Shown here: positions 1-64,000 of the stretch, piece after piece | How the letters are laid out: the number at the start of each line of letters is the position of its first letter | Position numbering within the stretch: the stretch's first letter is position 1 | NCBI GenBank assembly: GCA_030377895.1 | Contig: JAUCGB010000004.1 | Coordinates: 1 to 64,000 of the forward strand | Length of the DNA stretch: 64,000 nt | Direction: 5' to 3' | Source: Anaerolineales bacterium HSG24 | GTDB lineage: Bacteria > Chloroflexota > Anaerolineae > 4572-78 > J111 | The notes under the pieces: model-generated | Database searches by the model: none | The model's input: only the letters and a program-made list of their open reading frames with translations | Told to the model about the DNA's origin: nothing | Program-made: the position numbers and the translations under genes

Positions 1-1093
1 GATAAAGTTGTCCCTCTCGCCCAAATACTTCACCGGAAAAGTAGTTGAATAAGCGTTTTTGGATAAAAGGGCAAGCAAATTTGACATTTTGCTCACTCAC
101 GCTGACCACTTCCACATCAATCACCCCATTCATGTACAAAAAATTGGTATCAGGGTCATCATAACGGAAGGCAAGCTTTTCATCAGTTTGAAACAACTCT
201 AAAAGCAATTGTTTGTGGGGTTCTTGCTTTGCTTTGCTAATTATGTTGAGGATATTGCTGTTGGGCAAGGTGTTAATCGCCAGAGCGTAGGCCATTTCAA
301 AGTCCGGCAGAGTGATACTCGGATTATGCTTATTATAGGTTTCGGTCAGCAATTCACCCAACCAACCCACTAGACCGGGCTGGCCCTGAGTTTCATAAAA
401 AACCCGATTAATGACGACTTGCTCAATTTGTTGCCCACTTTCCCGTTCATACCATTTGAACATCGACTCCACTTCCTCAAAGGTCAAGTTGGGGATATGG
501 ATGCTATGTTGTACATTAAAGGGAGACCCTCTTTTATTTTCCAGACCTAACACCGCCCGCACCCCAATTAGGGCTACACCATGTAGCAAATAATCTCGTT
601 CTCCACTTGGCAGATTGGCTTGTTGATAGCGGCGAAAATGAATGTTTCTGAATGCACTCACGATACCACTGATGGCTTCTGGAATCAAGGCATCAAATTC
701 ATCTAAAATCAGGATGAGTGGTTTCGATAAAACATCTCGTTTAAACAAACTTTCCAAATCTGTTGGCGTTTTAGTTAGACCGAGTTGTTCTAAAATCTCA
801 ACAGTTATTTTTTGCATAATCTCTGTAACGTTGGTTTTCAACTTCAAACTTTCTAAAGGCAAGTGAACCACATCGAAAGCGTCATATTCGGGATCATCTC
901 TTAACCTGAACAATACCTCTCCCATTATCCAAGTTTTACCCCGTTGGCGAGGTGCCCAGATAGTTATGTAGTGTCCGCCTTTTTCCGATTTTTCGCCAAC
1001 TAATTTCAAGATAGCTTTATCTATTAGTTCTTGGCGAGGCACATAATAATGTAAATCGGTATATGGTGAACCATAAGACCAAAATTTTCTCAT
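1..1093 (-). CDS. AAA_35-type ATPase with nuclease tail (partial, 3' end outside window)
   Basis: The gene reads in from the window edge on the minus strand; its ATG is at 1091-1093 (MRKFWSYGSPYTDLHYYVPR) after an AAGGAG motif. About 364 codons are visible, and the C-terminal nuclease part seen in the neighbour is cut off. It is a tandem paralog of the gene at 1134-2717, aligned without net gaps at an offset of 1624 bases. The N-terminal half is nearly identical. The part nearest the window edge is more diverged, with one patch (about 80-125) that differs almost completely. The P-loop region (PRQRGKTW) and Walker B (LILILDEFD) are present. The function is unknown; a role in conflict or nucleic-acid binding is only inferred from the nuclease domain of the paralogs. 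Confidence 0.85.
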   Translation of the reverse strand, partial: MRKFWSYGSPYTDLHYYVPRQELIDKAILKLVGEKSEKGGHYITIWAPRQRGKTWIMGEVLFRLRDDPEYDAFDVVHLPLESLKLKTNVTEIMQKITVEILEQLGLTKTPTDLESLFKRDVLSKPLILILDEFDALIPEAISGIVSAFRNIHFRRYQQANLPSGERDYLLHGVALIGVRAVLGLENKRGSPFNVQHSIHIPNLTFEEVESMFKWYERESGQQIEQVVINRVFYETQGQPGLVGWLGELLTETYNKHNPSITLPDFEMAYALAINTLPNSNILNIISKAKQEPHKQLLLELFQTDEKLAFRYDDPDTNFLYMNGVIDVEVVSVSEQNVKFACPFIQKRLFNYFSGEVFGREGQLY

Positions 1094-1133
1094 TGCAATT
1101 AATCTCCTTATATATACTTCCTAACTTCCTTCC

Positions 1134-2717
1134 TTATCCTGTCACCACAAAAACAGGCTCAACTGTAATGCCGGTGTCTTCATCGGTATGAATTGTTTCA
1201 TACTTCTTGCGGTTGGCTTCATCCACCTGTTCTATGAATAAAACCAGAGTTACCTCTTTCAACTTCAATTTTTTGCCGTACCGAGCCGCCTGATCTAAGC
1301 CCTTATTGTACTCATAATCATCCACAAAACTTTTTACTTCCAGAGCATATTCCTTACCTGCGTAGCGAATAATCAAATCTACCTGTCCATTCCCGGTGGG
1401 AAATTCCGGCCAGACCTGCCCCCCACGTCGCCGCATGAAACGGTCTAAGTAAATGTATAAGTTAAAGTGGTAAACTGCCTCGTACAAGCGTAAGTCTTTA
1501 CGTCGGGGGGCATCTTGCAAGAGCCAATCTTTGTTTTTGTGGATGTAAGCCTCGTGCAGTTTCAAAAGATTTTTTATATTTAAGTCGTTTTCAGTGATAG
1601 TTTGGCTCAAATCAGTAAAGGGGGGATAAAGTTGTCCCTCTTGACCAAATATTTCACCGGTAAAGTAGTTGAATAAGCGTTTTTGGATAAAAGGACAAGC
1701 GAATTTGATATAACGTTTGGTTTCATCTTCTATTTCTTGGTCAATCACTCCATTCATGTACAAAAAGTTCGTGTCCGGGTCATCATAACGGAAGGCAAGC
1801 TTTTCATCGGTTTGAAACAACTTCAAAAGCAACTGTTTGTGGGGGTTTTGCTTCGCTTTGCTAATTATGTTGAGAATGTTGCTATTGGGTAAAGCATCCA
1901 CAGCCGCAGCGTAGGCAATTTCAAAGTCCCGTATGGTGATACTCGGATTATGCTTATTATAGGTTTCGGTCAGCAATTCGCCCAACCAACCCACAAGACC
2001 GGGCTGGCCCTGAGTTTCATAGAATACCCGATTAATGACGGCTTGCTCAATTTGTTGCCCACTTTCCCGTTCATACCATTTGAACATCGACTCCACTTCC
2101 TCAAAGGTCAGGTTGGGGATATGGATGCTATGTTGTACATTAAAGGGAGATCCTCTTTTATTTTCCAGACCTAACACCGCCCGCACCCCAATTAGGGCTA
2201 CACCATGTAGCAAATAATCTCGTTCTCCACTTGGCAGATTGGCTTGTTGATAGCGGCGAAAATGAATGTTTCTGAATGCACTCACGATACCACTGATGGC
2301 TTCTGGAATCAAGGCATCAAATTCATCTAAAATCAGGATGAGTGGTTTCGATAAAATATCTCGTTTAAACAAACTTTCCAAATCTGTTGGCGTTTTAGTT
2401 AGACCGAGTTGCTCTAAAATCTCAACAGTTATTTTTTGCATAATCTCTGTAACGTTGGTTTTCAACTTCAAACTTTCTAAAGGTAAATGAACCACATCGA
2501 AAGCGTCATATTCGGGGACATCTCTTAACCTGAACAATACCTCTCCCATTATCCAAGTTTTACCCCGTTGACGAGGGGCCCAGATAGTTATGTAGTGCCC
2601 GCCTTTTTCCGATTTTTCGCCAACTAATTTCAAGATAGCTTTATCTATTAGTTCTTGGCGAGGCACATAATAATGTAAATCGGTATATGGTGAACCATAA
2701 GACCAAAATTTTCTCAT
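1134..2717 (-). CDS. AAA_35-type ATPase fused to PD-(D/E)XK-like nuclease domain
   Basis: This is a 527-residue soluble protein. An N-terminal ATPase domain has a P-loop of the form APRQRGKTW (residues about 47-55, first Gly replaced by Ala) and a Walker B strand LILILDEFD near residue 125-135. A middle helical region contains the motif YETQGQPGLVGWLGE. The C-terminus has the PD-(D/E)XK pattern GNGQVDLII then ALEVKSF, with Asp and Glu-x-Lys in place. The start is supported by AAGGAG upstream. It is one of three paralogs in the window (1-1093 and 32948-34540). Such proteins are common in Chloroflexota and cyanobacteria; their substrate is not established. The domain calls are confident, the biological role is not. 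Confidence 0.88.
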   Translation of the reverse strand: MRKFWSYGSPYTDLHYYVPRQELIDKAILKLVGEKSEKGGHYITIWAPRQRGKTWIMGEVLFRLRDVPEYDAFDVVHLPLESLKLKTNVTEIMQKITVEILEQLGLTKTPTDLESLFKRDILSKPLILILDEFDALIPEAISGIVSAFRNIHFRRYQQANLPSGERDYLLHGVALIGVRAVLGLENKRGSPFNVQHSIHIPNLTFEEVESMFKWYERESGQQIEQAVINRVFYETQGQPGLVGWLGELLTETYNKHNPSITIRDFEIAYAAAVDALPNSNILNIISKAKQNPHKQLLLKLFQTDEKLAFRYDDPDTNFLYMNGVIDQEIEDETKRYIKFACPFIQKRLFNYFTGEIFGQEGQLYPPFTDLSQTITENDLNIKNLLKLHEAYIHKNKDWLLQDAPRRKDLRLYEAVYHFNLYIYLDRFMRRRGGQVWPEFPTGNGQVDLIIRYAGKEYALEVKSFVDDYEYNKGLDQAARYGKKLKLKEVTLVLFIEQVDEANRKKYETIHTDEDTGITVEPVFVVTG

Positions 2718-2783
2718 TTTGTAATTAATCTCCTTTACTTACCTTGTGGCATTAGGTCGGGATCGACAAAGCTACCTTTAAGG

Positions 2784-3719
2784 TCAAAAATTACTAATCT
2801 GGTTCAGTTGCCGGATGGTTAGTTGAGCCATGACGATGACGATAAAGACACAAAAAAAGACATAGATAATCCAAGGGGAAACCATGGGGATGGAAATATT
2901 ATAGAAAACTTGCTCGGTGAAGAAAAAATATCCATTGCCATTGGTCGCGGCGATGATGGTCAGCAAGCCGGAGCTAAAAGGGTTCAAACTCAGTAAAAAT
3001 CCAGCCAGATAGGCCATTACGATTCCGATAATCATGCTGGCTAGTTCGCTGTAAACACTACCAATCAAGGCGACCACAGGCAAAGTAAAGGTGCCGAGCC
3101 AAAAAACTATGAACGGCAGGCCATATACAAAGGGCAAGATAACGCTGTAGGTAAAGAGAATCGAGACCATCGTCGTTCGGTTGAGGCTAGAGATGTACAG
3201 CCCCACCGAACCAAAGGCTAACGCGCTCATGGCCAACACGAGGGTGGCGATTATTAGCTCGGTGAAAGCCACGCCGCCAAATAAAAAAGCCAAACTTTGC
3301 ACTGGCAGAGAGGTCAAAATCAGCAAGAACAGAAACAGGAAGACCGCGCCTAGCTTGCCCCACACAATCCGGCGGGCCAATAGGGGCGTGGTGATCAGGA
3401 TGTCGTAGGTCTGTTTCTCCCGCTCGCCAGAGATTGAGGCGGCGGTAAAGGCCGGAGCGATATGGGTTATCAGGAACAAAAGTAGGATGGTGGTGCTGAT
3501 AAATATCGCCTTGCCGATGTCGGGCGCGTCTCTGACGTTGGCCGTGGTGATGTCATAATCGCCGTATAATCCGGTGGAGGTGTCGTATATCGTGACGTAC
3601 ATGGTGGCGGTGATGCAGCTAATTAGTGCAAGATACAAGGTCAGCAGTACATACGCCCGACAGCCCCGCATGCGAGTTCGCATTTCGTTGACGATAATTG
3701 GGTTGGTGTGACTGGTCAT
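2784..3719 (-). CDS. ABC-2 type transporter permease
   Basis: A 311-residue integral membrane protein with about six hydrophobic segments. The first is near residues 20-45 (YVLLTLYLALISCITATMYV), followed by a long external loop and a cluster of segments from residue 75 on. The cytoplasmic motif SGEREKQTYDILITTPL is typical of ABC-2 permeases of the ABC2_membrane_2 kind. The gene overlaps the upstream ATPase gene by four bases (ATGA type at 3716-3719), so the two are translationally coupled and should form one exporter. The substrate cannot be told from sequence. Confidence 0.9.
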   Translation of the reverse strand: MTSHTNPIIVNEMRTRMRGCRAYVLLTLYLALISCITATMYVTIYDTSTGLYGDYDITTANVRDAPDIGKAIFISTTILLLFLITHIAPAFTAASISGEREKQTYDILITTPLLARRIVWGKLGAVFLFLFLLILTSLPVQSLAFLFGGVAFTELIIATLVLAMSALAFGSVGLYISSLNRTTMVSILFTYSVILPFVYGLPFIVFWLGTFTLPVVALIGSVYSELASMIIGIVMAYLAGFLLSLNPFSSGLLTIIAATNGNGYFFFTEQVFYNISIPMVSPWIIYVFFCVFIVIVMAQLTIRQLNQISNF

Positions 3720-4666
3720 AATATGCCTCCTTCAGTCAGTTTCATGAACACATCCTCCAAACTATCGGTCTCGGCGGCAAAGGAGAGAATCGGCACATCG
3801 GCCAAGACCAGTTGTTTGAGCAAAGTGGTCACGGCTGGTTTGTCGCCACTAAACTCGGCGATAATATCCCAATCTCCATCGCTGGCCGGGTCGGCTTCCA
3901 CCTCGCCCACCCCCTGACTGGTGGCGAGAATCGACTTGGCTCGCTCCACCGTGTCACCCATAACCCGCAAACGGATATGGTGAGTCTCGCGCAGTTGCCG
4001 CTTGAGGGTGTCGATATGGCCCACGCTGATAAGATTTCCTTGCTCGACAATGCCAACTTGATTACAAATTTCGGCAATATCAGACAAAATATGCGATGAG
4101 AAGAAGATGGTTTTGTTCAATCGTCTCAGTTCAACCAGTAGCTCTCGAAACTCCACTCTGGCGCGGGGGTCAAGCCCAGAGGCCGGTTCGTCCAACACCA
4201 GCACCTTCGGGTCATGCACTAAAGAGCGCGCCAGCGATAAGCGTTGTTTCATGCCTCGTGACAGCGAATCGACATAATCATCATGCCGTTTCGACAAATC
4301 GACCAGTTCCAGCAAGTCACTAATCAGGCTCTTGCGCTGATTAAATTCAATCTCGTAACAGCCACAAAAAAAATCCAGATACTCCCACACGGTCATATCG
4401 TTGTACACCCCGAAAAAATCGGGCATGTAGCCCATCACCTTACGCACCTCACGCGGTTGCTTAACCACAGAATGACCGTCAACCAAAACCTGTCCCGCAG
4501 ATGGTTTCAGCAGGGTGGTCAGCACGCGGATGGTGGTGGTTTTTCCGGCTCCGTTAGGGCCAATAAAGCCAAATAACGACCCGGCTTCAATATCAAACGA
4601 AATATCATTGACAGCAGTGCGACGACCAAAATTTTTAGATAGATTCTTTATTTGAATAATCGACAT
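3716..4666 (-). CDS. ABC transporter ATP-binding protein
   Basis: A 316-residue nucleotide-binding subunit. Walker A is GPNGAGKTT (about residues 35-44), the signature is LSRGMKQR in place of LSGGQ, Walker B is VLVLDEPASGLDP, and the switch His lies in FFSSHIL. The C-terminal 90 residues form the extra domain common in CcmA/DRA-type exporters. It is the first gene of a two-gene operon with the permease at 2784-3719 (four-base overlap). It energises an ABC-2 exporter; what is exported is unknown. Confidence 0.93.
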   Translation of the reverse strand: MSIIQIKNLSKNFGRRTAVNDISFDIEAGSLFGFIGPNGAGKTTTIRVLTTLLKPSAGQVLVDGHSVVKQPREVRKVMGYMPDFFGVYNDMTVWEYLDFFCGCYEIEFNQRKSLISDLLELVDLSKRHDDYVDSLSRGMKQRLSLARSLVHDPKVLVLDEPASGLDPRARVEFRELLVELRRLNKTIFFSSHILSDIAEICNQVGIVEQGNLISVGHIDTLKRQLRETHHIRLRVMGDTVERAKSILATSQGVGEVEADPASDGDWDIIAEFSGDKPAVTTLLKQLVLADVPILSFAAETDSLEDVFMKLTEGGIL

Positions 4667-4771
4667 GGCGATTCTCCGATCTGTTCATTTAAACTTGTAA
4701 ACTTGTCTTTGAATTATAAACGTCGTTTTCCGGTTAGGCTAATTGGCAACAGTTTTTGGCTTAGCCATTCG

Positions 4772-4800
4772 TTGACATGGCGTAAAATTCAGTTTATACT
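4772..4800 (+). promoter_or_regulatory. Sigma-70-like promoter upstream of the ATPase/TOPRIM cassette
   Basis: TTGACA at 4772-4777 and TATACT at 4795-4800 are separated by 17 bases, a near-consensus arrangement. The rest of the 4667-5031 gap holds no convincing gene. If used, this promoter gives a leader of about 220 bases before the gene at 5032. Confidence 0.6.
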
Positions 4801-5031
4801 GGGCGCATAGAGTAGTTGGGGGAGTGCAGCATAAGACCGCTAATCCAGTTGACGCGAATGAGTCACTTCCAAAATGGTATCTCTTTTTGACTCAAGAGTT
4901 CTCTTACGAGTGATAATTCGCGGGCTTTTTGATTGGCGGTCATATCCCCCGAACCATTACCTGCACCTTGCAAACTTAACCGTTTTTGTGTTACCATGTT
5001 ACAATAATTCATCGTACCCAAGGAGCAGGTT

Positions 5032-5499
5032 ATGGCGGCTGAAATTAAAATTGTAGAGATTACATTTGATCCTAAAAATTATCGTGGTGGTAATATTGCC
5101 AAGGCAGAAAAGCAGTTAGCCCAATTGATTAATGACGGTTGGCGTATCGTCACTGCTGGTGGAGCAGGCATGGGGCATGGTTATGCCAATGCTGATTATC
5201 GGAGCTATAGCAATGAAGAGATGGGTGTTTATGAAGAAAATTTAACTGGGTTTGTAATTTTACAGCGGGAAAAACCGAAACCATCCCCTAACAAAAAGCA
5301 ACAAAAGGGGTTATCACAGGATGTGCAGAAAACAATGCGTGAAGTCAAGGCACTTAAAAATAGGCCCAAAACTAAAGATAAATTAAGAAATTATCTTGAC
5401 CATCGACATGATAATAATTACATTGATAAGGTAATTAACACACTTCAAAATAGTGGGTTTATTGATAAAGATGGACGTATTAATTACGAAAAAATTTAG
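5032..5499 (+). CDS. DUF4177-like N-terminus with winged-helix-like C-terminus
   Basis: A 155-residue protein that starts at an ATG preceded by AAGGAGCAGG. Residues 1-85 resemble DUF4177-type small domains: a strand KIVEITF, the helix AEKQLAQLINDGWRIV, and a final strand GFVILQRE. After a Lys-rich linker (about 85-115), the last 40 residues (KDKLRNYLDHRH onward to GFIDKDGRINY) look like a small winged helix. It lies 11 bases ahead of the ATPase gene and is probably in one operon with it and the TOPRIM-like gene. It could be the sensor or regulator of that cassette, by inference from position only. Confidence 0.75.
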   Translation: MAAEIKIVEITFDPKNYRGGNIAKAEKQLAQLINDGWRIVTAGGAGMGHGYANADYRSYSNEEMGVYEENLTGFVILQREKPKPSPNKKQQKGLSQDVQKTMREVKALKNRPKTKDKLRNYLDHRHDNNYIDKVINTLQNSGFIDKDGRINYEKI

Positions 5500-5510
5500 G
5501 CAGGTAAGTC

Positions 5511-6566
5511 ATGGAACTCAAATCACTGATATATCATGATATAGTTTGGAACTGGCAACTCAATAAGGTTGACTTTACCGATTTAACTCTTTTGGTCGGG
5601 GCTTCGGGGGTTGGCAAGACGCTGATTATTGAAGCCATTGTTGACCTACAACATGTCGTTATGGGGCAGAATCGGGCCGGTTTGTCATGGGAGGTTGAGT
5701 TCTCCATTGACGGGCGTGCCTATCACTGGTTGGGACAGTTTGCGGAAACTTCACATACGGCTGTTACAGAAATCTTGAACGAACAGTTATTTATTGAGGA
5801 AAAGTTGTGGTTGGATAGAACGACCTCAAACCATAAATTTAATAACAATCACCAAAGCCTACTTTACTTGCTCCGAAACGATACAGAGATTGATTCAATA
5901 TATAAACATTTTCGATATGTGATGTACAATACGTGGCCTTCGCAGACCCATGTTTTTGAGTTAAGTAAGCGAGATGTTCAGGCTGATGAATATCCAACAG
6001 TTCAGGAAATTCGGCATATTGCTGAGGACAATACACTCTTAAAGTTGTGGTTTGCTTACACCAATCAATTACCTGTTTTTCAACAGATAAGAGAAGATTT
6101 TATGGAGATATTTCCCACAGTTCAAGATGTTCTGGTTATGAAAACCGAGCAGAGTCCGCATAACTGCATCGAATTTTCCATTAAAGAAGCCCATGTTACC
6201 AACTGGATACCGGGAGAGCGGGTTTCGGCGGGCATGTTCAAGGTACTCATGTTCATTACCGACATGTATCTTGCACCTGACGATGCTGTCATTTTGTTGG
6301 ATGAGTTTGAGAATAGTTTGGGGGTCAATTGTATCGAAATTGTAAATGAGATGGTATTAAAAAGGCGGAGACTACAATATATTTTCACCAGCCATCATCC
6401 CTATATCATCAACGATATTCCCATGCCATGTTGGCGGATTGTCACCCGTAAAGGTAACACGGTCACAGTTAACCATCCAGATGACTATAAATTGGGGAAA
6501 TCTAAACACACTGCCTTTAAGCAACTCCTGCAACTAGATGAGTTTGAGGATGGTCTGACTCGATGA
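5511..6566 (+). CDS. OLD/SMC-like AAA ATPase (AAA_21 type)
   Basis: A 351-residue ABC-fold ATPase. Walker A is GASGVGKT (residues 30-37), a short signature-like segment is GERVSAGMFK, Walker B is AVILLDEFENSLG (near 260-272), and the H-loop is IFTSHHPYIIND. The short insert between the two ATPase halves is typical of stand-alone AAA_21/OLD proteins and too small for an SMC coiled coil. It overlaps the next gene by four bases (ATGA at 6563-6566). The ATPase plus TOPRIM arrangement recalls PARIS (AriA/AriB), Gabija and OLD-type anti-phage systems. The defence role is inferred, not shown. Confidence 0.85.
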   Translation: MELKSLIYHDIVWNWQLNKVDFTDLTLLVGASGVGKTLIIEAIVDLQHVVMGQNRAGLSWEVEFSIDGRAYHWLGQFAETSHTAVTEILNEQLFIEEKLWLDRTTSNHKFNNNHQSLLYLLRNDTEIDSIYKHFRYVMYNTWPSQTHVFELSKRDVQADEYPTVQEIRHIAEDNTLLKLWFAYTNQLPVFQQIREDFMEIFPTVQDVLVMKTEQSPHNCIEFSIKEAHVTNWIPGERVSAGMFKVLMFITDMYLAPDDAVILLDEFENSLGVNCIEIVNEMVLKRRRLQYIFTSHHPYIINDIPMPCWRIVTRKGNTVTVNHPDDYKLGKSKHTAFKQLLQLDEFEDGLTR

Positions 6567-7255
6567 ATCTCTATTTTCTGGTTGAAGGCAAGCTCGAATC
6601 GAAGCTATATCCAAAATGGTTGAGTTATCTGTTACCGGAACTACGGCAGGTGAAACATTTTGATGCGGTTACTTCCAATAGCTATTACCTTTTTAATGCG
6701 AAGGGGTATCCTAAAATCACAGAAGAGGACTTGCCCCATGCCATTGCAAATGTCAACAATATCGGTTTGTACGACTATTTGATACTCTGTTTTGATGCAG
6801 ATGAGGATACGGTTGAAGCGCGTCAACAAGATGTGTATAACACGTTGACAAAGCAGAAGATTGATTTGCCTATCGCCAAACTAGAGATTGTAGTGCAGAA
6901 CCGTTGTGCCGAAACATGGTTTTTGGGTAACCGAAAATTTTATAAACTAACGCCTGAAGACGCTGATTTACGTGCTTATACCATGTTTTACAATGTGGCT
7001 GATAATGACCCTGAATTAATGCCCAAGCATGAACAATTTCACACTATTCAGCAGTTCCACAAGGCTTATTTTAAGAGATTGTGTCAAGAACGCAAGGTTC
7101 GCTTTTCTGAAAAACTCCCAGGACCTGTACAAGAAGAAGCTTATCTGAAGCAACTTATAGCCCGTGTTGATGAAACAGCGCACTTAAACACGTTTCGTCA
7201 TTTTTATGATTTGTGCCAACGGATTAAACAAGATTCTCAGTACCCGACATTATGA
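6563..7255 (+). CDS. TOPRIM-like effector protein partnered with the upstream ATPase
   Basis: A 230-residue protein. The N-terminus FLVEGKLESKLYPKW carries the Glu of a TOPRIM-like motif (VEGxxE), and LILCFDADEDT carries the acidic DxD-type motif. The segment VVQNRCAETWFLGNRKF resembles the central part of DUF4276/RloB-like families. No transmembrane segment is seen. The ATG overlaps the stop of the ATPase gene (ATGA), so production is coupled. By analogy with AriB and OLD-family TOPRIM domains it may be a nuclease released or activated by the ATPase. I could not place it in a single named family by eye. Confidence 0.75.
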   Translation: MNLYFLVEGKLESKLYPKWLSYLLPELRQVKHFDAVTSNSYYLFNAKGYPKITEEDLPHAIANVNNIGLYDYLILCFDADEDTVEARQQDVYNTLTKQKIDLPIAKLEIVVQNRCAETWFLGNRKFYKLTPEDADLRAYTMFYNVADNDPELMPKHEQFHTIQQFHKAYFKRLCQERKVRFSEKLPGPVQEEAYLKQLIARVDETAHLNTFRHFYDLCQRIKQDSQYPTL

Positions 7256-7269
7256 TTTCATTAGCCAAC

Positions 7270-7357
7270 CTTACTACCCGACAAAGTTGATTAGGGAAGA
7301 CTAAAACAGGAACACAGAGTTAATTAGTTCAGATTAAATTTTCTGTCGGGTACTAAG
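7270..7357. repeat. Family D inverted-repeat element (short form)
   Basis: The ends are CTTACTACCCGACA and TGTCGGGTACTAAG, which are near-perfect inverted repeats. The interior has the family words actaaaacaggaacacagag and attagttcagattaaa, but the long CACAGAG hairpin is missing. It lies between the TOPRIM-like gene and the methyltransferase. No clear target duplication flanks this copy. Confidence 0.75.
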
Positions 7358-7384
7358 ATCACTGATGAAAATCGGGGAAAATTT

Positions 7385-8356
7385 ATGGACACAACCATAT
7401 CCCACTCGCAACATATCCCTGCCCATCAGATTCGCAACGAAAAATGGCAACTCGGTGACGTGCATGGGCAGTATAGTTATAGCAACTCCCATGCCGATCT
7501 GTATCAATATTTGAGCCAATGGTCGGACATGGAGTCTTACCTAAATGTCGGTTACTCTCGGCTCGGTCAGTATCATCTGCATACCAACAGCCACAAACGG
7601 TTGATTAACCGTCTGGCTCATGGCCTGCTCGACCTGCACGACCAGAGCGTCCATGCCGGAGATCGGCATCTGCTTGATGTGGCTTCGGGGCGGGGTGGGG
7701 CGGCTGTCTATGCTAGTCAACGGCATGGCCTGACCGTCACAGGAGTCGATATTACCCCCTACAACGCCCATCGAGCCACGCAGAACGCCCGCCAGAAGCA
7801 GGTTTGGTCGCAGGTGCGGTTTAACATGGGCAGTGCTGACTCTCTCCCGTTTCATGATGATTCCTTTTCCCTCGTCTGGTCAATTGAATCCCCGGCTCAT
7901 TTTCCGAACAAACCAGCCTTTTTATCCGAGGTCAGTCGAGTCTTAAAGCCGGATGGCTGTTTCACCTTTGCCGATTTGCTGGCCGTCGATGAGGTGGTAA
8001 ATGCCTCGGACGAGAATCGACAGATTTACGCTCGTTTTATCGAGATGTGGGATGTCCCCTATCTGGAGACGGTAGACAGCTACAAACATATTTTGGACGA
8101 GATGGGGTTACAAATCCAACGCATGGAGATTGTGACTCCGTACAACCTCGATATTCTGAATCGAGATTGTACTCTCTTTTTGTGGCTATCGAAATCAACA
8201 TGGCTCTACAACCAGTATAAGCAGTTCCTCAAACTGCGTACTGGAGCGAATCTGGATAACGTGTACGAGCATGTCTTGGCCTCCTACAACGCCCTCAATA
8301 TTGGCATGATTGATTATGGTCTGTTTTGGTTGACGGGCAACTCCAAGAAGCTCTAG
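7385..8356 (+). CDS. Class I SAM-dependent methyltransferase
   Basis: A 323-residue protein with a Rossmann methyltransferase core. Motif I is LLDVASGRGG (near residue 96-105), the acidic end of strand 2 is VTGVDITP, and the motif IV region is LPFHDDSFSLVWSIES followed by VLKPDGCFTFADLL. The 90 residues before the core and the C-terminal helical part resemble small-molecule methyltransferases (sarcosine/glycine or sugar O-methyltransferase type). The substrate cannot be told. The start ATG follows GGGGAAA. It stands alone between repeat elements of families D and A. Confidence 0.85.
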   Translation: MDTTISHSQHIPAHQIRNEKWQLGDVHGQYSYSNSHADLYQYLSQWSDMESYLNVGYSRLGQYHLHTNSHKRLINRLAHGLLDLHDQSVHAGDRHLLDVASGRGGAAVYASQRHGLTVTGVDITPYNAHRATQNARQKQVWSQVRFNMGSADSLPFHDDSFSLVWSIESPAHFPNKPAFLSEVSRVLKPDGCFTFADLLAVDEVVNASDENRQIYARFIEMWDVPYLETVDSYKHILDEMGLQIQRMEIVTPYNLDILNRDCTLFLWLSKSTWLYNQYKQFLKLRTGANLDNVYEHVLASYNALNIGMIDYGLFWLTGNSKKL

Positions 8357-8410
8357 CCCGAAGCGGCTTTTTTGATCATGATCGTGTCCTACGAGCCATG
8401 TTTGTTGATG

Positions 8411-8513
8411 GGCTACCAACTTAACGTGCGACAGATAATATCGTAACACAGTCTTTAGACTGTGCGGCACAGGCTGAAGCATGTGCTACATGTCTCGGCT
8501 TACGTTGATAGCC
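8411..8513 (+). mobile_element. Family A 103-bp MITE, copy 1
   Basis: The 103-bp element has inverted ends GGCTACCAAC and GTTGATAGCC and an internal small hairpin ACAGTCTTTAGACTGT. It is flanked by an exact 8-bp direct repeat, TGTTGATG, at 8403-8410 and 8514-8521. There is no coding capacity. A GG terminus and 8-bp duplication fit IS1595- or ISL3-type transposases, which are not in this window. Confidence 0.92.
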
Positions 8514-8651
8514 TGTTGATGCACGAATCGCTCCGTGGCGAGACCAGTTGCCAGAGGCTGACAACACGGCCATGCGAGTTCAGCAGGTGGTTAATTGGCT
8601 GTATGCCAAAAGCCACGCTCAAACCGGAGCCAATGGAACCTGTCGAGTAAT
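8514..8651 (+). other. Possible remnant of coding sequence
   Basis: In one frame from about 8524 to 8651 the bases read as a protein-like stretch (for example RVQQVVNWLYAKSHAQ) that ends at a stop. It has no start and runs into the family A element on its left. It may be the decayed end of a gene interrupted long ago, or chance. Confidence 0.25.
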
Positions 8652-8680
8652 TTGTCCCTAACCCACTCCAATGATATAAT
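8652..8680 (+). promoter_or_regulatory. Promoter of the RelB/YafQ-like locus
   Basis: TTGTCC at 8652-8657 and TATAAT at 8675-8680 are 17 bases apart. A similar block (AATGATATAAT with a TTGCCC box) recurs just after the toxin gene at 9344-9373. Confidence 0.55.
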
Positions 8681-8775
8681 CGAACTTAATTTATAGTAGG
8701 ATAGCACAATGCGCCAAAGAGCAGGGCTTTTGAGGAGGTAGATGATGGTAACAATCATGACTAGGGGAATATTTT

Positions 8776-9072
8776 ATGAGCAAACAATTGCAAGAAACTA
8801 TTATCTTTGCTCAACAGCTATCTCCTGTTGAGCAAATGGAGTTGATTAAAACGCTCTTTCAAAGCCTAATTGCTCAACCATTGGAAAAACTTACCCTTGT
8901 TGACACGATTTTGCAACTATTACGGGATGCCTTTTATGATTCAGAAGCGTCTCCGTTTGAACAACGTATCCCTAATGAAATTACCGAACAAACTTTTTTG
9001 GACTCTGATGATGGACAGAATATTGTTCAGTGTGAAGACAGCCAAGATATGTTTGAGAAGTTGGGAATTTGA
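8776..9072 (+). CDS. RelB/DinJ-like antitoxin
   Basis: A 98-residue acidic protein. The N-terminal part (ETIIFAQQLSPVEQMELIKTLF) is a helical segment like those of addiction-module antidotes. The C-terminus (IPNEITEQTFLDSDDG to DMFEKLGI) matches the toxin-wrapping tail of RelB/DinJ antitoxins paired with YafQ. The stop TGA (9070-9072) overlaps the ATG of the toxin gene (9072-9074). As the toxin is frameshifted, this antitoxin may now be an orphan. Confidence 0.75.
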   Translation: MSKQLQETIIFAQQLSPVEQMELIKTLFQSLIAQPLEKLTLVDTILQLLRDAFYDSEASPFEQRIPNEITEQTFLDSDDGQNIVQCEDSQDMFEKLGI

Positions 9073-9340
9073 TGCGTAAGCCAAGTTTTACTAAACGGTT
9101 TCAGAAAGATTTGAAATGGATGCAAAAACGGGGTAAAAAGACACAGAAAATAAAAGTTGTCATGACCAAATTGATTGCTGAGGAACCGTTAGAGAAACGT
9201 TATCGAGACCATCTATTAATCGGGAACTACCAAGGTCGTAGGGAATGCCACATTGAACCGGACTGGTATTGATTTACAAACTGGACGAGAATACGATTCT
9301 GTTTGAAAGAACTGGCACACATTCTGACCTGTTTAAGTAA
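9072..9340 (+). pseudogene. YafQ-like mRNA interferase toxin, frameshifted
   Basis: From the ATG at 9072 the frame reads MRKPSFTKRFQKDLKWMQKR and continues to RECHIEPDWY, then stops at 9270-9272. One base out of phase, the very next bases read LIYKLDENTILFERTGTHSD followed by LFK and a stop at 9338-9340. That is exactly the expected continuation of YafQ after EPDW. A single missing base near 9268 therefore splits the gene. The lost part holds the counterparts of the E. coli YafQ catalytic His87 and Phe91. The product as read should be inactive, unless the lesion is a sequencing error. Confidence 0.85.
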
Positions 9341-9749
9341 AATTTGCCCCATACTCCTGTTCAATGATATAATTGAGTCTAATTTGATAATTAGGATGGC
9401 AAAGATGCCAAAAAGAAAAAAGCCCCTGCCACAAGGGCTAAGGCTTCTCGGATGGGGAGCTAGATTACAAACCGCATGGGCGGGGCAATTCACTCAGAAA
9501 GATTCATTACACTTAAAAGTAACAAAACAACACAATTTGTATGTTCACCCAACCAGACATGGCTTGCATTTGCGCGGGCGGTTTGAGTTGGCCTTTTTAT
9601 TTGGCGCAGTATAGGTCGAGCGGTTGGTTTTGTCAAGCGAGTCGTGGGCTTGGCATGCTGATGGTTGCGACTAACTCAAAACGTTAATCATCTCTTATTA
9701 TTCAGGTATTTAGAATATAAAAACAATTAAGTTTACGAAGGAGATAGTT
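9341..9749 (+). other. Gap with promoter-like block, no convincing gene
   Basis: TTGCCC (9344-9349) and TATAAT (9368-9373) are 18 bases apart, and the block resembles the promoter at 8652-8680. Downstream lies a small GC-rich stem (agcccctgccacaagggct). The open frame across this stretch starts inside the broken toxin gene and shows no recognisable domain, so I do not call it. A small RNA is possible but not supported further. Confidence 0.35.
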
Positions 9750-10337
9750 GTGAAATTTAAGGATTTTAAAAAGAGATTATTTGATTTATCCGCTAAAATT
9801 CCTGATCAAATAAATAATTTGGAAACGGAAGAAGCTACTAAACATGTCATCATGATACCTTTTTTAGCCATACTTGATTATAATACATCCAATATCAATG
9901 AGGTTGTTCCTGAGCTTACGGCTGATATTGCTGGTAAAAAAGGAGAAAAGGTTGATTATGGCCTCAAAATAAATGATAAAGTTGTTATATTAGTTGAATG
10001 TAAAAAAACTAGAGTCAAATTGACCTTAAAACAAACCGCTCAATTGGCTCGCTATTTTCATGCCGATGATGATGCAAAAATTGCCATTTTAACTAATGGT
10101 ATTAATTACCGATTTTTCACAGATTTGGATAGAGACAACAAATTAGATAAAACACCATTTTTTGAGTTTGATATAACTAACCTTAACGATCGCCAACTCA
10201 ATATCCTATATTTGTTTGCCAAAAATAACTTCAACGAGGGGATTGTTCGCGAAAAAGCTCAAGAGTTGGTGTATAGGAAGAAAATTCAGGAGGTTATGGC
10301 AAACGAGCTAAGTGATCCATCTGATGAATTCGTCTGA
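9750..10337 (+). CDS. HsdR_N-type nuclease domain, cut short by in-frame TGA
   Basis: A 195-residue reading frame preceded by GAAGGAGATAG. It matches the type I restriction R-subunit N-terminal nuclease domain (HSDR_N_2): EEATKHVIMIPFLAIL, then GEKVDYGLKI (Asp) and VVILVECKKT (Glu-x-Lys) of the PD-(D/E)XK fold, then QLARYFHA. It ends in SDPSDEFV and TGA. The same frame continues after the stop as FFLSEFHEGRKTRQMVSEF and runs into the next frame at 10380 with no shift. Homologs of this type usually have EFVRFF here, so TGA probably replaces CGA. The gene is most likely a nonsense-split piece of a 9750-11495 fusion gene. Confidence 0.85.
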   Translation: MKFKDFKKRLFDLSAKIPDQINNLETEEATKHVIMIPFLAILDYNTSNINEVVPELTADIAGKKGEKVDYGLKINDKVVILVECKKTRVKLTLKQTAQLARYFHADDDAKIAILTNGINYRFFTDLDRDNKLDKTPFFEFDITNLNDRQLNILYLFAKNNFNEGIVREKAQELVYRKKIQEVMANELSDPSDEFV

Positions 10338-10379
10338 TTTTTCCTTTCGGAATTTCATGAGGGTAGGAAAACACGTCAG

Positions 10380-11495
10380 ATGGTTAGTGAATTCCGTCCA
10401 CTTATCCAACTAGCTCTTTACCAACTATTTAGCAATCCTGATAATGAACATTTCAAACAGGCTCTTAAAGCCATGAAAAAGGCCGTTCCTCACGGTACTA
10501 GCGTGCCTGATGACAATGACGATGAGATTATTACCACTGAGGATGAGCAAACTGGTTATCAGATAGTCAAATCTATAGTGGGCAAAATTACTAATCCTGA
10601 AAGAGTTATTATTCGAGATACAAAAAGTTATTGTGGTGTATTACTTGATAACAATAATCGCAAAGCTATTTGTCGTCTTCATTTCAATCGTTCTCAAAAA
10701 TATCTAGGATTATTTGATGATTCTCGAAGTGAAACCAGAGTCCCGATCCAAACTGTTGATGAAATTCATAACTATGCCCGACAATTACAAGCCACGGTCA
10801 AATACCTCGACACCGATGAAAAAAGTGACGATTTAGAGATTGTTATTCGCTCTAAGCCTGATGATGAGTCGAGTGTGCTACTTTCAAGTGGAAGTACCAT
10901 TGCATTAACCAAAAGCAATCCCGGTCTCAATAAAATATCAATCGCTTTAGGTTGGAATGCTAAAGCTAGTGGTAATGATGATTTTGATCTTGACTCTAGT
11001 GTGTTCCTGTTGGGGCAGAACAACAAACTTTTGTCAGACAAACATTTTATATTCTACAACAATCTGACTGCTCCGAACGGTTCAATACAGCACATGGGTG
11101 ACAATTTGACAGGGAGCAATCAAGGTGACGATGAGGTAATCAATATTACCTTGAACAAACTGGATGCTCAGGTTATGCGGGTTGTTATCGCGGTCACAAT
11201 TCACGATGCTAAACAACGTCAACAGAATTTCGGCATGGTGAAAGATGCGTTCATTCGAGTTGTAAATTATGACAATAACAGAGAAATAGCCCGTTATAAT
11301 CTTACCGAAAATGTTAGTCTCAAGACGGCTATGTTTTTTGGTGAATTTTATCGTCTGCAAAACGATTGGAAGTTCCGAGCAATTGGGAAAAGCTATCCGG
11401 GAGGGCTGAATTCGATGCTCAAAGTATTTGGTAGCACATCAAATGTTGTATTAGAGAAGAGAAATTCTATATTCGATTGGTCAAATTTTTCTTAA
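10380..11495 (+). CDS. TerD-domain protein, C-terminal part of the split HsdR_N-TerD fusion
   Basis: A 371-codon frame in the same phase as the gene at 9750-10337; only 14 sense codons separate its first ATG from the TGA. No Shine-Dalgarno precedes that ATG, which supports a single ancestral gene. The first 30 residues finish the HsdR_N helper region (FRPLIQLALYQLF). Residues about 55-165 form a small beta-rich domain of unknown kind. Residues about 175-360 are a TerD domain (ISIALGWNAKAS, DFDLDSSVFLL, DDEVINITL, AMFFGEFYR, YPGGL), a calcium-binding fold of tellurite and stress-resistance loci. The nuclease-TerD fusion is unusual. Without readthrough or reinitiation this part would not be made. 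Confidence 0.8.
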   Translation: MVSEFRPLIQLALYQLFSNPDNEHFKQALKAMKKAVPHGTSVPDDNDDEIITTEDEQTGYQIVKSIVGKITNPERVIIRDTKSYCGVLLDNNNRKAICRLHFNRSQKYLGLFDDSRSETRVPIQTVDEIHNYARQLQATVKYLDTDEKSDDLEIVIRSKPDDESSVLLSSGSTIALTKSNPGLNKISIALGWNAKASGNDDFDLDSSVFLLGQNNKLLSDKHFIFYNNLTAPNGSIQHMGDNLTGSNQGDDEVINITLNKLDAQVMRVVIAVTIHDAKQRQQNFGMVKDAFIRVVNYDNNREIARYNLTENVSLKTAMFFGEFYRLQNDWKFRAIGKSYPGGLNSMLKVFGSTSNVVLEKRNSIFDWSNFS

Positions 11496-11654
11496 CTAGA
11501 AAACACAACCAATGAATCGAATACAACCGCATCAGAAATATCTCCAGTTATACCACAAAGTGGTGATGTTTTGCCCCAAAACCAAATATATTTATCAATT
11601 TTCGCCAGTCTTATTTTAATGGTTTTATTGTTAGGTAGCTGGTTAAAACGTTAG
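11496..11654 (+). other. In-frame extension with a membrane-anchor tail after the TerD stop
   Basis: Directly after the TAA at 11493-11495 the same frame stays open for 52 codons. It encodes an Asn/Thr-rich linker and then a hydrophobic tail (IYLSIFASLILMVLLLGSWL) with a basic end before TAG at 11652-11654. The terminator follows 20 bases later. Either the ancestral protein ended in a membrane anchor and TAA is a second nonsense mutation, or this is the tail of another lost gene. Confidence 0.45.
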
Positions 11655-11672
11655 AATTCACTCGTGTAATAA

Positions 11673-11708
11673 CCAAAAAGTCGACCTACACAGGTCGGCT
11701 TTTTTTAT
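11673..11708 (+). terminator. Intrinsic terminator
   Basis: AAAAAGTCGACCT, a four-base loop, and AGGTCGGCTTTTTTT form a stem (one G-T pair) with a T run. It ends the transcription unit of the HsdR_N-TerD gene. Confidence 0.8.
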
Positions 11709-11941
11709 TCATCCAGTTCTAGCTCATCTTTTGCTAACTGGTCAAGAGAAACATCAAACAAATGAGAGATTTTAAGCAACATAGCCAAGTTGGGTATTTT
11801 CTTACCTTTTTCCATTCGCCCCACATAACTACCGCTGACATCAAGAGCCTCACCAACCTCACCCTAAGGTTAGGCCAGATTTTCGTCGTAAAGCAAACAG
11901 TTTTTCTCCAAGTCGAAACGCGCAACTTATTTAGGACTCAT
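11705..11941 (-). pseudogene. XRE-family HTH regulator, frameshifted
   Basis: Read on the minus strand, the pieces MSPK, then SCAFRLGEKLFALRRKSG, then EVGEALDVSGSYVGRMEKGK and IPNLAMLLKISHLFDVSLDQ lie in different frames. Together they make a typical helix-turn-helix regulator of about 78 residues ending in DELELDE. Two one-base changes are needed: one missing A near 11930 and one extra base near 11868. The gene shares the terminator region with the convergent TerD gene. It looks like a decayed regulator; repeated sequencing error is the alternative. Confidence 0.75.
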
Positions 11942-12032
11942 TGCTAAACTTCTGTCGAATTTTAGCAATCTATAAAGTTTGACAAGCCGTCTGTTCTCCC
12001 TATCATGGGGATGTATCTTTTCAGGAATAAAC

Positions 12033-12114
12033 GGTAGTGGTGCAGATGTAGTGATCCGGAGTGCAGGCAAAGCAAGCTTTGCACTCCGAAATTCATTACT
12101 TGTGCAGGAGTACC
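12033..12114 (+). mobile_element. Family B MITE, copy 1 (82 bp)
   Basis: The ends are GGTAGTGGTGCAGATGTAGTG-like on the left and the imperfect inverted form ending GCAGGAGTACC on the right. The centre is a stem of GGAGTGCA and TGCACTCC type. It lies 14 bases ahead of gatC and shares its architecture with 43259-43351 and 61541-61627. No target duplication is visible at this copy. Confidence 0.75.
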
Positions 12115-12128
12115 GCTCGATTAACTAT

Positions 12129-12419
12129 ATGGCAAAGTTAACGATTCAGGATGTGGAAACGATTGCTGATTTGGCGAAATTGACTCTGACCGAGCAAGAA
12201 AAAACGATGTTTCAGGAGCAGTTATCGGCTATTTTAGGATATGCCGAGATGATTCAGCAGTTAGACACGACCGACGTTCCACCCATGACCAGTGCCATCC
12301 CCCTACACAATGTAATGCGGGTGGATGAGCGACAGATTAGCCTTAGCAATGAAGAAGCGTTGGCAAACGCACCGCAAGCCGGAGACGGTAGTTTTAAAGT
12401 TCGAGCCGTTCTCGACTAA
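12129..12419 (+). CDS. gatC: Aspartyl/glutamyl-tRNA amidotransferase subunit C
   Basis: A 96-residue protein, the usual GatC length: MAKLTIQDVETIADLAKLTL at the start, the helix ILGYAEMIQQLDTTDV, and the tail MRVDERQISLSNEEALANAP to DGSFKVRAVLD. The frame is open further upstream, but that part is encoded by the family B element and does not resemble GatC. The ATG at 12129 is therefore chosen even though no strong Shine-Dalgarno is visible. It stabilises the GatCAB complex that amidates misacylated Glu-tRNA(Gln) and Asp-tRNA(Asn). gatA follows after 26 bases; gatB is not in the window. Confidence 0.95.
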   Translation: MAKLTIQDVETIADLAKLTLTEQEKTMFQEQLSAILGYAEMIQQLDTTDVPPMTSAIPLHNVMRVDERQISLSNEEALANAPQAGDGSFKVRAVLD

Positions 12420-12445
12420 ATCTTTCTCTATCAGGAGCTTAAATA

Positions 12446-13909
12446 TTGGAACTGTACAAACTCACAATTCATGAAGCACAAGAAAAACTGCGCTACGGCG
12501 ACATCAGTTCGGTTGAGTTGACCGAAAGCGTCCTCGAACAGATTGAAGCGGTTGATGGTCAGGTGCGGGCCTATATCAGCACCCAACCAGAGTTGGCCTT
12601 GCAAATGGCTCGTTTTGCCGATGAGCGCAGGGCCACAGGTGAAGATAACCCGCTGTTGGGGATTCCGATTGGAATTAAGGACGCGATTGTGACACATGGC
12701 GTAACCACCACCGCCGGGTCGAAGATTCTAGAGAACTTTGTCCCGCCGTATGATGCTACTGCGGTGGCGAAACTGCGTCAAGCCGGAGCGGTTTTCGTCG
12801 GCAAATGTAACACCGACGAGTTTACGATGGGGTCATCCACTGAACATTCGGCTTTTCATCAGACCAACAATCCATGGGATTTGAATCGAGTTCCCGGTGG
12901 CAGTAGTGGCGGTAGTGCCGCGGCCACCGCGGCTTATGAAGCTCTGGCGGCATTAGGCACAGATACCGGCGGCAGTATCCGTCAGCCAGCCTCCTTTTGT
13001 GGCGTGGTCGGCTTAAAACCGACCTACGGACGGGTCAGTCGATATGGGCTGATTGCTCATGGATCTTCGTTAGACCAGCTTGGCCCACTGACCCGCGATG
13101 TTGAGGACGCGGCCATCATGCTCGGTTGTTTGGCTGGACATGATCCGCATGATGGGACAACCCTAACCCATGCTGTGCCGGATTATGTAGCCGAAATGAA
13201 ACAGGGTGACGACCTAAAAGGGGTTAAGGTTGGGGTTCCGCAAGAGTATTTTGTTGAGGGGCTTGATCAGGGTGTTTCGGAGACGATTCAAGCCGCTATC
13301 AAGCAACTTAAAACTTTGGGAGCTGAGATTATCGAGGTCTCGTTGCCTCATACCGAATACGGGATTCCGGTTTATTATATGATTGCTACCGCTGAAGCAT
13401 CGGCTAATCTGTCTCGATATGACGGAGTGCGCTACGGTTTGCGGGTTGATGGAGGGGACATGTGGAACACCTTCAATGAGACTCGTGAGGCTGGCTTTGG
13501 CCCTGAGGTCAAACGGCGAATCATGCTCGGTACCTATGCCTTATCTGCTGGATATTATGATGCCTACTACCTGAAAGCTCAGAAAGTTCGCACTTTAATA
13601 CGTCGTGATTTTGAGCAAGCGTTTGAACAGGTTGATGTGATGGTCGCCCCGACCGCGCCAACCGTGGCTTTTGAACTTGGCTCTAAAACTGACGATCCAT
13701 TAGAGATGTATCTGAGCGATACATTCACCATTACCCTGAATTTGGTTGGGGGATGTGGCTTGTCGGTGCCATGTGGTTTCTCTGAGGGCATGCCGGTCGG
13801 TTTGCAGATATTTGGCCCACCACTTGGCGAAAGTGCCATCTTAAAGGTCGCGCATCGGTACGAACAATCGACCAATTGGCATCAGCAGACCCCTTCTGCG
13901 CTAGGCTAA
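12446..13909 (+). CDS. gatA: Aspartyl/glutamyl-tRNA amidotransferase subunit A
   Basis: A 487-residue amidase-signature protein. The catalytic Lys lies in [10 protein letters not shown] (near residue 79), the Gly/Ser-rich stretch is [13 protein letters not shown], and the catalytic Ser is in [15 protein letters not shown]. It releases ammonia from glutamine for transamidation of Glu-tRNA(Gln)/Asp-tRNA(Asn) on GatB. The start is TTG at 12446, eight bases after AGGAG. An upstream ATG is absent in frame. The length matches the family. Confidence 0.97.
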
Positions 13910-14009
13910 TGATGCAACTTCCGGTCAATCCAGCCGTATAGACCTGTGAGCAATACAATTAAAAAATGTTCAAAAAATAAACAATTTACTGATTTGGAGG
14001 TAAATAATT

Positions 14010-14438
14010 ATGAAGTTAGATATGGGTAGTGTCTTAAAAGCAGGTGGTTTCGCCGCAGTGGCGGCAATATTGATGGGGGCGATAAGCGGTGGTATCGCCA
14101 TGATGCCTTTGGGTGATTTTTTAAATCTGGTTTTGGCTCCGTTCTATTGTTTTGGTGCGCTTCTTATTCCCATTGGGGCTGGCATGGCTTATGGCTATTT
14201 TGCCCCCGGTAAAGAGAATTTAGTCGAAGGCATTGTTGGTGGTGTGTTGACAGGTGGAGTGGCTGGTTTGTTATACGGCCTGATAAATGGAACGGTTACC
14301 ATGTTCACCGCAGGCGTAATGGATGGTCTTTTGATAACCGTCTCAACAGGCTGTATGTTTGCCCTTGGTGGCGTATTCTTTGGCGCGATTGGTGGGGTCA
14401 TCTGGCCTCAAATTCAGAATATGGTTGAAGGCAGATAA
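14010..14438 (+). CDS. Small Gly/Ala-rich membrane protein
   Basis: A 142-residue protein with about four hydrophobic segments (for example FAAVAAILMGAISGGIAMM, LVLAPFYCFGALLIPIG, and two Gly-rich helices after residue 70). It is preceded by TTGGAGG. The Gly-zipper pattern (GIVGGVLTGGVAGLLYG) resembles small membrane proteins of unknown function that are frequent in Chloroflexota. No catalytic motif is seen. The next gene encodes a lipoprotein on the same strand, with a hairpin between them. Confidence 0.75.
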   Translation: MKLDMGSVLKAGGFAAVAAILMGAISGGIAMMPLGDFLNLVLAPFYCFGALLIPIGAGMAYGYFAPGKENLVEGIVGGVLTGGVAGLLYGLINGTVTMFTAGVMDGLLITVSTGCMFALGGVFFGAIGGVIWPQIQNMVEGR

Positions 14439-14499
14439 CCTTCATCAACCTTAATTAATCTACAACAAATTAATCAAAAACAAATAAAGGAAAATTAAG

Positions 14500-14532
14500 A
14501 GAAATGCTTGGGCAAATTGCTCAAGCATTTCT
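14500..14532 (+). terminator. Hairpin after the small membrane protein gene
   Basis: AGAAATGCTTG and CAAGCATTTCT pair across a short loop. The T run is weak, so it may be an attenuator or simply a stabilising stem. Confidence 0.5.
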
Positions 14533-14546
14533 GTGGGTTTAAAGAT

Positions 14547-15626
14547 ATGTATACAAAACGTCATTTTTATCTAGTTGGTTTTTTGTTGATTGTCACACTA
14601 GGATGCGGTTTTTTAGGAGGAGAAGAACCTCCTACCGCCACGCCAGAGCGGGTCAAAATAGACCCATTGGTCACGGCAAAGGCACAGGATAACACAGAAA
14701 AGGTTGAACCAACCGCGACTATACTTGTCGCCAGTCCGTTGCCAAGTGGTGTATCTCTAACCTCCGGCTTGGATGAGTTGGCAAGTTATCGAGCTAATCT
14801 ATCCTTAAAACAGAACGATGGCATGATCAATATCATCAACGAGACGATGAACAGTTCTGGAAACAGTCATCTAACCGTTGAATCTGCGGGGATAAAGGTT
14901 GGTAATTTAAGCGAGACGAGTAATACCGAGGTGTATGTTTTGAACGGTACCGTTTACTTACGTTATGCTCCGGTTGAACCTTGGCTATGGCTACCAGAAG
15001 CAGAGAAGGGCCGAATCTACGTGCCGGATGCCACGGCTATAGCTGAGGTGGCTGGTTCGCTCCCCGTAGAGGGTATCCGTAACGCCGCCCCAGAGCAGGT
15101 CAATGGGGTCATGGCTGAACGGTATAATTTTACCGAAGAGGAGCGGAAGGGAGCGATTTGGGTTGCCGTCGATACGCCCGTTATTATCAAAATAGAGATG
15201 GTCAGCACAAATGATGATTCCTTGCGCTTGAATTATAATCTGATTTCCGAGCTTGATTCGTTTGTTTTGCCGACTGATCTGGAAAACGCGATGGCTCTGT
15301 TGCCCGATGCTCCAACCCCAGAGCCGTTCACCCTAGAAGTCAGCGAAAATTTGAGTAATCAAATTCCGATTATGGTCGATGCCGAGGAGCTATCGGTGAC
15401 AAATAGTACCGCCGATTATATAACCACCTCACCCCTTAATGATGTCGGTAACTTCTATTATAATGAGTTAGAGGCCGCGGGGTGGAAGGTTGACCCTAAT
15501 CTGAACGATACTGATGAGAGTAGAATCACCACCGGATACAGCAAAGAAGGGTATTATATGACTGTGCAGGGAGAACTTAATGTCGATGGTGTGGTCGCTA
15601 TCTCGGTTGTGGTTGAACAACAATAG
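14547..15626 (+). CDS. Putative lipoprotein, LppX/LolA-like fold
   Basis: The start is placed at ATG 14547 because MYTKRHFYLVGFLLIVTLGC is a clean lipoprotein signal with lipobox VTLGC; the upstream in-frame ATG would bury this signal. The mature part of about 340 residues begins with a Pro/Thr/Glu linker. Residues about 75-245 (ELASYRANLSLKQ, LRYAPVEPWLWLPE, GVMAERYNFTEEE) resemble LppX/LprG or LolA-like lipid-carrier lipoproteins. The C-terminal 90 residues repeat a small alpha/beta unit (YYNELEAAGWKVDP). It should sit on the outer face of the membrane. The function is unproven. Confidence 0.75.
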   Translation: MYTKRHFYLVGFLLIVTLGCGFLGGEEPPTATPERVKIDPLVTAKAQDNTEKVEPTATILVASPLPSGVSLTSGLDELASYRANLSLKQNDGMINIINETMNSSGNSHLTVESAGIKVGNLSETSNTEVYVLNGTVYLRYAPVEPWLWLPEAEKGRIYVPDATAIAEVAGSLPVEGIRNAAPEQVNGVMAERYNFTEEERKGAIWVAVDTPVIIKIEMVSTNDDSLRLNYNLISELDSFVLPTDLENAMALLPDAPTPEPFTLEVSENLSNQIPIMVDAEELSVTNSTADYITTSPLNDVGNFYYNELEAAGWKVDPNLNDTDESRITTGYSKEGYYMTVQGELNVDGVVAISVVVEQQ

Positions 15627-15671
15627 TAAAAAAAGTCTTACTACCCGACAAAAATTTTAGCCCAGACTAAT

Positions 15672-15884
15672 TACAGTCGTTCAGAAAATAATTTTCAATT
15701 CAAGACCAACCTTCCCGCAAGTTCAAAACTTGCGGGAAGGGGCTATCAACTTAACGTGCGACAGATAATATCGTAACACAGTCTTTAGACTGTGCGGCAC
15801 AGGCTGAAGCATGTGCTACATATCTCGGCTTACGTTGATAGCCCGGGAAGGTAACGACTGAAAATGTTTATCTGAACAACTATA
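15672..15884. mobile_element. Family C element inside family D, itself interrupted
   Basis: The ends TACAGTCGTTCAGA and TCTGAACAACTATA are imperfect inverted repeats. The uninterrupted copy at 63753-63854 aligns in reverse complement. Compared with other family D copies (…ctaattaacacag…), the element enters at TA and leaves TA on both sides, as expected for IS630/Tc1-type movement. The hairpin CTTCCCGCAAGTT/AACTTGCGGGAAG forms the core and is the target of the family A copy. Confidence 0.75.
15741..15843 (+). mobile_element. Family A 103-bp MITE, copy 2 (innermost of the nest)
   Basis: GGCTATCAAC at the left and GTTGATAGCC at the right delimit 103 bp. The exact 8-bp repeat CGGGAAGG flanks it at 15733-15740 and 15844-15851. 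Removing the element plus one repeat restores the intact family C sequence seen at 63753-63854. Confidence 0.95.
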
Positions 15885-16171
15885 ACACAGAGTAACACAG
15901 AGGGACACAGAGTTTCACAGAGAAAAAACGAGTTATTCTTTCCTCTGTGAAACTCTGTGTCCTCTGTGTTACTGTTTTAACTTTCTCGAAACCAGTTTGT
16001 CGGGTAGCAAGAAAAAAGTCGGTAGTGTGGCCATGTTGACTGATGACCATGTCACTCTGAACATAACGAAGTGGAATGAAGAGTTTAATAGCAAATTTAC
16101 CCTCAAGAAACATACCTATTCTCGAACTTCTCGAACAGACCATTAAAATGTAGGTATTTTCAAAAAAGGGC

Positions 16172-16228
16172 TTGACAAATGCTTAGTACTGGAGTATACT
16201 GTTAAAACTTCTCGGAAGCGTTTCCGAG
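16172..16228 (+). promoter_or_regulatory. Promoter and operator of the LacI-family regulator
   Basis: TTGACA (16172-16177) and TATACT (16195-16200) are 17 bases apart. The palindrome CTCGGAAGCGTTTCCGAG at 16211-16228 follows the -10 box, with the LacI-family core GGAAGCGTTTCC. The matching core in front of the transport operon points to autoregulation. Confidence 0.8.
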
Positions 16229-16256
16229 TAAGTAAAAGAAGAAAAGGAACAGTAAT

Positions 16257-17264
16257 TTGTCAAACACAATTCATGATGTTGCAAGACAAGCGGGCGTAGG
16301 GATTGGAACTGTTTCGAGTGTACTCAACAATAGCCGTCCTGTTAGTCAAGCTACCCGCGAAAAGGTCTTAGCGGCCATTGACAAATTAGATTTTATCCCC
16401 AACAGTAGTGGTCGTCGTCTCTCGATGGGACGAACTGACAGCATTGCTGTCATTATCCCCTACTTTACTAGCGTCGCTCAAATAGAACGGTTGCGAGGTG
16501 TGATGTCAGTCATTGTAGAATCGGATTATGATATCAATCTATTTACGGTTGAGAATGCCCCGCAACGAGATAAAGTATTTCAAACTGTTCCCCGCCGTGG
16601 TCGTGTTGACGGCCTATTAATCTTTTCCCTCAACATGCGGGATAAAGACTTAAAACAAATTCAGCAAGGTAAAATTCCAACAGTGCTAGTTGAGTCGTTT
16701 CACCCAGAGTTGCCGAACATATATATTGATGATATTGCGGCCACTCGTAAAGCAGTAGAATACCTCGCTGATTTAGGGCATCAAAACATTGCTTATGTTG
16801 GTGATGTTTTGGAAGATCCGCTTGGCTCTAGCTTTAACCAAAATCGGTATCTTGGTTATTGTCAAGGCATGGAAAACAAGGGTTTACATGTTCACCCCTC
16901 ATTTTACCGAGTTGGGTGGCATCGTCGAGCTAAAGGCTACCAAGTTGGTATGAAACTACTCAAACAAACTAATAGGCCCACTGCTATCTTTGCCTTTTGT
17001 GACGAGTTAGCTTTGGGTGTTATCGAAGCCGCTCGTGAGTTAGAGATTAACGTCCCAAGTGATTTATCTGTTATTGGTTATGATGATATTGAACTAGCTC
17101 ATTTTGCCCAACTTACAACCGTCCGACAACACCTTTTTGAAACGGGCGTTCAGGGTGTAGAGCTACTCCTCAATACCATCGACACCCCCAACTATAACGC
17201 AGGTTCTATTCAATTAGAAACAAAACTAATCGTTCGTCAAACCACTGTCTCTCCCAACCAATAA
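16257..17264 (+). CDS. LacI-family transcriptional regulator
   Basis: A 335-residue repressor with an N-terminal HTH (TIHDVARQAGVGIGTVSSVL, residues 4-23, and the hinge VLAAIDKLDFIPNSSGRRLS). A periplasmic-binding-protein-like effector domain follows (VDGLLIFSL, YIDDIAATRKAVEYL, AIFAFCDELALGVI, SVIGYDDIELAHF). The start is TTG at 16257 with AAGGAA upstream. It should bind the GGAAACGCTTCC-type operators here and before the sugar ABC genes. The ligand is presumably a sugar, but it is not identifiable. Confidence 0.93.
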   Translation: MSNTIHDVARQAGVGIGTVSSVLNNSRPVSQATREKVLAAIDKLDFIPNSSGRRLSMGRTDSIAVIIPYFTSVAQIERLRGVMSVIVESDYDINLFTVENAPQRDKVFQTVPRRGRVDGLLIFSLNMRDKDLKQIQQGKIPTVLVESFHPELPNIYIDDIAATRKAVEYLADLGHQNIAYVGDVLEDPLGSSFNQNRYLGYCQGMENKGLHVHPSFYRVGWHRRAKGYQVGMKLLKQTNRPTAIFAFCDELALGVIEAARELEINVPSDLSVIGYDDIELAHFAQLTTVRQHLFETGVQGVELLLNTIDTPNYNAGSIQLETKLIVRQTTVSPNQ

Positions 17265-17279
17265 TAGTAAATTTATAGC

Positions 17280-17380
17280 TATAGATGTTCAGATAATGTT
17301 TTGCAGTTCAATACCCTAAAGGTTTCTAAAACCTTTAGGGTCTGTCCATCCGAGTGAAAATCTTTATCTGAAAGACTGTA
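17280..17380. mobile_element. Family C element, copy 2
   Basis: The ends TATAGATGTTCAGATA and TATCTGAAAGACTGTA are imperfect inverted repeats. The core hairpin (ACCCTAAAGGTTT/AAACCTTTAGGGT) differs in sequence from the core of the other copies. This suggests that only the ends are conserved. It lies between the regulator and the sugar operon. Confidence 0.7.
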
Positions 17381-17417
17381 ACCCAAAATTATAGATACAA
17401 AGAGGAATCGCGTATAG

Positions 17418-17475
17418 AGATTTCCGGTTGGGGTGTTTCAAAACAAATTTGTTGAAACACCTCACCCCGAAATCT
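17418..17475. repeat. Long inverted repeat hairpin
   Basis: AGATTTCCGGTTGGGGTGTT and its imperfect complement AACACCTCACCCCGAAATCT enclose a short loop. It is just upstream of the sugar operon promoters. It may be a further MITE-like unit or a terminator for the regulator gene. Confidence 0.5.
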
Positions 17476-17499
17476 ATTTAATGAAATTAAAATAGGGGG

Positions 17500-17549
17500 T
17501 TGACAAATAGTTTATTGTTTAGTATACTGGCGATACGGAAACGCTTCCG
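17500..17549 (+). promoter_or_regulatory. Sugar operon promoter 1 with operator
   Basis: TTGACA (17500-17505), a 17-base spacer, and TATACT (17523-17528), followed by the perfect palindrome CGGAAACGCTTCCG at 17536-17549. A repressor bound there would cover the start site. Confidence 0.85.
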
Positions 17550-17581
17550 AGAGGGAGGTTTTAGGACTACGAAATAAAGGG

Positions 17582-17637
17582 TTGACAAACTCTTGATAGT
17601 TTAGTATACTGCATCCGCTTGCACGGAAACGCTTTCG
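17582..17637 (+). promoter_or_regulatory. Sugar operon promoter 2 with operator
   Basis: TTGACA (17582-17587), a 17-base spacer, and TATACT (17605-17610), then CGGAAACGCTTTCG at 17624-17637. The unit repeats promoter 1 after 82 bases, so the binding-protein gene has two tandem, similarly controlled promoters. Confidence 0.85.
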
Positions 17638-17712
17638 TATAATTTTTCACTATTTAACTGTTAGAAGTTTAATTTTGTAATACCCTATTATGAGGAGATA
17701 AGGGATATAACT

Positions 17713-19041
17713 ATGAGAAAGAAAATTTTAATATTGTCTGTTTTACTGTTAGCTGTAATGATGGTTGCCGCTCAATGTGGTGGAGGTGAGGCTCCAACAC
17801 CAGAAAAAGAGGCTCCAGCACCCGCCGCCGAAGAAAAAACCGAGGAGAAAGCCCCGGCTGAGGAAGAAAAAGCTGAAGAAGCCGCTCCAGCCGCCGAGGA
17901 AATGACCATTACTGTTTGGACAAAAGAAGGCGAAGCAGATGGTGGCTTACCATTTCTTCAATCAATCGCCGATGCTTACACCGCAGAAAATCCAAATGTA
18001 ACCTTCGAGATTGTCAATAAAGATGTTGAAGTTCTCCGAGAAGATTTCCAAACAGCCGCCTTAGCCGGTAACTCACCTGACCTACTATTCACCGTCAGTG
18101 ACCATGCTGGCCCCTTCACAATTGCCGAGTTGATTCAGCCAGTCGAAGGGTTAGCCGATTTAGGCCAATATGTCGATAGTGCTGTGGCCGCAGTCAAGCT
18201 AGATGGCAAGATATGGGGTGTACCAGCCAGTAACGGTAACCACTTAATGTTGCTCTATAACAAAGACCTAGTTCCTGAGCCACCTGCTAATACTGATGAA
18301 CTGATTGCTATGGCCGCTGACCTCAAAGGCCAAGATATTATTCCGTTAGTTTTCAACCAAACTGAACCATTCTGGATGGTGCCTTGGTTAGGCGGTTTTG
18401 GTGGTTCCGTGTTTGCTGACGACGGTGTTACTCCAACTCTGAATACTCCCGAAATGGCCGCTACCCTGCAATTTATGCACGACATTAAATTTGCCGAAGA
18501 ACTGATCCCCGCAGAAAGTGACTATGATGGTTCTGATACCCTCTTCAAAGAAGGTAAAGCGGCTATGATTATTAACGGTGACTGGAGTGTTGGTGGTTAT
18601 ACCGATACCTTAGGCGACAAACTGGGTATCGCTCGAATTCCGCAAGTATCTGCCACAGGCAACTGGCCTGCTCCGTATACAGCCGGTACCTTCTTCTTGT
18701 TCCCAGCCGAACTGAGTGGTGCAAAACTAGATACCGCCAAAGATTTTGTTGGCTTTGTAACCAACGAAGAAAACCAAGTTAAAATGGTTGAAGAACTAAA
18801 CCGCTTACCAGCTCTAAAAGTAGCTCTGGATGATCCAGCCGTTACAGAAAATGACCTGTTAAAAGGTTCTGCCGACCAAATGGTTGTTGGTGTCCCAATG
18901 CCTACCGCATTAGAAATGCGCTGTAACTGGGACTCGATGAAACCAGAACTACTCGCCATTTTATCCGACACAAAAACTCCTGAAGATGCCGCCGCCGCCA
19001 TGCAAACAGCGGCAGACAACTGCCTCTTAACGCTCGAATAA
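17713..19041 (+). CDS. Sugar ABC transporter substrate-binding lipoprotein
   Basis: A 442-residue solute-binding protein of the MalE-like family 1. A signal peptide (KKILILSVLLLAVMMVAAQC) ends in a lipobox with Gln before the Cys, which is unusual. An acidic Ala/Pro/Glu linker (residues 28-65) precedes the binding domain starting at TITVWTKEGEADGGLPF. Further typical segments are LAGNSPDLLFTVSDHAGPF, WGVPASNGNHLMLLYNKDL, FKEGKAAMIINGDWSVGGY and FVGFVTNEENQ. The start follows GAGGAGATAAGG. It feeds the permeases at 19150-21113; no ATPase gene is in the cluster, so a shared MsmX-like ATPase is likely elsewhere. Confidence 0.93.
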   Translation: MRKKILILSVLLLAVMMVAAQCGGGEAPTPEKEAPAPAAEEKTEEKAPAEEEKAEEAAPAAEEMTITVWTKEGEADGGLPFLQSIADAYTAENPNVTFEIVNKDVEVLREDFQTAALAGNSPDLLFTVSDHAGPFTIAELIQPVEGLADLGQYVDSAVAAVKLDGKIWGVPASNGNHLMLLYNKDLVPEPPANTDELIAMAADLKGQDIIPLVFNQTEPFWMVPWLGGFGGSVFADDGVTPTLNTPEMAATLQFMHDIKFAEELIPAESDYDGSDTLFKEGKAAMIINGDWSVGGYTDTLGDKLGIARIPQVSATGNWPAPYTAGTFFLFPAELSGAKLDTAKDFVGFVTNEENQVKMVEELNRLPALKVALDDPAVTENDLLKGSADQMVVGVPMPTALEMRCNWDSMKPELLAILSDTKTPEDAAAAMQTAADNCLLTLE

Positions 19042-19049
19042 GCTCACTA

Positions 19050-19088
19050 AAAAGGCCAAGAACAGACAATCGTTCTTGGCCTTTTTTA
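19050..19088 (+). terminator. Attenuating terminator after the binding-protein gene
   Basis: AAAAGGCCAAGAAC (19050-19063) pairs with GTTCTTGGCCTTTT (19072-19085), followed by more Ts. Placed between the binding-protein and permease genes, it would make the binding protein more abundant than the permeases, a common arrangement. Confidence 0.8.
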
Positions 19089-19149
19089 TAAGATTGCAGT
19101 TCTTCAGACAAGCCAGTTTTTACTAAGTGTTCAGGAGAAGAATAAGTAA

Positions 19150-20217
19150 ATGGATAGTTTAACATTAGACGTTATTGTACGCAGTATCAGTGAAGTAGGT
19201 GGGACGGTTGCCTTCATTGTCGTAGGCTCAATTATTTTAGAACTCGTTTTGTTCCTTATCTTTAAGGTCATCTTAAAAAGCCCTCATACTTTACCCATTA
19301 TGTTGTTAGGCCCAGCCGCTTTTGGCATGATTGTTTTGATTATTTATCCACTGTTATGGGAGCTAAATCTCTCTTTTACCAACATGAGCTTACGTCGTTT
19401 CGGCGACAAAGCGCAATATACTTGGATAGCCTGTCAAGCTAAACCAGAAAACATTAACTTTTGGCTAACCGACTGTTTGTTCAAAAACTATGCCGATGTA
19501 TTCCGACTACCGGTATTGAAGCAGGTCTATTTTTTCCCAGTTTTTTTTCGGACAGTGTTATGGACCTTCATTAACATGGTATTCCATTTAGTGGGCGGCA
19601 TGATTTTTGCCATCTTACTCAACCAGCCCATTCGAGGCCGAGGGATATATCGAACATTCTTGATTTTACCGTGGGCTATTCCTCAAGTCATCGCCGTGTT
19701 AGCTTGGCGAGGAGAGTTCCATTTTGAGTATGGTTTCGTCAATCTTATACTCGTTCGCCTCGGACTAGAGCAAATTAACTGGATGACCGATCCATTCTGG
19801 AACTTTACGGCCATGTGTATCGTCAACATCTGGCTCGGTATTCCCTTTATGATGGTAATTTTGCTCGGAGGCTTGCAAAGTATCTCCAGTGACTACTATG
19901 AGGCGGCAGAAATCGACGGAGCGAGTGGCCTACAACAGTTTACCAACATCACCATTCCCTTATTACGCCCAGTGATGACCCCCGCCATTGTATTGGGCAC
20001 AATTTGGACATTTAATAACTTTAACGTGCCTTTCTTCATCAACCAATTTGAGCTAGAAACAAGTGATATACTGGTCACAGCCCTTTTCCGAGCGGCTTTC
20101 CAATATAACCGGTATGGTTTCTCAGCCGCATTTGCCTTTATCATTTTTATCATTTTATTACTCTACTCAATCTTTTATATCTGGATTAGCGACGGTCTTA
20201 AGGAGGTTTATGAATAA
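19150..20217 (+). CDS. Sugar ABC transporter permease, MalF type
   Basis: A 355-residue membrane protein. An N-terminal helix (VAFIVVGSIILELVLFLIF) is followed by a second (MLLGPAAFGMIVLIIYPLLW) and a loop of about 70 residues. The permease core with about five segments carries the cytoplasmic EAA loop EAAEIDGASGLQQFTNITIP, which contacts the ATPase. The ATG follows AGGAGAA. It overlaps the next gene by one base (TAATG), so MalF- and MalG-like subunits are made together. Confidence 0.93.
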   Translation: MDSLTLDVIVRSISEVGGTVAFIVVGSIILELVLFLIFKVILKSPHTLPIMLLGPAAFGMIVLIIYPLLWELNLSFTNMSLRRFGDKAQYTWIACQAKPENINFWLTDCLFKNYADVFRLPVLKQVYFFPVFFRTVLWTFINMVFHLVGGMIFAILLNQPIRGRGIYRTFLILPWAIPQVIAVLAWRGEFHFEYGFVNLILVRLGLEQINWMTDPFWNFTAMCIVNIWLGIPFMMVILLGGLQSISSDYYEAAEIDGASGLQQFTNITIPLLRPVMTPAIVLGTIWTFNNFNVPFFINQFELETSDILVTALFRAAFQYNRYGFSAAFAFIIFIILLLYSIFYIWISDGLKEVYE

Positions 20218-21113
20218 TGAGTGTCACCACCGATTCATCCAACAAGGATAATGCTTTTCAACGATTTTTTAGAGCAAAACGGGGACATAGCCCTTTTAAC
20301 AGAATGTTGATCCATCTCGCGCTCATCATTAGCTCAATTATTGCCATCTACCCTGTTCTGCGAGTATTAAGTGTTTCGCTCCGCCCCGGTGACCGTTTGC
20401 TGTCCACCTCTCTCGCTATCATTCCAAGCGATGCTACTCTCAACAACTATTTTGTAGTTGTTACTGAAAAGGATTTTATGTTGTGGCTCTGGAACAGTTT
20501 AGCCATTACTGTTTCTACCGCGATTGTCGGCGTGATTTTTTCATCCACTTCAGCCTATGCCTTTTCTCGGTGGCGGTTTCCCGGTCGTAACACTGGCATG
20601 CTCTTTTTATTAGCGACTCAAATGATTCCTGCCGCGATGTTGATGGTTCCAATCTACATTTTAGCGGTTAAGTTAGGTTTGTTAGGAACCTATCGAGGGT
20701 TAGTTATCGCCTACTCGGTTAGCTCCATTCCTTTTAGCGTTTGGATTTTGAAAGGATATTACGATACCATCCCCAGAGACTTGGAGGAAGCGGCTCTCAT
20801 TGATGGAGCCAATCGAATTGCCGCTTTTTATCGGATTATTCTACCATTATCCACACCCGCTTTATCTGTCGTCTTCCTGTTTAACTTTATGCAAGCATGG
20901 AACGACTATCTGTTGGCTCGGGTTCTCTTAGCCAACTCCACCGAAATCTGGACCTGGCCTTTAGGACTACAAGCCCTACAAGGCCAGTTCCAAACCGCTT
21001 GGGGGCAGTTCGCCGCCGCCTCTATTATGGTCATGATTCCGGTTGTTGCCTTGTTCCTTTACTCCTCAAAATATCTCATCTCTGGCCTAACCGCAGGTGG
21101 GGTAAAAGGATAA
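20217..21113 (+). CDS. Sugar ABC transporter permease, MalG type
   Basis: A 298-residue protein with six membrane segments, from IHLALIISSIIAIYPVLRVL to VMIPVVALFLYSSKYLISGL. The EAA loop is EEAALIDGANRIAAFYRIIL, and the C-terminus GLTAGGVKG is typical for MalG-like subunits. It pairs with the MalF-type protein encoded just upstream (one-base overlap). A broken second MalG-like tail lies at 22045-22295. Confidence 0.94.
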   Translation: MSVTTDSSNKDNAFQRFFRAKRGHSPFNRMLIHLALIISSIIAIYPVLRVLSVSLRPGDRLLSTSLAIIPSDATLNNYFVVVTEKDFMLWLWNSLAITVSTAIVGVIFSSTSAYAFSRWRFPGRNTGMLFLLATQMIPAAMLMVPIYILAVKLGLLGTYRGLVIAYSVSSIPFSVWILKGYYDTIPRDLEEAALIDGANRIAAFYRIILPLSTPALSVVFLFNFMQAWNDYLLARVLLANSTEIWTWPLGLQALQGQFQTAWGQFAAASIMVMIPVVALFLYSSKYLISGLTAGGVKG

Positions 21114-21131
21114 TATCGTTCATGCCTCCAT

Positions 21132-21309
21132 CTTACTGCCCGCCCGACAAAAATTTTTAGCCTAAACTAATTAACACAGAGGGACACGGAGATTTACGGA
21201 GTTTCTTAAAAAAGAGACTGGTTTTTTCCTCTGTGTATCTTTGTGTGTCTCCGTGAACCTCTGTGTTACCGTTTTTAGCCTTTCCTAAACCAATCTGTCG
21301 GGTAACAAG
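21132..21309. mobile_element. Family D element with 9-bp target duplication
   Basis: Inverted ends CTTACTGCCCGCCCGACA and TGTCGGGTAACAAG enclose the CACAGAG long hairpin. TGCCTCCAT repeats exactly at 21123-21131 and 21310-21318. It lies between the MalG-type permease and the DUF624-like gene. Confidence 0.9.
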
Positions 21310-21339
21310 TGCCTCCATAACAAACATGGGTAACGAGTA

Positions 21340-22044
21340 ATGCATTTTATGAATCCGTGGCTAATCCTTCGCAAAAGTTTTGATGATTTCAGAGAGGATA
21401 CCTTTTTTTTTGTTCTGTTTAACATGTTTTGGGTAACAGCCTCAATCCCCGGTTTTTTGTTACTAGGCTACGGCGCACTTATTCGGTTTTTACCGCTGGT
21501 AATCATCGGAACCATCGTTCTTATCCCCTGGCCCTTAGCCACCTTTTCTCTTTTCCATCTGGCCTACCGAGCGGCTCAAAAACAGCCCCTTTCTCTCAAC
21601 AGTTTTTTTACAACCGCTTGGCAACTCAAACAACCCGCCTTTATTTGGGGAGCAATCAATCTACTCGTTTTGGCAATTTTGTTAAGTAATATTCGTTTTT
21701 ACACTGGCTTAACCTCACCCCTAGCCCATACTCTAATAGGGACACTGCTTCGCTCTCTGTTTACGGTTCTATTATCGTTATGGATGTTATGGCAGCTATT
21801 CACTTTGGCTATATATCCCCGCCTCAAACAGCCGTCTTTTTTACTCGCGATTCGTAATGCGGGTGTTCTAATCCTAAAATTCCCCATTCCCACCCTTTTT
21901 GTAGCAATTGTATCTGGTTTACTCTTAATAAGTGGTACCCTTATCCCGCTCCTTGGCTTTTTGGTTAATATCTCCTTCATAACCCTCATTGTCAACCGAA
22001 CTGTAATTGAAATAAGGGACGAAGAAAATAGTTTGACAAGCTAA
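21340..22044 (+). CDS. DUF624-like (YesL-type) membrane protein
   Basis: A 234-residue protein with about five hydrophobic segments ([40 protein letters not shown], and others towards the C-terminus). The N-terminal block [20 protein letters not shown] and the helix [12 protein letters not shown] fit the DUF624/YesL family, which is often encoded beside carbohydrate ABC transporters. Its stop codon abuts a permease remnant. The exact biochemical role of the family is unknown. Confidence 0.75.
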
Positions 22045-22295
22045 GTCACCACTGGGTTATTGGCCTTTATCGGAGCTTGGAACGAGTTCCTGTTCGCTAT
22101 GACCTTTACCCTCGACTTTCAATCTCGGACAGTACAGCCTGCCATCGCCTTCTTCTCTGGGCAGACGCGCGTGAAATTCCGTGGAACACCATCATGGCCG
22201 CGTCGGTTATCGTGACCATTCCGCTGATTCTCATGGTGCTGTTTTTCCAACGTCGTATTGTGGATGGCCTGACGGCTGGCGCGGTTAAAGGATAA
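22045..22295 (+). pseudogene. Remnant of a MalG-type sugar permease, frameshifted
   Basis: Directly after the stop at 22044 one frame reads [20 protein letters not shown] and on to IAFFSGQ. A second frame continues from about 22165 as [19 protein letters not shown] and ends [11 protein letters not shown]. Joined, they are the last 80 or so residues of a MalG-like permease, the part after the EAA loop. The first 200 residues are missing and a one-base shift lies near 22160-22172. The gene was probably a second permease whose 5' part was lost. Confidence 0.88.
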
Positions 22296-22336
22296 CCACC
22301 TCCTCTCCCCGCATATCGTGCATATCTCTGTAAAAA

Positions 22337-22370
22337 CAACAGGAGCCGCTAATTTAGCGGCTCCTGTTTA
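22337..22370 (+). terminator. Terminator-like hairpin after the sugar locus
   Basis: AACAGGAGCCGCTA and TAGCGGCTCCTGTT form a perfect 14-bp stem. The T run is short. It lies after the permease remnant, so it probably once ended the operon. Confidence 0.7.
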
Positions 22371-22404
22371 ATTCCATACTAGAATCTAACCAGAACCTAC
22401 TCAA

Positions 22405-22697
22405 CTCAGTACCCGACAGAAAAGTTATTCAAAACTAATTAGCACCTGAGTACAGGACAAAAAAAGATTGAACTTGTTACAGAAGAAAAAAGGGACACGG
22501 ATTAACACGGATACACACAGATAAGCCTAAAAAATCCGTGTTTATCAGCGTTTATCTGTGTCCTAACTGTTTTGTCCGGTACTTAGAATTAGCACAGAGG
22601 AACACAGAGTTTCACAGAGAAAAAGCGAATTATTTTTCCCTCTGTGCCCCTCTGTGCGTCTCTGTGAAACTCTGTGTTCCTGTTTTAGCCTTCCCTA
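22405..22697. mobile_element. Family D element with inserted family E, right end lost
   Basis: The left end is CTCAGTACCCGACAGAAAAG. The CACAGAG long hairpin (22590-22680) is present, but the TGTCGGGTA right terminus is missing and the element runs into the 3' end of the SanA-like gene. A 141-bp family E element interrupts it at 22446-22586. Confidence 0.75.
22446..22586. mobile_element. Family E element with 9-bp target duplication
   Basis: The ends CTGAGTACAGGACAAAA and TTTTGTCCGGTACTTAG are inverted repeats. The body is the common ACACGGATTAACACGG / CCGTGTTTATC hairpin. AATTAGCAC repeats exactly at 22437-22445 and 22587-22595. The ends resemble those of family D (CTNAGTACCCGACA), so both may use related transposases. 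Confidence 0.88.
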
Positions 22698-23342
22698 CTC
22701 AATCGAAATCGGATCACCAAGGACAGGGGCGGGCTGACGGCGAAGCACATCAACCAGAGCCAGCGACATAGCCGGAATCTCTCGGGTTTGTGACCACAGA
22801 ATCGACCCCCGATGATACTGTCGCAAATCAGCCGAAACGCCGACCACATTCAGCCCCAAGTTGCGACAGGTGAACAGAGCGCGTGGCAGATGAAAACCCT
22901 GCGTAATCAACACCGCGTCATTAAGCTGAAAAATCGACTTGGCCCGATAGCAGGTGTCGTAGGTGCGTCGTCCGGCATAATCGGGCTGAATATCCTCCGC
23001 CGGAACGCCATGCTGAATCGCATACTCAGCCATACGAGTCGGCTCGTCGTAATCCTCAAAACGATTATCCCCACTCATAATCAACTTCTCCACCTTACCC
23101 GTTTGATACAGTTGAATAGCCGTATCGACGCGGTCTTGAAGCATGGCACTCAGTCGCCCATCGGGATAGATGCGCGCCCCAAACACCACCGCCACCCGAT
23201 GTTCGGGCAAATCTGTTTGGCTATAGATGTAAGATTGATAGTATAAATCGGTTAATAATCGCCATAAAAACGGCAAACTGACCAGTAAAAGGGCAAACAA
23301 AACAGAACCCAGTAATAATTTTTTGATGCGAGATTTGAACAT
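22695..23342 (-). CDS. SanA/YdcF-like DUF218 protein
   Basis: A 215-residue protein with one N-terminal membrane helix ([20 protein letters not shown]) and a DUF218 domain facing outward. Characteristic segments are [53 protein letters not shown] and [15 protein letters not shown]. coli SanA is linked to the envelope barrier and vancomycin exclusion; the reaction is not known. The stop codon lies where the truncated family D element ends, so the last residues may derive from it. Confidence 0.85.
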
Positions 23343-23477
23343 AATTTTCTCCCTCAGATTGTCAACTTATCAGGTTGATGATATGCTTAGTTTACCTGTC
23401 CTAAGCCAAACAATCAACCCACAAGATTCCGACGATAATCCAACGGACAGTTTCTTCCATTCAATGTTAAGGTTTTT

Positions 23478-23535
23478 GCCACGAATTAGCACGAATCTTA
23501 TCAGAAAACTCGTGCTAATTCGTGTGATTCGTGGC
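23478..23535. repeat. Hairpin of the CACGAATTAGCACGAAT type
   Basis: GCCACGAATTAGCACGAAT and its complement ATTCGTGTGATTCGTGGC form a long imperfect stem. This is the same style as the family E core, without recognisable ends. The rest of the 23343-23644 gap holds a TATAAT box at 23609-23614 that may serve lon. Confidence 0.65.
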
Positions 23536-23644
23536 GAATTTTCCGTCATGATCATGAGCTTAATGGCATTGGTTTCTTTCATCTAACGCTAATCTAACAC
23601 TGTCGCGTTATAATCTATGATTACGATATAAGCAAGGAGGCATC

Positions 23645-26107
23645 ATGTTTAGTTTGCTTGATGATATGATTTCCCAAACTGAGGCGAATGAATTTCTCCC
23701 AACCAAGATACCGATTTTACCATTACGGGGGACAGTGGCCTACCCATTTATTATTTTACCGCTGAGTATTGGCGTGCCGCGTTCGGTCAGGCTGATTAAA
23801 GCGGCATCTCAAAACGATAATATTATTGGACTAATAGTTTCAAAAGAGCCTGATGTTGACGAACCTAGTCCCGACCAACTGTACAAAGTCGGCGTTGTGG
23901 CCCGAATCCATCGGGTGTTACGAAGCGACAAAGGCTCTCTGCAAGTGATTGTGCAAGGCTTGGAGAGATTCAAAATCAGAAGGTGGATTGAGGAAGACCC
24001 CTACATTACGGCTGATATCGAGATTAGCCCCGATGCGATAGCTAATGCGTCCGAGTCGGCCTTGGAGGCACTGCGGCGGCGGATTGTGGAATTGTCGAAC
24101 GACATTGTCGAATATCTGCCCCAAATTCCCAACGAAGTCAGCCAGTTTTTAGACCAAGTCGAAGACCCCCGCATTGTCATGTACACCACCGCCTCCAATC
24201 TCCGCATGGAGTTTGAAGACCGTTTAGACCTGCTTTTTGAGGATAGTTTGCAAGGCAAAATGACCAATCTAGTGCAGATTATGTCCCGCGAGTTGGAAGT
24301 GCTGGAGATTGGTCAGCAAATTCGTTCTGAGACACAGGGCGAGTTGGATAAAACTCAGCGTGACTTTTATCTGCGCCAACAACTCAAAGCCATCCAGAAA
24401 GAGTTGGGTGAAGATGATGAACAGGCTATCAATATTGAATACCGCGAAAAGATTGAATCGAGCGGCATGCCCGAAGATCCGAAAAAAGAGGCTCTGCGCG
24501 AACTTAACCGACTCGAAAAACTCCAACCCCAGTCGGCAGAATATGGGGTGATTCAGACCTATCTCGACTGGATAGTTGAACTCCCTTGGAATGAACTGAC
24601 CGATGATAACCTGAACATCAGCAACGCCCGTGACGTACTCAACACCGACCATTACGACATGGATGATGTCAAAGAGCGTATCCTAGAATATCTGGCCGTG
24701 CGGAAACTCCGATCTGAGCGAGAATTTGACCAAGAACCGCTTGAACCGGGCCGCGAACAAGACCGAGCCGGAGGTTCGATTTTGTTGTTTGTTGGCCCGC
24801 CCGGAGTCGGTAAAACTAGCTTAGGGCGCAGTATCGCTCGTTCCCTTGGCCGAGAGTTTACCCGTATGAGTTTGGGCGGCGTGCGTGACGAGGCCGAGAT
24901 TCGAGGCCATCGGCGCACCTATATCGGAGCCTTGCCGGGCCGGATTATCCAAGCCCTGAAACGATGCGGCACGCGTAACCCCGTTTTCATGCTAGATGAG
25001 GTTGATAAAATCGGCTCCGATTGGCGGGGAGACCCCAGTAGCGCACTGTTAGAGGTGCTAGACCCGCAACAGAACTACGCCTTCCGTGACCATTATCTCG
25101 ACGTTGATTTTGACCTGAGCGAGGTCATGTTTATCGCCACCGCCAACACCCGCGACACCATCCCCGCCCCTCTGCTTGACCGCATGGAGGTGATTCAGTT
25201 GGACGGCTACACCGAATATGAGAAGGTTGCTATCGCCGAGGGATATTTGATACCACGTCAGATTAAGGCCAACGGACTGCTACCGGACGAGATTGGCTAC
25301 ACTCAAGCCGGATTGCGCCAGATTATCCGAGATTATACCCGCGAGGCCGGAGTACGGAATCTGGAACGAGAGATTGGCCGCTTTGCTCGTAAGGTGGCCA
25401 CTAAAGTGGCTCTACGGCATGACGATACGGATAGCGCATCCACCCAGAATGGGCATAACAAAAAGACCATCCTCACCGAGCAGACCTTGATTATTCCTGA
25501 CACGGTACGGGAGTTTTTGGGCAAACCGAAATTTTTCTTTGAGGCGGCCCAACGAACCGAGATTCCCGGTGTGGCTACAGGTTTGGCCGTCACGCCCGTG
25601 GGCGGGGATGTGCTGTTTATCGAAGCGGCCCGCATGGTCGGCAAAGACCGCCTAACCCTAACCGGCCAACTCGGTAACGTGATGAAAGAGAGCGCGCAGA
25701 TTGCCCTAAGTTATGTCCGGGCCCATGCCCATGAGTTAGGCATCGACATCAGCAAACTCAACGAGGCGGACATTCATCTGCATGTACCCGCCGGAGCAGT
25801 GCCCAAGGACGGCCCATCGGCTGGCGTGACCATGGTCACGGCCCTAGTTTCGTTGCTGAGTGAGCGACCCGTCCGAGCCGAGGTGGGCATGACTGGCGAG
25901 GTCAGCTTGCAAGGGCAGGTCTTGCCCATCGGCGGCCTGAAACAAAAAACTCTCGCTGCTCATCGGGCCGGACTGACCACCATCATCGCGCCTAAACGAA
26001 ACGAGCCGGATTTGGACGACCTACCAGAAGAAGTTCGCCAAGATTTAACCTTTCATTTGACCGAAAAGATTGATGAGGTATTGCACCATGCCCTGCGGAC
26101 GGTGTAA
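23645..26107 (+). CDS. lon: ATP-dependent protease Lon
   Basis: An 820-residue LonA protein preceded by AAGGAGG. The LON substrate-binding domain spans about residues 20-215 (ILPLRGTVAYPFIILPLSIG), followed by a coiled-coil part. The AAA domain carries Walker A GPPGVGKTS (near 384) and Walker B FMLDEVDKIGSDWRGDPSSA. The C-terminal protease domain has the catalytic Ser725 in KDGPSAG and Lys768 in GGLKQKTLAA. It degrades misfolded and regulatory proteins in the cytoplasm. A TATAAT box at 23609-23614 could be its -10 element. A strong terminator follows. Confidence 0.97.
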   Translation: MFSLLDDMISQTEANEFLPTKIPILPLRGTVAYPFIILPLSIGVPRSVRLIKAASQNDNIIGLIVSKEPDVDEPSPDQLYKVGVVARIHRVLRSDKGSLQVIVQGLERFKIRRWIEEDPYITADIEISPDAIANASESALEALRRRIVELSNDIVEYLPQIPNEVSQFLDQVEDPRIVMYTTASNLRMEFEDRLDLLFEDSLQGKMTNLVQIMSRELEVLEIGQQIRSETQGELDKTQRDFYLRQQLKAIQKELGEDDEQAINIEYREKIESSGMPEDPKKEALRELNRLEKLQPQSAEYGVIQTYLDWIVELPWNELTDDNLNISNARDVLNTDHYDMDDVKERILEYLAVRKLRSEREFDQEPLEPGREQDRAGGSILLFVGPPGVGKTSLGRSIARSLGREFTRMSLGGVRDEAEIRGHRRTYIGALPGRIIQALKRCGTRNPVFMLDEVDKIGSDWRGDPSSALLEVLDPQQNYAFRDHYLDVDFDLSEVMFIATANTRDTIPAPLLDRMEVIQLDGYTEYEKVAIAEGYLIPRQIKANGLLPDEIGYTQAGLRQIIRDYTREAGVRNLEREIGRFARKVATKVALRHDDTDSASTQNGHNKKTILTEQTLIIPDTVREFLGKPKFFFEAAQRTEIPGVATGLAVTPVGGDVLFIEAARMVGKDRLTLTGQLGNVMKESAQIALSYVRAHAHELGIDISKLNEADIHLHVPAGAVPKDGPSAGVTMVTALVSLLSERPVRAEVGMTGEVSLQGQVLPIGGLKQKTLAAHRAGLTTIIAPKRNEPDLDDLPEEVRQDLTFHLTEKIDEVLHHALRTV

Positions 26108-26193
26108 TTGAAAAATGAAGAACGAAGAATGAAACGGTGAACTGGTAATAATTGCCAGTCCGCCATTTTTAGATGGCGTGATACGTATTGTGG

Positions 26194-26226
26194 AAAGGCA
26201 CTCTGATGGAGTGCCTTTTTTGTTTT
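26194..26226 (+). terminator. Intrinsic terminator of lon
   Basis: AAAGGCACTC and GAGTGCCTTT pair across a five-base loop and are followed by a T-rich run. Confidence 0.85.
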
Positions 26227-26344
26227 TGTGGGAAAAATGGGCTATAAACATAAGGCGAAACAACTATCTAGAAGTTGCGCTGGATATGAAATAGTAGTAA
26301 AGTTAGATGACAGGTATCAATTTTTCAAAAAAGAGGTGAAACAG

Positions 26345-26479
26345 ATGAGTGTGACAATCCTAACTCGACTACGAGACAGCAAAGTATTTTCAAACATAAA
26401 GAAATACGGGAAACAAAGCACATTGCCTGAATCCGAAATATCGTCACTGTTTTCTGAGCAGTATCGTTTCATGGTATAA
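26345..26479 (+). CDS. Small hypothetical protein (uncertain)
   Basis: A possible 44-residue protein (MSVTILTRLRDSKVFSNIKK onward to SEQYRFMV) starts seven bases after GAGGTG, and its stop lies within the TATAAT-containing region before the sensor kinase. No domain is recognised. It could be a short leader peptide or chance. Confidence 0.3.
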   Translation: MSVTILTRLRDSKVFSNIKKYGKQSTLPESEISSLFSEQYRFMV

Positions 26480-26509
26480 TCAATTAATCTTTGCTATAAG
26501 GATATAATC

Positions 26510-29332
26510 GTGTTTGAACTTGGTGGGTCAGAAATAACCTTAGCCTATTATCTATTTAAACTATTCAGTGTGATGGCCGCCTTTTTTATTGCTTGGGGGC
26601 AATGGCAACGTCACACATCTTTTCGAGCGCGCCGATTAACCGTTACCTTTGGTGGCTTAATTGTCGTACAGTTTTTGTTACTGTTTATGTCAGCAGTTAC
26701 CACACCGGAGAACCTGTTGAATGTGCCATTTGAACGAGCTTTAACAGTGGCCAGTCTGGGCTTTTTGCTGTGGGGCTTCACCCCGTTTCTCCGCGAGCGA
26801 GAATCGATGGGATTGATGTTTCTCATCGGCAATACTGTTTTGGCCTTTATTGCTTATGGCGTGGTGATGGTCGTATGGAATGGAAGCGATTTTAATCAAA
26901 CTTCGTGGGAGATATTTTTCCTTGTTTGGCAATCACTTCTCCTTTTATTGGGGATTATTGATTGTAGTAACCGCTACAATGATGAGCGTTTGTTCGTCCT
27001 CATCAGTTTCGGCATTATGTTATTGGGCTATGCTGCCCACCTCATGCTGAACACTCAGCCCCATATTCCGGTATTTGTTCGTGTTTTTGAGATGATTGCT
27101 TACCCGCTGTTGACGGTGGCAATCTATCAAGGCGCGATGCAGTCGTTAGTCGCTCGTGGGCAGGAACTCCAAGATTTGAGCGAGATTTCTTTAGACCAGA
27201 TTACGGGGTTGATTAGCCTCTCTAAAGCAACGCGACATATCACGGCCTCCCTAGAACTGTCGGAGGTGTTAGACGGTGCGACACAAAGTATTGCCACCGC
27301 CCTAAATGCTGACCAATGTGCCTTGGCGTTGCCCGACGAAGAGACCGATTTATCTCAGTTGCGTTTGGTTTCTATCTATAACCCTAGTCGTCAGGGGCGT
27401 GGCGAAGCGGTCAGTTTTCCCTTAAATGACCAGACAGCGGTTAAACATGCCGCAAAAAATAAACAGTCAATTCAGATTGATGAGTATCAAGATGATACCC
27501 CGCTTCAACTCTTGTTTACTTTGATGGGCGCGCAAGATGCCGGCCCATTATTGATTCAACCGTTATTAAAAAATGATGAGACTATTGGGGTGCTACTTCT
27601 TGGTAATTCGATTTCTAAACGAGTTTTTACCAATGCAGAGGTTGAACTGAACCATGCCTTGGCCGAACAGGTTACAACCGCCATCAGCCATGCCAAATCG
27701 TACAGCGCGGTTTCGGGTAAATCGCAACAACTCTCATGGACATTGCGTAATCAGGAACTAGAGGCTGGTAAACGACGGGCCGCGATGGAGACGGAACTGA
27801 AGAAAAGCCGAGAGGAGGTCTCCTTATTTGCCCAACGCTTGTATGATTATGAAGTGGCTCAAAAAGAAAAAGAGGATGCGTTACAGAAAAGCCAAGAGAA
27901 TGTGGCAAAATTAGAGCGCATGTTGGATCGGGCTAAAACTGAAGTCGAAAAAGTGGGTCGTAAAGGTAAACAGGTGAGCGCGTTATCTCAAAATATTGAG
28001 AATTACAAAGAACAAATTACCACTTTAGAGATGGAACAAGCAAAATTACAGACCGAAATCAAGAAATTGAAACAGGATACCTCTGAGGTTGATCGTTTGA
28101 ACGATGCCCTAGAAGCGGCGAACCAGCGAGTCCGTAAGTTGGCTAGAGCGTTGAAAAAGACCAGAACTCGAACCCCAACCGCGCCAATTCCGATTCTTTC
28201 GGAGCAAAAAAATCAGTATCACGATTTAGATAATCTCAGTTGTGGGGTGGTTATTGCTGATGCGAATCATATCATTCAACAGATTAATATAGTCGCAACA
28301 CAACTTTTTGGACAGTCGAAAGACACGCTTCGTGGTCAGAAATTGACCAAACTTGCTGATAGTGACCTGTGGCATGAAACAGTTCAGCAACTAGACGTTA
28401 ACCGCCGAAACCTGATTTCAGGTCAACTTAATATCGGCAAACATATCGTTCGTTTGACGGTTAGTCCGATTATTGCTACGGATAAAAATGAGATAGACGG
28501 TACAGTTACGATTCTATATGATTATACCGCAGAGGCTGAAACCCAACAAACTAAAGACGAATTTATAGCCTCTTTATCCCAAGATTTGCGAACTCCTATG
28601 ACTTCAATTACCGGCTACACCGATCTGTTGTTAGGCGAATCGGTTGGAGAACTGAATCGATTACAGCGCAAATTTTTACAACGTATTCGAGCAAACACCA
28701 ACCGGATGACGAATATGCTGAACGATTTAATCAGCATTACGACCATTGATGCGGGACAGCTAGAGTTACATCCAACCGCAATAGATTTGGCTGAAATCAT
28801 TGAGGATACGGTAATTGCCTTACGGACTCAAATGGAAGAAAAAAATATTAGTTTTGAACAATCTATCTCCTCCGATTTGCCAATGGCTGAGGCTGACCCG
28901 GACTCAGTGCATCAAATTGTGATCAATTTATTGGGTAATGCGATTAAAGCCACCCCGCCACATGGCATGGTTGCCATTCAGGCTGATGTTCAGAGTGATG
29001 GCAGCAATGAACATAATTCATCAGAGCCACCGTTTCTAATCATTCGGATTCAAGATACAGGTGGGGGCATCCCGAATGAAGATTTAAACAGAGTTTTTGA
29101 CCGGTTCTATCGAGCCTCGAATCCGCTCATTCAAGGGTTAGGTGAAACCGGAATCGGCCTCGCGGTCGCTAAATCGTTGATTGAAGCCAATGGGGGGCAA
29201 ATATGGCCCGAAAGTGAAATCGGCAAAGGAACAATCTTCTCCTTTATCTTGCCCATCAGCGAGCAAAGTGACGATCCTTGGAGTAGCTTTTTAGGCACAC
29301 TCCCCCCGCTAGATTTAAGTTCTGACGTATAA
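26510..29332 (+). CDS. Multi-domain sensor histidine kinase lacking the phospho-acceptor His
   Basis: A 940-residue membrane protein that starts at GTG. Residues 1-215 hold about seven hydrophobic segments (7TM-type input domain). A GAF domain follows (about 240-400), then a long coiled coil (about 410-560), a PAS-like domain (about 570-680), and HisKA and HATPase_c domains. The H-box reads SLSQDLRTPMTSITGY: Gln691 replaces the usual His. The ATPase boxes look complete (HQIVINLLGNAIKA, IQDTGGGIPNEDL, GETGIGLAVAK). It may sense signals and act as a scaffold or partner kinase and not autophosphorylate. No response regulator is adjacent. Confidence 0.88.
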   Translation: MFELGGSEITLAYYLFKLFSVMAAFFIAWGQWQRHTSFRARRLTVTFGGLIVVQFLLLFMSAVTTPENLLNVPFERALTVASLGFLLWGFTPFLRERESMGLMFLIGNTVLAFIAYGVVMVVWNGSDFNQTSWEIFFLVWQSLLLLLGIIDCSNRYNDERLFVLISFGIMLLGYAAHLMLNTQPHIPVFVRVFEMIAYPLLTVAIYQGAMQSLVARGQELQDLSEISLDQITGLISLSKATRHITASLELSEVLDGATQSIATALNADQCALALPDEETDLSQLRLVSIYNPSRQGRGEAVSFPLNDQTAVKHAAKNKQSIQIDEYQDDTPLQLLFTLMGAQDAGPLLIQPLLKNDETIGVLLLGNSISKRVFTNAEVELNHALAEQVTTAISHAKSYSAVSGKSQQLSWTLRNQELEAGKRRAAMETELKKSREEVSLFAQRLYDYEVAQKEKEDALQKSQENVAKLERMLDRAKTEVEKVGRKGKQVSALSQNIENYKEQITTLEMEQAKLQTEIKKLKQDTSEVDRLNDALEAANQRVRKLARALKKTRTRTPTAPIPILSEQKNQYHDLDNLSCGVVIADANHIIQQINIVATQLFGQSKDTLRGQKLTKLADSDLWHETVQQLDVNRRNLISGQLNIGKHIVRLTVSPIIATDKNEIDGTVTILYDYTAEAETQQTKDEFIASLSQDLRTPMTSITGYTDLLLGESVGELNRLQRKFLQRIRANTNRMTNMLNDLISITTIDAGQLELHPTAIDLAEIIEDTVIALRTQMEEKNISFEQSISSDLPMAEADPDSVHQIVINLLGNAIKATPPHGMVAIQADVQSDGSNEHNSSEPPFLIIRIQDTGGGIPNEDLNRVFDRFYRASNPLIQGLGETGIGLAVAKSLIEANGGQIWPESEIGKGTIFSFILPISEQSDDPWSSFLGTLPPLDLSSDV

Positions 29333-29333
29333 A

Positions 29334-29425
29334 ATGATTTTCTACCACCTAAAAAGATAAATTTGCGTCATAAGAATTACATGCAAAACAAAAATGGTAA
29401 ATAGCGAATGGTGAATTATAATTTC
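29334..29425 (+). promoter_or_regulatory. Conserved leader shared with the GH99-like gene
   Basis: About 90 bases are closely similar to the reverse complement of 59531-59642. This includes an identical 27-base block at 29356-29382 (it contains TTGCGTCATAAGAATTACAT). In both places the block points the same way and lies about 100-140 bases ahead of a gene for an anchored extracytoplasmic protein. It may be a shared promoter region, an RNA leader, or an unrecognised repeat element. Confidence 0.55.
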
Positions 29426-29473
29426 ATTCCACCATTCAAATGCTCCATATCAAAAAACAAGGCAGGTAATACC

Positions 29474-30757
29474 ATGTCATCCCCTTCACAACGAATTATT
29501 ATAGGCGTTGCGGCAAGTATTGTGGTGATTATAACCATCTTTGCCGCCCTTTTTTTGGCCACACAAGATCAACAACTAACCCAAACACCAACTCCATTAC
29601 CCGCGACCGCCACTGAGGTTGCCCAATCGACCGCGACCGCCACTCACACATCTGTCCCACCCACAGATACGGATACGCCTGAACCAACGGCTACCGACTC
29701 CCCCACTGCTGTTTTGGCTACTGAAACCTCAACACCGCTTCCCACACCCACAAATACGGATACGGATACACCTGAACCAACGCCGACAGAGACTCCTGTG
29801 GTTCGTCTGACCGACTGTGACCGCACTCCCCTAGAATGGCCGGCTTATCAAATTCAGCGAGGCGACGATTGGCAATCTTTGGCTTCGCGGGTTGACTCTA
29901 CCACCTATGATCTACAACAAGCCAACTGCCGCACCTCGACCTTACAACCAAATGAATATATCTATCTACCCTTTATTCCACCTACGCCCACCCCGACCGA
30001 TACACCAACAATCGTACCAACCGATAAGCCCACGCCCCGCGCCGTCACAACGCCCACCTTCACCCCGACCCCGGCTCAACCAACTATAGACAGTGTAAGC
30101 CCGCATGATGGTCAACTTGGTCAAGAGGTACGCCTGTTTATTTTTGGTCATAATTTGGGTTTGCTTGATGAGGGGGGCATCCGAACAGAGGCCGATTTTA
30201 GCGTTGAACTGATCATGGTTGAGCCAAATAGCCTCAGTTTTCCATTGGAGATTGTCCGAGCGACGAGTACCGATGTAGAAGCGGTGATTCCTGCTACAAT
30301 TCCTGAAGGGTGTTATGATTTACTAGTAGTTAATCCCGGCAACCCAAATAATCGCAGTTTCTTAACCCCAAAAGCGTACACCAACGACCCGCTTAAGTTT
30401 CCCTGTGTGACCAATGCGACCCCGACTCCAACTCTAACCCCGACTCCAACCGCAACCCCTCCAAAAGCACCAAGTATTACCGAATGTATTCCCAAACAAG
30501 GTAATGTAGGCCAAGAGGTGCTTTTAGAATGTACCGGGCAGAACTTCGATTCAAGTGATAGTGACTTCCAAGTTGATTTGAGAAAATCGGGTGACTCTGA
30601 CTTACGCTTAAGTGTTTTGTCAGGAACATATACCAACTTTAAGGCTATTATTCCCACCGATATCCCTGTTGGTCTTTATGATCTCATCGTAACCAACCCT
30701 GACGAACAAAAAGCCGTAAAAGCTAATTTATACGAAGCTTTACAGGAAACCGAGTAA
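29474..30757 (+). CDS. Membrane-anchored LysM/IPT-domain protein
   Basis: A 427-residue protein; the ATG at 29474 follows AAGGCAGG and places the membrane helix (IIIGVAASIVVIITIFAALF) at the N-terminus. A Thr/Pro-rich stalk comes next (about 40-115). A LysM-like domain (YQIQRGDDWQSLASRV to LQPNEYIYLPF, about 125-180) should bind cell-wall glycan. After a second Thr/Pro linker two IPT/TIG-like beta domains follow (TIDSVSPHDGQLGQEVRLFI and SITECIPKQGNVGQEVLLEC), separated by a Thr/Pro linker. It probably acts outside the membrane as a surface or wall-binding protein. Confidence 0.83.
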   Translation: MSSPSQRIIIGVAASIVVIITIFAALFLATQDQQLTQTPTPLPATATEVAQSTATATHTSVPPTDTDTPEPTATDSPTAVLATETSTPLPTPTNTDTDTPEPTPTETPVVRLTDCDRTPLEWPAYQIQRGDDWQSLASRVDSTTYDLQQANCRTSTLQPNEYIYLPFIPPTPTPTDTPTIVPTDKPTPRAVTTPTFTPTPAQPTIDSVSPHDGQLGQEVRLFIFGHNLGLLDEGGIRTEADFSVELIMVEPNSLSFPLEIVRATSTDVEAVIPATIPEGCYDLLVVNPGNPNNRSFLTPKAYTNDPLKFPCVTNATPTPTLTPTPTATPPKAPSITECIPKQGNVGQEVLLECTGQNFDSSDSDFQVDLRKSGDSDLRLSVLSGTYTNFKAIIPTDIPVGLYDLIVTNPDEQKAVKANLYEALQETE

Positions 30758-30775
30758 TATCTGAGGGCAACAAAA

Positions 30776-30807
30776 GACCTGACAGGTTTTAGAAACCGTC
30801 AGGTCTA
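30776..30807. repeat. Hairpin between two genes
   Basis: AGACCTGACAGGTTT and AAACCGTCAGGTCT form a stem of the same type as the core of family C elements. It may act as a terminator for the LysM/IPT gene. Confidence 0.5.
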
Positions 30808-30824
30808 ACTTGTAAAAATATTTC

Positions 30825-31283
30825 ATGATAATTCAAGCTACTTTAACCAAAGAGCCATTTATTCGCCTTGCTTTATGGCGGCATTTTAGCCGTAAACCAT
30901 TTTATTTTTACGCCGCGATTGCTACGATTTTTACTGCCTACGTCATTATTTATGGGTCTTGGACGCTGTTGTTGCTTTTGGCTTGGTTACCGCTTTTGGT
31001 TTATGTAATTATGGGCGGTATTGACGCGTGGCGCATTAGTCGAGACCCGCAAAACCCAGTTTTTCTGACAACCACTTACGAATTTAGTTCCACAGGAGTA
31101 AAGTTAAAGACTGCTCAAGGCGAAAGTAGCTTGAAGTGGCGCGAACTTAAGGGGTGGAAAATTTTCACTGATTGTTATGTATTATTACTAAATAACGGTT
31201 CCGTGTTAGCTATTCCTAAAGTGGATATTCCTATCGCAAAAATAGATAAATTTGAGCTATTGCTAAATGAACAGGTCGGTTGA
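30825..31283 (+). CDS. YcxB-like membrane protein
   Basis: A 152-residue protein with two adjacent membrane segments (FYFYAAIATIFTAYVIIYGS and TLLLLLAWLPLLVYVIMGGI) and a C-terminal beta-rich domain (TYEFSSTGVKLKTAQGESSL, KWRELKGWKIFTDCYVLLL). This matches the YcxB-like (PF14317-type) layout. The function of the family is unknown. No clear Shine-Dalgarno is seen. It converges on the hisE gene, with the two ends adjoining at 31283/31284. Confidence 0.75.
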   Translation: MIIQATLTKEPFIRLALWRHFSRKPFYFYAAIATIFTAYVIIYGSWTLLLLLAWLPLLVYVIMGGIDAWRISRDPQNPVFLTTTYEFSSTGVKLKTAQGESSLKWRELKGWKIFTDCYVLLLNNGSVLAIPKVDIPIAKIDKFELLLNEQVG

Positions 31284-31562
31284 TTAGCGATGTCGTTCTT
31301 CCAATCGGGCTACCACCTCGGTCCAATCGAGATTACGGGTGCGGAGTAGCACCAACAGATGATATATTAAATCGGCAGATTCATCAATCAATCGTTCATC
31401 CGATTGAGTCAGCGCGGCAATGACCACCTCCGTCGCCTCTTCCCCCACTTTTTGGGCCGATTTGGTTGAATCTGCTAAAAGTTGATTAGTATATGACCCC
31501 TCTTTTGGGTTTTTTTGTCGGTCAGCGATGAGTTGGGCTAGATTGGTTATAAAGTCAGGCAT
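31284..31562 (-). CDS. hisE: Phosphoribosyl-ATP pyrophosphatase
   Basis: A 92-residue all-alpha MazG-like enzyme. It hydrolyses phosphoribosyl-ATP to phosphoribosyl-AMP in the second step of histidine synthesis. The metal-binding pattern KVGEEATEVVIAA with ESADLIYHLLVLL is present. It is the last gene of the hisF-hisI-hisE block, 18 bases after hisI. The length is typical for a stand-alone HisE. Confidence 0.94.
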   Translation of the reverse strand: MPDFITNLAQLIADRQKNPKEGSYTNQLLADSTKSAQKVGEEATEVVIAALTQSDERLIDESADLIYHLLVLLRTRNLDWTEVVARLEERHR

Positions 31563-31580
31563 GGAATCTCTCTTTATGTA

Positions 31581-31910
31581 TTATTGATTGGCAAGCGGAA
31601 TATCTCGATAAAAACAGCTTTGTTCACCAGTATGACAGGCCGGCCCGGCAGGAGTGACAAGAATCAACAAGGTATCACCATCACAATCATAATATAATGT
31701 TTTCACCTTCTGAGTGTTACCACTGGTTCCGCCTTTGTGCCATAACTCTTGACGACTACGGCTCCAAAACCATGTCTCGCCCGATTGAATGGTTAACTGT
31801 AAACTTTCCTCGTTCATCCAAGCCATCATCAACACCTCTCGACTGATGGCATCTTGTACGATTGCTGGAAGCAATCCAGCCTCATTAAATTTTAACTCTT
31901 TGACAGTCAC
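31581..31910 (-). CDS. hisI: Phosphoribosyl-AMP cyclohydrolase
   Basis: A 109-residue protein. The GTG at 31908-31910 is chosen because it follows AGGTG and gives the usual HisI N-terminus ([17 protein letters not shown]). The longer open frame would run back into hisF. Motifs are [32 protein letters not shown], and the metal and Zn sites DCDGDT and CHTGEQSCF. It opens the purine ring of phosphoribosyl-AMP. It forms an operon with hisF upstream and hisE downstream. Confidence 0.93.
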
Positions 31911-31938
31911 AATATAAGCACCTAAATAAAATTTTGCG

Positions 31939-32706
31939 TTATTTTTTATACCGGACAACAATGCCTTGCGAAGCCATGTAATCTTTGACCTCTCGCAAAG
32001 ACAACTCTCGGAAATGGAATAAACTAGCCGCCAACACGGCACTTGCATTAGCTTCTAACACTGCCTCAGCAAAGTGTTCTTTCGCTCCCGCCCCACCTGA
32101 TGCAATCACAGGAATTGTCACCACATCGGTAATCGCTTTGGTGAGTGGTATATCAAACCCTGCTTTGGTGCCATCAGCATCCATGCTGTTTAGCATAATT
32201 TCTCCAGCACCACGCTCTTGACACTCTTTCGCCCATGCAATCGCATCAATGCCGGTTCGTTGTCGCCCGCCATGCGTTGTAATCTCCCAACCGAGCGCAT
32301 CGAGCCGTTTCCGAGCATCAATCGCCACCACAACGGCTTGGCTACCAAAAGCCTTCGCGCCTTCTGTAATCACCTCTGGTCGTCGAACTGCGGCGGTGTT
32401 AAGGCTGACTTTGTCGGCCCCGGTGGAGATGATGGCATGCATATCATCCACCGTGCGAATTCCACCACCGACGGTAAAAGGAATATAGACCGTTTCCGCG
32501 ACTCGTCGAGCAATATCCAGAATCAAACCTCGTTTTTCATGGGAAGCGGTAATATCGAGAAAAATTAGCTCATCAGCCCCCTCTGCATCATAGATTTGGG
32601 CTTGCTCAACCGGATCGCCCGCGTCGCGAAGGTTGATAAAGTTAATCCCTTTAACAACCCGACCATCTTTAACATCTAAACATGGTATCACTCGTTTGGC
32701 TAACAT
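31939..32706 (-). CDS. hisF: Imidazole glycerol phosphate synthase subunit HisF
   Basis: A 255-residue TIM-barrel cyclase. Catalytic Asp11 lies in [16 protein letters not shown], and the second Asp in VVVAIDARK. The phosphate-binding loops VGGGIRT and ASGGAG are intact. With HisH (35335-35958) it makes imidazole glycerol phosphate and AICAR. hisF leads the hisFIE block, but the hisH-hisA block lies 1.9 kb away, separated by an AAA gene on the opposite strand. Confidence 0.97.
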
Positions 32707-32947
32707 AACATCTCCTACATCTCCTTAACTTTACTGAAGACTCTCCATTGAAATGGGACTACAAACATGGATGGCTTCTCATAAAAACGTAAAACCAATC
32801 CTTGCCAAAAATCAACTTTCAGATAATACTATTATTATTCTATACCTCTTTTTTGGCAAATCCCGTTGTTTTCAATTAACCATTATGAATCTCATGCAGA
32901 GGTACAAATATGCGATTTTACAAGTGGTATTATAATAGGAGATATAA

Positions 32948-34540
32948 ATGCGTAAATTTCATTCTTATGAAGAAGTAGATAAAGATATACATTACTATGT
33001 TCCCCGCGAAGAATTGATAAACAAAGCCTACAATAGCCTGTTGGGAGAAGAACCAGAAAAAGGCGGTCATTACATAACCGTATGGGGACCGCGGCAATCA
33101 GGCAAAACTTGGGTTATGCGAGAGGTGGTTGATAAACTCAAACTTAGCAATGATTTTGAAGTGGTTATCTTGACCATGCAGTCTAGTGAGATTACAACTG
33201 AGAAAGCCGTTCTGGAATTGTTAGTTGATGGTCTAACCCATTGGTTCCGGCGAGATTTTCCAAGGGTTGATTCTTGGAAAGAATTGGAACTCCTGTTCTC
33301 GGAAAAGAATTTCAGTAAGCCGTTGATATTGATTTTAGATGAGTTTGATTCTATAGGCCAAGAGTTTATCAACAAGTTTGCTACTGAGTTTCGGAGGCTG
33401 TACACCAGTCGCATGAATGAGAGGCATAAACCGAGTGATGAGAAGTGGTGTCGTTTGCATAGTCTAGCCCTGATTGGAGTGCGGAGTGTGTTAGGTATTG
33501 AGAATGTCAGCGGCTCACCCTTCAATGTGCAACGGAGCATGCCGATTCCAAACTTGACTTATGAGGAGGTTGATTCCATGTTCCATTGGTATGAACGGGA
33601 GAGTGGTCAAACGGTGGAGCAAGTCGTGATAGACCAAGTATTCTACGAGACACAGGGGCAACCGGGTTTGGTCGGTTGGCTAGGTGAGCAGTTGACCGAG
33701 GATAGATTCAATAAAGAGCGCACCAAGCCGATTGACTTACCCTTTTTTGAGAATGTTTATGGCGCGGCTCTGCATATCTTACCCAACAACAATATATTGA
33801 ACCTGATTAGCAAGGCCAAGCAAGAGCCGTATAAAGAGGTGGTGCTAGAGTTGTTCAATACAAAGAAAAAGATGTCCTTCAGTTATGATGATGAACTGTT
33901 GAACTATCTTTATATGAATGGTGTTGTTAGTTGGGAGCAGGAGAAAATCGGTAAATATTACGCTAAATTTCCGTGTCCTTTCGTGCAACAGCGGATATTC
34001 AACGCCTTCGCTAGAAATATGTTCCGTCATATCATCCAGGTGTATGACCCCTTTGATGATTTGTCTGACACCATCACCGATAACAGCCTGAACGTAGCCA
34101 ACCTGATGCGCCGCTATGAGACCTATCTGCGACAGAATCGAGAATGGTTATTGAAGGACGCTCCTCGCCGCAAGACCGATGACCGGATTATGGAGGCAAC
34201 CTACCATTTCAATCTGTACCTTTATTTACAAAGTTTCTTCTATGATTACGACAGTTTGATACACCCAGAATTCCCGACCGGTAACGGCAAAATAGACCTC
34301 ATCATTAAGCATGGTAGTCAGACTTATGGCTTGGAGGTGAAGAGTTTCTCAGGGCAACGGGGCTACGACAAGGCGTTGATCGATGCGGCTAAATACGGCA
34401 AACAATTGGCTTTAGCAGAAATATCACTGATATTTTTCTGTGAGCATATCACCGATGAGAATCGGAAAAAATATGAGAAACAGTATCAGGATGTAACAAC
34501 AGGCGTAATCGTTGAGCCTGTCTTTGTGGTGATTGGGTGA
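32948..34540 (+). CDS. AAA_35-type ATPase with PD-(D/E)XK-like domain, third paralog
   Basis: A 530-residue protein preceded by AGGAGAT and a TATAAT box at 32931-32936. It follows the same plan as the pair at 1-2717: P-loop WGPRQSGKTW, here with the full Gly; Walker B PLILILDEFDS; YETQGQPGLVGWLGEQL in the middle; and a nuclease motif FPTGNGKIDLII with YGLEVKSF at the end. Identity to the others is clearly lower than between those two. It sits on the plus strand between hisA and hisF, which are on the minus strand, so it is likely an insertion into a former his operon. The substrate is unknown. Confidence 0.88.
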   Translation: MRKFHSYEEVDKDIHYYVPREELINKAYNSLLGEEPEKGGHYITVWGPRQSGKTWVMREVVDKLKLSNDFEVVILTMQSSEITTEKAVLELLVDGLTHWFRRDFPRVDSWKELELLFSEKNFSKPLILILDEFDSIGQEFINKFATEFRRLYTSRMNERHKPSDEKWCRLHSLALIGVRSVLGIENVSGSPFNVQRSMPIPNLTYEEVDSMFHWYERESGQTVEQVVIDQVFYETQGQPGLVGWLGEQLTEDRFNKERTKPIDLPFFENVYGAALHILPNNNILNLISKAKQEPYKEVVLELFNTKKKMSFSYDDELLNYLYMNGVVSWEQEKIGKYYAKFPCPFVQQRIFNAFARNMFRHIIQVYDPFDDLSDTITDNSLNVANLMRRYETYLRQNREWLLKDAPRRKTDDRIMEATYHFNLYLYLQSFFYDYDSLIHPEFPTGNGKIDLIIKHGSQTYGLEVKSFSGQRGYDKALIDAAKYGKQLALAEISLIFFCEHITDENRKKYEKQYQDVTTGVIVEPVFVVIG

Positions 34541-34573
34541 ACCGAAACAATTACGTAAGGGCCTTGATTTGCA

Positions 34574-35335
34574 CTAACCATGAGCAATTTGCATGGCTTC
34601 AGCTAAGTCAACCGCGCCAGTATATAGAGCTTTACCAATAATAAGCCCTTCTAAACCTTGATTTTCAGCCGTTTTAACTCGTTTTACGTCGTTAATATCA
34701 GCCACGCCACCCGAAACAATAACCTTAAATGGTGGCTTGTCGCCCACTGGGTTTAATCCAGCTTGGGCCAAAGCAATCGAATCTTCCAAATTTACGCCGG
34801 TTAGCATGCCATCGCGAGATATATCGGTATGAATCACATGAGCCAACCCCGCGGTATGAATCTGTTTGACCAGTTTGCCCGCGTCTGTTTCGGCTAATTT
34901 ACGCCAACCGTTGGTGGCAACTTTTCCATCTTTTACATCTAAGCCTAGAGCCACCTGTTCTGGGCCAAATTGTCCCAAAATATCTAACATTTGACGAGGT
35001 CGGTCAGCAGCCATGGATCCGATTACAACTCGGCTGACTCCCATTGATAAAGTTCGGTCGATATCATTTGGAGTACGTAATCCTCCGCCAAACTGCACCG
35101 GTGTGGAGACGCGGTCTAATATTAACTGTAAAGCATCAACATTTTTGGCTGATTTGTCTGGATCACCCAGTGCCCCATCAAGATTGACGACGTGAATCCA
35201 ATCAACGCCAACCTCTTCCCAGCGTTCGGCCATGACGGCAGGCGATTCGCTGTAAATCGTTTCTTGATTGGGGTCTCCTTGAACAAGACGAACACATTTG
35301 CCATTTTTTAGGTCTATTGCGGCATAAATATCCAT
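34574..35335 (-). CDS. hisA: ProFAR isomerase
   Basis: A 253-residue TIM-barrel enzyme. Catalytic Asp8 lies in YAAIDLKNGKCVRL, and the second Asp in HVIHTDISRDGML; the phosphate loops QFGGGLR and VSGGVADI are present. It isomerises ProFAR to PRFAR in histidine synthesis. Its start overlaps the end of hisH by one base at 35335, so the two are coupled. Confidence 0.96.
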   Translation of the reverse strand: MDIYAAIDLKNGKCVRLVQGDPNQETIYSESPAVMAERWEEVGVDWIHVVNLDGALGDPDKSAKNVDALQLILDRVSTPVQFGGGLRTPNDIDRTLSMGVSRVVIGSMAADRPRQMLDILGQFGPEQVALGLDVKDGKVATNGWRKLAETDAGKLVKQIHTAGLAHVIHTDISRDGMLTGVNLEDSIALAQAGLNPVGDKPPFKVIVSGGVADINDVKRVKTAENQGLEGLIIGKALYTGAVDLAEAMQIAHG

Positions 35336-35958
35336 TAAGCACCTCCGGCAAAAGTTACAAAATTTTTCAAAATTTGTAACCCTACCTGTTGACTTTTTTC
35401 TGGATGAAATTGAATGGCGCAGATATTATCCCGTCCAACAATCGTCGGGATAAACGCGCCATATTCAGTTTCAGCGATAATATCGGTTGAGTTGGTCGGA
35501 ACCGCATGGTAAGAATGAGCAAAATAGGCAAAATCACCTTGCTCAATCTCAGCCATAATCGGATGTTCCTGCCGAGCCTCAATTTGATTCCACCCCATGT
35601 GAGGGATGGTTAAATTTTGTCCGTATGGAAAACGAAGCACCTTTCCGGGCAAAATACCAAGTCCGGTATGATGCCCCATCTCTTCGCTTTCTTCAAAAAG
35701 TAGCTGTAGACCCACACAAATCCCTAATAAAGGTTTACCTGCTTTTACGGCGTTTAATACGGGAGTGTCTAATTGACGCGCCCGCAAATTATCAATGGCA
35801 TCGCCAAATGCACCCACGCCGGGTAAAACAAGGGCTTCTGCTTGATTGACTACAGCTACCGAGTCTGTGATTTCAGCGGTTGCGCCAACAAACTGAAATG
35901 CTTTTTGGACATTTCTAAAGTTGCCAACACCGTAATCAATAATGGTGATTTTAGTCAC
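35335..35958 (-). CDS. hisH: Imidazole glycerol phosphate synthase subunit HisH
   Basis: A 207-residue class I glutamine amidotransferase. The nucleophile Cys is in LLGICVGLQLLFE, and the His and Glu of the triad in AIQFHPEKSQQVG; the oxyanion part is LPGVGAFGDA. It supplies ammonia to HisF. It is the first gene of the hisH-hisA block. Confidence 0.97.
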   Translation of the reverse strand: MTKITIIDYGVGNFRNVQKAFQFVGATAEITDSVAVVNQAEALVLPGVGAFGDAIDNLRARQLDTPVLNAVKAGKPLLGICVGLQLLFEESEEMGHHTGLGILPGKVLRFPYGQNLTIPHMGWNQIEARQEHPIMAEIEQGDFAYFAHSYHAVPTNSTDIIAETEYGAFIPTIVGRDNICAIQFHPEKSQQVGLQILKNFVTFAGGA

Positions 35959-35987
35959 AGTACCTCTCGTATAATTTCATTATAAGT

Positions 35988-36023
35988 CAAAATAGGGGCG
36001 TTTTAATCAACGCCCCTATTTAT
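35988..36023 (-). terminator. Terminator between hisH and the receiver gene
   Basis: AAATAGGGGCGTT and AACGCCCCTATTT form a 13-bp stem. On the minus strand it follows the receiver gene at 36048-36449 and is trailed by T-rich sequence. Confidence 0.75.
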
Positions 36024-36047
36024 TCAAAAGCTACGATTTTGTTAAGG

Positions 36048-36449
36048 CTATTCAATACCGAGTACGGTGTGAATTTTCCTTAACATTTCCTCGTTTCGAC
36101 CTTTAACAAAATAGTCGGAAGCACCAGCGTCAATACATTTCTTAGCAATTTCTACTTCATCCCAAGCAGAGTTAACAATGACTGGCACATCATGATCTTC
36201 CTTAATTTTGGCTAAGAGGTCTAAGCCAGCATATTTTTGTTCGTTTCCATCAAAGTCGGGCATGTTTAAATCGACGATCACCAAATCAAATGGTTCCTCA
36301 TCTTCAACGGCTTCATCGAAGGCTTCAATCCCTTCTATATTCCCACCAGCCGTACCAACATCAAACCCTTGTCGAAAGAGTGTTTTTTCCATACTACGTA
36401 ATAGATTTTCTTCGTCATCAACGATTAATATTCTTGGTTCTATATCCAT
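36048..36449 (-). CDS. Single-domain response regulator
   Basis: A 133-residue receiver domain. The acidic pair is Asp11-Asp12, the phospho-acceptor is Asp60 in LVIVDLNMP, the switch residue is Ser94 in VNSAW, and the conserved Lys is Lys116 in FVKGR. No output domain follows. It lies 19 bases after the histidine kinase at 36469-38292, so it is probably its phosphorelay partner or that of the next kinase upstream. Confidence 0.9.
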   Translation of the reverse strand: MDIEPRILIVDDEENLLRSMEKTLFRQGFDVGTAGGNIEGIEAFDEAVEDEEPFDLVIVDLNMPDFDGNEQKYAGLDLLAKIKEDHDVPVIVNSAWDEVEIAKKCIDAGASDYFVKGRNEEMLRKIHTVLGIE

Positions 36450-36468
36450 TGGATATCTAGCTCCATTC

Positions 36469-38292
36469 TCAAGATATACTAAGTGCTGTAAACAGTTCTA
36501 CAGTACTCTTAACATTATTCAATAGATCTGCCTGAGTATATGGTTTAGGTAACAAATCAAATACTCCTAACAGTTTTCGATCTTTAGTACGCTCTACTCG
36601 TGGATTTGAGGTCATTCCCAAAGCCTTGTTAATTGCTCCCGATACACGAACACGTTCTAGTACATCACCAGATTCAGCGTTCATCAAAATATCATCAAAT
36701 AGGATTAAGTTGTAAACACCATAATCCTCGGCTTCATAGGAGTCATCACACATGTCAACGGTGTAGCCATGTGTTTCCAATGTCTCAACGGCAAACTGAC
36801 ACCAACCATCTTGGTCATCAATGATAAGGATTCTACCTTCACCCGATTCACCTTTTTCACGGACTTCTTTACCCGTGTATGCCGGTAGTTTTACAGTAAA
36901 GGTTGAGCCTGTGCCTAATTCACTTTCTACTGTAATCTCGCCATTGACCTGTTCCATAATTAATCGACAGGCTGACAAACCTAAACCAGCATGGCCTTTG
37001 AGTCCTTTGGTGGTATGAAAACTAATCCAGATTTTATCTTGGCGACTATCTTCAATACCAACGCCGTTATCCTCGACTTCAATAACAACGTTATGACCAG
37101 TGTTATCAAGTCGGGTTCTGACTTTAATCAGCGGTGAACTTTGTTCCTCCATAGCCTCGTAGGCGTTCTTTAACAAGTTGACAAATACACGATTTAACTG
37201 TAATGGATCGGCCATTACCAGAGGCAAATCGTTTTGCATGTCGGTTTCAATCTTGATTTCAGCAGGTAGTTGTAGACCACTGATCGCATCTTGGAATACA
37301 TCACTGACCATTGCCGGACGTGGCGCTTGTTCACGGGCAGGCCCAATAAGTTCTTCCTTAATTTGCTGAATGAGAACAGCCGCTTCATCAATAATCTGCA
37401 AATCTTCCTGTACAGAAGATATACTTAAATGTCTGGCTAATCGTTTTGGTGAGAAACGTTTAATCCGTTCTAGCATATCTGCCATGTCAGGATTGTTTTG
37501 ATGTACATTCTCTGTTTCTCGCATCAACAAATCTACAACCGGATTGGCTTTGATACCTTGTGGCGCGTCGACTAGTGCATCGGCAATCGCGCACAATAAT
37601 GTTTGCAAATCATCTTGGATACGTTTTACAGAACTACGAATCGGTTCCGATTTATTACCAATCCAGTGAATGGCATCGCTTGTGGCGGTCGCGATAGCTT
37701 CGTAAGTTTTAGTCCGTATTAACTCATTATGAGCATCGACTAACATTCGCCGTTGATTTGCATTTTCAATCGCAATCGCTAACTGATTAGCCATTGCTTG
37801 CAATGACGAGATGTCTTCATCGGAAAAAGCCGCTTCTTCCGTACTTTGTACAGTAACGGCTCCGATAACTTTACTTCCAACTCCCAACGGTAAGGCCATC
37901 TCAGAACGTGTTTCAGGTAGTACCGGGTTAGGATACCATACTTTTTCCGTGTCCACATCCAACGAGATTCGAGCTTCATTTAATGCTGTTGCCGCTCCAA
38001 TCATCGAGTTGCCACCTACCGCGAGTTTGTGGTTGTTTTCCATCATAATACGACCCGGTTCGCCACGACCGGCTCGTAAAACGGCAAACTCACCTTCACC
38101 ATCAACTAGAAACACACCCGCGTAATAAAAATCGTAAGCATCACAAATAATATCAACAGTTTTAGGCAATAACTCATCAATATCTGTAATATGCGAGATG
38201 TTTTGGCTAACTTCCGTGGCGGCTGCTAATAAGTTAGCCCTTCGTAACGCTTTTTCTAATGTAATATTCGCATCTGTTTGGGTTGAGCCCAT
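36469..38292 (-). CDS. GAF-domain hybrid histidine kinase
   Basis: A 607-residue protein without membrane segments. A GAF domain covers about residues 20-180 (DAYDFYYAGVFLVD, SEMALPLGVGSKVIGAVTVQ). A variant dimerisation helix holds His209 in AIHWIGNKSEPI. The HATPase part has VFVNLLKNAYEAMEE, VEDNGVGIED and GHAGLGLSACRLIMEQ. A receiver-like domain from about residue 485 (RILIIDDQDGWCQF, LILFDDILMN, LLPKPYTQADLL) ends the protein. It is closely related to the kinase at 38405-40423 and precedes the receiver gene. Confidence 0.88.
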   Translation of the reverse strand: MGSTQTDANITLEKALRRANLLAAATEVSQNISHITDIDELLPKTVDIICDAYDFYYAGVFLVDGEGEFAVLRAGRGEPGRIMMENNHKLAVGGNSMIGAATALNEARISLDVDTEKVWYPNPVLPETRSEMALPLGVGSKVIGAVTVQSTEEAAFSDEDISSLQAMANQLAIAIENANQRRMLVDAHNELIRTKTYEAIATATSDAIHWIGNKSEPIRSSVKRIQDDLQTLLCAIADALVDAPQGIKANPVVDLLMRETENVHQNNPDMADMLERIKRFSPKRLARHLSISSVQEDLQIIDEAAVLIQQIKEELIGPAREQAPRPAMVSDVFQDAISGLQLPAEIKIETDMQNDLPLVMADPLQLNRVFVNLLKNAYEAMEEQSSPLIKVRTRLDNTGHNVVIEVEDNGVGIEDSRQDKIWISFHTTKGLKGHAGLGLSACRLIMEQVNGEITVESELGTGSTFTVKLPAYTGKEVREKGESGEGRILIIDDQDGWCQFAVETLETHGYTVDMCDDSYEAEDYGVYNLILFDDILMNAESGDVLERVRVSGAINKALGMTSNPRVERTKDRKLLGVFDLLPKPYTQADLLNNVKSTVELFTALSIS

Positions 38293-38404
38293 CTCAATTC
38301 CCCCTATTTAAAAATGATTTACTTGTATATAATAAACAAACAGCTACTTTTTTGCAAAAAAGGTCATCACTAACAAAGCAGACATTCGATTTTGCTTTCT
38401 TGTT

Positions 38405-40423
38405 TTAACCTTCTTGATCCTCATCACCGGGTTTATAAATCGGTACGTGTAGCGTAAAGGTCGAACCGATGCCGACTTCACTCGTGACCGCGATTTTTCC
38501 ACCCATTCGTTCCATTGTTTGTAAACATGCCGGTAAGCCAAGACCTGTACCACCTTTTTTGGCTTTACTGGTATGGAACGTTAACCAAATTTTGGTTAGC
38601 TCTTCTTCTGGAATACCACCCCCATTATCAGCAATATCGACGACAATAAAGTCATCATCTTCTTGACGCATCGCAATGAAAATTTGGGGATGGGGTTGAT
38701 CATCCATCGCTTCCATGGCGTTCTTCACCAAATTGATAACCACCCGTCCCATTTGCATTGGGTCAACTTTAACGGTGGGAATCTTCCCTTCAATACTATA
38801 AGTAACCGTATCTTTTGGCAAAGCCATGCCTTTAATATTGTCTTGAATGATCTCGACAACATTAGCCTGTCGCCAGCGTTGCCGTCGAGCAGGGCCTATC
38901 AAATCCTCTTTAATCTGGAGAATTGTATTACCACTGTTTTCGATAATCTCCAAATCTTCTAACACCGACTCAATGTCAAGCATGCGACGTAGTTTTTTGA
39001 GCGGTCTTTTCTTGAGGCGATTAACTCGGACTTCTGTTTCAGGGAAACGTTCTTCGACTAAATCGCCCGTTTCGACCAGTAGCTGGGCTACTGGAACAAT
39101 TTGAACCTCATCATTGGCATTTATAATAAGTTCTTTAGAGATATATAGGAAATTCGCCAAATCCTCTCGAATACGATTAACACAAGCTGGTATCGGAGCG
39201 GCTTTGTTACCTACCCAGTGGATTGTTTCACCTGTTGCCGTAGCAATACTTTCAAAGGTTTTGGTGCGGACTAACTCTTTGTTAGCACCTTCCAAATCGT
39301 GTAACAGGCGAGCGTTGTTGATGGCAACGGCTAACTGGTCGGCCATAATCTGGAGTGATGAAATATCTTCGGGAGAGAAGGCGGCCTCTTTTTCACTTTG
39401 AATGGTCAATGCGCCAATCACTTTACTATGAATATGCAACGGTAAGGCCATTTCGGAGCGTGTTTTGGGGAGGTATGGGTTGTTAAACCAGACTTTTTCT
39501 TCACCAACATCTAGCGAAATTCGGGCTTCGTTTAGGCCAGTCGCCGCGCCAATCATAGAGTTACCACCAACTTCGAGTTTGTGGTTATTCTCCATCATAA
39601 TGCGGCCTGCTTCGCCACTACCAGCCCGTAAAATGGCCCATATTCGACCATCGTCATCTGGGTCTTCGTTAATCAAGAAGATTCCGGCGTAGTAGAAATC
39701 ATACTCCGCACATATCGTCTCAACCGTGTCAAACACAAGCTCGTGGAGATCTAAAATCGAAGTGATTTTACGGCTTACTCGTGCCCCTGCTTGAAGCAAC
39801 GCGGCCCGTCGAGCGGCCTGTTGAAGCAAGCCTATATTTTGTTGGTGAAGCCGAGCATTATTAATTGCAACCGCTAGTTGGTCTGCCAAGGCTTGCAATG
39901 AAGAGATGTCCTCGTCGGAGAAAGCTGATTCTTCAACACTTTGTACGGTCAAGGCTCCAATTACATCTCGACCAATCGCCAGAGGCAAAGCCATCTCTGA
40001 ACGGGTGTCAGGTAGAAATGGATTATTAAACCAAACCGCCTCTTTACCAACGTCAAATGCGACCCGCACTTCGTTTAGGGAGGTACACGCCCCAATCATC
40101 GACCGTCCACCCACTTCGAGTTTGTGCTTATGTTGCATCATTAACTGTCCGGCACGTCCCCTTCCGGCACGTAAAACGGCCCAACGACGACCATCGGACG
40201 CATCCTCAATAAGGAAGATGCCTGCATAGTAAAAACCATAAGCATCACAAATAATATCAACAGTTTTCGTTAACAACTCATCTGGGTCTAAAATAGACGT
40301 TAAACTACGACTAACCTGAGTCGCAGCGCTGAGCAAAGCCGCTCGGCGGTTGGCTTTGATTAGGGTTTGTTCTAAATCCGACTTATTGGTCACAGGTTTG
40401 TCAAGGACTTGCGCTGTTTCCAT
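38405..40423 (-). CDS. Tandem-GAF histidine kinase
   Basis: A 672-residue soluble kinase. Two GAF domains (about residues 30-195 and 215-385) are clear internal duplicates: each has ICDAYGFYYAGIFLI or ICAEYDFYYAGIFLI, an RAGRGRAG/RAGSGEAG loop and SEMALPL. A variant DHp helix carries TIHWVGNKAAPIPACVNRI, and the HATPase boxes are VVINLVKNAMEAMDD, VDIADNGGGIPEEEL and GGTGLGLPACLQTMERMGG. There is no receiver domain. It is first in a three-gene signalling block. The ligand of the GAF domains is unknown. Confidence 0.88.
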   Translation of the reverse strand: METAQVLDKPVTNKSDLEQTLIKANRRAALLSAATQVSRSLTSILDPDELLTKTVDIICDAYGFYYAGIFLIEDASDGRRWAVLRAGRGRAGQLMMQHKHKLEVGGRSMIGACTSLNEVRVAFDVGKEAVWFNNPFLPDTRSEMALPLAIGRDVIGALTVQSVEESAFSDEDISSLQALADQLAVAINNARLHQQNIGLLQQAARRAALLQAGARVSRKITSILDLHELVFDTVETICAEYDFYYAGIFLINEDPDDDGRIWAILRAGSGEAGRIMMENNHKLEVGGNSMIGAATGLNEARISLDVGEEKVWFNNPYLPKTRSEMALPLHIHSKVIGALTIQSEKEAAFSPEDISSLQIMADQLAVAINNARLLHDLEGANKELVRTKTFESIATATGETIHWVGNKAAPIPACVNRIREDLANFLYISKELIINANDEVQIVPVAQLLVETGDLVEERFPETEVRVNRLKKRPLKKLRRMLDIESVLEDLEIIENSGNTILQIKEDLIGPARRQRWRQANVVEIIQDNIKGMALPKDTVTYSIEGKIPTVKVDPMQMGRVVINLVKNAMEAMDDQPHPQIFIAMRQEDDDFIVVDIADNGGGIPEEELTKIWLTFHTSKAKKGGTGLGLPACLQTMERMGGKIAVTSEVGIGSTFTLHVPIYKPGDEDQEG

Positions 40424-40979
40424 CTAAAATGGCCTCTATGTTTAATTATTTTCTAGTAAAACTTTTTGGTTGAGGAGACAAAGCCATTATTGCTAATATC
40501 TGATTAGTTGGGCAAATTGGTTTAGCAGAGTAATTATTACGATAGTAGAATAATCAGGCTATGTTTGTTACAAGTATATAACAATATTAATATTTAACAA
40601 AAATTGGGTAAGATATTTGCTGTCTGTTTAGTACGTCAGGTTATCCTAACAAAACCATTACTCATTATACTAAAAAATTAAATATGGGGCAATAGACTCA
40701 TCTCAATAGAAAATGATTTTTTAATCAACTGAGTTGTATGAAGTTTTGGCCTTGCCTTGTATGAAACTTGTTGGGATCCGAGTATGCAGTACAAATTCGC
40801 CAATTCTTAAAGATATGCTAAAATAGTCAGCTAAATTCTATTAAACAGGCAAAAGTTTATCGACTGAACTACAGATTACATGGATTAAGATAGAAAACCG
40901 CGTAATCTATGTAATCTGTGGCTAACTATCATAAGTGTAAACTTAACGTTTGTAGTAGGCGATTCATCGCCCTCAAAGG
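40424..40979. other. AT-rich gap with one hairpin, no gene seen
   Basis: Upstream of the kinase block the sequence is AT-rich, with no supported gene on either strand. An inverted repeat ACAGATTACATGGATTA / TAATCTATGTAATCTGT lies at about 40871-40920. Near 40950-40979 lies half of another hairpin (GTAGTAGGCGATTCATCGCC), whose other arm appears only as CCTACTAC after the family A element. Confidence 0.5.
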
Positions 40980-41082
40980 GGCTACCAACTTAACGTGCGA
41001 CAGATAATATTGTAACACAGTCTTTAGACTGTGCGGCACAGGCTGAAGCATGTGCTACATGTCTCGGCTTACGTTGATAGCC
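40980..41082 (+). mobile_element. Family A 103-bp MITE, copy 3
   Basis: GGCTACCAAC to GTTGATAGCC, 103 bp. No 8-bp duplication is seen here (CTCAAAGG before, TACTACGA after). The left flank carries GTAGTAGGCGATTCATCGCC and the right flank TACTACGAAC, as if a hairpin had been hit and part of it then deleted. Confidence 0.88.
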
Positions 41083-41151
41083 TACTACGAACTTCTTAGT
41101 TGACAGTCATGATCTAACTATAAACGATAAACTTCTGAACAGGGTAAACAT

Positions 41152-42774
41152 GTGCATGGTGTAATTTCCGCAGGTCATCCAGAAACAGCAAATGCTGGAG
41201 CAATAATACTTAAACAAGGTGGTAATGCGGTTGATGCCGCAGTTGCCGCATCTTTCGCCTCCTTTATCGCAGAGTCGCCGTTGGTTAACATTGGTGGTGG
41301 AGGCATCGCTCAACTTTATAATCCAGCCACCAAACAGCCAATAGTATATGATTTTTTTAGTACTATGCCGGGCCTCAATGGTTCTTATGATTTGGAGAAT
41401 ATTGATTTTCGGCAAATCTTTATTGATTTTGGCCCAGCCCAGCAACCGTTTTATATTGGGCGAGCCAGTGTCGCTGTACCCGGTGTGGTCGCGGGTTTGT
41501 GTCAGATGGCGACAGAAGCAGGGCGATTGCCCTTATCAGAAATATTATCACCGGCGATTCAATTAGCCAAGCAAGGTGCAACCATCACCAATTCGTCGGC
41601 CTATGTGATGGAGTTGTTAGAGCCAATTTTAACAGATACCCCCCCCATTGCCCAAATTTACACGCCTCAAGGACGTTTACCAACGGTGGGTGAAAAATTA
41701 TACTTTTCTGACTTGGCGAAAACAATGGCACAAATAGGCCAAAGTGGGGCTAATTTATTTTATCGAGGGTCAGTGGCTCAGAAAATTGCAACCGACCAAA
41801 CGTTACATCATGGTCTACTCACCAAAACTGATTTGGCATCATACCATGTTATCAGCCAAACGCCTATTTCAGTCTTCTATCGTGGCTATACAATTTTGTT
41901 GCCACCTCCTGCCTCCATTGGTGGTGTTTTAATTGCCTTTGCTTTGCACTTATTGACCCAAATACCCTTATCGACCATGACTCATAACAGTTTTGAGCAT
42001 CTCCGCATTTTAACGGAAGTGATGCGCTTGACCAATATCAGCCGTCCAGAGTGGGAGGCGATTTATCAACAGGTTTTGCACTCCCAAACAACCACCACGG
42101 CAATCAACGAGGCTATTACCAAATTTTTATCTCCCGCAAGGATTGCAGATTATCAAACAAAACTGAGGCAGACCTTGGCCGGTGAATCCCCTCTTCCTGA
42201 GCCGGAACCATCGCCCGGCCCATCGAACACAACCCATATTAGCGTTGCGGATGCAGACGGCATGTTGGTCACGATTACCACCTCCTCTGGAGAAAATGCT
42301 GGTTTTATCGTTGACGATACCGGAGTCATGCTCAATAATATGTTGGGTGAGATTGACCTGCACCCGAATGGATTTCATCAACTCCCCGCCGGGCAACGAT
42401 TAACCACCATGATGTGTCCGGTGCTGGTCTTAAAAGATGGTGAGCCGATATTGGCGGCGGGGAGCGGTGGGAGCAATCGTATTCGGTCGGCCATTTTGCA
42501 ACTCCTGAGCAATGTGATCGACTTTAAGCTACCTTTAGAGCAAGCCGTGAACGCGGCTCGAGTTCATTTTGAGGCTGGTACAACCCAACTTGAGGGAGGA
42601 ATTTTGCCCGCGGTGGCTGACCAGTTTGAAACGTTTGGCTACAACATCAACCGCTGGCCTAAGCGGAACATGTTTTTTGGTGGAGCCCACGCCGTCGCTC
42701 GAACCGACTCCGACTCCCAAACATGGACTGCCGCAGGTGACAAGCGTCGAGGTGGAACGATTGAAGTTGTCTGA
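41152..42774 (+). CDS. Gamma-glutamyltransferase family protein
   Basis: A 540-residue Ntn-hydrolase proenzyme. The N-terminal motif GHPETANAGAIILKQGGNAV with DAAVAASFA and NIGGGGIAQL is typical. Self-cleavage should occur before Thr360 in NTTHISVADADG, which becomes the nucleophile of the small subunit; GSGGSNRIRSAILQLLSNV follows. The start is taken as GTG at 41152, and no signal peptide is visible, so location is uncertain. The enzyme could hydrolyse or transfer gamma-glutamyl groups of glutathione-like compounds, or be an acylase of the same family. Confidence 0.88.
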   Translation: MHGVISAGHPETANAGAIILKQGGNAVDAAVAASFASFIAESPLVNIGGGGIAQLYNPATKQPIVYDFFSTMPGLNGSYDLENIDFRQIFIDFGPAQQPFYIGRASVAVPGVVAGLCQMATEAGRLPLSEILSPAIQLAKQGATITNSSAYVMELLEPILTDTPPIAQIYTPQGRLPTVGEKLYFSDLAKTMAQIGQSGANLFYRGSVAQKIATDQTLHHGLLTKTDLASYHVISQTPISVFYRGYTILLPPPASIGGVLIAFALHLLTQIPLSTMTHNSFEHLRILTEVMRLTNISRPEWEAIYQQVLHSQTTTTAINEAITKFLSPARIADYQTKLRQTLAGESPLPEPEPSPGPSNTTHISVADADGMLVTITTSSGENAGFIVDDTGVMLNNMLGEIDLHPNGFHQLPAGQRLTTMMCPVLVLKDGEPILAAGSGGSNRIRSAILQLLSNVIDFKLPLEQAVNAARVHFEAGTTQLEGGILPAVADQFETFGYNINRWPKRNMFFGGAHAVARTDSDSQTWTAAGDKRRGGTIEVV

Positions 42775-42833
42775 TTTTCAAGAAACGCCCTCTTGTTTTT
42801 GAGCCTTGTCCAAATATGTTATAATACCAATTG

Positions 42834-43123
42834 CTTAGTACCCGACAGAACATTTAGCCTGAACTAATTACATGGCTGAAAACTTCGCAGAACTCATCCG
42901 ATGACTACTTTATCGCTTAAAGATAGATTTTGCAACTTGAAACTTGACTTTTTAAGTGACTATTTCGCCATTAGTCATCGGATGAGTAGGCTATCTATGT
43001 TGTGCGGAGTCTTCGGAACACGGAGTTTCACAGAGAAAAAGCGATTTATTTTCCTCCGTGTCCTTCTGTGTATCTCTATGTTCCTGTTTTAGTTTTCCCT
43101 AAACCATTTTGTCGGGTAGCAAG
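42834..43123. mobile_element. Family D element with a foreign insert
   Basis: The ends CTTAGTACCCGACAGAA and TTTTGTCGGGTAGCAAG are intact. Between the usual words AACTAATTACA and ACACGGAG lies about 150 bp that other copies lack. It has its own inverted repeat (ACTCATCCGATGACT / AGTCATCGGATGAGT). No target duplication is clear for either layer. Confidence 0.75.
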
Positions 43124-43258
43124 ATAATTGGTTACGAAAGTTTGTCGATTTTTAGGGCACAGATTGATATGGATAATATCACGAAAATTCGTATCCATCA
43201 ACCTTTATCGTGTCCCAAATCTAATGTTATTAAGAAACAATGGATTTTTAAAGTTAAA

Positions 43259-43351
43259 GGTAGTGGTGCAGATGTAGTGATTAAGCTTGCTTTGCATGCA
43301 AGGCAAGCCTTGCACTCCGGATTTTTCCATCACTACTTATGTAGGACTACC
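43259..43351 (+). mobile_element. Family B MITE with 8-bp target duplication
   Basis: A 93-bp element from GGTAGTGGTGCAGATGTAGT to CTTATGTAGGACTACC. AAGTTAAA repeats exactly at 43251-43258 and 43352-43359. The interior has CTTGCACTCC and partly repeated CAAGGCAAGC words. The copies at 12033 and 61541 are shorter (82 and 87 bp). Confidence 0.9.
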
Positions 43352-43397
43352 AAGTTAAATTATTATCTATCGTGCTAAGATTGGAGGTTTTAGAATT

Positions 43398-43619
43398 ATG
43401 GAATTAGTTGAAATTGAAGTCAATCCAAATCCAATTGGGGACGAATTTATGGCCCAAGCTTTTTTTGAATGGAATGGTCAAGAGTGGGAAATGACGGTTA
43501 AGGCAGGTACTCCTGATGAAGCAAAAGCCTTAGCCGAAACTCAATCTGCGGCATACCTATCAGAATGGGGTACAGATTCGAACGCAGCTAATCAAAAATA
43601 TAGCGTCTATATGTTCTAA
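43398..43619 (+). CDS. Small acidic hypothetical protein
   Basis: A 73-residue protein that starts at ATG 43398 after TTGGAGG. The sequence (AQAFFEWNGQEWEMTVKAGT, then PDEAKALAETQSAAYLSEW) suggests a small alpha/beta domain. No family is recognised. It is followed by its own terminator, which supports a real transcription unit. Confidence 0.65.
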   Translation: MELVEIEVNPNPIGDEFMAQAFFEWNGQEWEMTVKAGTPDEAKALAETQSAAYLSEWGTDSNAANQKYSVYMF

Positions 43620-43673
43620 AATTAAATAACTCGTTTTATTGAATTGACCAATAGTCAATTAATAAATTTTGTG

Positions 43674-43706
43674 TTATGCTATGCTACGAAAGCATAGCAT
43701 TTTTAT
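43674..43706 (+). terminator. Intrinsic terminator of the small protein gene
   Basis: ATGCTATGCT, a short ACGAA loop, and AGCATAGCAT form a 10-bp stem followed by TTTTTATT. Confidence 0.85.
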
Positions 43707-43735
43707 TATCATTCATCATTCAGGGTAACGATACT

Positions 43736-44530
43736 ATGTCTGAACCATTACGAACCTATCTTGATTTTGCTATGGAGACGGCTTGGCAAGCTGGACAACT
43801 CACGTTGGGCTATTTTCAGACCGATATTCGACCTACCTTTAAAGCCGACGCATCACCCGTAACGGTAGCTGACCAAGAAGCCGAAAAACTGATTCGCCAT
43901 CGTATCGAGAAGCGGTTTCCCGGCCATGCCATTGTTGGCGAGGAGTTTGGTGATAGCGTGGAGCATGGTCAAGCTGAAACGCAAGGTCAGAGCCACCGTT
44001 GGTTTATTGACCCAATTGACGGAACCCGTTCTTTTGTGCGAGGAGTGCCGTTATATGGGGTGTTAATTGGCCTAGAAATTGAAGGTCAAGTGGAAGTGGG
44101 CGTGGCCCATTTTCCGGCTCTAAATGAAATGCTGGGCGCGGCAACTGGCGAAGGTTGTTGGTGGAATGGCCGTCGGGCCAGAGTCTCCAACACGAGCCAG
44201 CTTAAAAATGGCCTAGTAGCGCATTATGACGCGGCCGCCTTTGCCGAACACAACAGGGCAGAAGAATGGCAACGGTTTCAGAACATCGCCGAATATCGAG
44301 CCGGTTGGTGTGATGCTTATGGCTACTTGCTTGTTGCCACCGGACGGGCCGAGTTGATGCTTGATCCGATTATGGACTGCTGGGATTGCGCCCCCTTCCC
44401 TCCGATTTTACGCGAGGCGGGCGGCTATTTTGGCGATTGGCAAGGAAATTGTACCATCTATGGCAACGAATCTTTGGCCACCAGCCAAACCTTATTGCTC
44501 GAAGTGTTGCAAATTATTAACGGAACGTAA
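43736..44530 (+). CDS. Inositol-monophosphatase family protein, HisN-like histidinol phosphatase
   Basis: A 264-residue protein; the ATG at 43736 follows CAGGGT, and the longer frame begins inside the terminator stem. Metal-binding motifs are VGEEFGDS, WFIDPIDGTRSFVRG and WDCAPFPPILREAGG. The FVRGVPLYG and ATGRAELMLDPIMDCWD patterns are those of HisN-type histidinol-phosphate phosphatases more than of SuhB. The his genes at 31-36 kb lack a HisB phosphatase in this window, so it may complete that pathway. Another small phosphate ester as substrate is possible. Confidence 0.85.
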   Translation: MSEPLRTYLDFAMETAWQAGQLTLGYFQTDIRPTFKADASPVTVADQEAEKLIRHRIEKRFPGHAIVGEEFGDSVEHGQAETQGQSHRWFIDPIDGTRSFVRGVPLYGVLIGLEIEGQVEVGVAHFPALNEMLGAATGEGCWWNGRRARVSNTSQLKNGLVAHYDAAAFAEHNRAEEWQRFQNIAEYRAGWCDAYGYLLVATGRAELMLDPIMDCWDCAPFPPILREAGGYFGDWQGNCTIYGNESLATSQTLLLEVLQIINGT

Positions 44531-44593
44531 CGTTGTATGAGAACGCAGACATCCTGTCTGCGGCAAATCTGAATTATTTATACAAAAAAAAAC

Positions 44594-46672
44594 ATGTCAC
44601 AGTTACAAGTTGGTACAAAAATTGGTCAGTATGAAATCACCGGCAAAATCGGTGAAGGTGGCATGGCCACCATTTATAAAGCCTACCAAGAGTCAGTAGA
44701 TCGTCAGGTGGCGATAAAGGTGTTGACCGAAGAATTTGCCAAAAATTCAAAAGCAGTAAAACGATTCGAGCAAGAGGTCAAATCCGTCGCTAGATTAGAA
44801 CACCCCAACATCTTACCCGTGCATGACTTTGGCACTCAGGATGGCTTTTATTACATGGTCATGCGCTATGTTGAGGGCGGTACTTTATCAGACCTACTAG
44901 AGAAAAAATCTCAACTTTCACTAGAGCAATCTATCAAAATAGCGTCTGATATTGCCAGAGCTTTGAACTATGCTCATTCGCGGGATGTAATTCATCGGGA
45001 TATTAAGCCGAGCAACATTTTAATTGACCAACTAAATGAGGTGTTACTGACTGATTTTGGCATCGCCAAATCTATGGACGCGGTCCAAAACACCCGCCTG
45101 ACCCGTACAGGTTTGGTCATGGGAACACCCGACTACATGTCGCCGGAACAGGCCCAAGATAATAGACTCGATGGCCGCAGTGATTTATACTCGTTAGCGG
45201 TTGTTTTATACGAAATGTTGACCGGATATCCACCCTACGAAGGCAAAACTCCGATGAGCGTGGCGATTAAGCATGTACGTGATCCGATTCCCTCGCCGCG
45301 CACCATCAACCCCGATATCCCTGAACCGATTGAGCGAATTTTGGTTAAGGGCATGGCCAAAGACCCCGCGGATCGATTCCAGTCTGCGGCTGAATTTGAA
45401 AAAACGCTAAACATTGCCTTACGTCAGATCATTCGTTCTCAAAATACGCAAGATGTCCCACTCACAACTGGCACAAAACCAGTTGAAAACGTGACCCAAC
45501 CGTCTCCCCCTCCAACCTCCACGCCCCTCATCAATGAGAGTAACAAAAACCTATTTATAGGCATGGCGATAGGCATAATGTTTGTCTGTATCTTCAGTGG
45601 CTTAGGATTTTTAGCGGCCACCTATTTCTTTCAAGGATTTGGCGATGTCGAAGATGACTATCCAGTTGTAGTAGCACCGACTGATAGGCCCACAGACGAT
45701 AATCAAACCGATAGGCTGCCCACAGACGATAATCAAACCGATAGGCCACCCACAGACGATAATCAAACCGATAGGCCACCCACAGACGATAATCAAACCG
45801 ATAGGCCGCCTCCACCGCGACAACCTCGTCCGGCAGGTCTACCGGATCCGGGAGGTCATCCATCTCCACCACAGGGGCCAACTTTATGTATCAACACAGT
45901 TTCGGTGATTGAGGCTCCGCAGGTTAATACCGCCCAACAGTCTTACAATGAGCCATTTGATGATAATAGCCAAGGCTGGTTAGTGGGTGACGATATAACC
46001 GGACTGTATAACCAGTATCAAGCTAAAGTTGAGGGTGGACAGTATGTTTTATCGGCTGCTTCTCTGACCCCGCCACCAAATTTGAACCAGTTATTGAACC
46101 AATCGGACATGACTTGGTTGGAAGAGCAACTCAACGCCAAAGATTTTGCCACCTTACAACAACTTGCGGCAAATAATACCCCTATCTACATCGAAAATAT
46201 CTCCCCTTTATTTACTGAGATTAGAGGATATCATAAACTTGAAAACCTGCTACGAACGCGGGGGATATTCCGTTCTGATGAGCCGTTGGCCTTGCCGAAC
46301 AAGTTTACTTTTTTAATCGAACTCGTGCCAGAGGTTTCGCCCCATTTTTCTGCTGTTAGTGTTATCTTAAAAAACAGGATTGATGAGCTATCGTTGGAGA
46401 TAGAAAACAACGGACAGTTTCATGTGAATGTTTTTAGCCGTAGCGGACGGTTTAGCTGTAAGGGAAAATTGCATGTTTTTAATCCGGGTGAGCCAAACGA
46501 TATTCAGATTAAGCGTAGTACTGACTGGCTAATTTTTTCGGTCAATCAGCGCAGAGTGGCCGAAACCCAAGTCGATGCGGCCTCCTTTGATATTGCCACC
46601 ATCGGCTTCTCTGTGGTTACAGAGAAAGAAACCACCGTCAAATTTGATAAATTAATTATTACCGAGCCATAA
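44594..46672 (+). CDS. PknB-type Ser/Thr protein kinase with repeat stalk and outer domain
   Basis: A 692-residue protein. The kinase domain (about 12-280) has GEGGMATIYKA, Lys42, His134-Arg135-Asp136 in VIHRDIKPSN, Asp154-Phe-Gly and GTPDYMSPEQA. A membrane helix lies at about 317-346 (FIGMAIGIMFVCIFSGLGFL). Outside it a stalk with four copies of a ten-residue PTDDNQTDRP repeat leads to a C-terminal beta-sandwich-like domain (FTFLIELVPEVSPHFSAVSV, DIQIKRSTDWLIFSVNQ) resembling 3-keto-disaccharide hydrolase/LamG folds. It should sense an outside ligand and phosphorylate cytoplasmic proteins. The start has no clear Shine-Dalgarno. Confidence 0.93.
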   Translation: MSQLQVGTKIGQYEITGKIGEGGMATIYKAYQESVDRQVAIKVLTEEFAKNSKAVKRFEQEVKSVARLEHPNILPVHDFGTQDGFYYMVMRYVEGGTLSDLLEKKSQLSLEQSIKIASDIARALNYAHSRDVIHRDIKPSNILIDQLNEVLLTDFGIAKSMDAVQNTRLTRTGLVMGTPDYMSPEQAQDNRLDGRSDLYSLAVVLYEMLTGYPPYEGKTPMSVAIKHVRDPIPSPRTINPDIPEPIERILVKGMAKDPADRFQSAAEFEKTLNIALRQIIRSQNTQDVPLTTGTKPVENVTQPSPPPTSTPLINESNKNLFIGMAIGIMFVCIFSGLGFLAATYFFQGFGDVEDDYPVVVAPTDRPTDDNQTDRLPTDDNQTDRPPTDDNQTDRPPTDDNQTDRPPPPRQPRPAGLPDPGGHPSPPQGPTLCINTVSVIEAPQVNTAQQSYNEPFDDNSQGWLVGDDITGLYNQYQAKVEGGQYVLSAASLTPPPNLNQLLNQSDMTWLEEQLNAKDFATLQQLAANNTPIYIENISPLFTEIRGYHKLENLLRTRGIFRSDEPLALPNKFTFLIELVPEVSPHFSAVSVILKNRIDELSLEIENNGQFHVNVFSRSGRFSCKGKLHVFNPGEPNDIQIKRSTDWLIFSVNQRRVAETQVDAASFDIATIGFSVVTEKETTVKFDKLIITEP
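45691..45810 (+). repeat. Four 30-bp tandem repeats in the kinase stalk
   Basis: CACAGACGATAATCAAACCG plus ten bases recurs at 45691, 45721, 45751 and 45781 with one or two changes at the unit ends. Each unit encodes PTDDNQTDRP-like residues. Near identity suggests recent expansion and possible length variation between strains. Confidence 0.95.
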
Positions 46673-46677
46673 CACTT

Positions 46678-47220
46678 ATGCCTACAGAAATGTATACCCC
46701 GCCCCCTAAAAAACCATCTAAATCGGACGCTACACCGCCCTCCGTTGATGCGCCTTCTGACGACCATGCTAATGATTGGTTAGCCGACCTGAACACAATT
46801 CGGCAAGAAGCAGAGCAGACCCACAAATCGGCCTCGCCGACAAAAAAAATTACCCTTCCTGACCCAGATGACCTATTAAAACGGGTTAAAGCGTTACACA
46901 GGTTGCGCGACATTCAAAAGGTGGTCTTAAAGGGACAAGCCATGATTCAAAAGTTTGAACAGGTTGACCAATACCAAACGATTTTGGCTCTGCTGTGGCG
47001 AGGAAACATCGCCAACCCCAGCCGACCTCGTTACATGAGCGAGGCCGAACAGTGTATTTTTATTGGGGTATCGGGACAGCATGTTTACGTTAATGGTCAA
47101 GAAATTACCCCCACCACTCCCGACGGATTACAAAAACAGTTATTAGGGGCGATAAAAAATCCAACTAACTTAAAATCGGAACATATTTTAGCCGATGAAC
47201 AGGCTACTTACGAAGAGTAG
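46678..47220 (+). CDS. Hypothetical protein downstream of the kinase
   Basis: A 180-residue protein starting five bases after the kinase stop. The first 65 residues are Pro/Ser/Asp-rich and look disordered. The helical segment DPDDLLKRVKALHRLRDIQK follows, and then an alpha/beta part (CIFIGVSGQHVYVNGQEITP). No family is recognised. Its position suggests it is a kinase partner or substrate; the Ser/Thr-rich N-terminus could be phosphorylated. Confidence 0.65.
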   Translation: MPTEMYTPPPKKPSKSDATPPSVDAPSDDHANDWLADLNTIRQEAEQTHKSASPTKKITLPDPDDLLKRVKALHRLRDIQKVVLKGQAMIQKFEQVDQYQTILALLWRGNIANPSRPRYMSEAEQCIFIGVSGQHVYVNGQEITPTTPDGLQKQLLGAIKNPTNLKSEHILADEQATYEE

Positions 47221-47257
47221 GGCATCTCGGTGATGATTCCGAGCCGATGTCTCACGC

Positions 47258-47295
47258 AAAAAAGAGGAGTAACCATGATGATTACTCCTCTTTTG
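47258..47295 (+). terminator. Intrinsic terminator of the kinase operon
   Basis: AAAAGAGGAGTAA and TTACTCCTCTTTT form a 13-bp stem. Just beyond (47322-47395) lie a family C-like end (CACAGTCTTTCAGA) and two small hairpins. Confidence 0.8.
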
Positions 47296-47417
47296 GATTC
47301 TTTATAGGTTCCACAGTCTTTCAGAAAAAGATTTTCACTTGTGCCGTAGCCCAATCTTCAGATTGGGTATTATTTTCACAATCTAAAGATTGTACTACCG
47401 AAAAACAACACATAAAC

Positions 47418-48362
47418 TCAAAGCAACGACTGTTCAGCTGTTTCTTCTGCGACTTCGGCGGCTTCGGTTACTTCCAGGTCTACGCCCACATTTTCCATCT
47501 CTTTCATCTCTTCTGTTTCTATCCTATCCCGCTCACGCACAAACTCATCGTACAGATGCTGGATGTTGGCCTGATGTAAATCTTGCACCAAACCATTGAG
47601 AGGGATTCGGCTTTTACCACAAAGGTCAATGGTTAGCTCTTTTAAGTCGTGTTTACTTTTTCCTTTGTCGACGAATTCTCGTACTTTTTTCTCTACAATA
47701 ACCAAATATTCAATATTTGAATCGATAGCGCCCGGAATTTCGCCCCGTAATAACACTTCGCCATGCCCTTGTACTATACTTTCTATGTTGTAGGTTTTTA
47801 GAACCTCTAACGATTGCTGGAAGACATGTCGGTCGCCCCAAACGAAGTAGGGTACAGGCATGACGGTGTCGGCCGCGATGAGTACTTTGTCCTCGCGCAC
47901 ATAAGCCATCGTCGAATCGAAAGTATGGCCGGGTGACAAAATCAGTTCAACCGACTTGTTCTCGACGTGCAGAACCATTTTTCCTTCTTCAAAAACCACT
48001 TCGGGAATCTTAACCTCAATTCCTTCCAACAGTGGTGTTATCTCTTTAGATGCCGCTAACTCAGCCTCGCTATACTGCATCATGGCTTGCTGACAACGTC
48101 GATGAGAAACCAACTCCACCGAATCATCAAACAAACAGTTGCCATTGGTATGATCCCCATGCCAATGGGTGTTAACCAGATATTTAATTGGCCCTTGTCC
48201 GAGAGAGTTGAGATAATCGACCATCTCATTTGTCTCGGACCGGAACGGTAGGGTATCAATTATCACAATCCCGCCCCGAGTTACAACCGCTGAGGCCGTA
48301 ACTTGGGCATACAAATTACTGGTGAACACATAAATATCATCAGATACACGTTCACGTCGCAT
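47418..48362 (-). CDS. Metallo-beta-lactamase fold hydrolase
   Basis: A 314-residue protein. The start at 48360-48362 is chosen because AAGGGGCG precedes it and MRRERVSDDIYVFTSN begins the fold; the longer frame adds an unlikely leader. Metal ligands are in VNTHWHGDHTNGN, SPGHTFDST, IAADTVMP and VQGHGEV. The last 90 residues form a helical tail ending in a very acidic stretch (VGVDLEVTEAAEVAEE). It is probably a zinc hydrolase of the glyoxalase/quinoprotein-relay type; the substrate is unknown. Confidence 0.9.
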   Translation of the reverse strand: MRRERVSDDIYVFTSNLYAQVTASAVVTRGGIVIIDTLPFRSETNEMVDYLNSLGQGPIKYLVNTHWHGDHTNGNCLFDDSVELVSHRRCQQAMMQYSEAELAASKEITPLLEGIEVKIPEVVFEEGKMVLHVENKSVELILSPGHTFDSTMAYVREDKVLIAADTVMPVPYFVWGDRHVFQQSLEVLKTYNIESIVQGHGEVLLRGEIPGAIDSNIEYLVIVEKKVREFVDKGKSKHDLKELTIDLCGKSRIPLNGLVQDLHQANIQHLYDEFVRERDRIETEEMKEMENVGVDLEVTEAAEVAEETAEQSLL

Positions 48363-48647
48363 TAGAGCGCCCCTTGCAACAAAATTTTTAACAATACAGT
48401 AGTGGAGAATAACACAGATGAGAAGGCGTGTCAAGAAAATTTTCGTGTAGAACAAAAAATTGTGTTGCACAAATTTTTTGATCGTTGCGAATATTCATCC
48501 ACAATGCCCTTCTCTTGTAGATAGATACCGTGCCAGATGAATATTCAGTAAAATCTGTGTTTATTCGTGTCCAGTACATCTAGTCAAAAATAGGTTTGCT
48601 AAAACCATCTAAAACGGGTACACTACGCTCTTTAAGATTGCATCATC

Positions 48648-48670
48648 AAGCGACCTGTTGGTCGCTTTTA
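48648..48670 (+). terminator. Small hairpin with T run
   Basis: AAGCGACC and GGTCGCTT with a four-base loop are followed by TTATCTTAT, the target of a family A element. No plus-strand gene lies just upstream, so its role is unclear. The rest of 48363-48676 holds a decayed family E-like piece (AATCTGTGTTTATTCGTGTCC at about 48550) and no gene. Confidence 0.5.
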
Positions 48671-48676
48671 TCTTAT

Positions 48677-48779
48677 GGCTACCAACTTAACGTGCGACAG
48701 ATAATATTGTAACACAGTCTTTAGACTGTGCGGCACAGGCTGAAGCATGTGCTACATGTCTCGGCTTACGTTGATAGCC
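48677..48779 (+). mobile_element. Family A 103-bp MITE, copy 4
   Basis: GGCTACCAAC to GTTGATAGCC, 103 bp. Flanks TATCTTAT (48669-48676) and TATCTTGT (48780-48787) are an 8-bp duplication with one change. It ends 15 bases before the glycosyltransferase start and so supplies its immediate upstream region. Confidence 0.9.
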
Positions 48780-48794
48780 TATCTTGTCTTGTGC

Positions 48795-49784
48795 ATGAAA
48801 CTAATCATCCAAATCCCATGTTTTAATGAAGCCGACACCTTGCCTCAGACCTTAGCCGATATTCCATCTCATATTGAAGGGGTGGATCAGATTGAGTTGC
48901 TGATTATTGATGATGGCTCAACCGACCGAACGATTGAGGTCGCCCGACGGCATGGAGTGCATCATATTGTGCGCCATATCGGTAACAAAGGGTTAGCCAA
49001 AACCTTTCAAACCGGCTTAGATACCTGCCTTAAGCTGGGGGCAGACATCATCGTCAATACCGACGGCGATAATCAATATCCGGGGCAGTCGATTCCGATT
49101 TTGATTCAGCCGATTTTAGATGGTCAGGCCGACATGGTGATTGGTGATCGACAGGTGCATGCCATCGACCATTTTTCGCCGAGTAAAAAGTTTTTGCAGG
49201 CATTTGGGAGTTTGACGATGCGGATTGTCTCCTCGACTGAAGTGCCGGATGCTCCGAGTGGCTTTCGGGCTTTTTCTCGTGAAACCGCCTTGCGACTCAA
49301 CGTGCTGACCCAATATACCTACACCTTGGAGACGATTGTGCAGGCCGGTAAGAAGAATCTGTCCATTGCCCATGTGCCGATTCAAACGGGCGAAAAAACA
49401 CGAGAATCGCGCCTAATCGGTAGCACATGGGGCTATGTTCGACGCTCTGGGGCGACGATTTTACGGCTGTATGCCTTGTACGAGCCATTGCGGACATTTT
49501 TTTATGTCAGCCTGCCCTTTATATTGCTTGGTTCAGGAGCGATTATGCGATTTGTGTACCTGTATGCCACCGACCAAAGTGGTATCGCTCGATATGTGCA
49601 GTCGGTAGTATTGGGCGGAACCATGCTGACCCTCGGCTTGTTGATTTTCCTGTTTGGGGTCTTGGCCGATTTGGTCAGCCTGAACCGGCGATTGCTGGAA
49701 GAAAATCTCTATTTAATGAAACAAATTGCCCTATCAAGCCAATCCATCTCAGAACGGTCTTCTCATTATGAGTGCAACGATTAA
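48795..49784 (+). CDS. Family 2 glycosyltransferase, DPM1/DolP-mannose synthase-like
   Basis: A 329-residue protein; the ATG at 48795 gives the standard GT2 start MKLIIQIPCFNEADTLPQTL. The longer open frame lies inside the family A element and is rejected. The nucleotide-binding motif is IIDDGSTDRT, the metal motif VNTDGDNQY, and further parts are GNKGLAKTFQTGL and APSGFRAFSRE. Two C-terminal membrane helices (FFYVSLPFILLGSGAIMRFV, GGTMLTLGLLIFLFGVLADL) anchor it. It overlaps the VTC gene by 17 bases. The acceptor is unknown. Confidence 0.9.
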   Translation: MKLIIQIPCFNEADTLPQTLADIPSHIEGVDQIELLIIDDGSTDRTIEVARRHGVHHIVRHIGNKGLAKTFQTGLDTCLKLGADIIVNTDGDNQYPGQSIPILIQPILDGQADMVIGDRQVHAIDHFSPSKKFLQAFGSLTMRIVSSTEVPDAPSGFRAFSRETALRLNVLTQYTYTLETIVQAGKKNLSIAHVPIQTGEKTRESRLIGSTWGYVRRSGATILRLYALYEPLRTFFYVSLPFILLGSGAIMRFVYLYATDQSGIARYVQSVVLGGTMLTLGLLIFLFGVLADLVSLNRRLLEENLYLMKQIALSSQSISERSSHYECND

Positions 49785-50529
49785 ACAATTTAACCGCTAC
49801 GAGCTAAAATATCTGGTGACGGTAGAGCAAAAACAGAAAATTAGTACTATTTTGACAGATTACATGCTCCCTGACCGGCAGGGTGATAATGGGGAAGGGT
49901 ATTTAATCACCAGTTTGTATTATGATTCTGCAAACTACAAATCCTATTGGGATAAGATCGAAGGGCATCGTTTTCGGCGTAAGTTGCGGATTCGGGTTTA
50001 TGGTGAGAACGTTGTCACCGAGAGTAGTCCGGCCTTTATCGAGATTAAGCAACGAGTCAACAAAACCTTGCAAAAAAGACGGCTGATTATGCCCTATCAA
50101 GCCGCCGAAATGCTCTGTAGTCAAGGGCTGGTTACAACTGAAATTAAGGCCGACGATCAACCCTTGGTAGATGAGATTCAATATCTGACCAACACCCTGC
50201 AACTCTTGCCGACCTGTGTGGTAGCCTATCAGCGCTTGGCCTTTGCCGGAACTGAGTATGACCCCGGCCTGCGAATCACCTTCGACATGCACCTCAAGTC
50301 ACGCGTGCAAGATTTAAGCCTCTGTTCGTTGGGACATACCGCCAACCGTTACTTCGCGCCGCCCCAATGGGTGGTCATGGAGGTCAAGGTGAATGACCGA
50401 GTGCCGTATTGGGTCACGCAACTGTTGGGCAAACATGGCTGTGTTCTGCGCCGAGTAGGAAAATATTGTACCGCGCTTGAAGAAGCAAAGATTCCACTGT
50501 ATCAACAACGAACACTTGAAATTGATTGA
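49768..50529 (+). CDS. VTC-domain protein (polyphosphate polymerase-like)
   Basis: A 253-residue protein from ATG 49768. The tunnel-fold motifs of the VTC domain are seen: FNRYELKYLVT at the start, SLYYDS, FRRKLRIRVYG, FIEIKQRVNKTLQKRR, and VVMEVKVND near the end. In yeast Vtc4 this fold makes polyphosphate from ATP. Bacterial versions are often encoded beside DUF4956 proteins, as here (10 bases to the next gene). The activity of this protein is inferred. Confidence 0.87.
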   Translation: MSATIKQFNRYELKYLVTVEQKQKISTILTDYMLPDRQGDNGEGYLITSLYYDSANYKSYWDKIEGHRFRRKLRIRVYGENVVTESSPAFIEIKQRVNKTLQKRRLIMPYQAAEMLCSQGLVTTEIKADDQPLVDEIQYLTNTLQLLPTCVVAYQRLAFAGTEYDPGLRITFDMHLKSRVQDLSLCSLGHTANRYFAPPQWVVMEVKVNDRVPYWVTQLLGKHGCVLRRVGKYCTALEEAKIPLYQQRTLEID

Positions 50530-50538
50530 GGAACAAAG

Positions 50539-51231
50539 ATGGAAATTTTACAATTTTTGGAACAACTCCAACAAACCACTGATGTCTTTACGATCAATGA
50601 TGTTATTTTTACGATCACCCTAAACTTTGTCTTGTCGCTACTCATCGCTTGGGTCTACCGAGCCACCCACACCGGCATCTCCTACAACCAATCCTATGTC
50701 CACACCATGATTATCGTCAGCTTAGTGGTGGCCGTCATCATGTTGATTATCGGTTCGAATATCGCCCGCGCCTTTACTTTGGTTGGTGCGTTGTCGATTG
50801 TCCGATTTCGGAACGCGGTCAAGGATACGCGGGATGTCGGCTTTATCTTTTATGCGATGGCGATTGGCATGGCCTGTGGAACGCGATTTTATCTAGTTGC
50901 CACCGTCTCCACGCTCATCATCAGCTTTTTGATTTGGGGCATGTTCAATTTGAACATGTTCGCCAAAGATATTCGGGAGCAGGTGCTGAAAATTCGTCTA
51001 CCGAGCGACATGCCCTATCAAACCCTGTTTGACCAAACCTTCCTGACCCACCTGACTCGGGCAGATTTGATTGCCATTGAAACGGTGCAAGCCGGAACCC
51101 TGACCGAGCTAATCTACAGCGTCGAGCTAAAGAAACCGGACGAGAGCCAAGCCTTTATCGAATCTTTGCGCCAGTTGAATCAGAACAACAAGGTGGCTCT
51201 GATTACTGGCTTGCATGAGGTTGATTTGTAG
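50539..51231 (+). CDS. DUF4956 membrane protein
   Basis: A 230-residue protein with three or four membrane segments (IFTITLNFVLSLLIAWVY, MIIVSLVVAVIMLIIGSNIA, FYLVATVSTLIISFLIWGMF) and the DUF4956 signature AFTLVGALSIVRFRNAVKDTRDVGFI spread over residues 77-102. A cytoplasmic C-terminal domain of about 85 residues follows. It is the usual partner of bacterial VTC-domain proteins; its role may be to anchor or export the polymer. Confidence 0.87.
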   Translation: MEILQFLEQLQQTTDVFTINDVIFTITLNFVLSLLIAWVYRATHTGISYNQSYVHTMIIVSLVVAVIMLIIGSNIARAFTLVGALSIVRFRNAVKDTRDVGFIFYAMAIGMACGTRFYLVATVSTLIISFLIWGMFNLNMFAKDIREQVLKIRLPSDMPYQTLFDQTFLTHLTRADLIAIETVQAGTLTELIYSVELKKPDESQAFIESLRQLNQNNKVALITGLHEVDL

Positions 51232-51290
51232 AGCGGGGGAGTATCAATGCCAAAATTATTATCTGAAAGACTGGAGGTATGTGAATTTAC

Positions 51291-51599
51291 ATGCCCAAAT
51301 ACAACAAACTCATCCGTGATTTAATCCCCGACCTGATTGCCGCGCATGGGAATCAGGCTCAGATTCAAGTGCTGGAGGAAGCGGCCTATGTCACCGCGTT
51401 GCGCCAAAAATTGTATGAAGAGGTGGCCGAGTTTGATGAATCTGGCGAGGTCGAAGAGTTGGCCGATATTTTGGAGGTCGTCTACGCCTTAGCCCAACAG
51501 ATGGGGATAGAGCGGGCTGACCTTGAAGCTATTCGGAGGGAGAAAGCGACTCGACGAGGAGGCTTTGCCAAACGCTTGTTTCTGGTCGAGACGACGTGA
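51291..51599 (+). CDS. MazG-like NTP pyrophosphohydrolase (phosphoribosyl-ATP pyrophosphohydrolase-like)
   Basis: A 102-residue all-alpha enzyme: YNKLIRDLIPDLI at the start, then LRQKLYEEVAEFDESGEVEE and LADILEVVYALAQ with the acidic metal ligands, then KATRRGGFAKRLFL. It resembles stand-alone house-cleaning NTP-PPases (COG4997 type) and not HisE, which is at 31284. The start follows TGGAGG at some distance. A strong terminator comes next. Confidence 0.85.
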   Translation: MPKYNKLIRDLIPDLIAAHGNQAQIQVLEEAAYVTALRQKLYEEVAEFDESGEVEELADILEVVYALAQQMGIERADLEAIRREKATRRGGFAKRLFLVETT

Positions 51600-51604
51600 A
51601 AACG

Positions 51605-51646
51605 AAAAAGCGTCTCGTTCCCCAATAGGGAACGAGACGCTTTTTT
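51605..51646 (+). terminator. Strong intrinsic terminator
   Basis: AAAAAGCGTCTCGTTCCC and GGGAACGAGACGCTTTTTT form an 18-bp perfect stem with a T run. It closes the GT2-VTC-DUF4956-NTP-PPase unit. Confidence 0.93.
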
Positions 51647-51671
51647 AGGCATGGTTCATTTTATAAAAGGA

Positions 51672-51855
51672 CTTGCTACCCGACAAAGTGGATTAGGGAA
51701 GACTAAAACAGGAACACAGAGTTTCACAGAGAAGCACAGAGTGACACAGAGTAATACAAAAGAAAAATAAATCGTTTTTTCTCTGTGAATCTCCGTGTTC
51801 CTCTGTGAAACTCTGTGTTAATTAGTTCAGATTAAATTTTCTGTCGGGTACTAAG
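51672..51855. mobile_element. Family D element with 8-bp duplication at a Shine-Dalgarno
   Basis: Inverted ends CTTGCTACCCGACA and TGTCGGGTACTAAG enclose the full-length CACAGAG long hairpin, the best-preserved copy in the window. TAAAAGGA repeats exactly at 51664-51671 and 51856-51863. The right copy of this repeat is the ribosome-binding site of the next gene. Confidence 0.92.
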
Positions 51856-51870
51856 TAAAAGGAAACGATT

Positions 51871-52971
51871 TTGAAAATAGCATTAGCGCATGATTGGCTC
51901 AATCAGATGGGCGGGGCCGAAAAAGTGTTGGAGTGTCTAGTTGACATGTTTCCCCAAGCCCCGATTTATACGACCATCTACGCCCCCGATTTGATGCCGA
52001 CGGCCTATCAGCAGTGGAACATTCGCTCAACATGGTTGAACCATGCCCCGTTGATTGGTCGTCATCATCAGCCTTATCTGCCGTTTTATCCTTTGGCCGT
52101 GCAAAGTATGGATGTGCGCGGCTACGACCTGATTTTGTCGAACAAGAGTGGCTTTATTCATGGCCTGCGTCATGTTCAAGCCAAACAGAAGCATGTCTGC
52201 TACTGTCTCGCTCCGACTCGGTATGTGTGGGACTATGACGGATACGCTGCTCGCGAAGGGTTTGGACAATGGCTCGGTCTCGCCATGTCCCCCTTGATTA
52301 ACGCACTCCGCAAATGGGATTACGTCGCCGCTCAACGGGTAGACCGCTTTATCGCCATCTCGCGTGAGATTCAGCAGAGAATTAAACGGTACTACAACCG
52401 AGATTCGGTCATCATCTACCCGCCGGTCAATACAGACCGCTTCCAACCCTTACCGGCTCAGGAAAAACCGGACGACTACTATCTGATTGTATCTCGTCTG
52501 ATTCCCTATAAACGAATTGACCTAGCGGTGCAGGCTTGTAGTCGATTGGGCAAACGACTGATTGTGGTCGGTGACGGTCGTGACCGCGCTACCTTAGAAG
52601 CAATGGCTGGCCCAACCATCCAGTTCACGGGACGACTGCCGATCGGCGAGGTCGTCAGGCTCATGGCGACCTGTCGGGCCTTCTTTTTTCCGGGTTTTGA
52701 GGATTTTGGTATCGCTCCCGTTGAGGCTCAAGCAGCTGGGCGACCTGTCATCGCCTTTGCCAAAGGGGGCGCGCTCGATACGGTTATCGAAGGGCTGACT
52801 GGTCTGTTTTTTTACGAGCAAACCATCAAGGCCCTCATGGCCGCCATCGAGCAGTTTGAAACCATCCAGTTTGACTCGGCAATTATCCGAACCAACGCCG
52901 AACGATTCAGCGAAACTCGTTTTCGACGGGAGATTATCAGCTTTATCGAAGAGACGCTGGCTTCGAGTTGA
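51871..52971 (+). CDS. Family 4 glycosyltransferase
   Basis: A 366-residue GT-B enzyme starting at TTG 51871, seven bases after AAAGGA. The N-terminal domain opens with KIALAHDWLNQMGGAEKVLE (acceptor-side Gly-rich loop). The C-terminal domain has YLIVSRLIPYKRIDLAVQA, LIVVGDGRDRATLE, the Glu-x7-Glu region FPGFEDFGIAPVEAQAAGRP and AFAKGGALDTV. It resembles WbaZ/PimB-like mannosyl or rhamnosyl transferases for surface polysaccharides. The upstream region was replaced by the family D element, so its promoter is unclear. Confidence 0.92.
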   Translation: MKIALAHDWLNQMGGAEKVLECLVDMFPQAPIYTTIYAPDLMPTAYQQWNIRSTWLNHAPLIGRHHQPYLPFYPLAVQSMDVRGYDLILSNKSGFIHGLRHVQAKQKHVCYCLAPTRYVWDYDGYAAREGFGQWLGLAMSPLINALRKWDYVAAQRVDRFIAISREIQQRIKRYYNRDSVIIYPPVNTDRFQPLPAQEKPDDYYLIVSRLIPYKRIDLAVQACSRLGKRLIVVGDGRDRATLEAMAGPTIQFTGRLPIGEVVRLMATCRAFFFPGFEDFGIAPVEAQAAGRPVIAFAKGGALDTVIEGLTGLFFYEQTIKALMAAIEQFETIQFDSAIIRTNAERFSETRFRREIISFIEETLASS

Positions 52972-52978
52972 ATGGTGA

Positions 52979-53090
52979 CTTGCTACCCGACAAAGTGTTA
53001 ATTAATGCTCATTTCTTAGGAAAGGCTAAAACAGGAACACAGAGAACTCTGTGTTAATTAGTTTTGGCTAATTTTTTTGTCGGTACTGAG
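52979..53090. repeat. Family D element, degenerate copy
   Basis: CTTGCTACCCGACAAAGTG at the left and TTTTTTGTCGGTACTGAG at the right; the hairpin is reduced to ACACAGAGAACTCTGTGT. It includes the word GTTAATTAATGCTCATT, which also occurs near 62070 and 63950. No target duplication is evident. Confidence 0.7.
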
Positions 53091-53165
53091 GCCAAAAATG
53101 AACCATGCCTTTTGTTTAATCTTGTCAAAACTTAGTTATGATGTCTTATTGCTTGAAATGGAAAA

Positions 53166-54251
53166 GTGGGGCAAAATAGTGGTGTGTTAGAATGGTCAAC
53201 TACTCCAACAAATCGTAACCGTACATCACCCGATGTAACAACTGAAACATTTCATCTTTCTAAATTAGCCCAGCAACGCTTACTCGATAACACCACGTTT
53301 GGCAGATTTCAAGTACAAACTGGGTTGGCCGATTTCTATTGGGAAGCATCCTACTATCACCCCCCACATCGAAAAACCTCGTTGCTAGATGCGCTAGTTA
53401 AAACCGATGGCTTTGTGATTTTTCTGCATGGCTGGAACGGGAATCACCGAATTTGGGAAGATTTACCAACACGCCTCATCCAAGCCTACCCGAATCTGGT
53501 TTGTCTGAACCTCGACATTCATGGTTTCGGGCAATCTCCGTTTATCAAGGAGAAGCCGCCTATCCATCAGGCCACCCTACAGGCCGCTATGACCGCCGTA
53601 GAGTCATGGCTAGAGTTGATCAATCTCCGTCCAACCCCATACCGAGCCACCAAACCGTTTTATATGTTTGTCGGACACTCCATGGGTGGCGGAATTATCT
53701 TCTACAAAGATCAACCTCAATGGCAAAATGAAACCTATGGCTGTTACATGATGTCCCCCTCGATGTTATACCATGAGATTATTCGCCGCTTATTGTTTCA
53801 ACTGGTTGGCTGGTCGATTTTGATTCCTTATGTCACACCCATCAAAAACATGGTGGCCCAACTAGTAATCTGGTTTGCCATGAATGAGGCTAGTCGTCGC
53901 GTCAAATGGGAGCATGGTCAATACGAAGACCCATTTGATACGCTATCGGCTACATTGTTAGGGGTAAGCCAATCGCCCAAACCAAGCCGAACCGACTGGT
54001 CACAGTTTAGACTAGTGCTAGGTAATCGAGACATGTTGGTCAACCCGAAATTGATGCTCAATTTTGTAGAAAAGTTGGGCTTTACACCCGACCAAATTCG
54101 CATGGTGATAGGCGACCATTATTTTCTTTCTTATGACGAAACTTCTCCCATCAGTCATAAATATAATCGAGAGATTGTTCTGGCCGATTTGGTGGCATTT
54201 TGTCAACAACTTTCTAAAAAAGCGGCTATCAACTTAACGTGCGACAAATAA
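53166..54251 (+). CDS. Alpha/beta hydrolase 1 (C-terminus altered by a MITE)
   Basis: A 361-residue protein read from GTG 53166; the true start is uncertain, as similarity to hydrolase 2 begins near residue 23. Motifs are FVIFLHGWNGNHRIWEDLP (oxyanion region), the nucleophile elbow FVGHSMGGGIIFY, and the final His in GDHYFLSYDETS. No signal peptide is seen. The last nine residues (AAINLTCDK) and the stop are encoded by the family A element. Without it the frame would end KAKGLQ and its TGA would overlap the next ATG. The catalytic part is intact; the substrate is unknown. Confidence 0.87.
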   Translation: MGQNSGVLEWSTTPTNRNRTSPDVTTETFHLSKLAQQRLLDNTTFGRFQVQTGLADFYWEASYYHPPHRKTSLLDALVKTDGFVIFLHGWNGNHRIWEDLPTRLIQAYPNLVCLNLDIHGFGQSPFIKEKPPIHQATLQAAMTAVESWLELINLRPTPYRATKPFYMFVGHSMGGGIIFYKDQPQWQNETYGCYMMSPSMLYHEIIRRLLFQLVGWSILIPYVTPIKNMVAQLVIWFAMNEASRRVKWEHGQYEDPFDTLSATLLGVSQSPKPSRTDWSQFRLVLGNRDMLVNPKLMLNFVEKLGFTPDQIRMVIGDHYFLSYDETSPISHKYNREIVLADLVAFCQQLSKKAAINLTCDK

Positions 54252-54326
54252 TATCGTAACACAGTCTTTAGACTGTGCGGCACAGGCTGAAGCATGTGCT
54301 ACATGTCTCGGCTTACGTTGATAGTC
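54224..54326 (+). mobile_element. Family A 103-bp MITE, copy 5, inside a gene end
   Basis: GGCTATCAAC to GTTGATAGTC (one change in the right end), 103 bp. AAAAAAGC repeats exactly at 54216-54223 and 54327-54334. It entered the last codons of hydrolase 1 and gives it a new C-terminus and stop codon. Confidence 0.95.
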
Positions 54327-54346
54327 AAAAAAGCTAAGGGGTTACA

Positions 54347-55396
54347 ATGAGCATAATTCAATCAAACAAAGAAAATTTTACGAATGAACCAAAATCACCC
54401 ATCGTTACTGAATCGTTTCGCCTGTCCGAATTAGCCACGCGACAATTGTTGATCGCGCCCAATGCCTTTGCTGAGTTTCAGCAACAAACGAACTTGGCTG
54501 ATTTTTTCTGGCAAACCACATATACCCAAACGATTCTGAGTGACGCGCCCTTCAACCATCTAGCGAGGAGTGTCGATGGGTTTGTTATTTTTTTACACGG
54601 TTGGGACGGTAGTCACCGGATTTGGGAAGATTTACCGGCTCGACTGACCGAGTGTCTACCTAACGTAGTCTGCTTAAATGCCGATGCCAACGGTTTTAAC
54701 GGAACGTTCTTCTTAAATAATACCCCCACTCCACCCGAAAAGGCCTCCCTACTGAACGCCATGATCGCGGTCGAAAAATGGCTAGAGATTATTGGCTTGT
54801 GGCCCTTGCCTCAACGCTCTCGCCGACCATTTTATCTATTTGTCGGACATTCTATGGGAGCGGGCATGATGTTTTACAAGAATCAACCAGCTTGGCAAGA
54901 AGACCGATACGGCTGTTATATTATGGCTCCCGGCATGTTTTACAACAATATCCGGCGGAATCTGCTCTATCGTCTTGTGGCGACGTTGACTCGAATTCCC
55001 CATATTACTCCACTTAAAAATTTAGCTGCCCGAATCGTCGTCCATATCGCCATGAAGGATGCCAGCCGTTTAGCCCAATACGAGCATATCAATACCTTCT
55101 ATAATAGTTCCTTCCCCACCCTTATCGCCACCTTAGATGGTATCGGCAAATCGCCCAAACCCCCTCGCACAGATTGGTCACAGTATCAGGTTACACTTGG
55201 CCATGCCGATATTTTGGTTCGCGTCGGAGCAACGGTCAACATGTTACGAGAGCTTGGCTTTACCTCCGATCAGATCAAATTACTGGTCGGCGATCATTAT
55301 TTCTTCTCGTATGATGAGACTTCGCCGATTAACCATAAATACAATCGTGAGGTGGTGTTAAACGATTTGGTGGCTTGGTGTGGGCGGTTGAAGTAG
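54347..55396 (+). CDS. Alpha/beta hydrolase 2 (tandem paralog)
   Basis: A 349-residue paralog of the preceding gene over nearly its full length: FVIFLHGWDGSHRIWEDLP, FVGHSMGAGMMFY, and GDHYFFSYDETS with the catalytic His. The segment SPKPPRTDWSQYQVTLGHAD is shared too. The ATG lies 21 bases after the family A element. The two genes arose by duplication and were probably coupled by an ATGA overlap before the insertion. The function is unknown; lipid or ester hydrolysis is possible. Confidence 0.9.
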   Translation: MSIIQSNKENFTNEPKSPIVTESFRLSELATRQLLIAPNAFAEFQQQTNLADFFWQTTYTQTILSDAPFNHLARSVDGFVIFLHGWDGSHRIWEDLPARLTECLPNVVCLNADANGFNGTFFLNNTPTPPEKASLLNAMIAVEKWLEIIGLWPLPQRSRRPFYLFVGHSMGAGMMFYKNQPAWQEDRYGCYIMAPGMFYNNIRRNLLYRLVATLTRIPHITPLKNLAARIVVHIAMKDASRLAQYEHINTFYNSSFPTLIATLDGIGKSPKPPRTDWSQYQVTLGHADILVRVGATVNMLRELGFTSDQIKLLVGDHYFFSYDETSPINHKYNREVVLNDLVAWCGRLK

Positions 55397-55629
55397 TGCG
55401 AGTGTATCATTTGCCAAATATCGTAATCTGTAGCATATTAGGAAAATGGAAAACTGATGTGCATCGTGGATAATCTAGCTATTACCATCGCCTCCCAATT
55501 CGTTTGATATTCTATTAATCGTATGATCGTAGAGATATTTTTCCCCTATTACATCTCACAGAGTCAACAATCGTCAATAAATTTCTTTGTCAGGGGCCTG
55601 ATCCGAAACAGGTTTAGAAGATTAAAACA

Positions 55630-55658
55630 TTGAACAAATGTTCGGAATGTGCTATGAT
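55630..55658 (+). promoter_or_regulatory. Promoter of the DUF4365 gene pair
   Basis: TTGAAC (55630-55635) and TATGAT (55653-55658) are 17 bases apart, followed closely by AAAGGAG at 55660-55666. The leader would be very short. Confidence 0.6.
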
Positions 55659-55676
55659 AAAAGGAGTGTAGCGCAA

Positions 55677-56186
55677 ATGCCAATTCCAACAAACCATATG
55701 AAAGAGCGTTTAAGCGAGGCATATATCCGCTTGGTAGCTGCAAGAGCAGGCGCGAAATTTGACCCAACAGAGGCACCAGAATATGGTGTTGATGGTGCAA
55801 TTCGTAAAGTTCAATACCCTAATGGGAAATATAAGGGTACCGGATGGCTGTTTCACATCCAAGCAAAAGCAACGGAAAATGTCGGATTAAATGATGGTTT
55901 TATCTCTTACAAAATGGATGGTAAGGCTTATAATAAGTTGGTTTCTTGGGAAGGTTCTTCACCTTGTATTTTGGTTGTTTTCCGTGTTCCCAAAGATCAA
56001 AACGAATGGCTAAACATTGATGAAGATAATTTACTGTTAAAACATTGTTGTTATTGGACTATTCTGCCATCAGAGTCTGAGATCAATCCTAAAAGTAGCA
56101 AAACCATTAGAATTCCCAGAAATCAGATTTTTAATCCTGATGCAGTGCAAAGTTTACTTCAAAAAGTTGAAAGCGGGAGGTTTTAG
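55677..56186 (+). CDS. DUF4365-like nuclease-fold protein
   Basis: A 169-residue protein; the ATG at 55677 lies ten bases after AAAGGAG and gives MPIPTNHMKERLSEAYIRLV. The pattern KERLSEAYIRLVAARAGAKF, then EYGVDGAIR and GWLFHIQAKAT fits DUF4365, a PD-(D/E)XK-related fold with Asp and Gln-x-Lys at the active site. A bulge KMDGKAYNKLVSWEGSSPCI follows, as in other members. It is two bases ahead of the next gene and has its own promoter. Such proteins are often found in defence and mobile regions; the role here is inferred. Confidence 0.8.
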   Translation: MPIPTNHMKERLSEAYIRLVAARAGAKFDPTEAPEYGVDGAIRKVQYPNGKYKGTGWLFHIQAKATENVGLNDGFISYKMDGKAYNKLVSWEGSSPCILVVFRVPKDQNEWLNIDEDNLLLKHCCYWTILPSESEINPKSSKTIRIPRNQIFNPDAVQSLLQKVESGRF

Positions 56187-56188
56187 CG

Positions 56189-57355
56189 ATGGATATTTCT
56201 CCTACAAGTGTACTTATACGTAACTTTAATACGAAAAATTTAATAGAGTACCTTAAATTAACTGGCTGGAATCACACAAAGGAAGATAATCCACGATGGT
56301 TAGTTTATAAAGGTTCAAACGACGCATTGGGAGAACCTTTAGAAATTGTACTTCCACGGAACCAAAACGCATCGGATAGTAATATCTACATATCCTCGGC
56401 AATTAACTTGTTATCAGCCATTACAGATGAAACCCCTGAAGTTACCGTAAAAAAAGTCAAGTTATACGATACAGATGTTCTTGATATTCGTAATTTAGAA
56501 ACAGGAGAGCGCGATTCAATCTCATTGCAACTTGCGGCACAACAAATTCAAGAAGTTAAACATCTTATAGCGTATTCTGCGTGTTCCGAGTATGACCCAC
56601 AACCACATTACAAACGACAGTTAACTTCGGCAAAAAAGATGATAAATCACTATCAGTTTGGACATACCAAACAAGGTAGTTTCATTTTTACCATTGAATC
56701 AAAAATTATCCGAGAACCCACTCGTTATGCCCAGCTTCGGTTTTTACCTAAGGATGAAGATGATATGGAACCTAGACCCCCATTAGAACGTCGAGTAATG
56801 GAAAGAGTAGTACGTGGTTTGTTGACTACTAAACAGGCAACCACAGAAAAAAATATAGAAATCTTGGTTAATGCCTACTTTTATGGATTTAACTCAAAAA
56901 TGTGTAATGCGATTACAAAGATGACTCAAAATCAATCTGACGCAATTGAATATAGGGTAATGTGGTCGCCCAAAATTAAACCTTCATTGGATGTTATGGA
57001 TTTTGAATCAGTTACACTCAATTCTGCTGATTATCATTACTTGAGTAAAGCAGAACTGGCCCTGAAAGATGTTAAACCAGAGAAAACAACAATTAAGGGT
57101 ATGGTCAAAGGGCTTGATTCAGAAGGACCTCCCTTGGGGAAAGAAGATACACAGCGTTCCGTAATTATAAAATGGATAGAGCGGCCTTATCGCGCTCGTC
57201 CAGTGAATGTCCAAGTGATGTTGAATAAAAATGAATATACTCTAGCTCATAAGGCCCATATTGAATGGATACCCATTTATGTTACAGGGTTTCTTCAAGA
57301 AACAGTCAGTACTAGAAGGCTTGGATCTCCTGAGAACTTTAGGCTAACTGAATAA
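56189..57355 (+). CDS. Large hypothetical protein, partner of the DUF4365 gene
   Basis: A 388-residue protein without membrane segments or recognised motifs, starting two bases after the DUF4365 stop (AGCGGGAGG lies in the end of that gene). The N-terminal region (NLIEYLKLTGWNHTKEDNPR, LEIVLPRNQNASDSNIYISS) is alpha/beta; a central segment has HYKRQLTSAKKMINHYQFGH and RVMERVVRGLLTT. The C-terminal 100 residues look beta-rich (TIKGMVKGLDSEGPPLG, PVNVQVMLNKNEYTLAHKAH). The function is unknown; the tight spacing suggests a two-component system with the nuclease-like protein. Confidence 0.75.
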   Translation: MDISPTSVLIRNFNTKNLIEYLKLTGWNHTKEDNPRWLVYKGSNDALGEPLEIVLPRNQNASDSNIYISSAINLLSAITDETPEVTVKKVKLYDTDVLDIRNLETGERDSISLQLAAQQIQEVKHLIAYSACSEYDPQPHYKRQLTSAKKMINHYQFGHTKQGSFIFTIESKIIREPTRYAQLRFLPKDEDDMEPRPPLERRVMERVVRGLLTTKQATTEKNIEILVNAYFYGFNSKMCNAITKMTQNQSDAIEYRVMWSPKIKPSLDVMDFESVTLNSADYHYLSKAELALKDVKPEKTTIKGMVKGLDSEGPPLGKEDTQRSVIIKWIERPYRARPVNVQVMLNKNEYTLAHKAHIEWIPIYVTGFLQETVSTRRLGSPENFRLTE

Positions 57356-57401
57356 ATGTTTACTTGATTGTTGGTCGTATCTCCAGCGGTTCCCTGATGC
57401 C

Positions 57402-59474
57402 TCACCCCGCCCTCAACCAGCGATACAACAACAGCCCTACGAATAACAGTCCGGCCAAAATTCCCCAAGGCCACTCCTGCCATGCCAGTTGACTGTCCAC
57501 CGTATCGGCAGGCATGGCTGTCGGAACGGGGGTCTGATAATCGACCAACAAGGCTATGGCGGTCGCTTCATGGAGTGAGGTGGCGGTGGGGGCATACGTC
57601 GGGAGCGTCTCTAACTCAAGCAGTTGCGCGACCACGGTGTCAGCCTCAATCGTCGGCAATTCGGTTTCAATTTTTGGAGTTGTTTCGGCTATAGGCGTGG
57701 CGACAGTTTCGGTGTCGAGTTTCGACGTTGCGGATTCGTCATCTATTTCAGCAGAATCTTCTGTTGAGACGGCAGAATCATCAGCCTGAAAATCGGACGC
57801 TTCTGTTGTTGGGGTAGGCGTTTGTAGCGGCCCATTTAGCTCGACAAACATGGTCGAGACCCACCCCGTGCCATCTTCACCCTCGGCAAACAAAATTTGC
57901 CACCATTCCCCATCGTTGCTTTCAGCAGTCACCTCAATCGGATCGTTAAAATACAGCCCTCCAACCCGCTCCCCCTCGGTTGAGGGACTATCGCGCACGT
58001 TAACCGGCTCAATCACCACGCCCTCAGCCAGTACAACCGGAGCCGGCGTTGGAGTGGGCGTATCGGTTGGTAGCGGCGTGGGTGAGTTGGTTGCCGTCGC
58101 TGTCGGGGCTTCGGTTGGCGTTTCGGTGGGCATAGGCGTGATAGTCGGTGTATTGTCAGTCGTGACCGCCGCGTCTGAATCTAATTCGTCAGTCACAACC
58201 GGAATCGCTTCGACCTCACCGACCATGCTAACCACCTCAGCCGAGACCCAGCCTACGCCATCGGACGCGGTGGCACTCTCTATCTGCCACCAATCTGCGG
58301 CCTCAGTGCGACCAATTACTCTAACAAAACTGCCAGCAAGCAATAAATCGACCCGCTCAAATTCAATACCGGGCCCACGACGCACATTGGTCGCAGAGAA
58401 AACCTCCAGATATGGCTCATCCGGTGTTTCTTGAAGTTGAGTGATGGTGGCGGCTTGAGCGGTAAAGGATTGGGCCGGCAACTCAATCGGGGCGGGGGCT
58501 GAAGGCAACATTCCATTCCGTAAATTGGCAACCAACTCGCGGGTCACATCCAGATAAAAATTGCCGTAACTAACGCTCGGCTCGATGTGAGTTCCTTCGG
58601 GCCATTCGTTAAAACTGTTGATGATGATCATCTCGGCTCCGCTGGCAACCGCACCCTGCCATGCTTGGCGATAATAGTCGCCGTTGTTGCGAGAGACAGC
58701 AAACGCATCGGCTCGAGGCAAGCGAGTATCGTTATAACCGGGCATGGTTGTCGCCACCCATATTTTATCGACCTCGTTTGTAGTCTCGTAATTCCGTACC
58801 CGATTTCCCCATTTATTCAACTCTGCCGCCGGAGAAGCAGCCCAAGCGATGCTGTACAGATGATGTCCATCAAACGCATTTTGATAGACCAAATCGACCC
58901 CTTCGGCAATCCAAATCGTGTCATGATTGGGATCAAGCTGACCCCGAATCTCGGCCCAACGTTGGGAACTGAATCGCTGTTGTCGCCAAAAGAAAATCAC
59001 CGGCTTACCCTGATACCGAAAGTAGGCCGGATGATGAATATGGGTGGCTAACAGCGCGGTCAAGCCGTCGATGACTGCTTGGTCGCTCCCATAAAAAGGA
59101 CTTTGAGTCTCAAAATCGACGGCGGATTGAAAGCCGGTCGCTGCGCCAACATCAAGCAGAGTTCTAAAGTTGGTTTCGGTCTGATTGTTCTCCACCTGCG
59201 GGCCATACCACGACTGCACAAAGGCATTGATGCCCGCGCTTTGGGCTTGGCTGACTTGCCGCTCGATGGTGGCTCGATCTGCCGAACGATATTGCTCGGC
59301 GGGTAGGTCAACAGTCTGGCCCGATGACCATGTATTCTGGTCGAACCAGGCGTAATAAAAAGCCAGCACTGGCGGCGACTCCTGAGCATGAACGGGCGGA
59401 TGCTCGGCTTGAATCGCCATGATTAAAATCAGCAATAGACCAAAAACTATATATCTCATCCAATTTATTCTCAT
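57402..59474 (-). CDS. Secreted GH99-like glycoside hydrolase with SH3b domains and membrane anchor
   Basis: A 690-residue protein; the start at 59472-59474 is chosen because AAGGAAGG lies just upstream, and the longer frame only translates that site. A signal peptide (YIVFGLLLILIMAIQ to HAQ) is followed by a GH99/GH71-like barrel (about 40-340): PPVLAFYYAWFD, GINAFVQSWYGP, and INSFNEWPEGTHIEPS. Two bacterial SH3 domains follow (ATNVRRGPGIEFERV and PVNVRDSPSTEGERV), with Thr/Pro linkers, and a C-terminal helix (WGILAGLLFVGLLLYRWL). It probably acts on mannan-like glycans at the cell surface. The shared leader at 59531-59642 precedes it. Confidence 0.88.
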   Translation of the reverse strand: MRINWMRYIVFGLLLILIMAIQAEHPPVHAQESPPVLAFYYAWFDQNTWSSGQTVDLPAEQYRSADRATIERQVSQAQSAGINAFVQSWYGPQVENNQTETNFRTLLDVGAATGFQSAVDFETQSPFYGSDQAVIDGLTALLATHIHHPAYFRYQGKPVIFFWRQQRFSSQRWAEIRGQLDPNHDTIWIAEGVDLVYQNAFDGHHLYSIAWAASPAAELNKWGNRVRNYETTNEVDKIWVATTMPGYNDTRLPRADAFAVSRNNGDYYRQAWQGAVASGAEMIIINSFNEWPEGTHIEPSVSYGNFYLDVTRELVANLRNGMLPSAPAPIELPAQSFTAQAATITQLQETPDEPYLEVFSATNVRRGPGIEFERVDLLLAGSFVRVIGRTEAADWWQIESATASDGVGWVSAEVVSMVGEVEAIPVVTDELDSDAAVTTDNTPTITPMPTETPTEAPTATATNSPTPLPTDTPTPTPAPVVLAEGVVIEPVNVRDSPSTEGERVGGLYFNDPIEVTAESNDGEWWQILFAEGEDGTGWVSTMFVELNGPLQTPTPTTEASDFQADDSAVSTEDSAEIDDESATSKLDTETVATPIAETTPKIETELPTIEADTVVAQLLELETLPTYAPTATSLHEATAIALLVDYQTPVPTAMPADTVDSQLAWQEWPWGILAGLLFVGLLLYRWLRAG

Positions 59475-59530
59475 GATACCTTCCTTCCTTCCTTCTTTCA
59501 ATCAAACAATCAATCAAACAGCATAAATGA

Positions 59531-59642
59531 TTGGCTCATTTACCATTTATAATTCACCATTCACCATTTACCATTTTTTGCTTTGTTATGTAATTCTTAT
59601 GACGCAAATTTATCCTTTTAGATAGGCAGAAAATCATTTATG
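59531..59642 (-). promoter_or_regulatory. Conserved leader shared with the LysM/IPT gene
   Basis: The reverse complement matches 29334-29425, with a 27-base identical block at 59588-59614. It lies upstream of the GH99-like gene in the same relative orientation. ATGGTAAATGGTGAATGG-type words are repeated on the gene side of the block. Confidence 0.55.
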
Positions 59643-59699
59643 AAACATCCGAGTATATCATACAAGGCGAGGAGAGCCAAGTATATCACACCTCACATT

Positions 59700-60089
59700 T
59701 CACATCGGCAGACCGACCATCAACGCGTAAACGATTAAACTCAATCCGGTCAGCATCATACAACCCATCACCAACAAACCAATCACAATAACAAAAATCA
59801 CATTGCGTCGTCCAGACACATAAGGAGTCGGTTCAAGGTCTGTCGGTGTGTCGGAGGGCATAGGAAGTGTGGTCAGATGGGGATTGATTGCGTCTACCTC
59901 ATCTTGTGAGGTAACGATGGTTCGCTCCCGTTCCGATATTTTGGTGTGAAAAGAGGGTATGGTGGTCTCATCGTCTTCTTGATCGAGCGGGATGGTTCCA
60001 GCAGCAAAATCGTCAAGATGATTACCACAATTATAACAGAATCGTGCGTCAATATCATTTTTTACATTACAGTTAGAACAAATCATCAT
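59700..60089 (-). CDS. Zinc-ribbon membrane protein
   Basis: A 129-residue protein. The N-terminal zinc ribbon has two CxxC pairs (ICSNCNVKND and FCYNCGNHL). An acidic Thr/Ser/Pro-rich linker of about 70 residues follows, then one C-terminal membrane helix (VIFVIVIGLLVMGCMMLTGL). This plan is common for small regulators or adaptors of unknown role. The Thr-rich linker could be a kinase target. Confidence 0.75.
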   Translation of the reverse strand: MMICSNCNVKNDIDARFCYNCGNHLDDFAAGTIPLDQEDDETTIPSFHTKISERERTIVTSQDEVDAINPHLTTLPMPSDTPTDLEPTPYVSGRRNVIFVIVIGLLVMGCMMLTGLSLIVYALMVGLPM

Positions 60090-60121
60090 GTCTCCTTATC
60101 GAAAACTAAAAATAGAAAACT

Positions 60122-60158
60122 AAAAACCCGCTCTCTTCATCATCAAGAGAACGGGTTT
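60122..60158 (-). terminator. Terminator of the membrane-anchored protein gene
   Basis: AAAACCCGCTCTCTT and AAGAGAACGGGTTTT form a stem with one bulge; on the minus strand it follows the gene at 60192-61478. Confidence 0.8.
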
Positions 60159-60191
60159 TGTTATACTTAACTTAGCCAACTACTATTGTAC

Positions 60192-61478
60192 TTATTCCGC
60201 GCCTAATGTGGAAACCTGCTCCTTTAATTGGCGGAAGATGTGCCATTTGCCGTCTAAGAAGTGCAACTCGTAGGTCACGGTCTGTTCGAGTTCAGTATCA
60301 GCAGTAAAGGTGATTCGAACTGTGCTGACTTGGCCTTGTTGTCCGACAATACTACCTTCGACGGCGTTACCCACCACGTCGAGCGCTCGGACAGAGATAT
60401 TGTTGAGGCTAAATTTCGGCACACCAAAGTAACCGCCATCATTCTGATAGTTTTTCAAGGCATCACTATCTTCGGCCAAAAACGCCTTTGGATTCCAACC
60501 CTTATCCCGATGAATACATAAATCTTTGCCCTCATTACTACACATGGCGGCATAAAAACCCAATACAATCTGCTCAGGGACACTGGCACTATATATGTCT
60601 GACGGGGGGTCAGGATAGAAATCGATGGTGGCAACAATCGGATCGTTTAGTTCACCCGGATTATTGGTTTGCATGTAGCTAGCTTCATCGTTATTTAGAG
60701 CATACACGTAGCGTGTCGCCAACAGACTACGCTCGTGGTTGCCTTGTCGTACCACCGTCACCTCTTTGGTAGCGGGGTCAAGTGGGCCAACTGCATCCCC
60801 ATGGAACCGGCCAACTGGTACGTACCGAGAGGGGCTGTCGGTCGGTGGATCCCACGTAGAGCCGCCTTGATCCCGATACCGGAAAATTGTTAAATCGGTT
60901 GCTTGGGCAGTTAAGGGAATCCCAAAGGGCGCGCTAGGATAGCCCCAGAAAAGTAGTTCGTCAATGTCATCATTGTCCACCGTAACCACATCCTGTTGCA
61001 CAAACTGATAGTCACCACTGCTTAGGTAAGCATTATTGGGCGATTGCAATGAGTAGGGGAAGATAGTTGGCGGATTCCCTCGGTCATTATCATACACCAC
61101 AGCCCGAATTGGAGTGATCCCTGAACCACTTTCAAACTCATAAAGAACGAGCCATTCATTAAAGTTATCGTTGTCAGTATCTTTACGCAGGACATTAACA
61201 ACATTCAGCTGATTCGCCAAGTCGGGGGGAACAGCCTCAGCGTAGTTGACCAACTGTCTCAGGCCGACTTCGTAACCAATCCGTCGAACCCAAGGCAGTG
61301 GGTCATGGTCTAACATCATGGTCACAAACGAACCGATTGCACCAGCGATGGCAAGCACCATCAAAAAACTTAAGATATTATCTTTGTTGACAAAACTGAA
61401 AAAACTGCTCTTACTACGAATTCTGTATAGTAAGAGTACTGCAAACACAAAAATCAGAAAAATAATTCGATAATCCAC
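60192..61478 (-). CDS. Membrane-anchored hypothetical protein with repeat-like acidic motifs
   Basis: A 428-residue protein. Two N-terminal membrane helices (IIFLIFVFAVLLLYRI and ILSFLMVLAIAGAIGSFVTM) are followed by a large outer part. The acidic motifs KDTDNDNFNEWLVLYEF and TVDNDDIDELLFWGYP resemble calcium-binding blades of VCBS/FG-GAP-like repeats. The C-terminal 120 residues (EQIVLGFYAAMCSNEG, then TFTADTELEQTVTYELHFLD and GKWHIFRQL) recall NTF2/DUF4440-like accessory domains. No enzyme motif is seen. Confidence 0.7.
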   Translation of the reverse strand: MDYRIIFLIFVFAVLLLYRIRSKSSFFSFVNKDNILSFLMVLAIAGAIGSFVTMMLDHDPLPWVRRIGYEVGLRQLVNYAEAVPPDLANQLNVVNVLRKDTDNDNFNEWLVLYEFESGSGITPIRAVVYDNDRGNPPTIFPYSLQSPNNAYLSSGDYQFVQQDVVTVDNDDIDELLFWGYPSAPFGIPLTAQATDLTIFRYRDQGGSTWDPPTDSPSRYVPVGRFHGDAVGPLDPATKEVTVVRQGNHERSLLATRYVYALNNDEASYMQTNNPGELNDPIVATIDFYPDPPSDIYSASVPEQIVLGFYAAMCSNEGKDLCIHRDKGWNPKAFLAEDSDALKNYQNDGGYFGVPKFSLNNISVRALDVVGNAVEGSIVGQQGQVSTVRITFTADTELEQTVTYELHFLDGKWHIFRQLKEQVSTLGAE

Positions 61479-61540
61479 AAATTCCTCCTTAATCGTGAGC
61501 TATTGTGCATGACGAAACAGTTTTCGCACATCCACAATTT

Positions 61541-61627
61541 GGTAGTGGTGCAGATGTAGTGAGAGGAGTGCATGCAAGGTAAGCCTTGCACTCCGGATTT
61601 CCCTATCACTACTTGTGCAGGACTACC
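61541..61627 (+). mobile_element. Family B MITE, copy 3 (87 bp)
   Basis: From GGTAGTGGTGCAGATGTAGT to TTGTGCAGGACTACC, with the central CTTGCACTCC stem. It lies 62 bases upstream of the 60192-61478 gene. No target duplication is seen. Confidence 0.8.
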
Positions 61628-62128
61628 GGAAAAGTAAACCGCCAAAAACAGGTGTCTCCATATACTTGGATAGACATAAAGTTGATAAGGTGGTGAATTG
61701 GGGCGTATGTTCGTCACCATCATCATTGATTTCAATTCTATCTTATCTTTACATAAAACACAAGCAAGATTAAAAAAATCAATGTGCAGGTTCAAAGTAC
61801 AGGACAAAAAAGTTTGATTCCCAAAACCACTCGAAATGACATGGGCGCGGGGAGGAGATATGACCGCCAATCAAAAAACTTGCAAATTATCGTTTGTAAG
61901 GCAAGTTTTGAGCCAAAAAGAGGTCTTTTTTCTGAGGTAAGGAGTCGGAATTAAATAAGTTGCGCGTTTAGACATCGCCTTCGACAAGCTCAGGCTACGT
62001 CGCGCCGCCTGAGCGTTCGACTGATCTCACGCCGAAGTCTTGTCGAAAGCGAACTATCAGCATGCACATGTTAATTAATGCTCATTCCTAAAACACACGC
62101 GGAGCAATTTGTGGGTAAGAATCAGCTT
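61628..62128. other. Gap with decayed repeats, no gene
   Basis: A solo family E-like end (GTACAGGACAAAAAA) lies at 61798-61812. At about 61970-62050 lies an inverted repeat of the TTCGACAAGCTCAGGC type (second arm GCCTGAGCGTTCGACTG). The word GTTAATTAATGCTCATTCCT is near 62070. No open frame with recognisable features is seen. Confidence 0.5.
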
Positions 62129-63499
62129 TTACACCAACGCTAACTCTAACGCCTCTTCAAGGGAGCGAACCGGATGCAGTTGAAGGGGCAGGTTTTTTAA
62201 CTGTTTCAGTTGGGTCGAAGCGGGTAAAATACACCGTTTAAAACCCATTTTGGCCGCCTCTTTGAGACGAGTCTCTAAATGTCCAATCGCTCGCAACTCG
62301 CCGGATAGACCGACCTCTCCGACCAACACCACATCGGCAGCGACGGGTCTATTACGGAAACTGGAGGTCAGGGCCGCAGCCACCGCCAAGTCGGAGGCTG
62401 GTTCGTCAATCTGGAGGCCGCCGATAACGTTGACGAACACATCTTGGTCGGCCATCTGGATGCCGACCCGTTTGGTCAGCACGGCGATGAGTAGCAGTAA
62501 ACGGTTGAAGTCGATGCCGTTGGCGGTGCGGCGGGGATTGCCAAAGGTGGTGGTGCTGGCTAAGGCTTGCACCTCGACCAGCAGAGGACGAGTCCCTTCT
62601 ACCGTGACCAAAATCGAGGATCCGCTGGCGTTGGGTAATCGCTCGGCGAGCAGGGCTTCGCTAGGGTTGGTCACTTCTCGCATGCCGTCGTCGCCCATCT
62701 CAAACACGCCAATCTCATTGGTCGCGCCAAACCGATTTTTGACACTTCGCAAGAGTCGATAAGTGTAAAATCGTTCTCCCTCCAAATATAGTACCGTATC
62801 GACGATATGTTCCAATACTCGTGGCCCAGCAATGGCTCCGGTTTTGGTAACATGCCCAATCAAAAAGGTGGGGATGTTCTGTTGTTTGGCTACTTCTTGC
62901 AGACGAGCGGCACACTCTCGCACTTGGCTGACTGCGCCCGGAGCGGATTGCAGTTCGGACAGATAGACGGTCTGAATCGAGTCGACAATCAGAAATTTTG
63001 GTTTGCTCTTTTCGATTTGACTCAGAATGGCGTTCATGCTGGTTTCGGTCAGGATGAACAGGTTGTCGCCCCGAATCTTGAGCCGCGTGGCTCGTAGTTT
63101 AATCTGTTGCGCGCTCTCTTCGCCGGAGATATACAACACTTGCCCCATCTTTGCCAGACTAGCTGAGGCTTGGAGCAGGAGGGTACTTTTACCAATGCCG
63201 GGGTCACCTCCAATCAAAATCAACGAGCCGGGGACTAAGCCGCCGCCCAAGACGCGGTTAAACTCGCCTATTGAGAGTTGCAGGCGTTGGTAACTATCGG
63301 CGGGGATGTCGGGCAGGGCTAAGGGGGTGCTACGTCCTATCAGGGATTTGGCGGCACGGGCGACTGTACCGGGGCGAGTCGCTTCGATTACTGTTTCGAC
63401 GAGGGTGTTCCACTCGCCGCAGTTGTTACAGCGGCCCATCCATTTGGGGTAGTCGGAGCCGCAATCTTGACACACATATCGGATTTTTGCTTTTGCCAT
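62129..63499 (-). CDS. radA: DNA repair protein RadA
   Basis: A 456-residue protein of full family length. The N-terminal zinc finger has CQDCGSDYPKWMGRCNNCGEW spread over residues 10-30. The RecA-like domain has Walker A GGDPGIGKST (near residue 93) and the RadA signature KNRFG in VKNRFGATNEIG. A Lon-like C-terminal domain follows (DVFVNVIGGLQIDEPASDLA, VLVGEVGLSGELR). It promotes branch migration in recombination repair. It is encoded alone; no promoter is obvious in the 3' flank. Confidence 0.97.
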   Translation of the reverse strand: MAKAKIRYVCQDCGSDYPKWMGRCNNCGEWNTLVETVIEATRPGTVARAAKSLIGRSTPLALPDIPADSYQRLQLSIGEFNRVLGGGLVPGSLILIGGDPGIGKSTLLLQASASLAKMGQVLYISGEESAQQIKLRATRLKIRGDNLFILTETSMNAILSQIEKSKPKFLIVDSIQTVYLSELQSAPGAVSQVRECAARLQEVAKQQNIPTFLIGHVTKTGAIAGPRVLEHIVDTVLYLEGERFYTYRLLRSVKNRFGATNEIGVFEMGDDGMREVTNPSEALLAERLPNASGSSILVTVEGTRPLLVEVQALASTTTFGNPRRTANGIDFNRLLLLIAVLTKRVGIQMADQDVFVNVIGGLQIDEPASDLAVAAALTSSFRNRPVAADVVLVGEVGLSGELRAIGHLETRLKEAAKMGFKRCILPASTQLKQLKNLPLQLHPVRSLEEALELALV

Positions 63500-63752
63500 G
63501 GGTTGTGAGCGTGAGGCGTAAGGCGTGATTCTCTCACGTATCGCGCCTCACGTATGTGTAAAATCACCACACATTTGGGTATTGATTAATCAGGCCATTC
63601 AGTTCCGCAAATGTATTGATTTTATTTTATACCCTTTCTTATTCCTAAACAAATTTAATTGGTGCGCCCGTGAACGATGATCAGTTATTTGCCTGTTGAT
63701 ATTTGGTATGACGAAAATCCTTTTCGTCACGACACTAACTTCTTTGACCAAC
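63500..63752. other. Upstream region of radA, no gene seen
   Basis: A small inverted repeat of the TCTCACGTATCGCGCCTCACG type lies close to the radA start. The rest is AT-rich without a supported frame. After the family C element, 63855-63968 also holds no gene. Confidence 0.4.
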
Positions 63753-63854
63753 TATAGATGTTCAGATAAACATTTTCAGCCGTTACCTTCCCGCAAGTTC
63801 TAAACTTGCGGGAAGGTTGGTCTTGAATTGAAAACCATTATCTGAAAGACTGTA
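63753..63854. mobile_element. Family C element, intact copy
   Basis: The ends TATAGATGTTCAGATA and ATCTGAAAGACTGTA are inverted repeats. The core is CTTCCCGCAAGTT/AACTTGCGGGAAG. It is the uninterrupted form of the element at 15672-15884, in the opposite orientation. TA at both ends fits a TA target. Confidence 0.8.
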
Positions 63855-63968
63855 TTAGCATTACTTCCTGACAAGAAACCGATCTTACTAATTTTTGATC
63901 GAGGATTGTATTATTTTGCTTTTTTGCTGATATAATCGCAATTGATATGTTAATTAGTGCTCATTCCT

Positions 63969-64000
63969 CTCAGTACCCGACAGAAAAGTTAGCAAAAACT
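63969..64000. mobile_element. Family D element, left end cut by the window
   Basis: CTCAGTACCCGACAGAAAAG is the same left terminus as at 22405; the rest lies beyond the window. Confidence 0.7.

Follow-up and report, generated by a model that had tools for sequence, protein, structure and literature searches.

The window analysed here is a stretch of 64,000 nucleotides at the start of a contig from Anaerolineales bacterium HSG24, and at its beginning lie two closely spaced, co-directional genes, termed copies A and B (Table 1). The last 163 residues of copy A fall outside the window, so that comparison of A with B is limited to residues 1-364 and excludes the nuclease part. The motif AAGGAGATTAATT occurs upstream of both copies. 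A third, divergent paralogue is encoded on the opposite strand further into the window.

Table 1. Features of the two tandem copies and the third paralogue, and residue limits of within-genome islands of raised silent divergence (C followed by a number, contig of a family member)
Feature	Residues	Bases in window	Strand	Remarks
Copy A	1-364	2-1093	-	First 364 residues; truncated at the 3′ end by the contig start (C184)
A module V2	246 to contig end	2-358	-	Diverged from B
A variable patch	327-337	83-115	-	
A module V1	61-180	554-913	-	Homogenised with B
Spacer		1094-1133	-	40 bases, B stop to A start; AAGGAGATTAATT ahead of A start
Copy B	1-527	1134-2717	-	Full gene, 527 residues; AAA_35 ATPase, winged helix and predicted PD-(D/E)XK nuclease
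B predicted PD-(D/E)XK nuclease domain	376-527	1137-1592	-	
B nuclease residues	D447, E460, K462	1332-1379	-	
B module V2	246-375	1593-1982	-	Winged-helix region; diverged from A
B variable patch	327-337	1707-1739	-	Tip of predicted wing hairpin
B AAA ATPase domain	1-252	1962-2717	-	Structure model, Pfam match, invariant columns
B module V1	61-180	2178-2537	-	Nearly identical to A
Third paralogue		32948-34540	+	530 residues; 53% identical to B
V1 island, C128 pair	50-170			
V1 island, C122/C129	82-131			
V1 island, C22/C126	59-166			
V1 island, C22/C109	44-177			
V1 island, C71/C22	84-162			
V2 island, A/B	270-342			
V2 islands, C53 pairs	249-352; 250-366			
V2 island, C126/C109	231-297			
V2 island, C71/C126	232-321			

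These genes have many relatives. The HSG24 genome contains 18 family matches at E 1e-3 or better, one of them a partial match at 27%, and at 1e-10 the number is 17; a congener, G001, has 22, genomes G002, G021 and G054 have nine, ten and one, respectively, and several of the matches are fragments. The family is thus present in five of 61 genomes, HSG24 counted, and absent from 56; within the order it occurs in four of 25 genomes at 1e-30, again counting HSG24, and in an even sample of 400 genomes of the phylum in HSG24 only. The stretches covered gave 52 family ORFs, of which 45 were aligned, leaving out seven short, cut or broken ones. Close co-directional tandem pairs comprise A/B, a pair on C128 (C128a and C128b) and two pairs on C53, and on C34 two neighbouring members are distant from each other.

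The structure model of B (pLDDT 86) consists of an ATPase at residues 1-252, a winged helix at about 262-357 with its wing hairpin at 325-339, and an α/β C-terminal domain. The sequences APRQRGKT (residues 47-54) and ILILDE (127-132) and the stretch at 237-239 we take to be the Walker A, Walker B and GxP-like motifs. Both copies pass the 27 bit cut-off of AAA_35 (PF14516), B with 33.9 and A with 35.6, and 44 of the 45 aligned members match it at E 0.01 or better. To our knowledge no function is attached to this 'AAA-like domain' family, and the literature searched apparently holds nothing about the function of AAA_35 proteins.

The C-terminal domain was also modelled alone (pLDDT 89). The best matches of the nuclease domain model are McrC (Z 8.6 over 121 residues), EcoT38I (8.2) and EcoRV (7.7), Z scores barely above the level that the tool calls common, and Foldseek gives E 0.0023 at best. 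A D...ExK arrangement is the catalytic signature of the PD-(D/E)XK nuclease superfamily, and residues E413, D447, E460, K462 and Y480 are invariant in all 44 aligned nuclease domains, a set from which eight of the 52 family ORFs, cut or broken ones with copy A among them, were left out. The model, taken together with this signature, points to a restriction-endonuclease fold. PDDEXK_9 (PF08011) is matched at E 0.01 or better by 29 of the 44 domains, B not being one of them, and by 13 of the 45 whole proteins.

Superposition of the ATPase and winged helix on PABY2304 (PDB code 2QEN) gives a Z score of 16.5 and an rmsd of 3.6 over 295 residues; the values are Z 15.1 over 297 residues for SSO1545 (2FNA), 16.4-16.8 over 237-251 residues for Orc1/Cdc6 proteins and 15.7 over 300 residues for plant NLRs. 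STAND/NLR-like ATPases carry a GxP motif after the ATPase core plus a winged helix. The family has both features, with G237, P239 and L241 invariant and the predicted fold in agreement, and the stretch G237-L241 aligns with GLPLAL of Roq1, though that part of the alignment scores below zero. PABY2304 and SSO1545, in our understanding archaeal Walker-type ATPases of STAND-like type, resemble B in ATPase and winged helix, residues 2-350 and 1-349 superposing; identity is however 12-16%, and chains of 350-352 residues match only residues 1-350 of B, the nuclease lying outside the match. The Orc1/Cdc6 and plant NLR ATPases belong to the same fold class, but their sequence match to the family is weak (best E 0.0015-0.0019) and the family has a fused nuclease. 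The Orc1/Cdc6 profile TIGR02928 is matched weakly by 16 of 45 members (best E 4.7e-5). Those NCBIfam profiles that the family matches at E 0.01 or better give weak scores throughout (best 7.1e-7), and B has none at 0.01, hence the profiles do not identify it as an Orc1/Cdc6 initiator.

A preliminary description of the locus, made from the sequence, noted that A and B align without net gaps at an offset of 1624 and that their divergence is uneven. Both observations are borne out: the first 750 bases account for 16 of the 73 differences in 1093 aligned bases and the remaining 343 for 57, and the longest exact run common to the two copies is 205 bases. A 12-residue patch reported as nearly unrelated, DVEVVSVSEQNV against DQEIEDETKRYI, is indeed present, with two of 12 residues identical; in this region it is copy A that deviates when compared with B and two relatives from G001. 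Among codons for the same amino acid, silent changes affect eight of 219 as far as residue 231 and 23 of 110 from there on, a contrast as extreme in three of 10,000 permutations, and pS is 0.079 for residues 1-60, 0.049 for 61-180, 0.122 for 181-245 and 0.415 for 246-364. Since the contrast holds at silent codons, the uneven divergence between these duplicates is best explained by recombination. The comparison of all three paralogues that had been suggested, made in 40-residue blocks, gave no such mosaic for the third copy against either A or B.

How general is the pattern? All pairs of 36 members were compared, and those with at least 150 codons for the same amino acid and a segment with no more than 15% silent change were kept. 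Sixteen pairs qualified, 12 within and four between genomes. An island of raised silent divergence, at eight or fewer of 300 permutations, is present in 11 of the 12 within-genome pairs, and ten of these islands lie in V1 (about 44-177, in the ATPase) or V2 (about 231-366, in the winged helix), limits drawn after the pairs had been viewed and from pairs that are not independent. The eleventh, which appears when the second gene of one C53 pair is set against that of the other, covers residues 12-222 in a reversed pattern with V2 the similar part, and C71/C109 has no significant island (58 of 300 permutations). In the C128 tandem pair three of 125 silent codons are changed in V2 as against 34 of 74 in V1. 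Subfamily IV contributes only C122/C129, the one pair of the 15 among its six members that is similar enough for the test. The between-genome islands are C120/C57 297-522, C71/C128a 230-523 and C128a/C16 287-326; the first two reach from V2 across the nuclease, so that exchange is not confined to V1 and V2. The orthologue pair C204/C24 is even (150 of 300), a weak control with only 12 silent changes in 497. Profiles of third positions overstate silent divergence where amino acids differ, and the silent-codon test is the more trustworthy. The mosaic is therefore general in the family and not peculiar to A and B, and that it arose by recombination we regard as very likely.

Trees of separate segments were compared in two other subfamilies, II (nine genes) and III (seven genes), A and B lying outside these tests; the prefix g denotes a gene of G001. 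In subfamily II the V1 tree joins C128b to g16 at 100/100 and rejects a clade of the C128 pair (lnL 99.5 lower, AU p 1.2e-5), whereas the tree of residues 185-527 unites the C128 pair at 100/100 and rejects C128b with g16 (p 7e-34). V1 supports {C70, g126, g109} (100/100), {C21, g22} (99/98) and, weakly, {C128a, g71} (78/82). V2 (246-340) supports {C128a, C128b} (100/100), {C70, g71} (95/99) and {g126, g16} (88/89), all three of which V1 rejects; conversely, V2 rejects the V1 groups {C70, g126, g109}, {C128a, g71} and {C128b, g16}, but not {C21, g22}. A further candidate V2 group, {g109, g22, C21}, is absent from the V2 tree, yet is not rejected (p 0.44). The C128 pair survives in the nuclease tree, which rejects {C70, g71} (p 0.005), {g126, g16} (p 1e-4) and the four V1 groups (p ≤0.02). 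In subfamily III the C53 tandem genes group within pairs for N+V1 (100/99, 100/100) and for the nuclease (94/96, 77/87); for V2 first genes group with first (93/95) and second with second (66/67), and AU rejections run both ways between within-pair and across-pair groupings. These conflicts assign separate histories to V1, V2 and nuclease, and the modules of subfamily II are, judging by the trees, reassorted.

Third-position distances bear on the timing. The two C128 genes are 0.02 apart in V2 and 0.08 in the nuclease, and in V1 C128a is 0.17 from G001 C71 and C128b 0.35 from G001 C16; the low values set against those of V1 make the homogenisation recent. The V1 types seem to predate the divergence of HSG24 and G001, whose genomes share 85-87% identity in a gene cluster nearby.

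The preliminary description had read the A/B mosaic as gene conversion in the ATPase part with diversification of a C-terminal specificity region. The first half of that reading stands: gene conversion or an equivalent recombination has homogenised the N-terminal part, as attested by the signal at silent sites, its recurrence in other pairs and the conflicting trees in the two other subfamilies. Active diversification finds no support. Divergence of V2 between A and B is of a purifying kind (dN 0.107, dS 0.603), and in residues 231-364 the copies are still each other's nearest relatives, with 31 sites for AB|XY against nine and four for the alternatives, which rules out a G001 gene as the closest relative of either V2. 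Mapped on the predicted structure, the patch occupies the turn of the wing hairpin between strands 325-329 and 335-339; given this position and a length that varies across the family, it may be a loop under little constraint. Of all stretches, residues 81-120, the most variable of the family, bear the closest resemblance to a specificity region; they lie inside the ATPase, at a place where A and B do not differ.

Median dN/dS values (NG86) are 0.10 for V1 (10 pairs), 0.13 for V2 (nine pairs) and 0.06 for the nuclease (23 pairs). Positive selection was considered and rejected, segment medians ranging from 0.06 to 0.18 with none near 1; the highest value for a single pair is 0.69, in residues 1-60. 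Among 25 close relatives the most variable ten-residue block is 101-110 (2.38 bits). In six proteins of G002 and G021, genomes that provided no island pair, variability is highest in V1 (0.39), with 0.27 in V2 and 0.28 in the nuclease; since V2 does not exceed the nuclease in this respect, it is recombination, not variability, that speaks for V2. In the archaeal regulator Orc1-2 the available text places Walker A K72, the initiator-specific motif G127-L128 and Walker B E154 in this order, and attributes specific DNA binding to this motif acting jointly with the winged-helix residues R381/R383 (PMC9738581). Spacing from Walker A and B puts the equivalent of the motif at residues 105-108 of B, inside block 101-110, by matching of position with the motif itself unaligned. 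The position of the motif thus coincides with the V1 peak of the family.

What do these modules do? Homologous recombination between paralogues, whether gene conversion or unequal exchange, has made parts of the genes uniform, and V1 (the ATPase segment that follows Walker A and ends near residue 180) and V2 (the winged helix) repeatedly stay different or are swapped as modules; A and B are a case of V2. A and B stand in tandem within an enlarged family of stand-alone ATPase-nucleases, in which V1 and V2 together would form a two-part recognition surface. The trigger might be a foreign protein or some feature of DNA, its sequence or its structure, and could provoke an ATP-dependent rearrangement or oligomerisation by analogy with Orc1/Cdc6 and NLR ATPases; the C-terminal nuclease would then be free to cut DNA, and defence against DNA invaders is the most plausible purpose. 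Copies in tandem or scattered over the genome would in this way offer many recognition variants on one maintained enzyme. Taken whole, this scheme of a recombining family with recognition modules and an ATP-switched DNA nuclease is the explanation that we favour by a little. For its parts, the chances that V1 and V2 are recognition modules are in our judgement evenly balanced, and a role in defence is a tentative proposal that falls somewhat short of even.

The strongest competitor is neutral, divergence-limited conversion, whereby segments under weaker constraint drift past a similarity threshold and escape, producing islands in the same places with no role in recognition. The dN/dS of V1 and V2, slightly above that of the nuclease, is what this would predict, as are the lack of any sign of positive selection and a patch that is a length-variable loop. 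The contradictory groupings of V1 and V2 argue instead that modules were exchanged and not merely left behind, and V1 types have been inherited across two genomes (third-position distances 0.17-0.35) even as the remainder of the C128 pair became uniform. Module exchange and V1 inheritance are nonetheless compatible with neutrality, which we consider rather unlikely. If it is correct, the family provides a clear example of segment-limited concerted evolution.

The favoured function has also to be set against a housekeeping or regulatory one, in which the protein is a DNA-binding ATPase-nuclease, an Orc1-2-like regulator or a factor in maintenance of mobile DNA. The fold, the weak sequence likeness to Orc1/Cdc6 and the occurrence of relatives in 13 of 72,556 plasmid records agree with such a role; patchy spread, many copies and catalytic residues kept in 44 of 44 domains make it unlikely. 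The plasmid relatives, among the eight of 13 records listed, cover 88-91% of B in Pseudanabaena, Marinitoga, Haliscomenobacter, Brasilonema and Fischerella, and several are annotated as AAA-like domain proteins. A phage origin was rejected: a search of 50,697 phage records gave no match, and viral contigs yielded a single 22% relative (one of 61 pattern stretches).

Clustering of 392 ORFs around the family loci suggested no conserved operon partners. It gave seven clusters of at least three, the large ones being the family itself and a cluster of 35 members, with four to seven members in the other five; neighbours are not shared beyond these, and the context thus carries no defence signature. 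The flanks of A and B have only scattered matches in G001, among the best matches listed, which speaks against an insertion site common to the two genomes. Beside the G001 gene resembling hisA (hisA and hisF are the names presumed for genes at these loci) an unrelated ORF stands in place of the third copy.

Comparison with known defence systems gave weak matches. In PADLOC B has only AbiEi at E 0.018 and nothing at 0.01; PDC-S01 is matched by 16 of 45 members (best 8.9e-5) and LmuA by seven (best 1.6e-5), and the DS8 profile is likewise matched by seven of 45 (best 2.7e-5), B not included. On these values the proteins fit none of the models of known anti-phage systems in PADLOC or DS-8. A candidate defence pair is located 3 kb from A and B, and the best plasmid relative adjoins type I restriction genes; with patchy spread and stand-alone copies these are weak leads for defence.

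Two explanations fare worst. That the ATPase part was converted while a short C-terminal specificity patch came under diversifying selection, as first proposed, would account for the two identities in 12 and the silent mosaic; it is very improbable in view of dN/dS medians far below 1 at the level of whole segments, a patch that is a predicted wing turn, and a most variable stretch that lies in the ATPase. Equally improbable is an assembly artefact, chimeric contigs stitched from similar paralogues or strains, which an assembly of 206 contigs at 75% completeness with copy A running into a contig end might invite, for six of seven pairs in the separate G001 assembly also carry silent-divergence islands, and the V1 sequences of the two C128 genes match separate genes of G001, hardly the outcome of random stitching.

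In type I restriction systems the specificity subunit HsdS carries two target-recognition modules, which recombination shuffles on a scaffold that is itself conserved. Shuffling of V1 and V2 may be likened to this by analogy only, with no claim to homology, the neighbourhoods having been compared for recurring gene clusters only. A stronger version would make the family a single-protein restriction-like system in about 20 genomic copies, with V1 and V2 as specificity modules shuffled by recombination, one at the Orc1 initiator-specific position in the AAA ATPase and the other in the winged helix, on a motor and nuclease kept uniform by conversion. This reading, modules and system together, we think quite unlikely; were it true, it would amount to a recombining receptor repertoire in a bacterium.

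Recombining families of ATPase-PDDEXK architecture are already known. The Cardinium DUF1703 family (PF09820 with PDDEXK_9) has 25 paralogues in one genome and frequent intragenic recombination (Siozios et al. 2019, PMC6387759, as far as the available text goes). It is alike in joining an ATPase to a PDDEXK nuclease, in its many paralogues and in intragenic recombination, but the ATPase is of another family, and that article reports a lack of apparent homogenisation, the same portion of its text describing no recurrent module limits (PMC6387759). Neither A nor B matches PF09820 even at E 1, while six of 45 members do at 0.01, so that A and B do not belong to DUF1703 as defined by PF09820 plus PF08011. 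Literature searches on gene conversion and antiphage systems, on expansion in Chloroflexota and on archaeal ATPases turned up, among the matches listed, none recognised as the same case, and the term 'gene conversion' is absent from the available part of an eLife 2020 paper on conflict systems (PMC7159879). A recurrent two-module pattern on a homogenised scaffold was not found in the literature searched, though it may still have been published.

Should V1 and V2 be recognition modules, HSG24 and G001 would provide ready-made sets of paralogues whose main difference lies in a single module, and would allow one to ask what a bacterial STAND-like ATPase-nuclease recognises. It would also raise the question of whether bacteria keep recombining repertoires of immune genes as plants do with NLR genes. 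An example of such a set is the C128 pair, which differs in V1 with some difference ahead of it.

The family member on contig C120 of the congener genome G001 (11718-13316) and that on contig C57 of the HSG24 genome, G000 (12197-13894), are similar up to residue about 297, beyond which there is strong divergence through to the end. Silent codons are changed at 64 of 131 positions in the diverged C-terminal part, as opposed to 31 of 282 elsewhere. This pattern resembles what replacement of the C-terminal half would leave. On contig C126 of G001 (72585-73791, locus L078) a broken second tandem copy, consisting of two separate ORFs, lies behind an intact copy.

The divergent third copy in the window (32948-34540, plus strand) is flanked on each side by a minus-strand gene, and we take these neighbours to be hisF and hisA. 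The hisA-like gene of G001 has an unrelated neighbour at the corresponding place, suggesting that the third copy has been gained or lost.

Upstream of both genes of the subfamily II tandem pair on contig C128 of G000 (L052), TTCGCCCA-like octamers precede a TATAAT-containing leader; other subfamily II loci in both genomes also carry such octamers and the common leader. A pattern search for two octamer units gave 10 matches in G000 and 0 for the reversed control.

The ATPase gene and its partner (see table) overlap on the same strand and are a candidate defence pair, proposed from sequence matches, 3 kb away from the tandem paralogues A and B. The short dispersed repeats may be mobile miniature elements or similar.

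Coordinates and matches of neighbouring genes and repeats in the window
Feature	Position	Strand	Matches
Short dispersed repeat	about 4800-4967		about 17 occurrences among G001 matches listed
ATPase gene	5511-6566	+	PADLOC: AbiLi (E 7e-20), AriA (E 2e-13)
Partner gene of ATPase	6563-7255	+	HEC-01B, weak (E 0.00099)
Short dispersed repeat	15671-15740		about 30 occurrences among G001 matches listed
Short dispersed repeat	15844-15884		about 20 occurrences among G001 matches listed

The best plasmid relative, on Marinitoga okinawensis plasmid pMO1 (L112), shares 29% identity over residues 1-480. Genes annotated as type I restriction-modification lie about 0.7 kb from it.

Follow-up and report, generated by a model that had tools for sequence, protein, structure and literature searches.

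Three small mobile elements, here called A, C and D, lie one within another at 15629-16019 of the window (the whole stretch of 64,000 nucleotides analysed), and the nest very probably arose from a composite: A entered C once, the resulting C[A] multiplied, and one copy of it later jumped into this D. The host, an uncultured Chloroflexota bacterium, is represented by a draft genome (4.04 Mb, 206 contigs, ~75% complete); 429 kb of this genome (G000) and 274 kb of a sister genome from the same genus (G001) were sampled. The host's Lon protease shares 94% identity with that of Anaerolineales bacterium HSG25 (Chloroflexota), which makes the host a relative of the Anaerolineales.

The nest begins 10 bp past the stop codon of a gene (14508-15626) that has no Pfam match, and its right edge is ~240 bp ahead of a gene encoding a LacI-family regulator; an Rfam search gave no match. 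The stretch that adjoins the nest on the right (16021-16085; GGTAGTGTGGCCATGTTGACTGATGACC...) is itself a repeat, and G001 has many sites with similar stretches. The D[C[A]] architecture is confirmed, and the positions and flanking repeats that a first-pass annotation gave for D (15637-16011), C (15672-15884) and A (15741-15843) are exact to the base:

15629-15636, no strand: left target duplication of D, the sequence AAAAAAGT
15637-16011, plus strand: family D element, ~160-185 bp when empty, split by C[A]; ends CTTACTACCCGACAAA and TTTGTCGGGTAGCAAG, inner repeats ACACAGAG
15672-15884, plus strand: C[A] composite, 213 bp including the TA at each end; eight genome copies, six of them full length
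15672-15740, plus strand: left part of family C (102 bp when empty), with the hairpin CCTTCCCGCAAGTT-CAA-AACTTGCGGGAAGG
15733-15740, no strand: left target duplication of A, CGGGAAGG, within the C hairpin
15741-15843, plus strand: family A element, 103 bp, ends GGCTATCAACTTAACG and GCTTACGTTGATAGCC
15844-15851, no strand: right target duplication of A, CGGGAAGG
15852-15884, plus strand: right part of family C, TA-terminated
16012-16019, no strand: right target duplication of D, the sequence AAAAAAGT

Both AAAAAAGT and CGGGAAGG are 8 bp long, and the terminal inverted repeats measure 17 nt in D (94%), 27 nt in C (81%) and 15 nt in A (93%). Each layer can be removed, as had been proposed, to give a sequence that matches intact copies in the window and the genome: excision of C[A] from D yields CTAATTAACACAG, as found in other D copies, and excision of A with one duplication leaves a C that differs from the empty copy L039 solely at position 8 and at loop bases 53-55. 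The window itself holds intact relatives of A at 8411, 40980, 48677 and 54224 (97-98%), an intact empty C at 63753-63854 (92%) and an intact relative of D at 51672-51855 (~74% to the D of the nest). Exact 8-9 bp duplications recur at 16 of the 23 A copies and 15 of the 22 D copies examined, and TA bounds all 30 empty C copies read; the element boundaries are therefore not due to chance. A and D share the 8-9 bp class, so the three different target preferences once seen here reduce to two duplication classes, a minor correction. The target sites of A elsewhere have no sequence in common. Among empty C copies in both genomes, the hairpin loop (C positions 53-55) occurs in both orientations (CAA/TTG and CTA/TAG), for which reason it was dropped as an ordering marker among the composites.

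In what order did the layers accumulate? The order of insertion cannot be read off a nest at one locus alone; the inner pair calls for a whole-genome comparison. C[A] is present at eight places (the window, C1, C71, C68, C33, C174, C64 and C124) in copies that are 98-100% identical and have unrelated flanks. In every one, A occupies the identical insertion base in the identical orientation, and the CGGGAAGG duplication is retained throughout, with one substitution in L003. Six of the eight are full length with TA on both sides, those at C64 and C124 being without the left end. In the C174 copy (L006), the C part is identical to the empty copy L039 at 102/102 positions. Empty sites across TA exist for the copies in the window, C1 and C33, and also for that in C71 (with a 9-nt difference adjoining): the site in the window D is matched in L011, L015 and C53; the L002 site in L033, C139 and L012; the L005 site in the same-genus genome G001 and in C89; and the L003 site, apart from a 9-nt difference next to the junction, in C139 and C53. 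A search of other named genomes, from which records near the host's own genome may be left out, did not recover the exact C/A junction. Near position 1501 of L007, a C[A] copy carries a D-like left end in place of its own, joined at the common bases CAGAAAAT.

These comparisons bear directly on the first-pass annotation, whose nesting, boundaries and removable layers stand and whose inferred order of insertion falls. It had D arriving first, then an empty C entering D, then A entering that C at this locus. Such an order is compatible with the nest viewed alone, and the evidence against it was out of view there, since the other composites lie beyond the window; it is contradicted already by the eight common junctions with different flanks, and would require eight C copies to have been struck by A independently, each at one and the same base and in one orientation. 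Among the C copies examined, the CGGGAAGG site is unoccupied in 36 (where it is followed by TAACG) and filled in eight (where it is followed by A), so most copies bearing the site are empty; given this ratio, the common junction and orientation, and the lack of a fixed target for A, eight independent insertions at one base are not credible, and the order D, C, A is extremely improbable.

Could an empty C have entered D first and received A later through gene conversion, with another C[A] as the donor? Repeats within one genome can convert, and the 3-nt C hairpin loop, found in both orientations, shows some local exchange or inversion; gene conversion among existing C copies may have spread A. 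Yet each composite has a C part that belongs in its entirety, at either end, to the L039-like subfamily; a jump of the whole unit explains this more simply, and conversion is a very unlikely origin for the nest. A false join of repeats is conceivable in a draft assembly of this size and completeness with many near-identical repeats, but the 8-bp duplication of D is the same on both sides of the nest, and the junctions of C and A each restore exact empty sites, leaving an assembly artefact next to no probability.

The preferred history, with a single entry of A into C, very probably ran as follows. One A inserted into the hairpin of an L039-type C, creating the 8-bp duplication, and C[A] then transposed as a unit, by means of the ends of C and with a TA target, to at least eight places. 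Separately, D landed 10 bp downstream of the 14508-15626 gene's stop codon, and one C[A] copy then entered a TA within it (CTAAT-TA-ACACAG). D was of course present before C[A] entered it; the arrival of D may have come before or after the first insertion of A into C. This resolves cleanly how a small composite element multiplied in one bacterial lineage. It is unlikely that the fusion made C[A] a new transposable unit whose two sets of ends were open to two different transposases, and that the acquisition of A altered its mobility or target use.

The sister genome offers some indication of relative age. Copies of C in G001 reach 95-96% identity to the C of the window and copies of D 77-78%. 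The scored candidates and the 274 kb sampled, which are only part of G001, contained no A and no C[A]; this fits a late expansion of A in the window's lineage. An A-like end (GGCTATCAACGTAA...) lies upstream of the G001 LacI gene, so relatives with the ends of A exist there. The suggested search for empty sites in related genomes found one in G001 for the L005 site. As to the target of D, the LacI-family gene is present in G001 (93% identical protein), but the sequence further upstream of it does not align, and an empty D site near this gene is not demonstrable.

Nesting is common in this genome, where a simple census of the 429 kb found six split elements. In a second nest in the window (22405-22700), a ~147-bp relative with ends CTGAGTACAGGACAAAA and TTTTGTCCGGTACTTAG and a 9-bp duplication, AATTAGCAC, interrupts a D-type element. 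The reverse arrangement, C within A at GTGC-TA-CAT, occurs several times (L046 and L048, at position 1501, and C139:74427-74629 and C184:66915-67117 of the host's genome). Also in the host's genome, at C196:47750-47921, A lies directly inside D with a 9-bp duplication, TTCCCTAAA, and a pair of A copies with a common short linker is found at two places on one contig, in opposite orientation (C89:32292-32536 and C89:47543-47787).

A, C and D look like non-autonomous, MITE-like elements: each is short (<500 bp), multi-copy, bounded by terminal inverted repeats and associated with a target duplication, of 8-9 bp in A and D and of TA, with empty sites, in C. None can encode a protein; each was presumably moved by a transposase supplied in trans and acting on its terminal inverted repeats. 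A TA target is an established trait of the IS630/Tc1-mariner family, and 8-9 bp duplications are common to several IS families. C, short and non-coding, with terminal inverted repeats and TA at its ends, resembles MITEs of the IS630/Tc1-mariner family; its TA duplication is as expected of a MITE so derived and points to an enzyme of that type. Its membership is putative, as no IS630-type transposase (PF13358) was found in G000 or G001. A and D resemble the MITEs of IS families that make 8-9 bp duplications; searches of the host's genome for a parent among ISL3, DDE_Tnp_1, IS1595 and IS256 transposases were empty. In all, five transposase families sought in this 75%-complete draft gave no autonomous partner; the ISL3, IS1595, IS256 and DDE_3 models had no match in G001 either, and the single DDE_Tnp_1 match in G001 is without matching ends. 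High-copy IS elements are often missing from draft bins. IS elements bearing the ends TACAGTCTTTCAGA, GGCTATCAACTTAACG or CTTAGTACCCGACA would be the candidate parents.

The nest is a clear yet ordinary case of transposon nesting, a new and well-resolved instance of something already known, and families A, C and D are new only as sequences. Small repeats inserted into one another are already known in bacteria, namely in pneumococcus (PMC3049150). The BOX, RUP and SPRITE repeats of Streptococcus pneumoniae (PMC3049150) are unrelated in sequence to A, C and D; unlike in that system, the two-layer composite described here is itself multi-copy.
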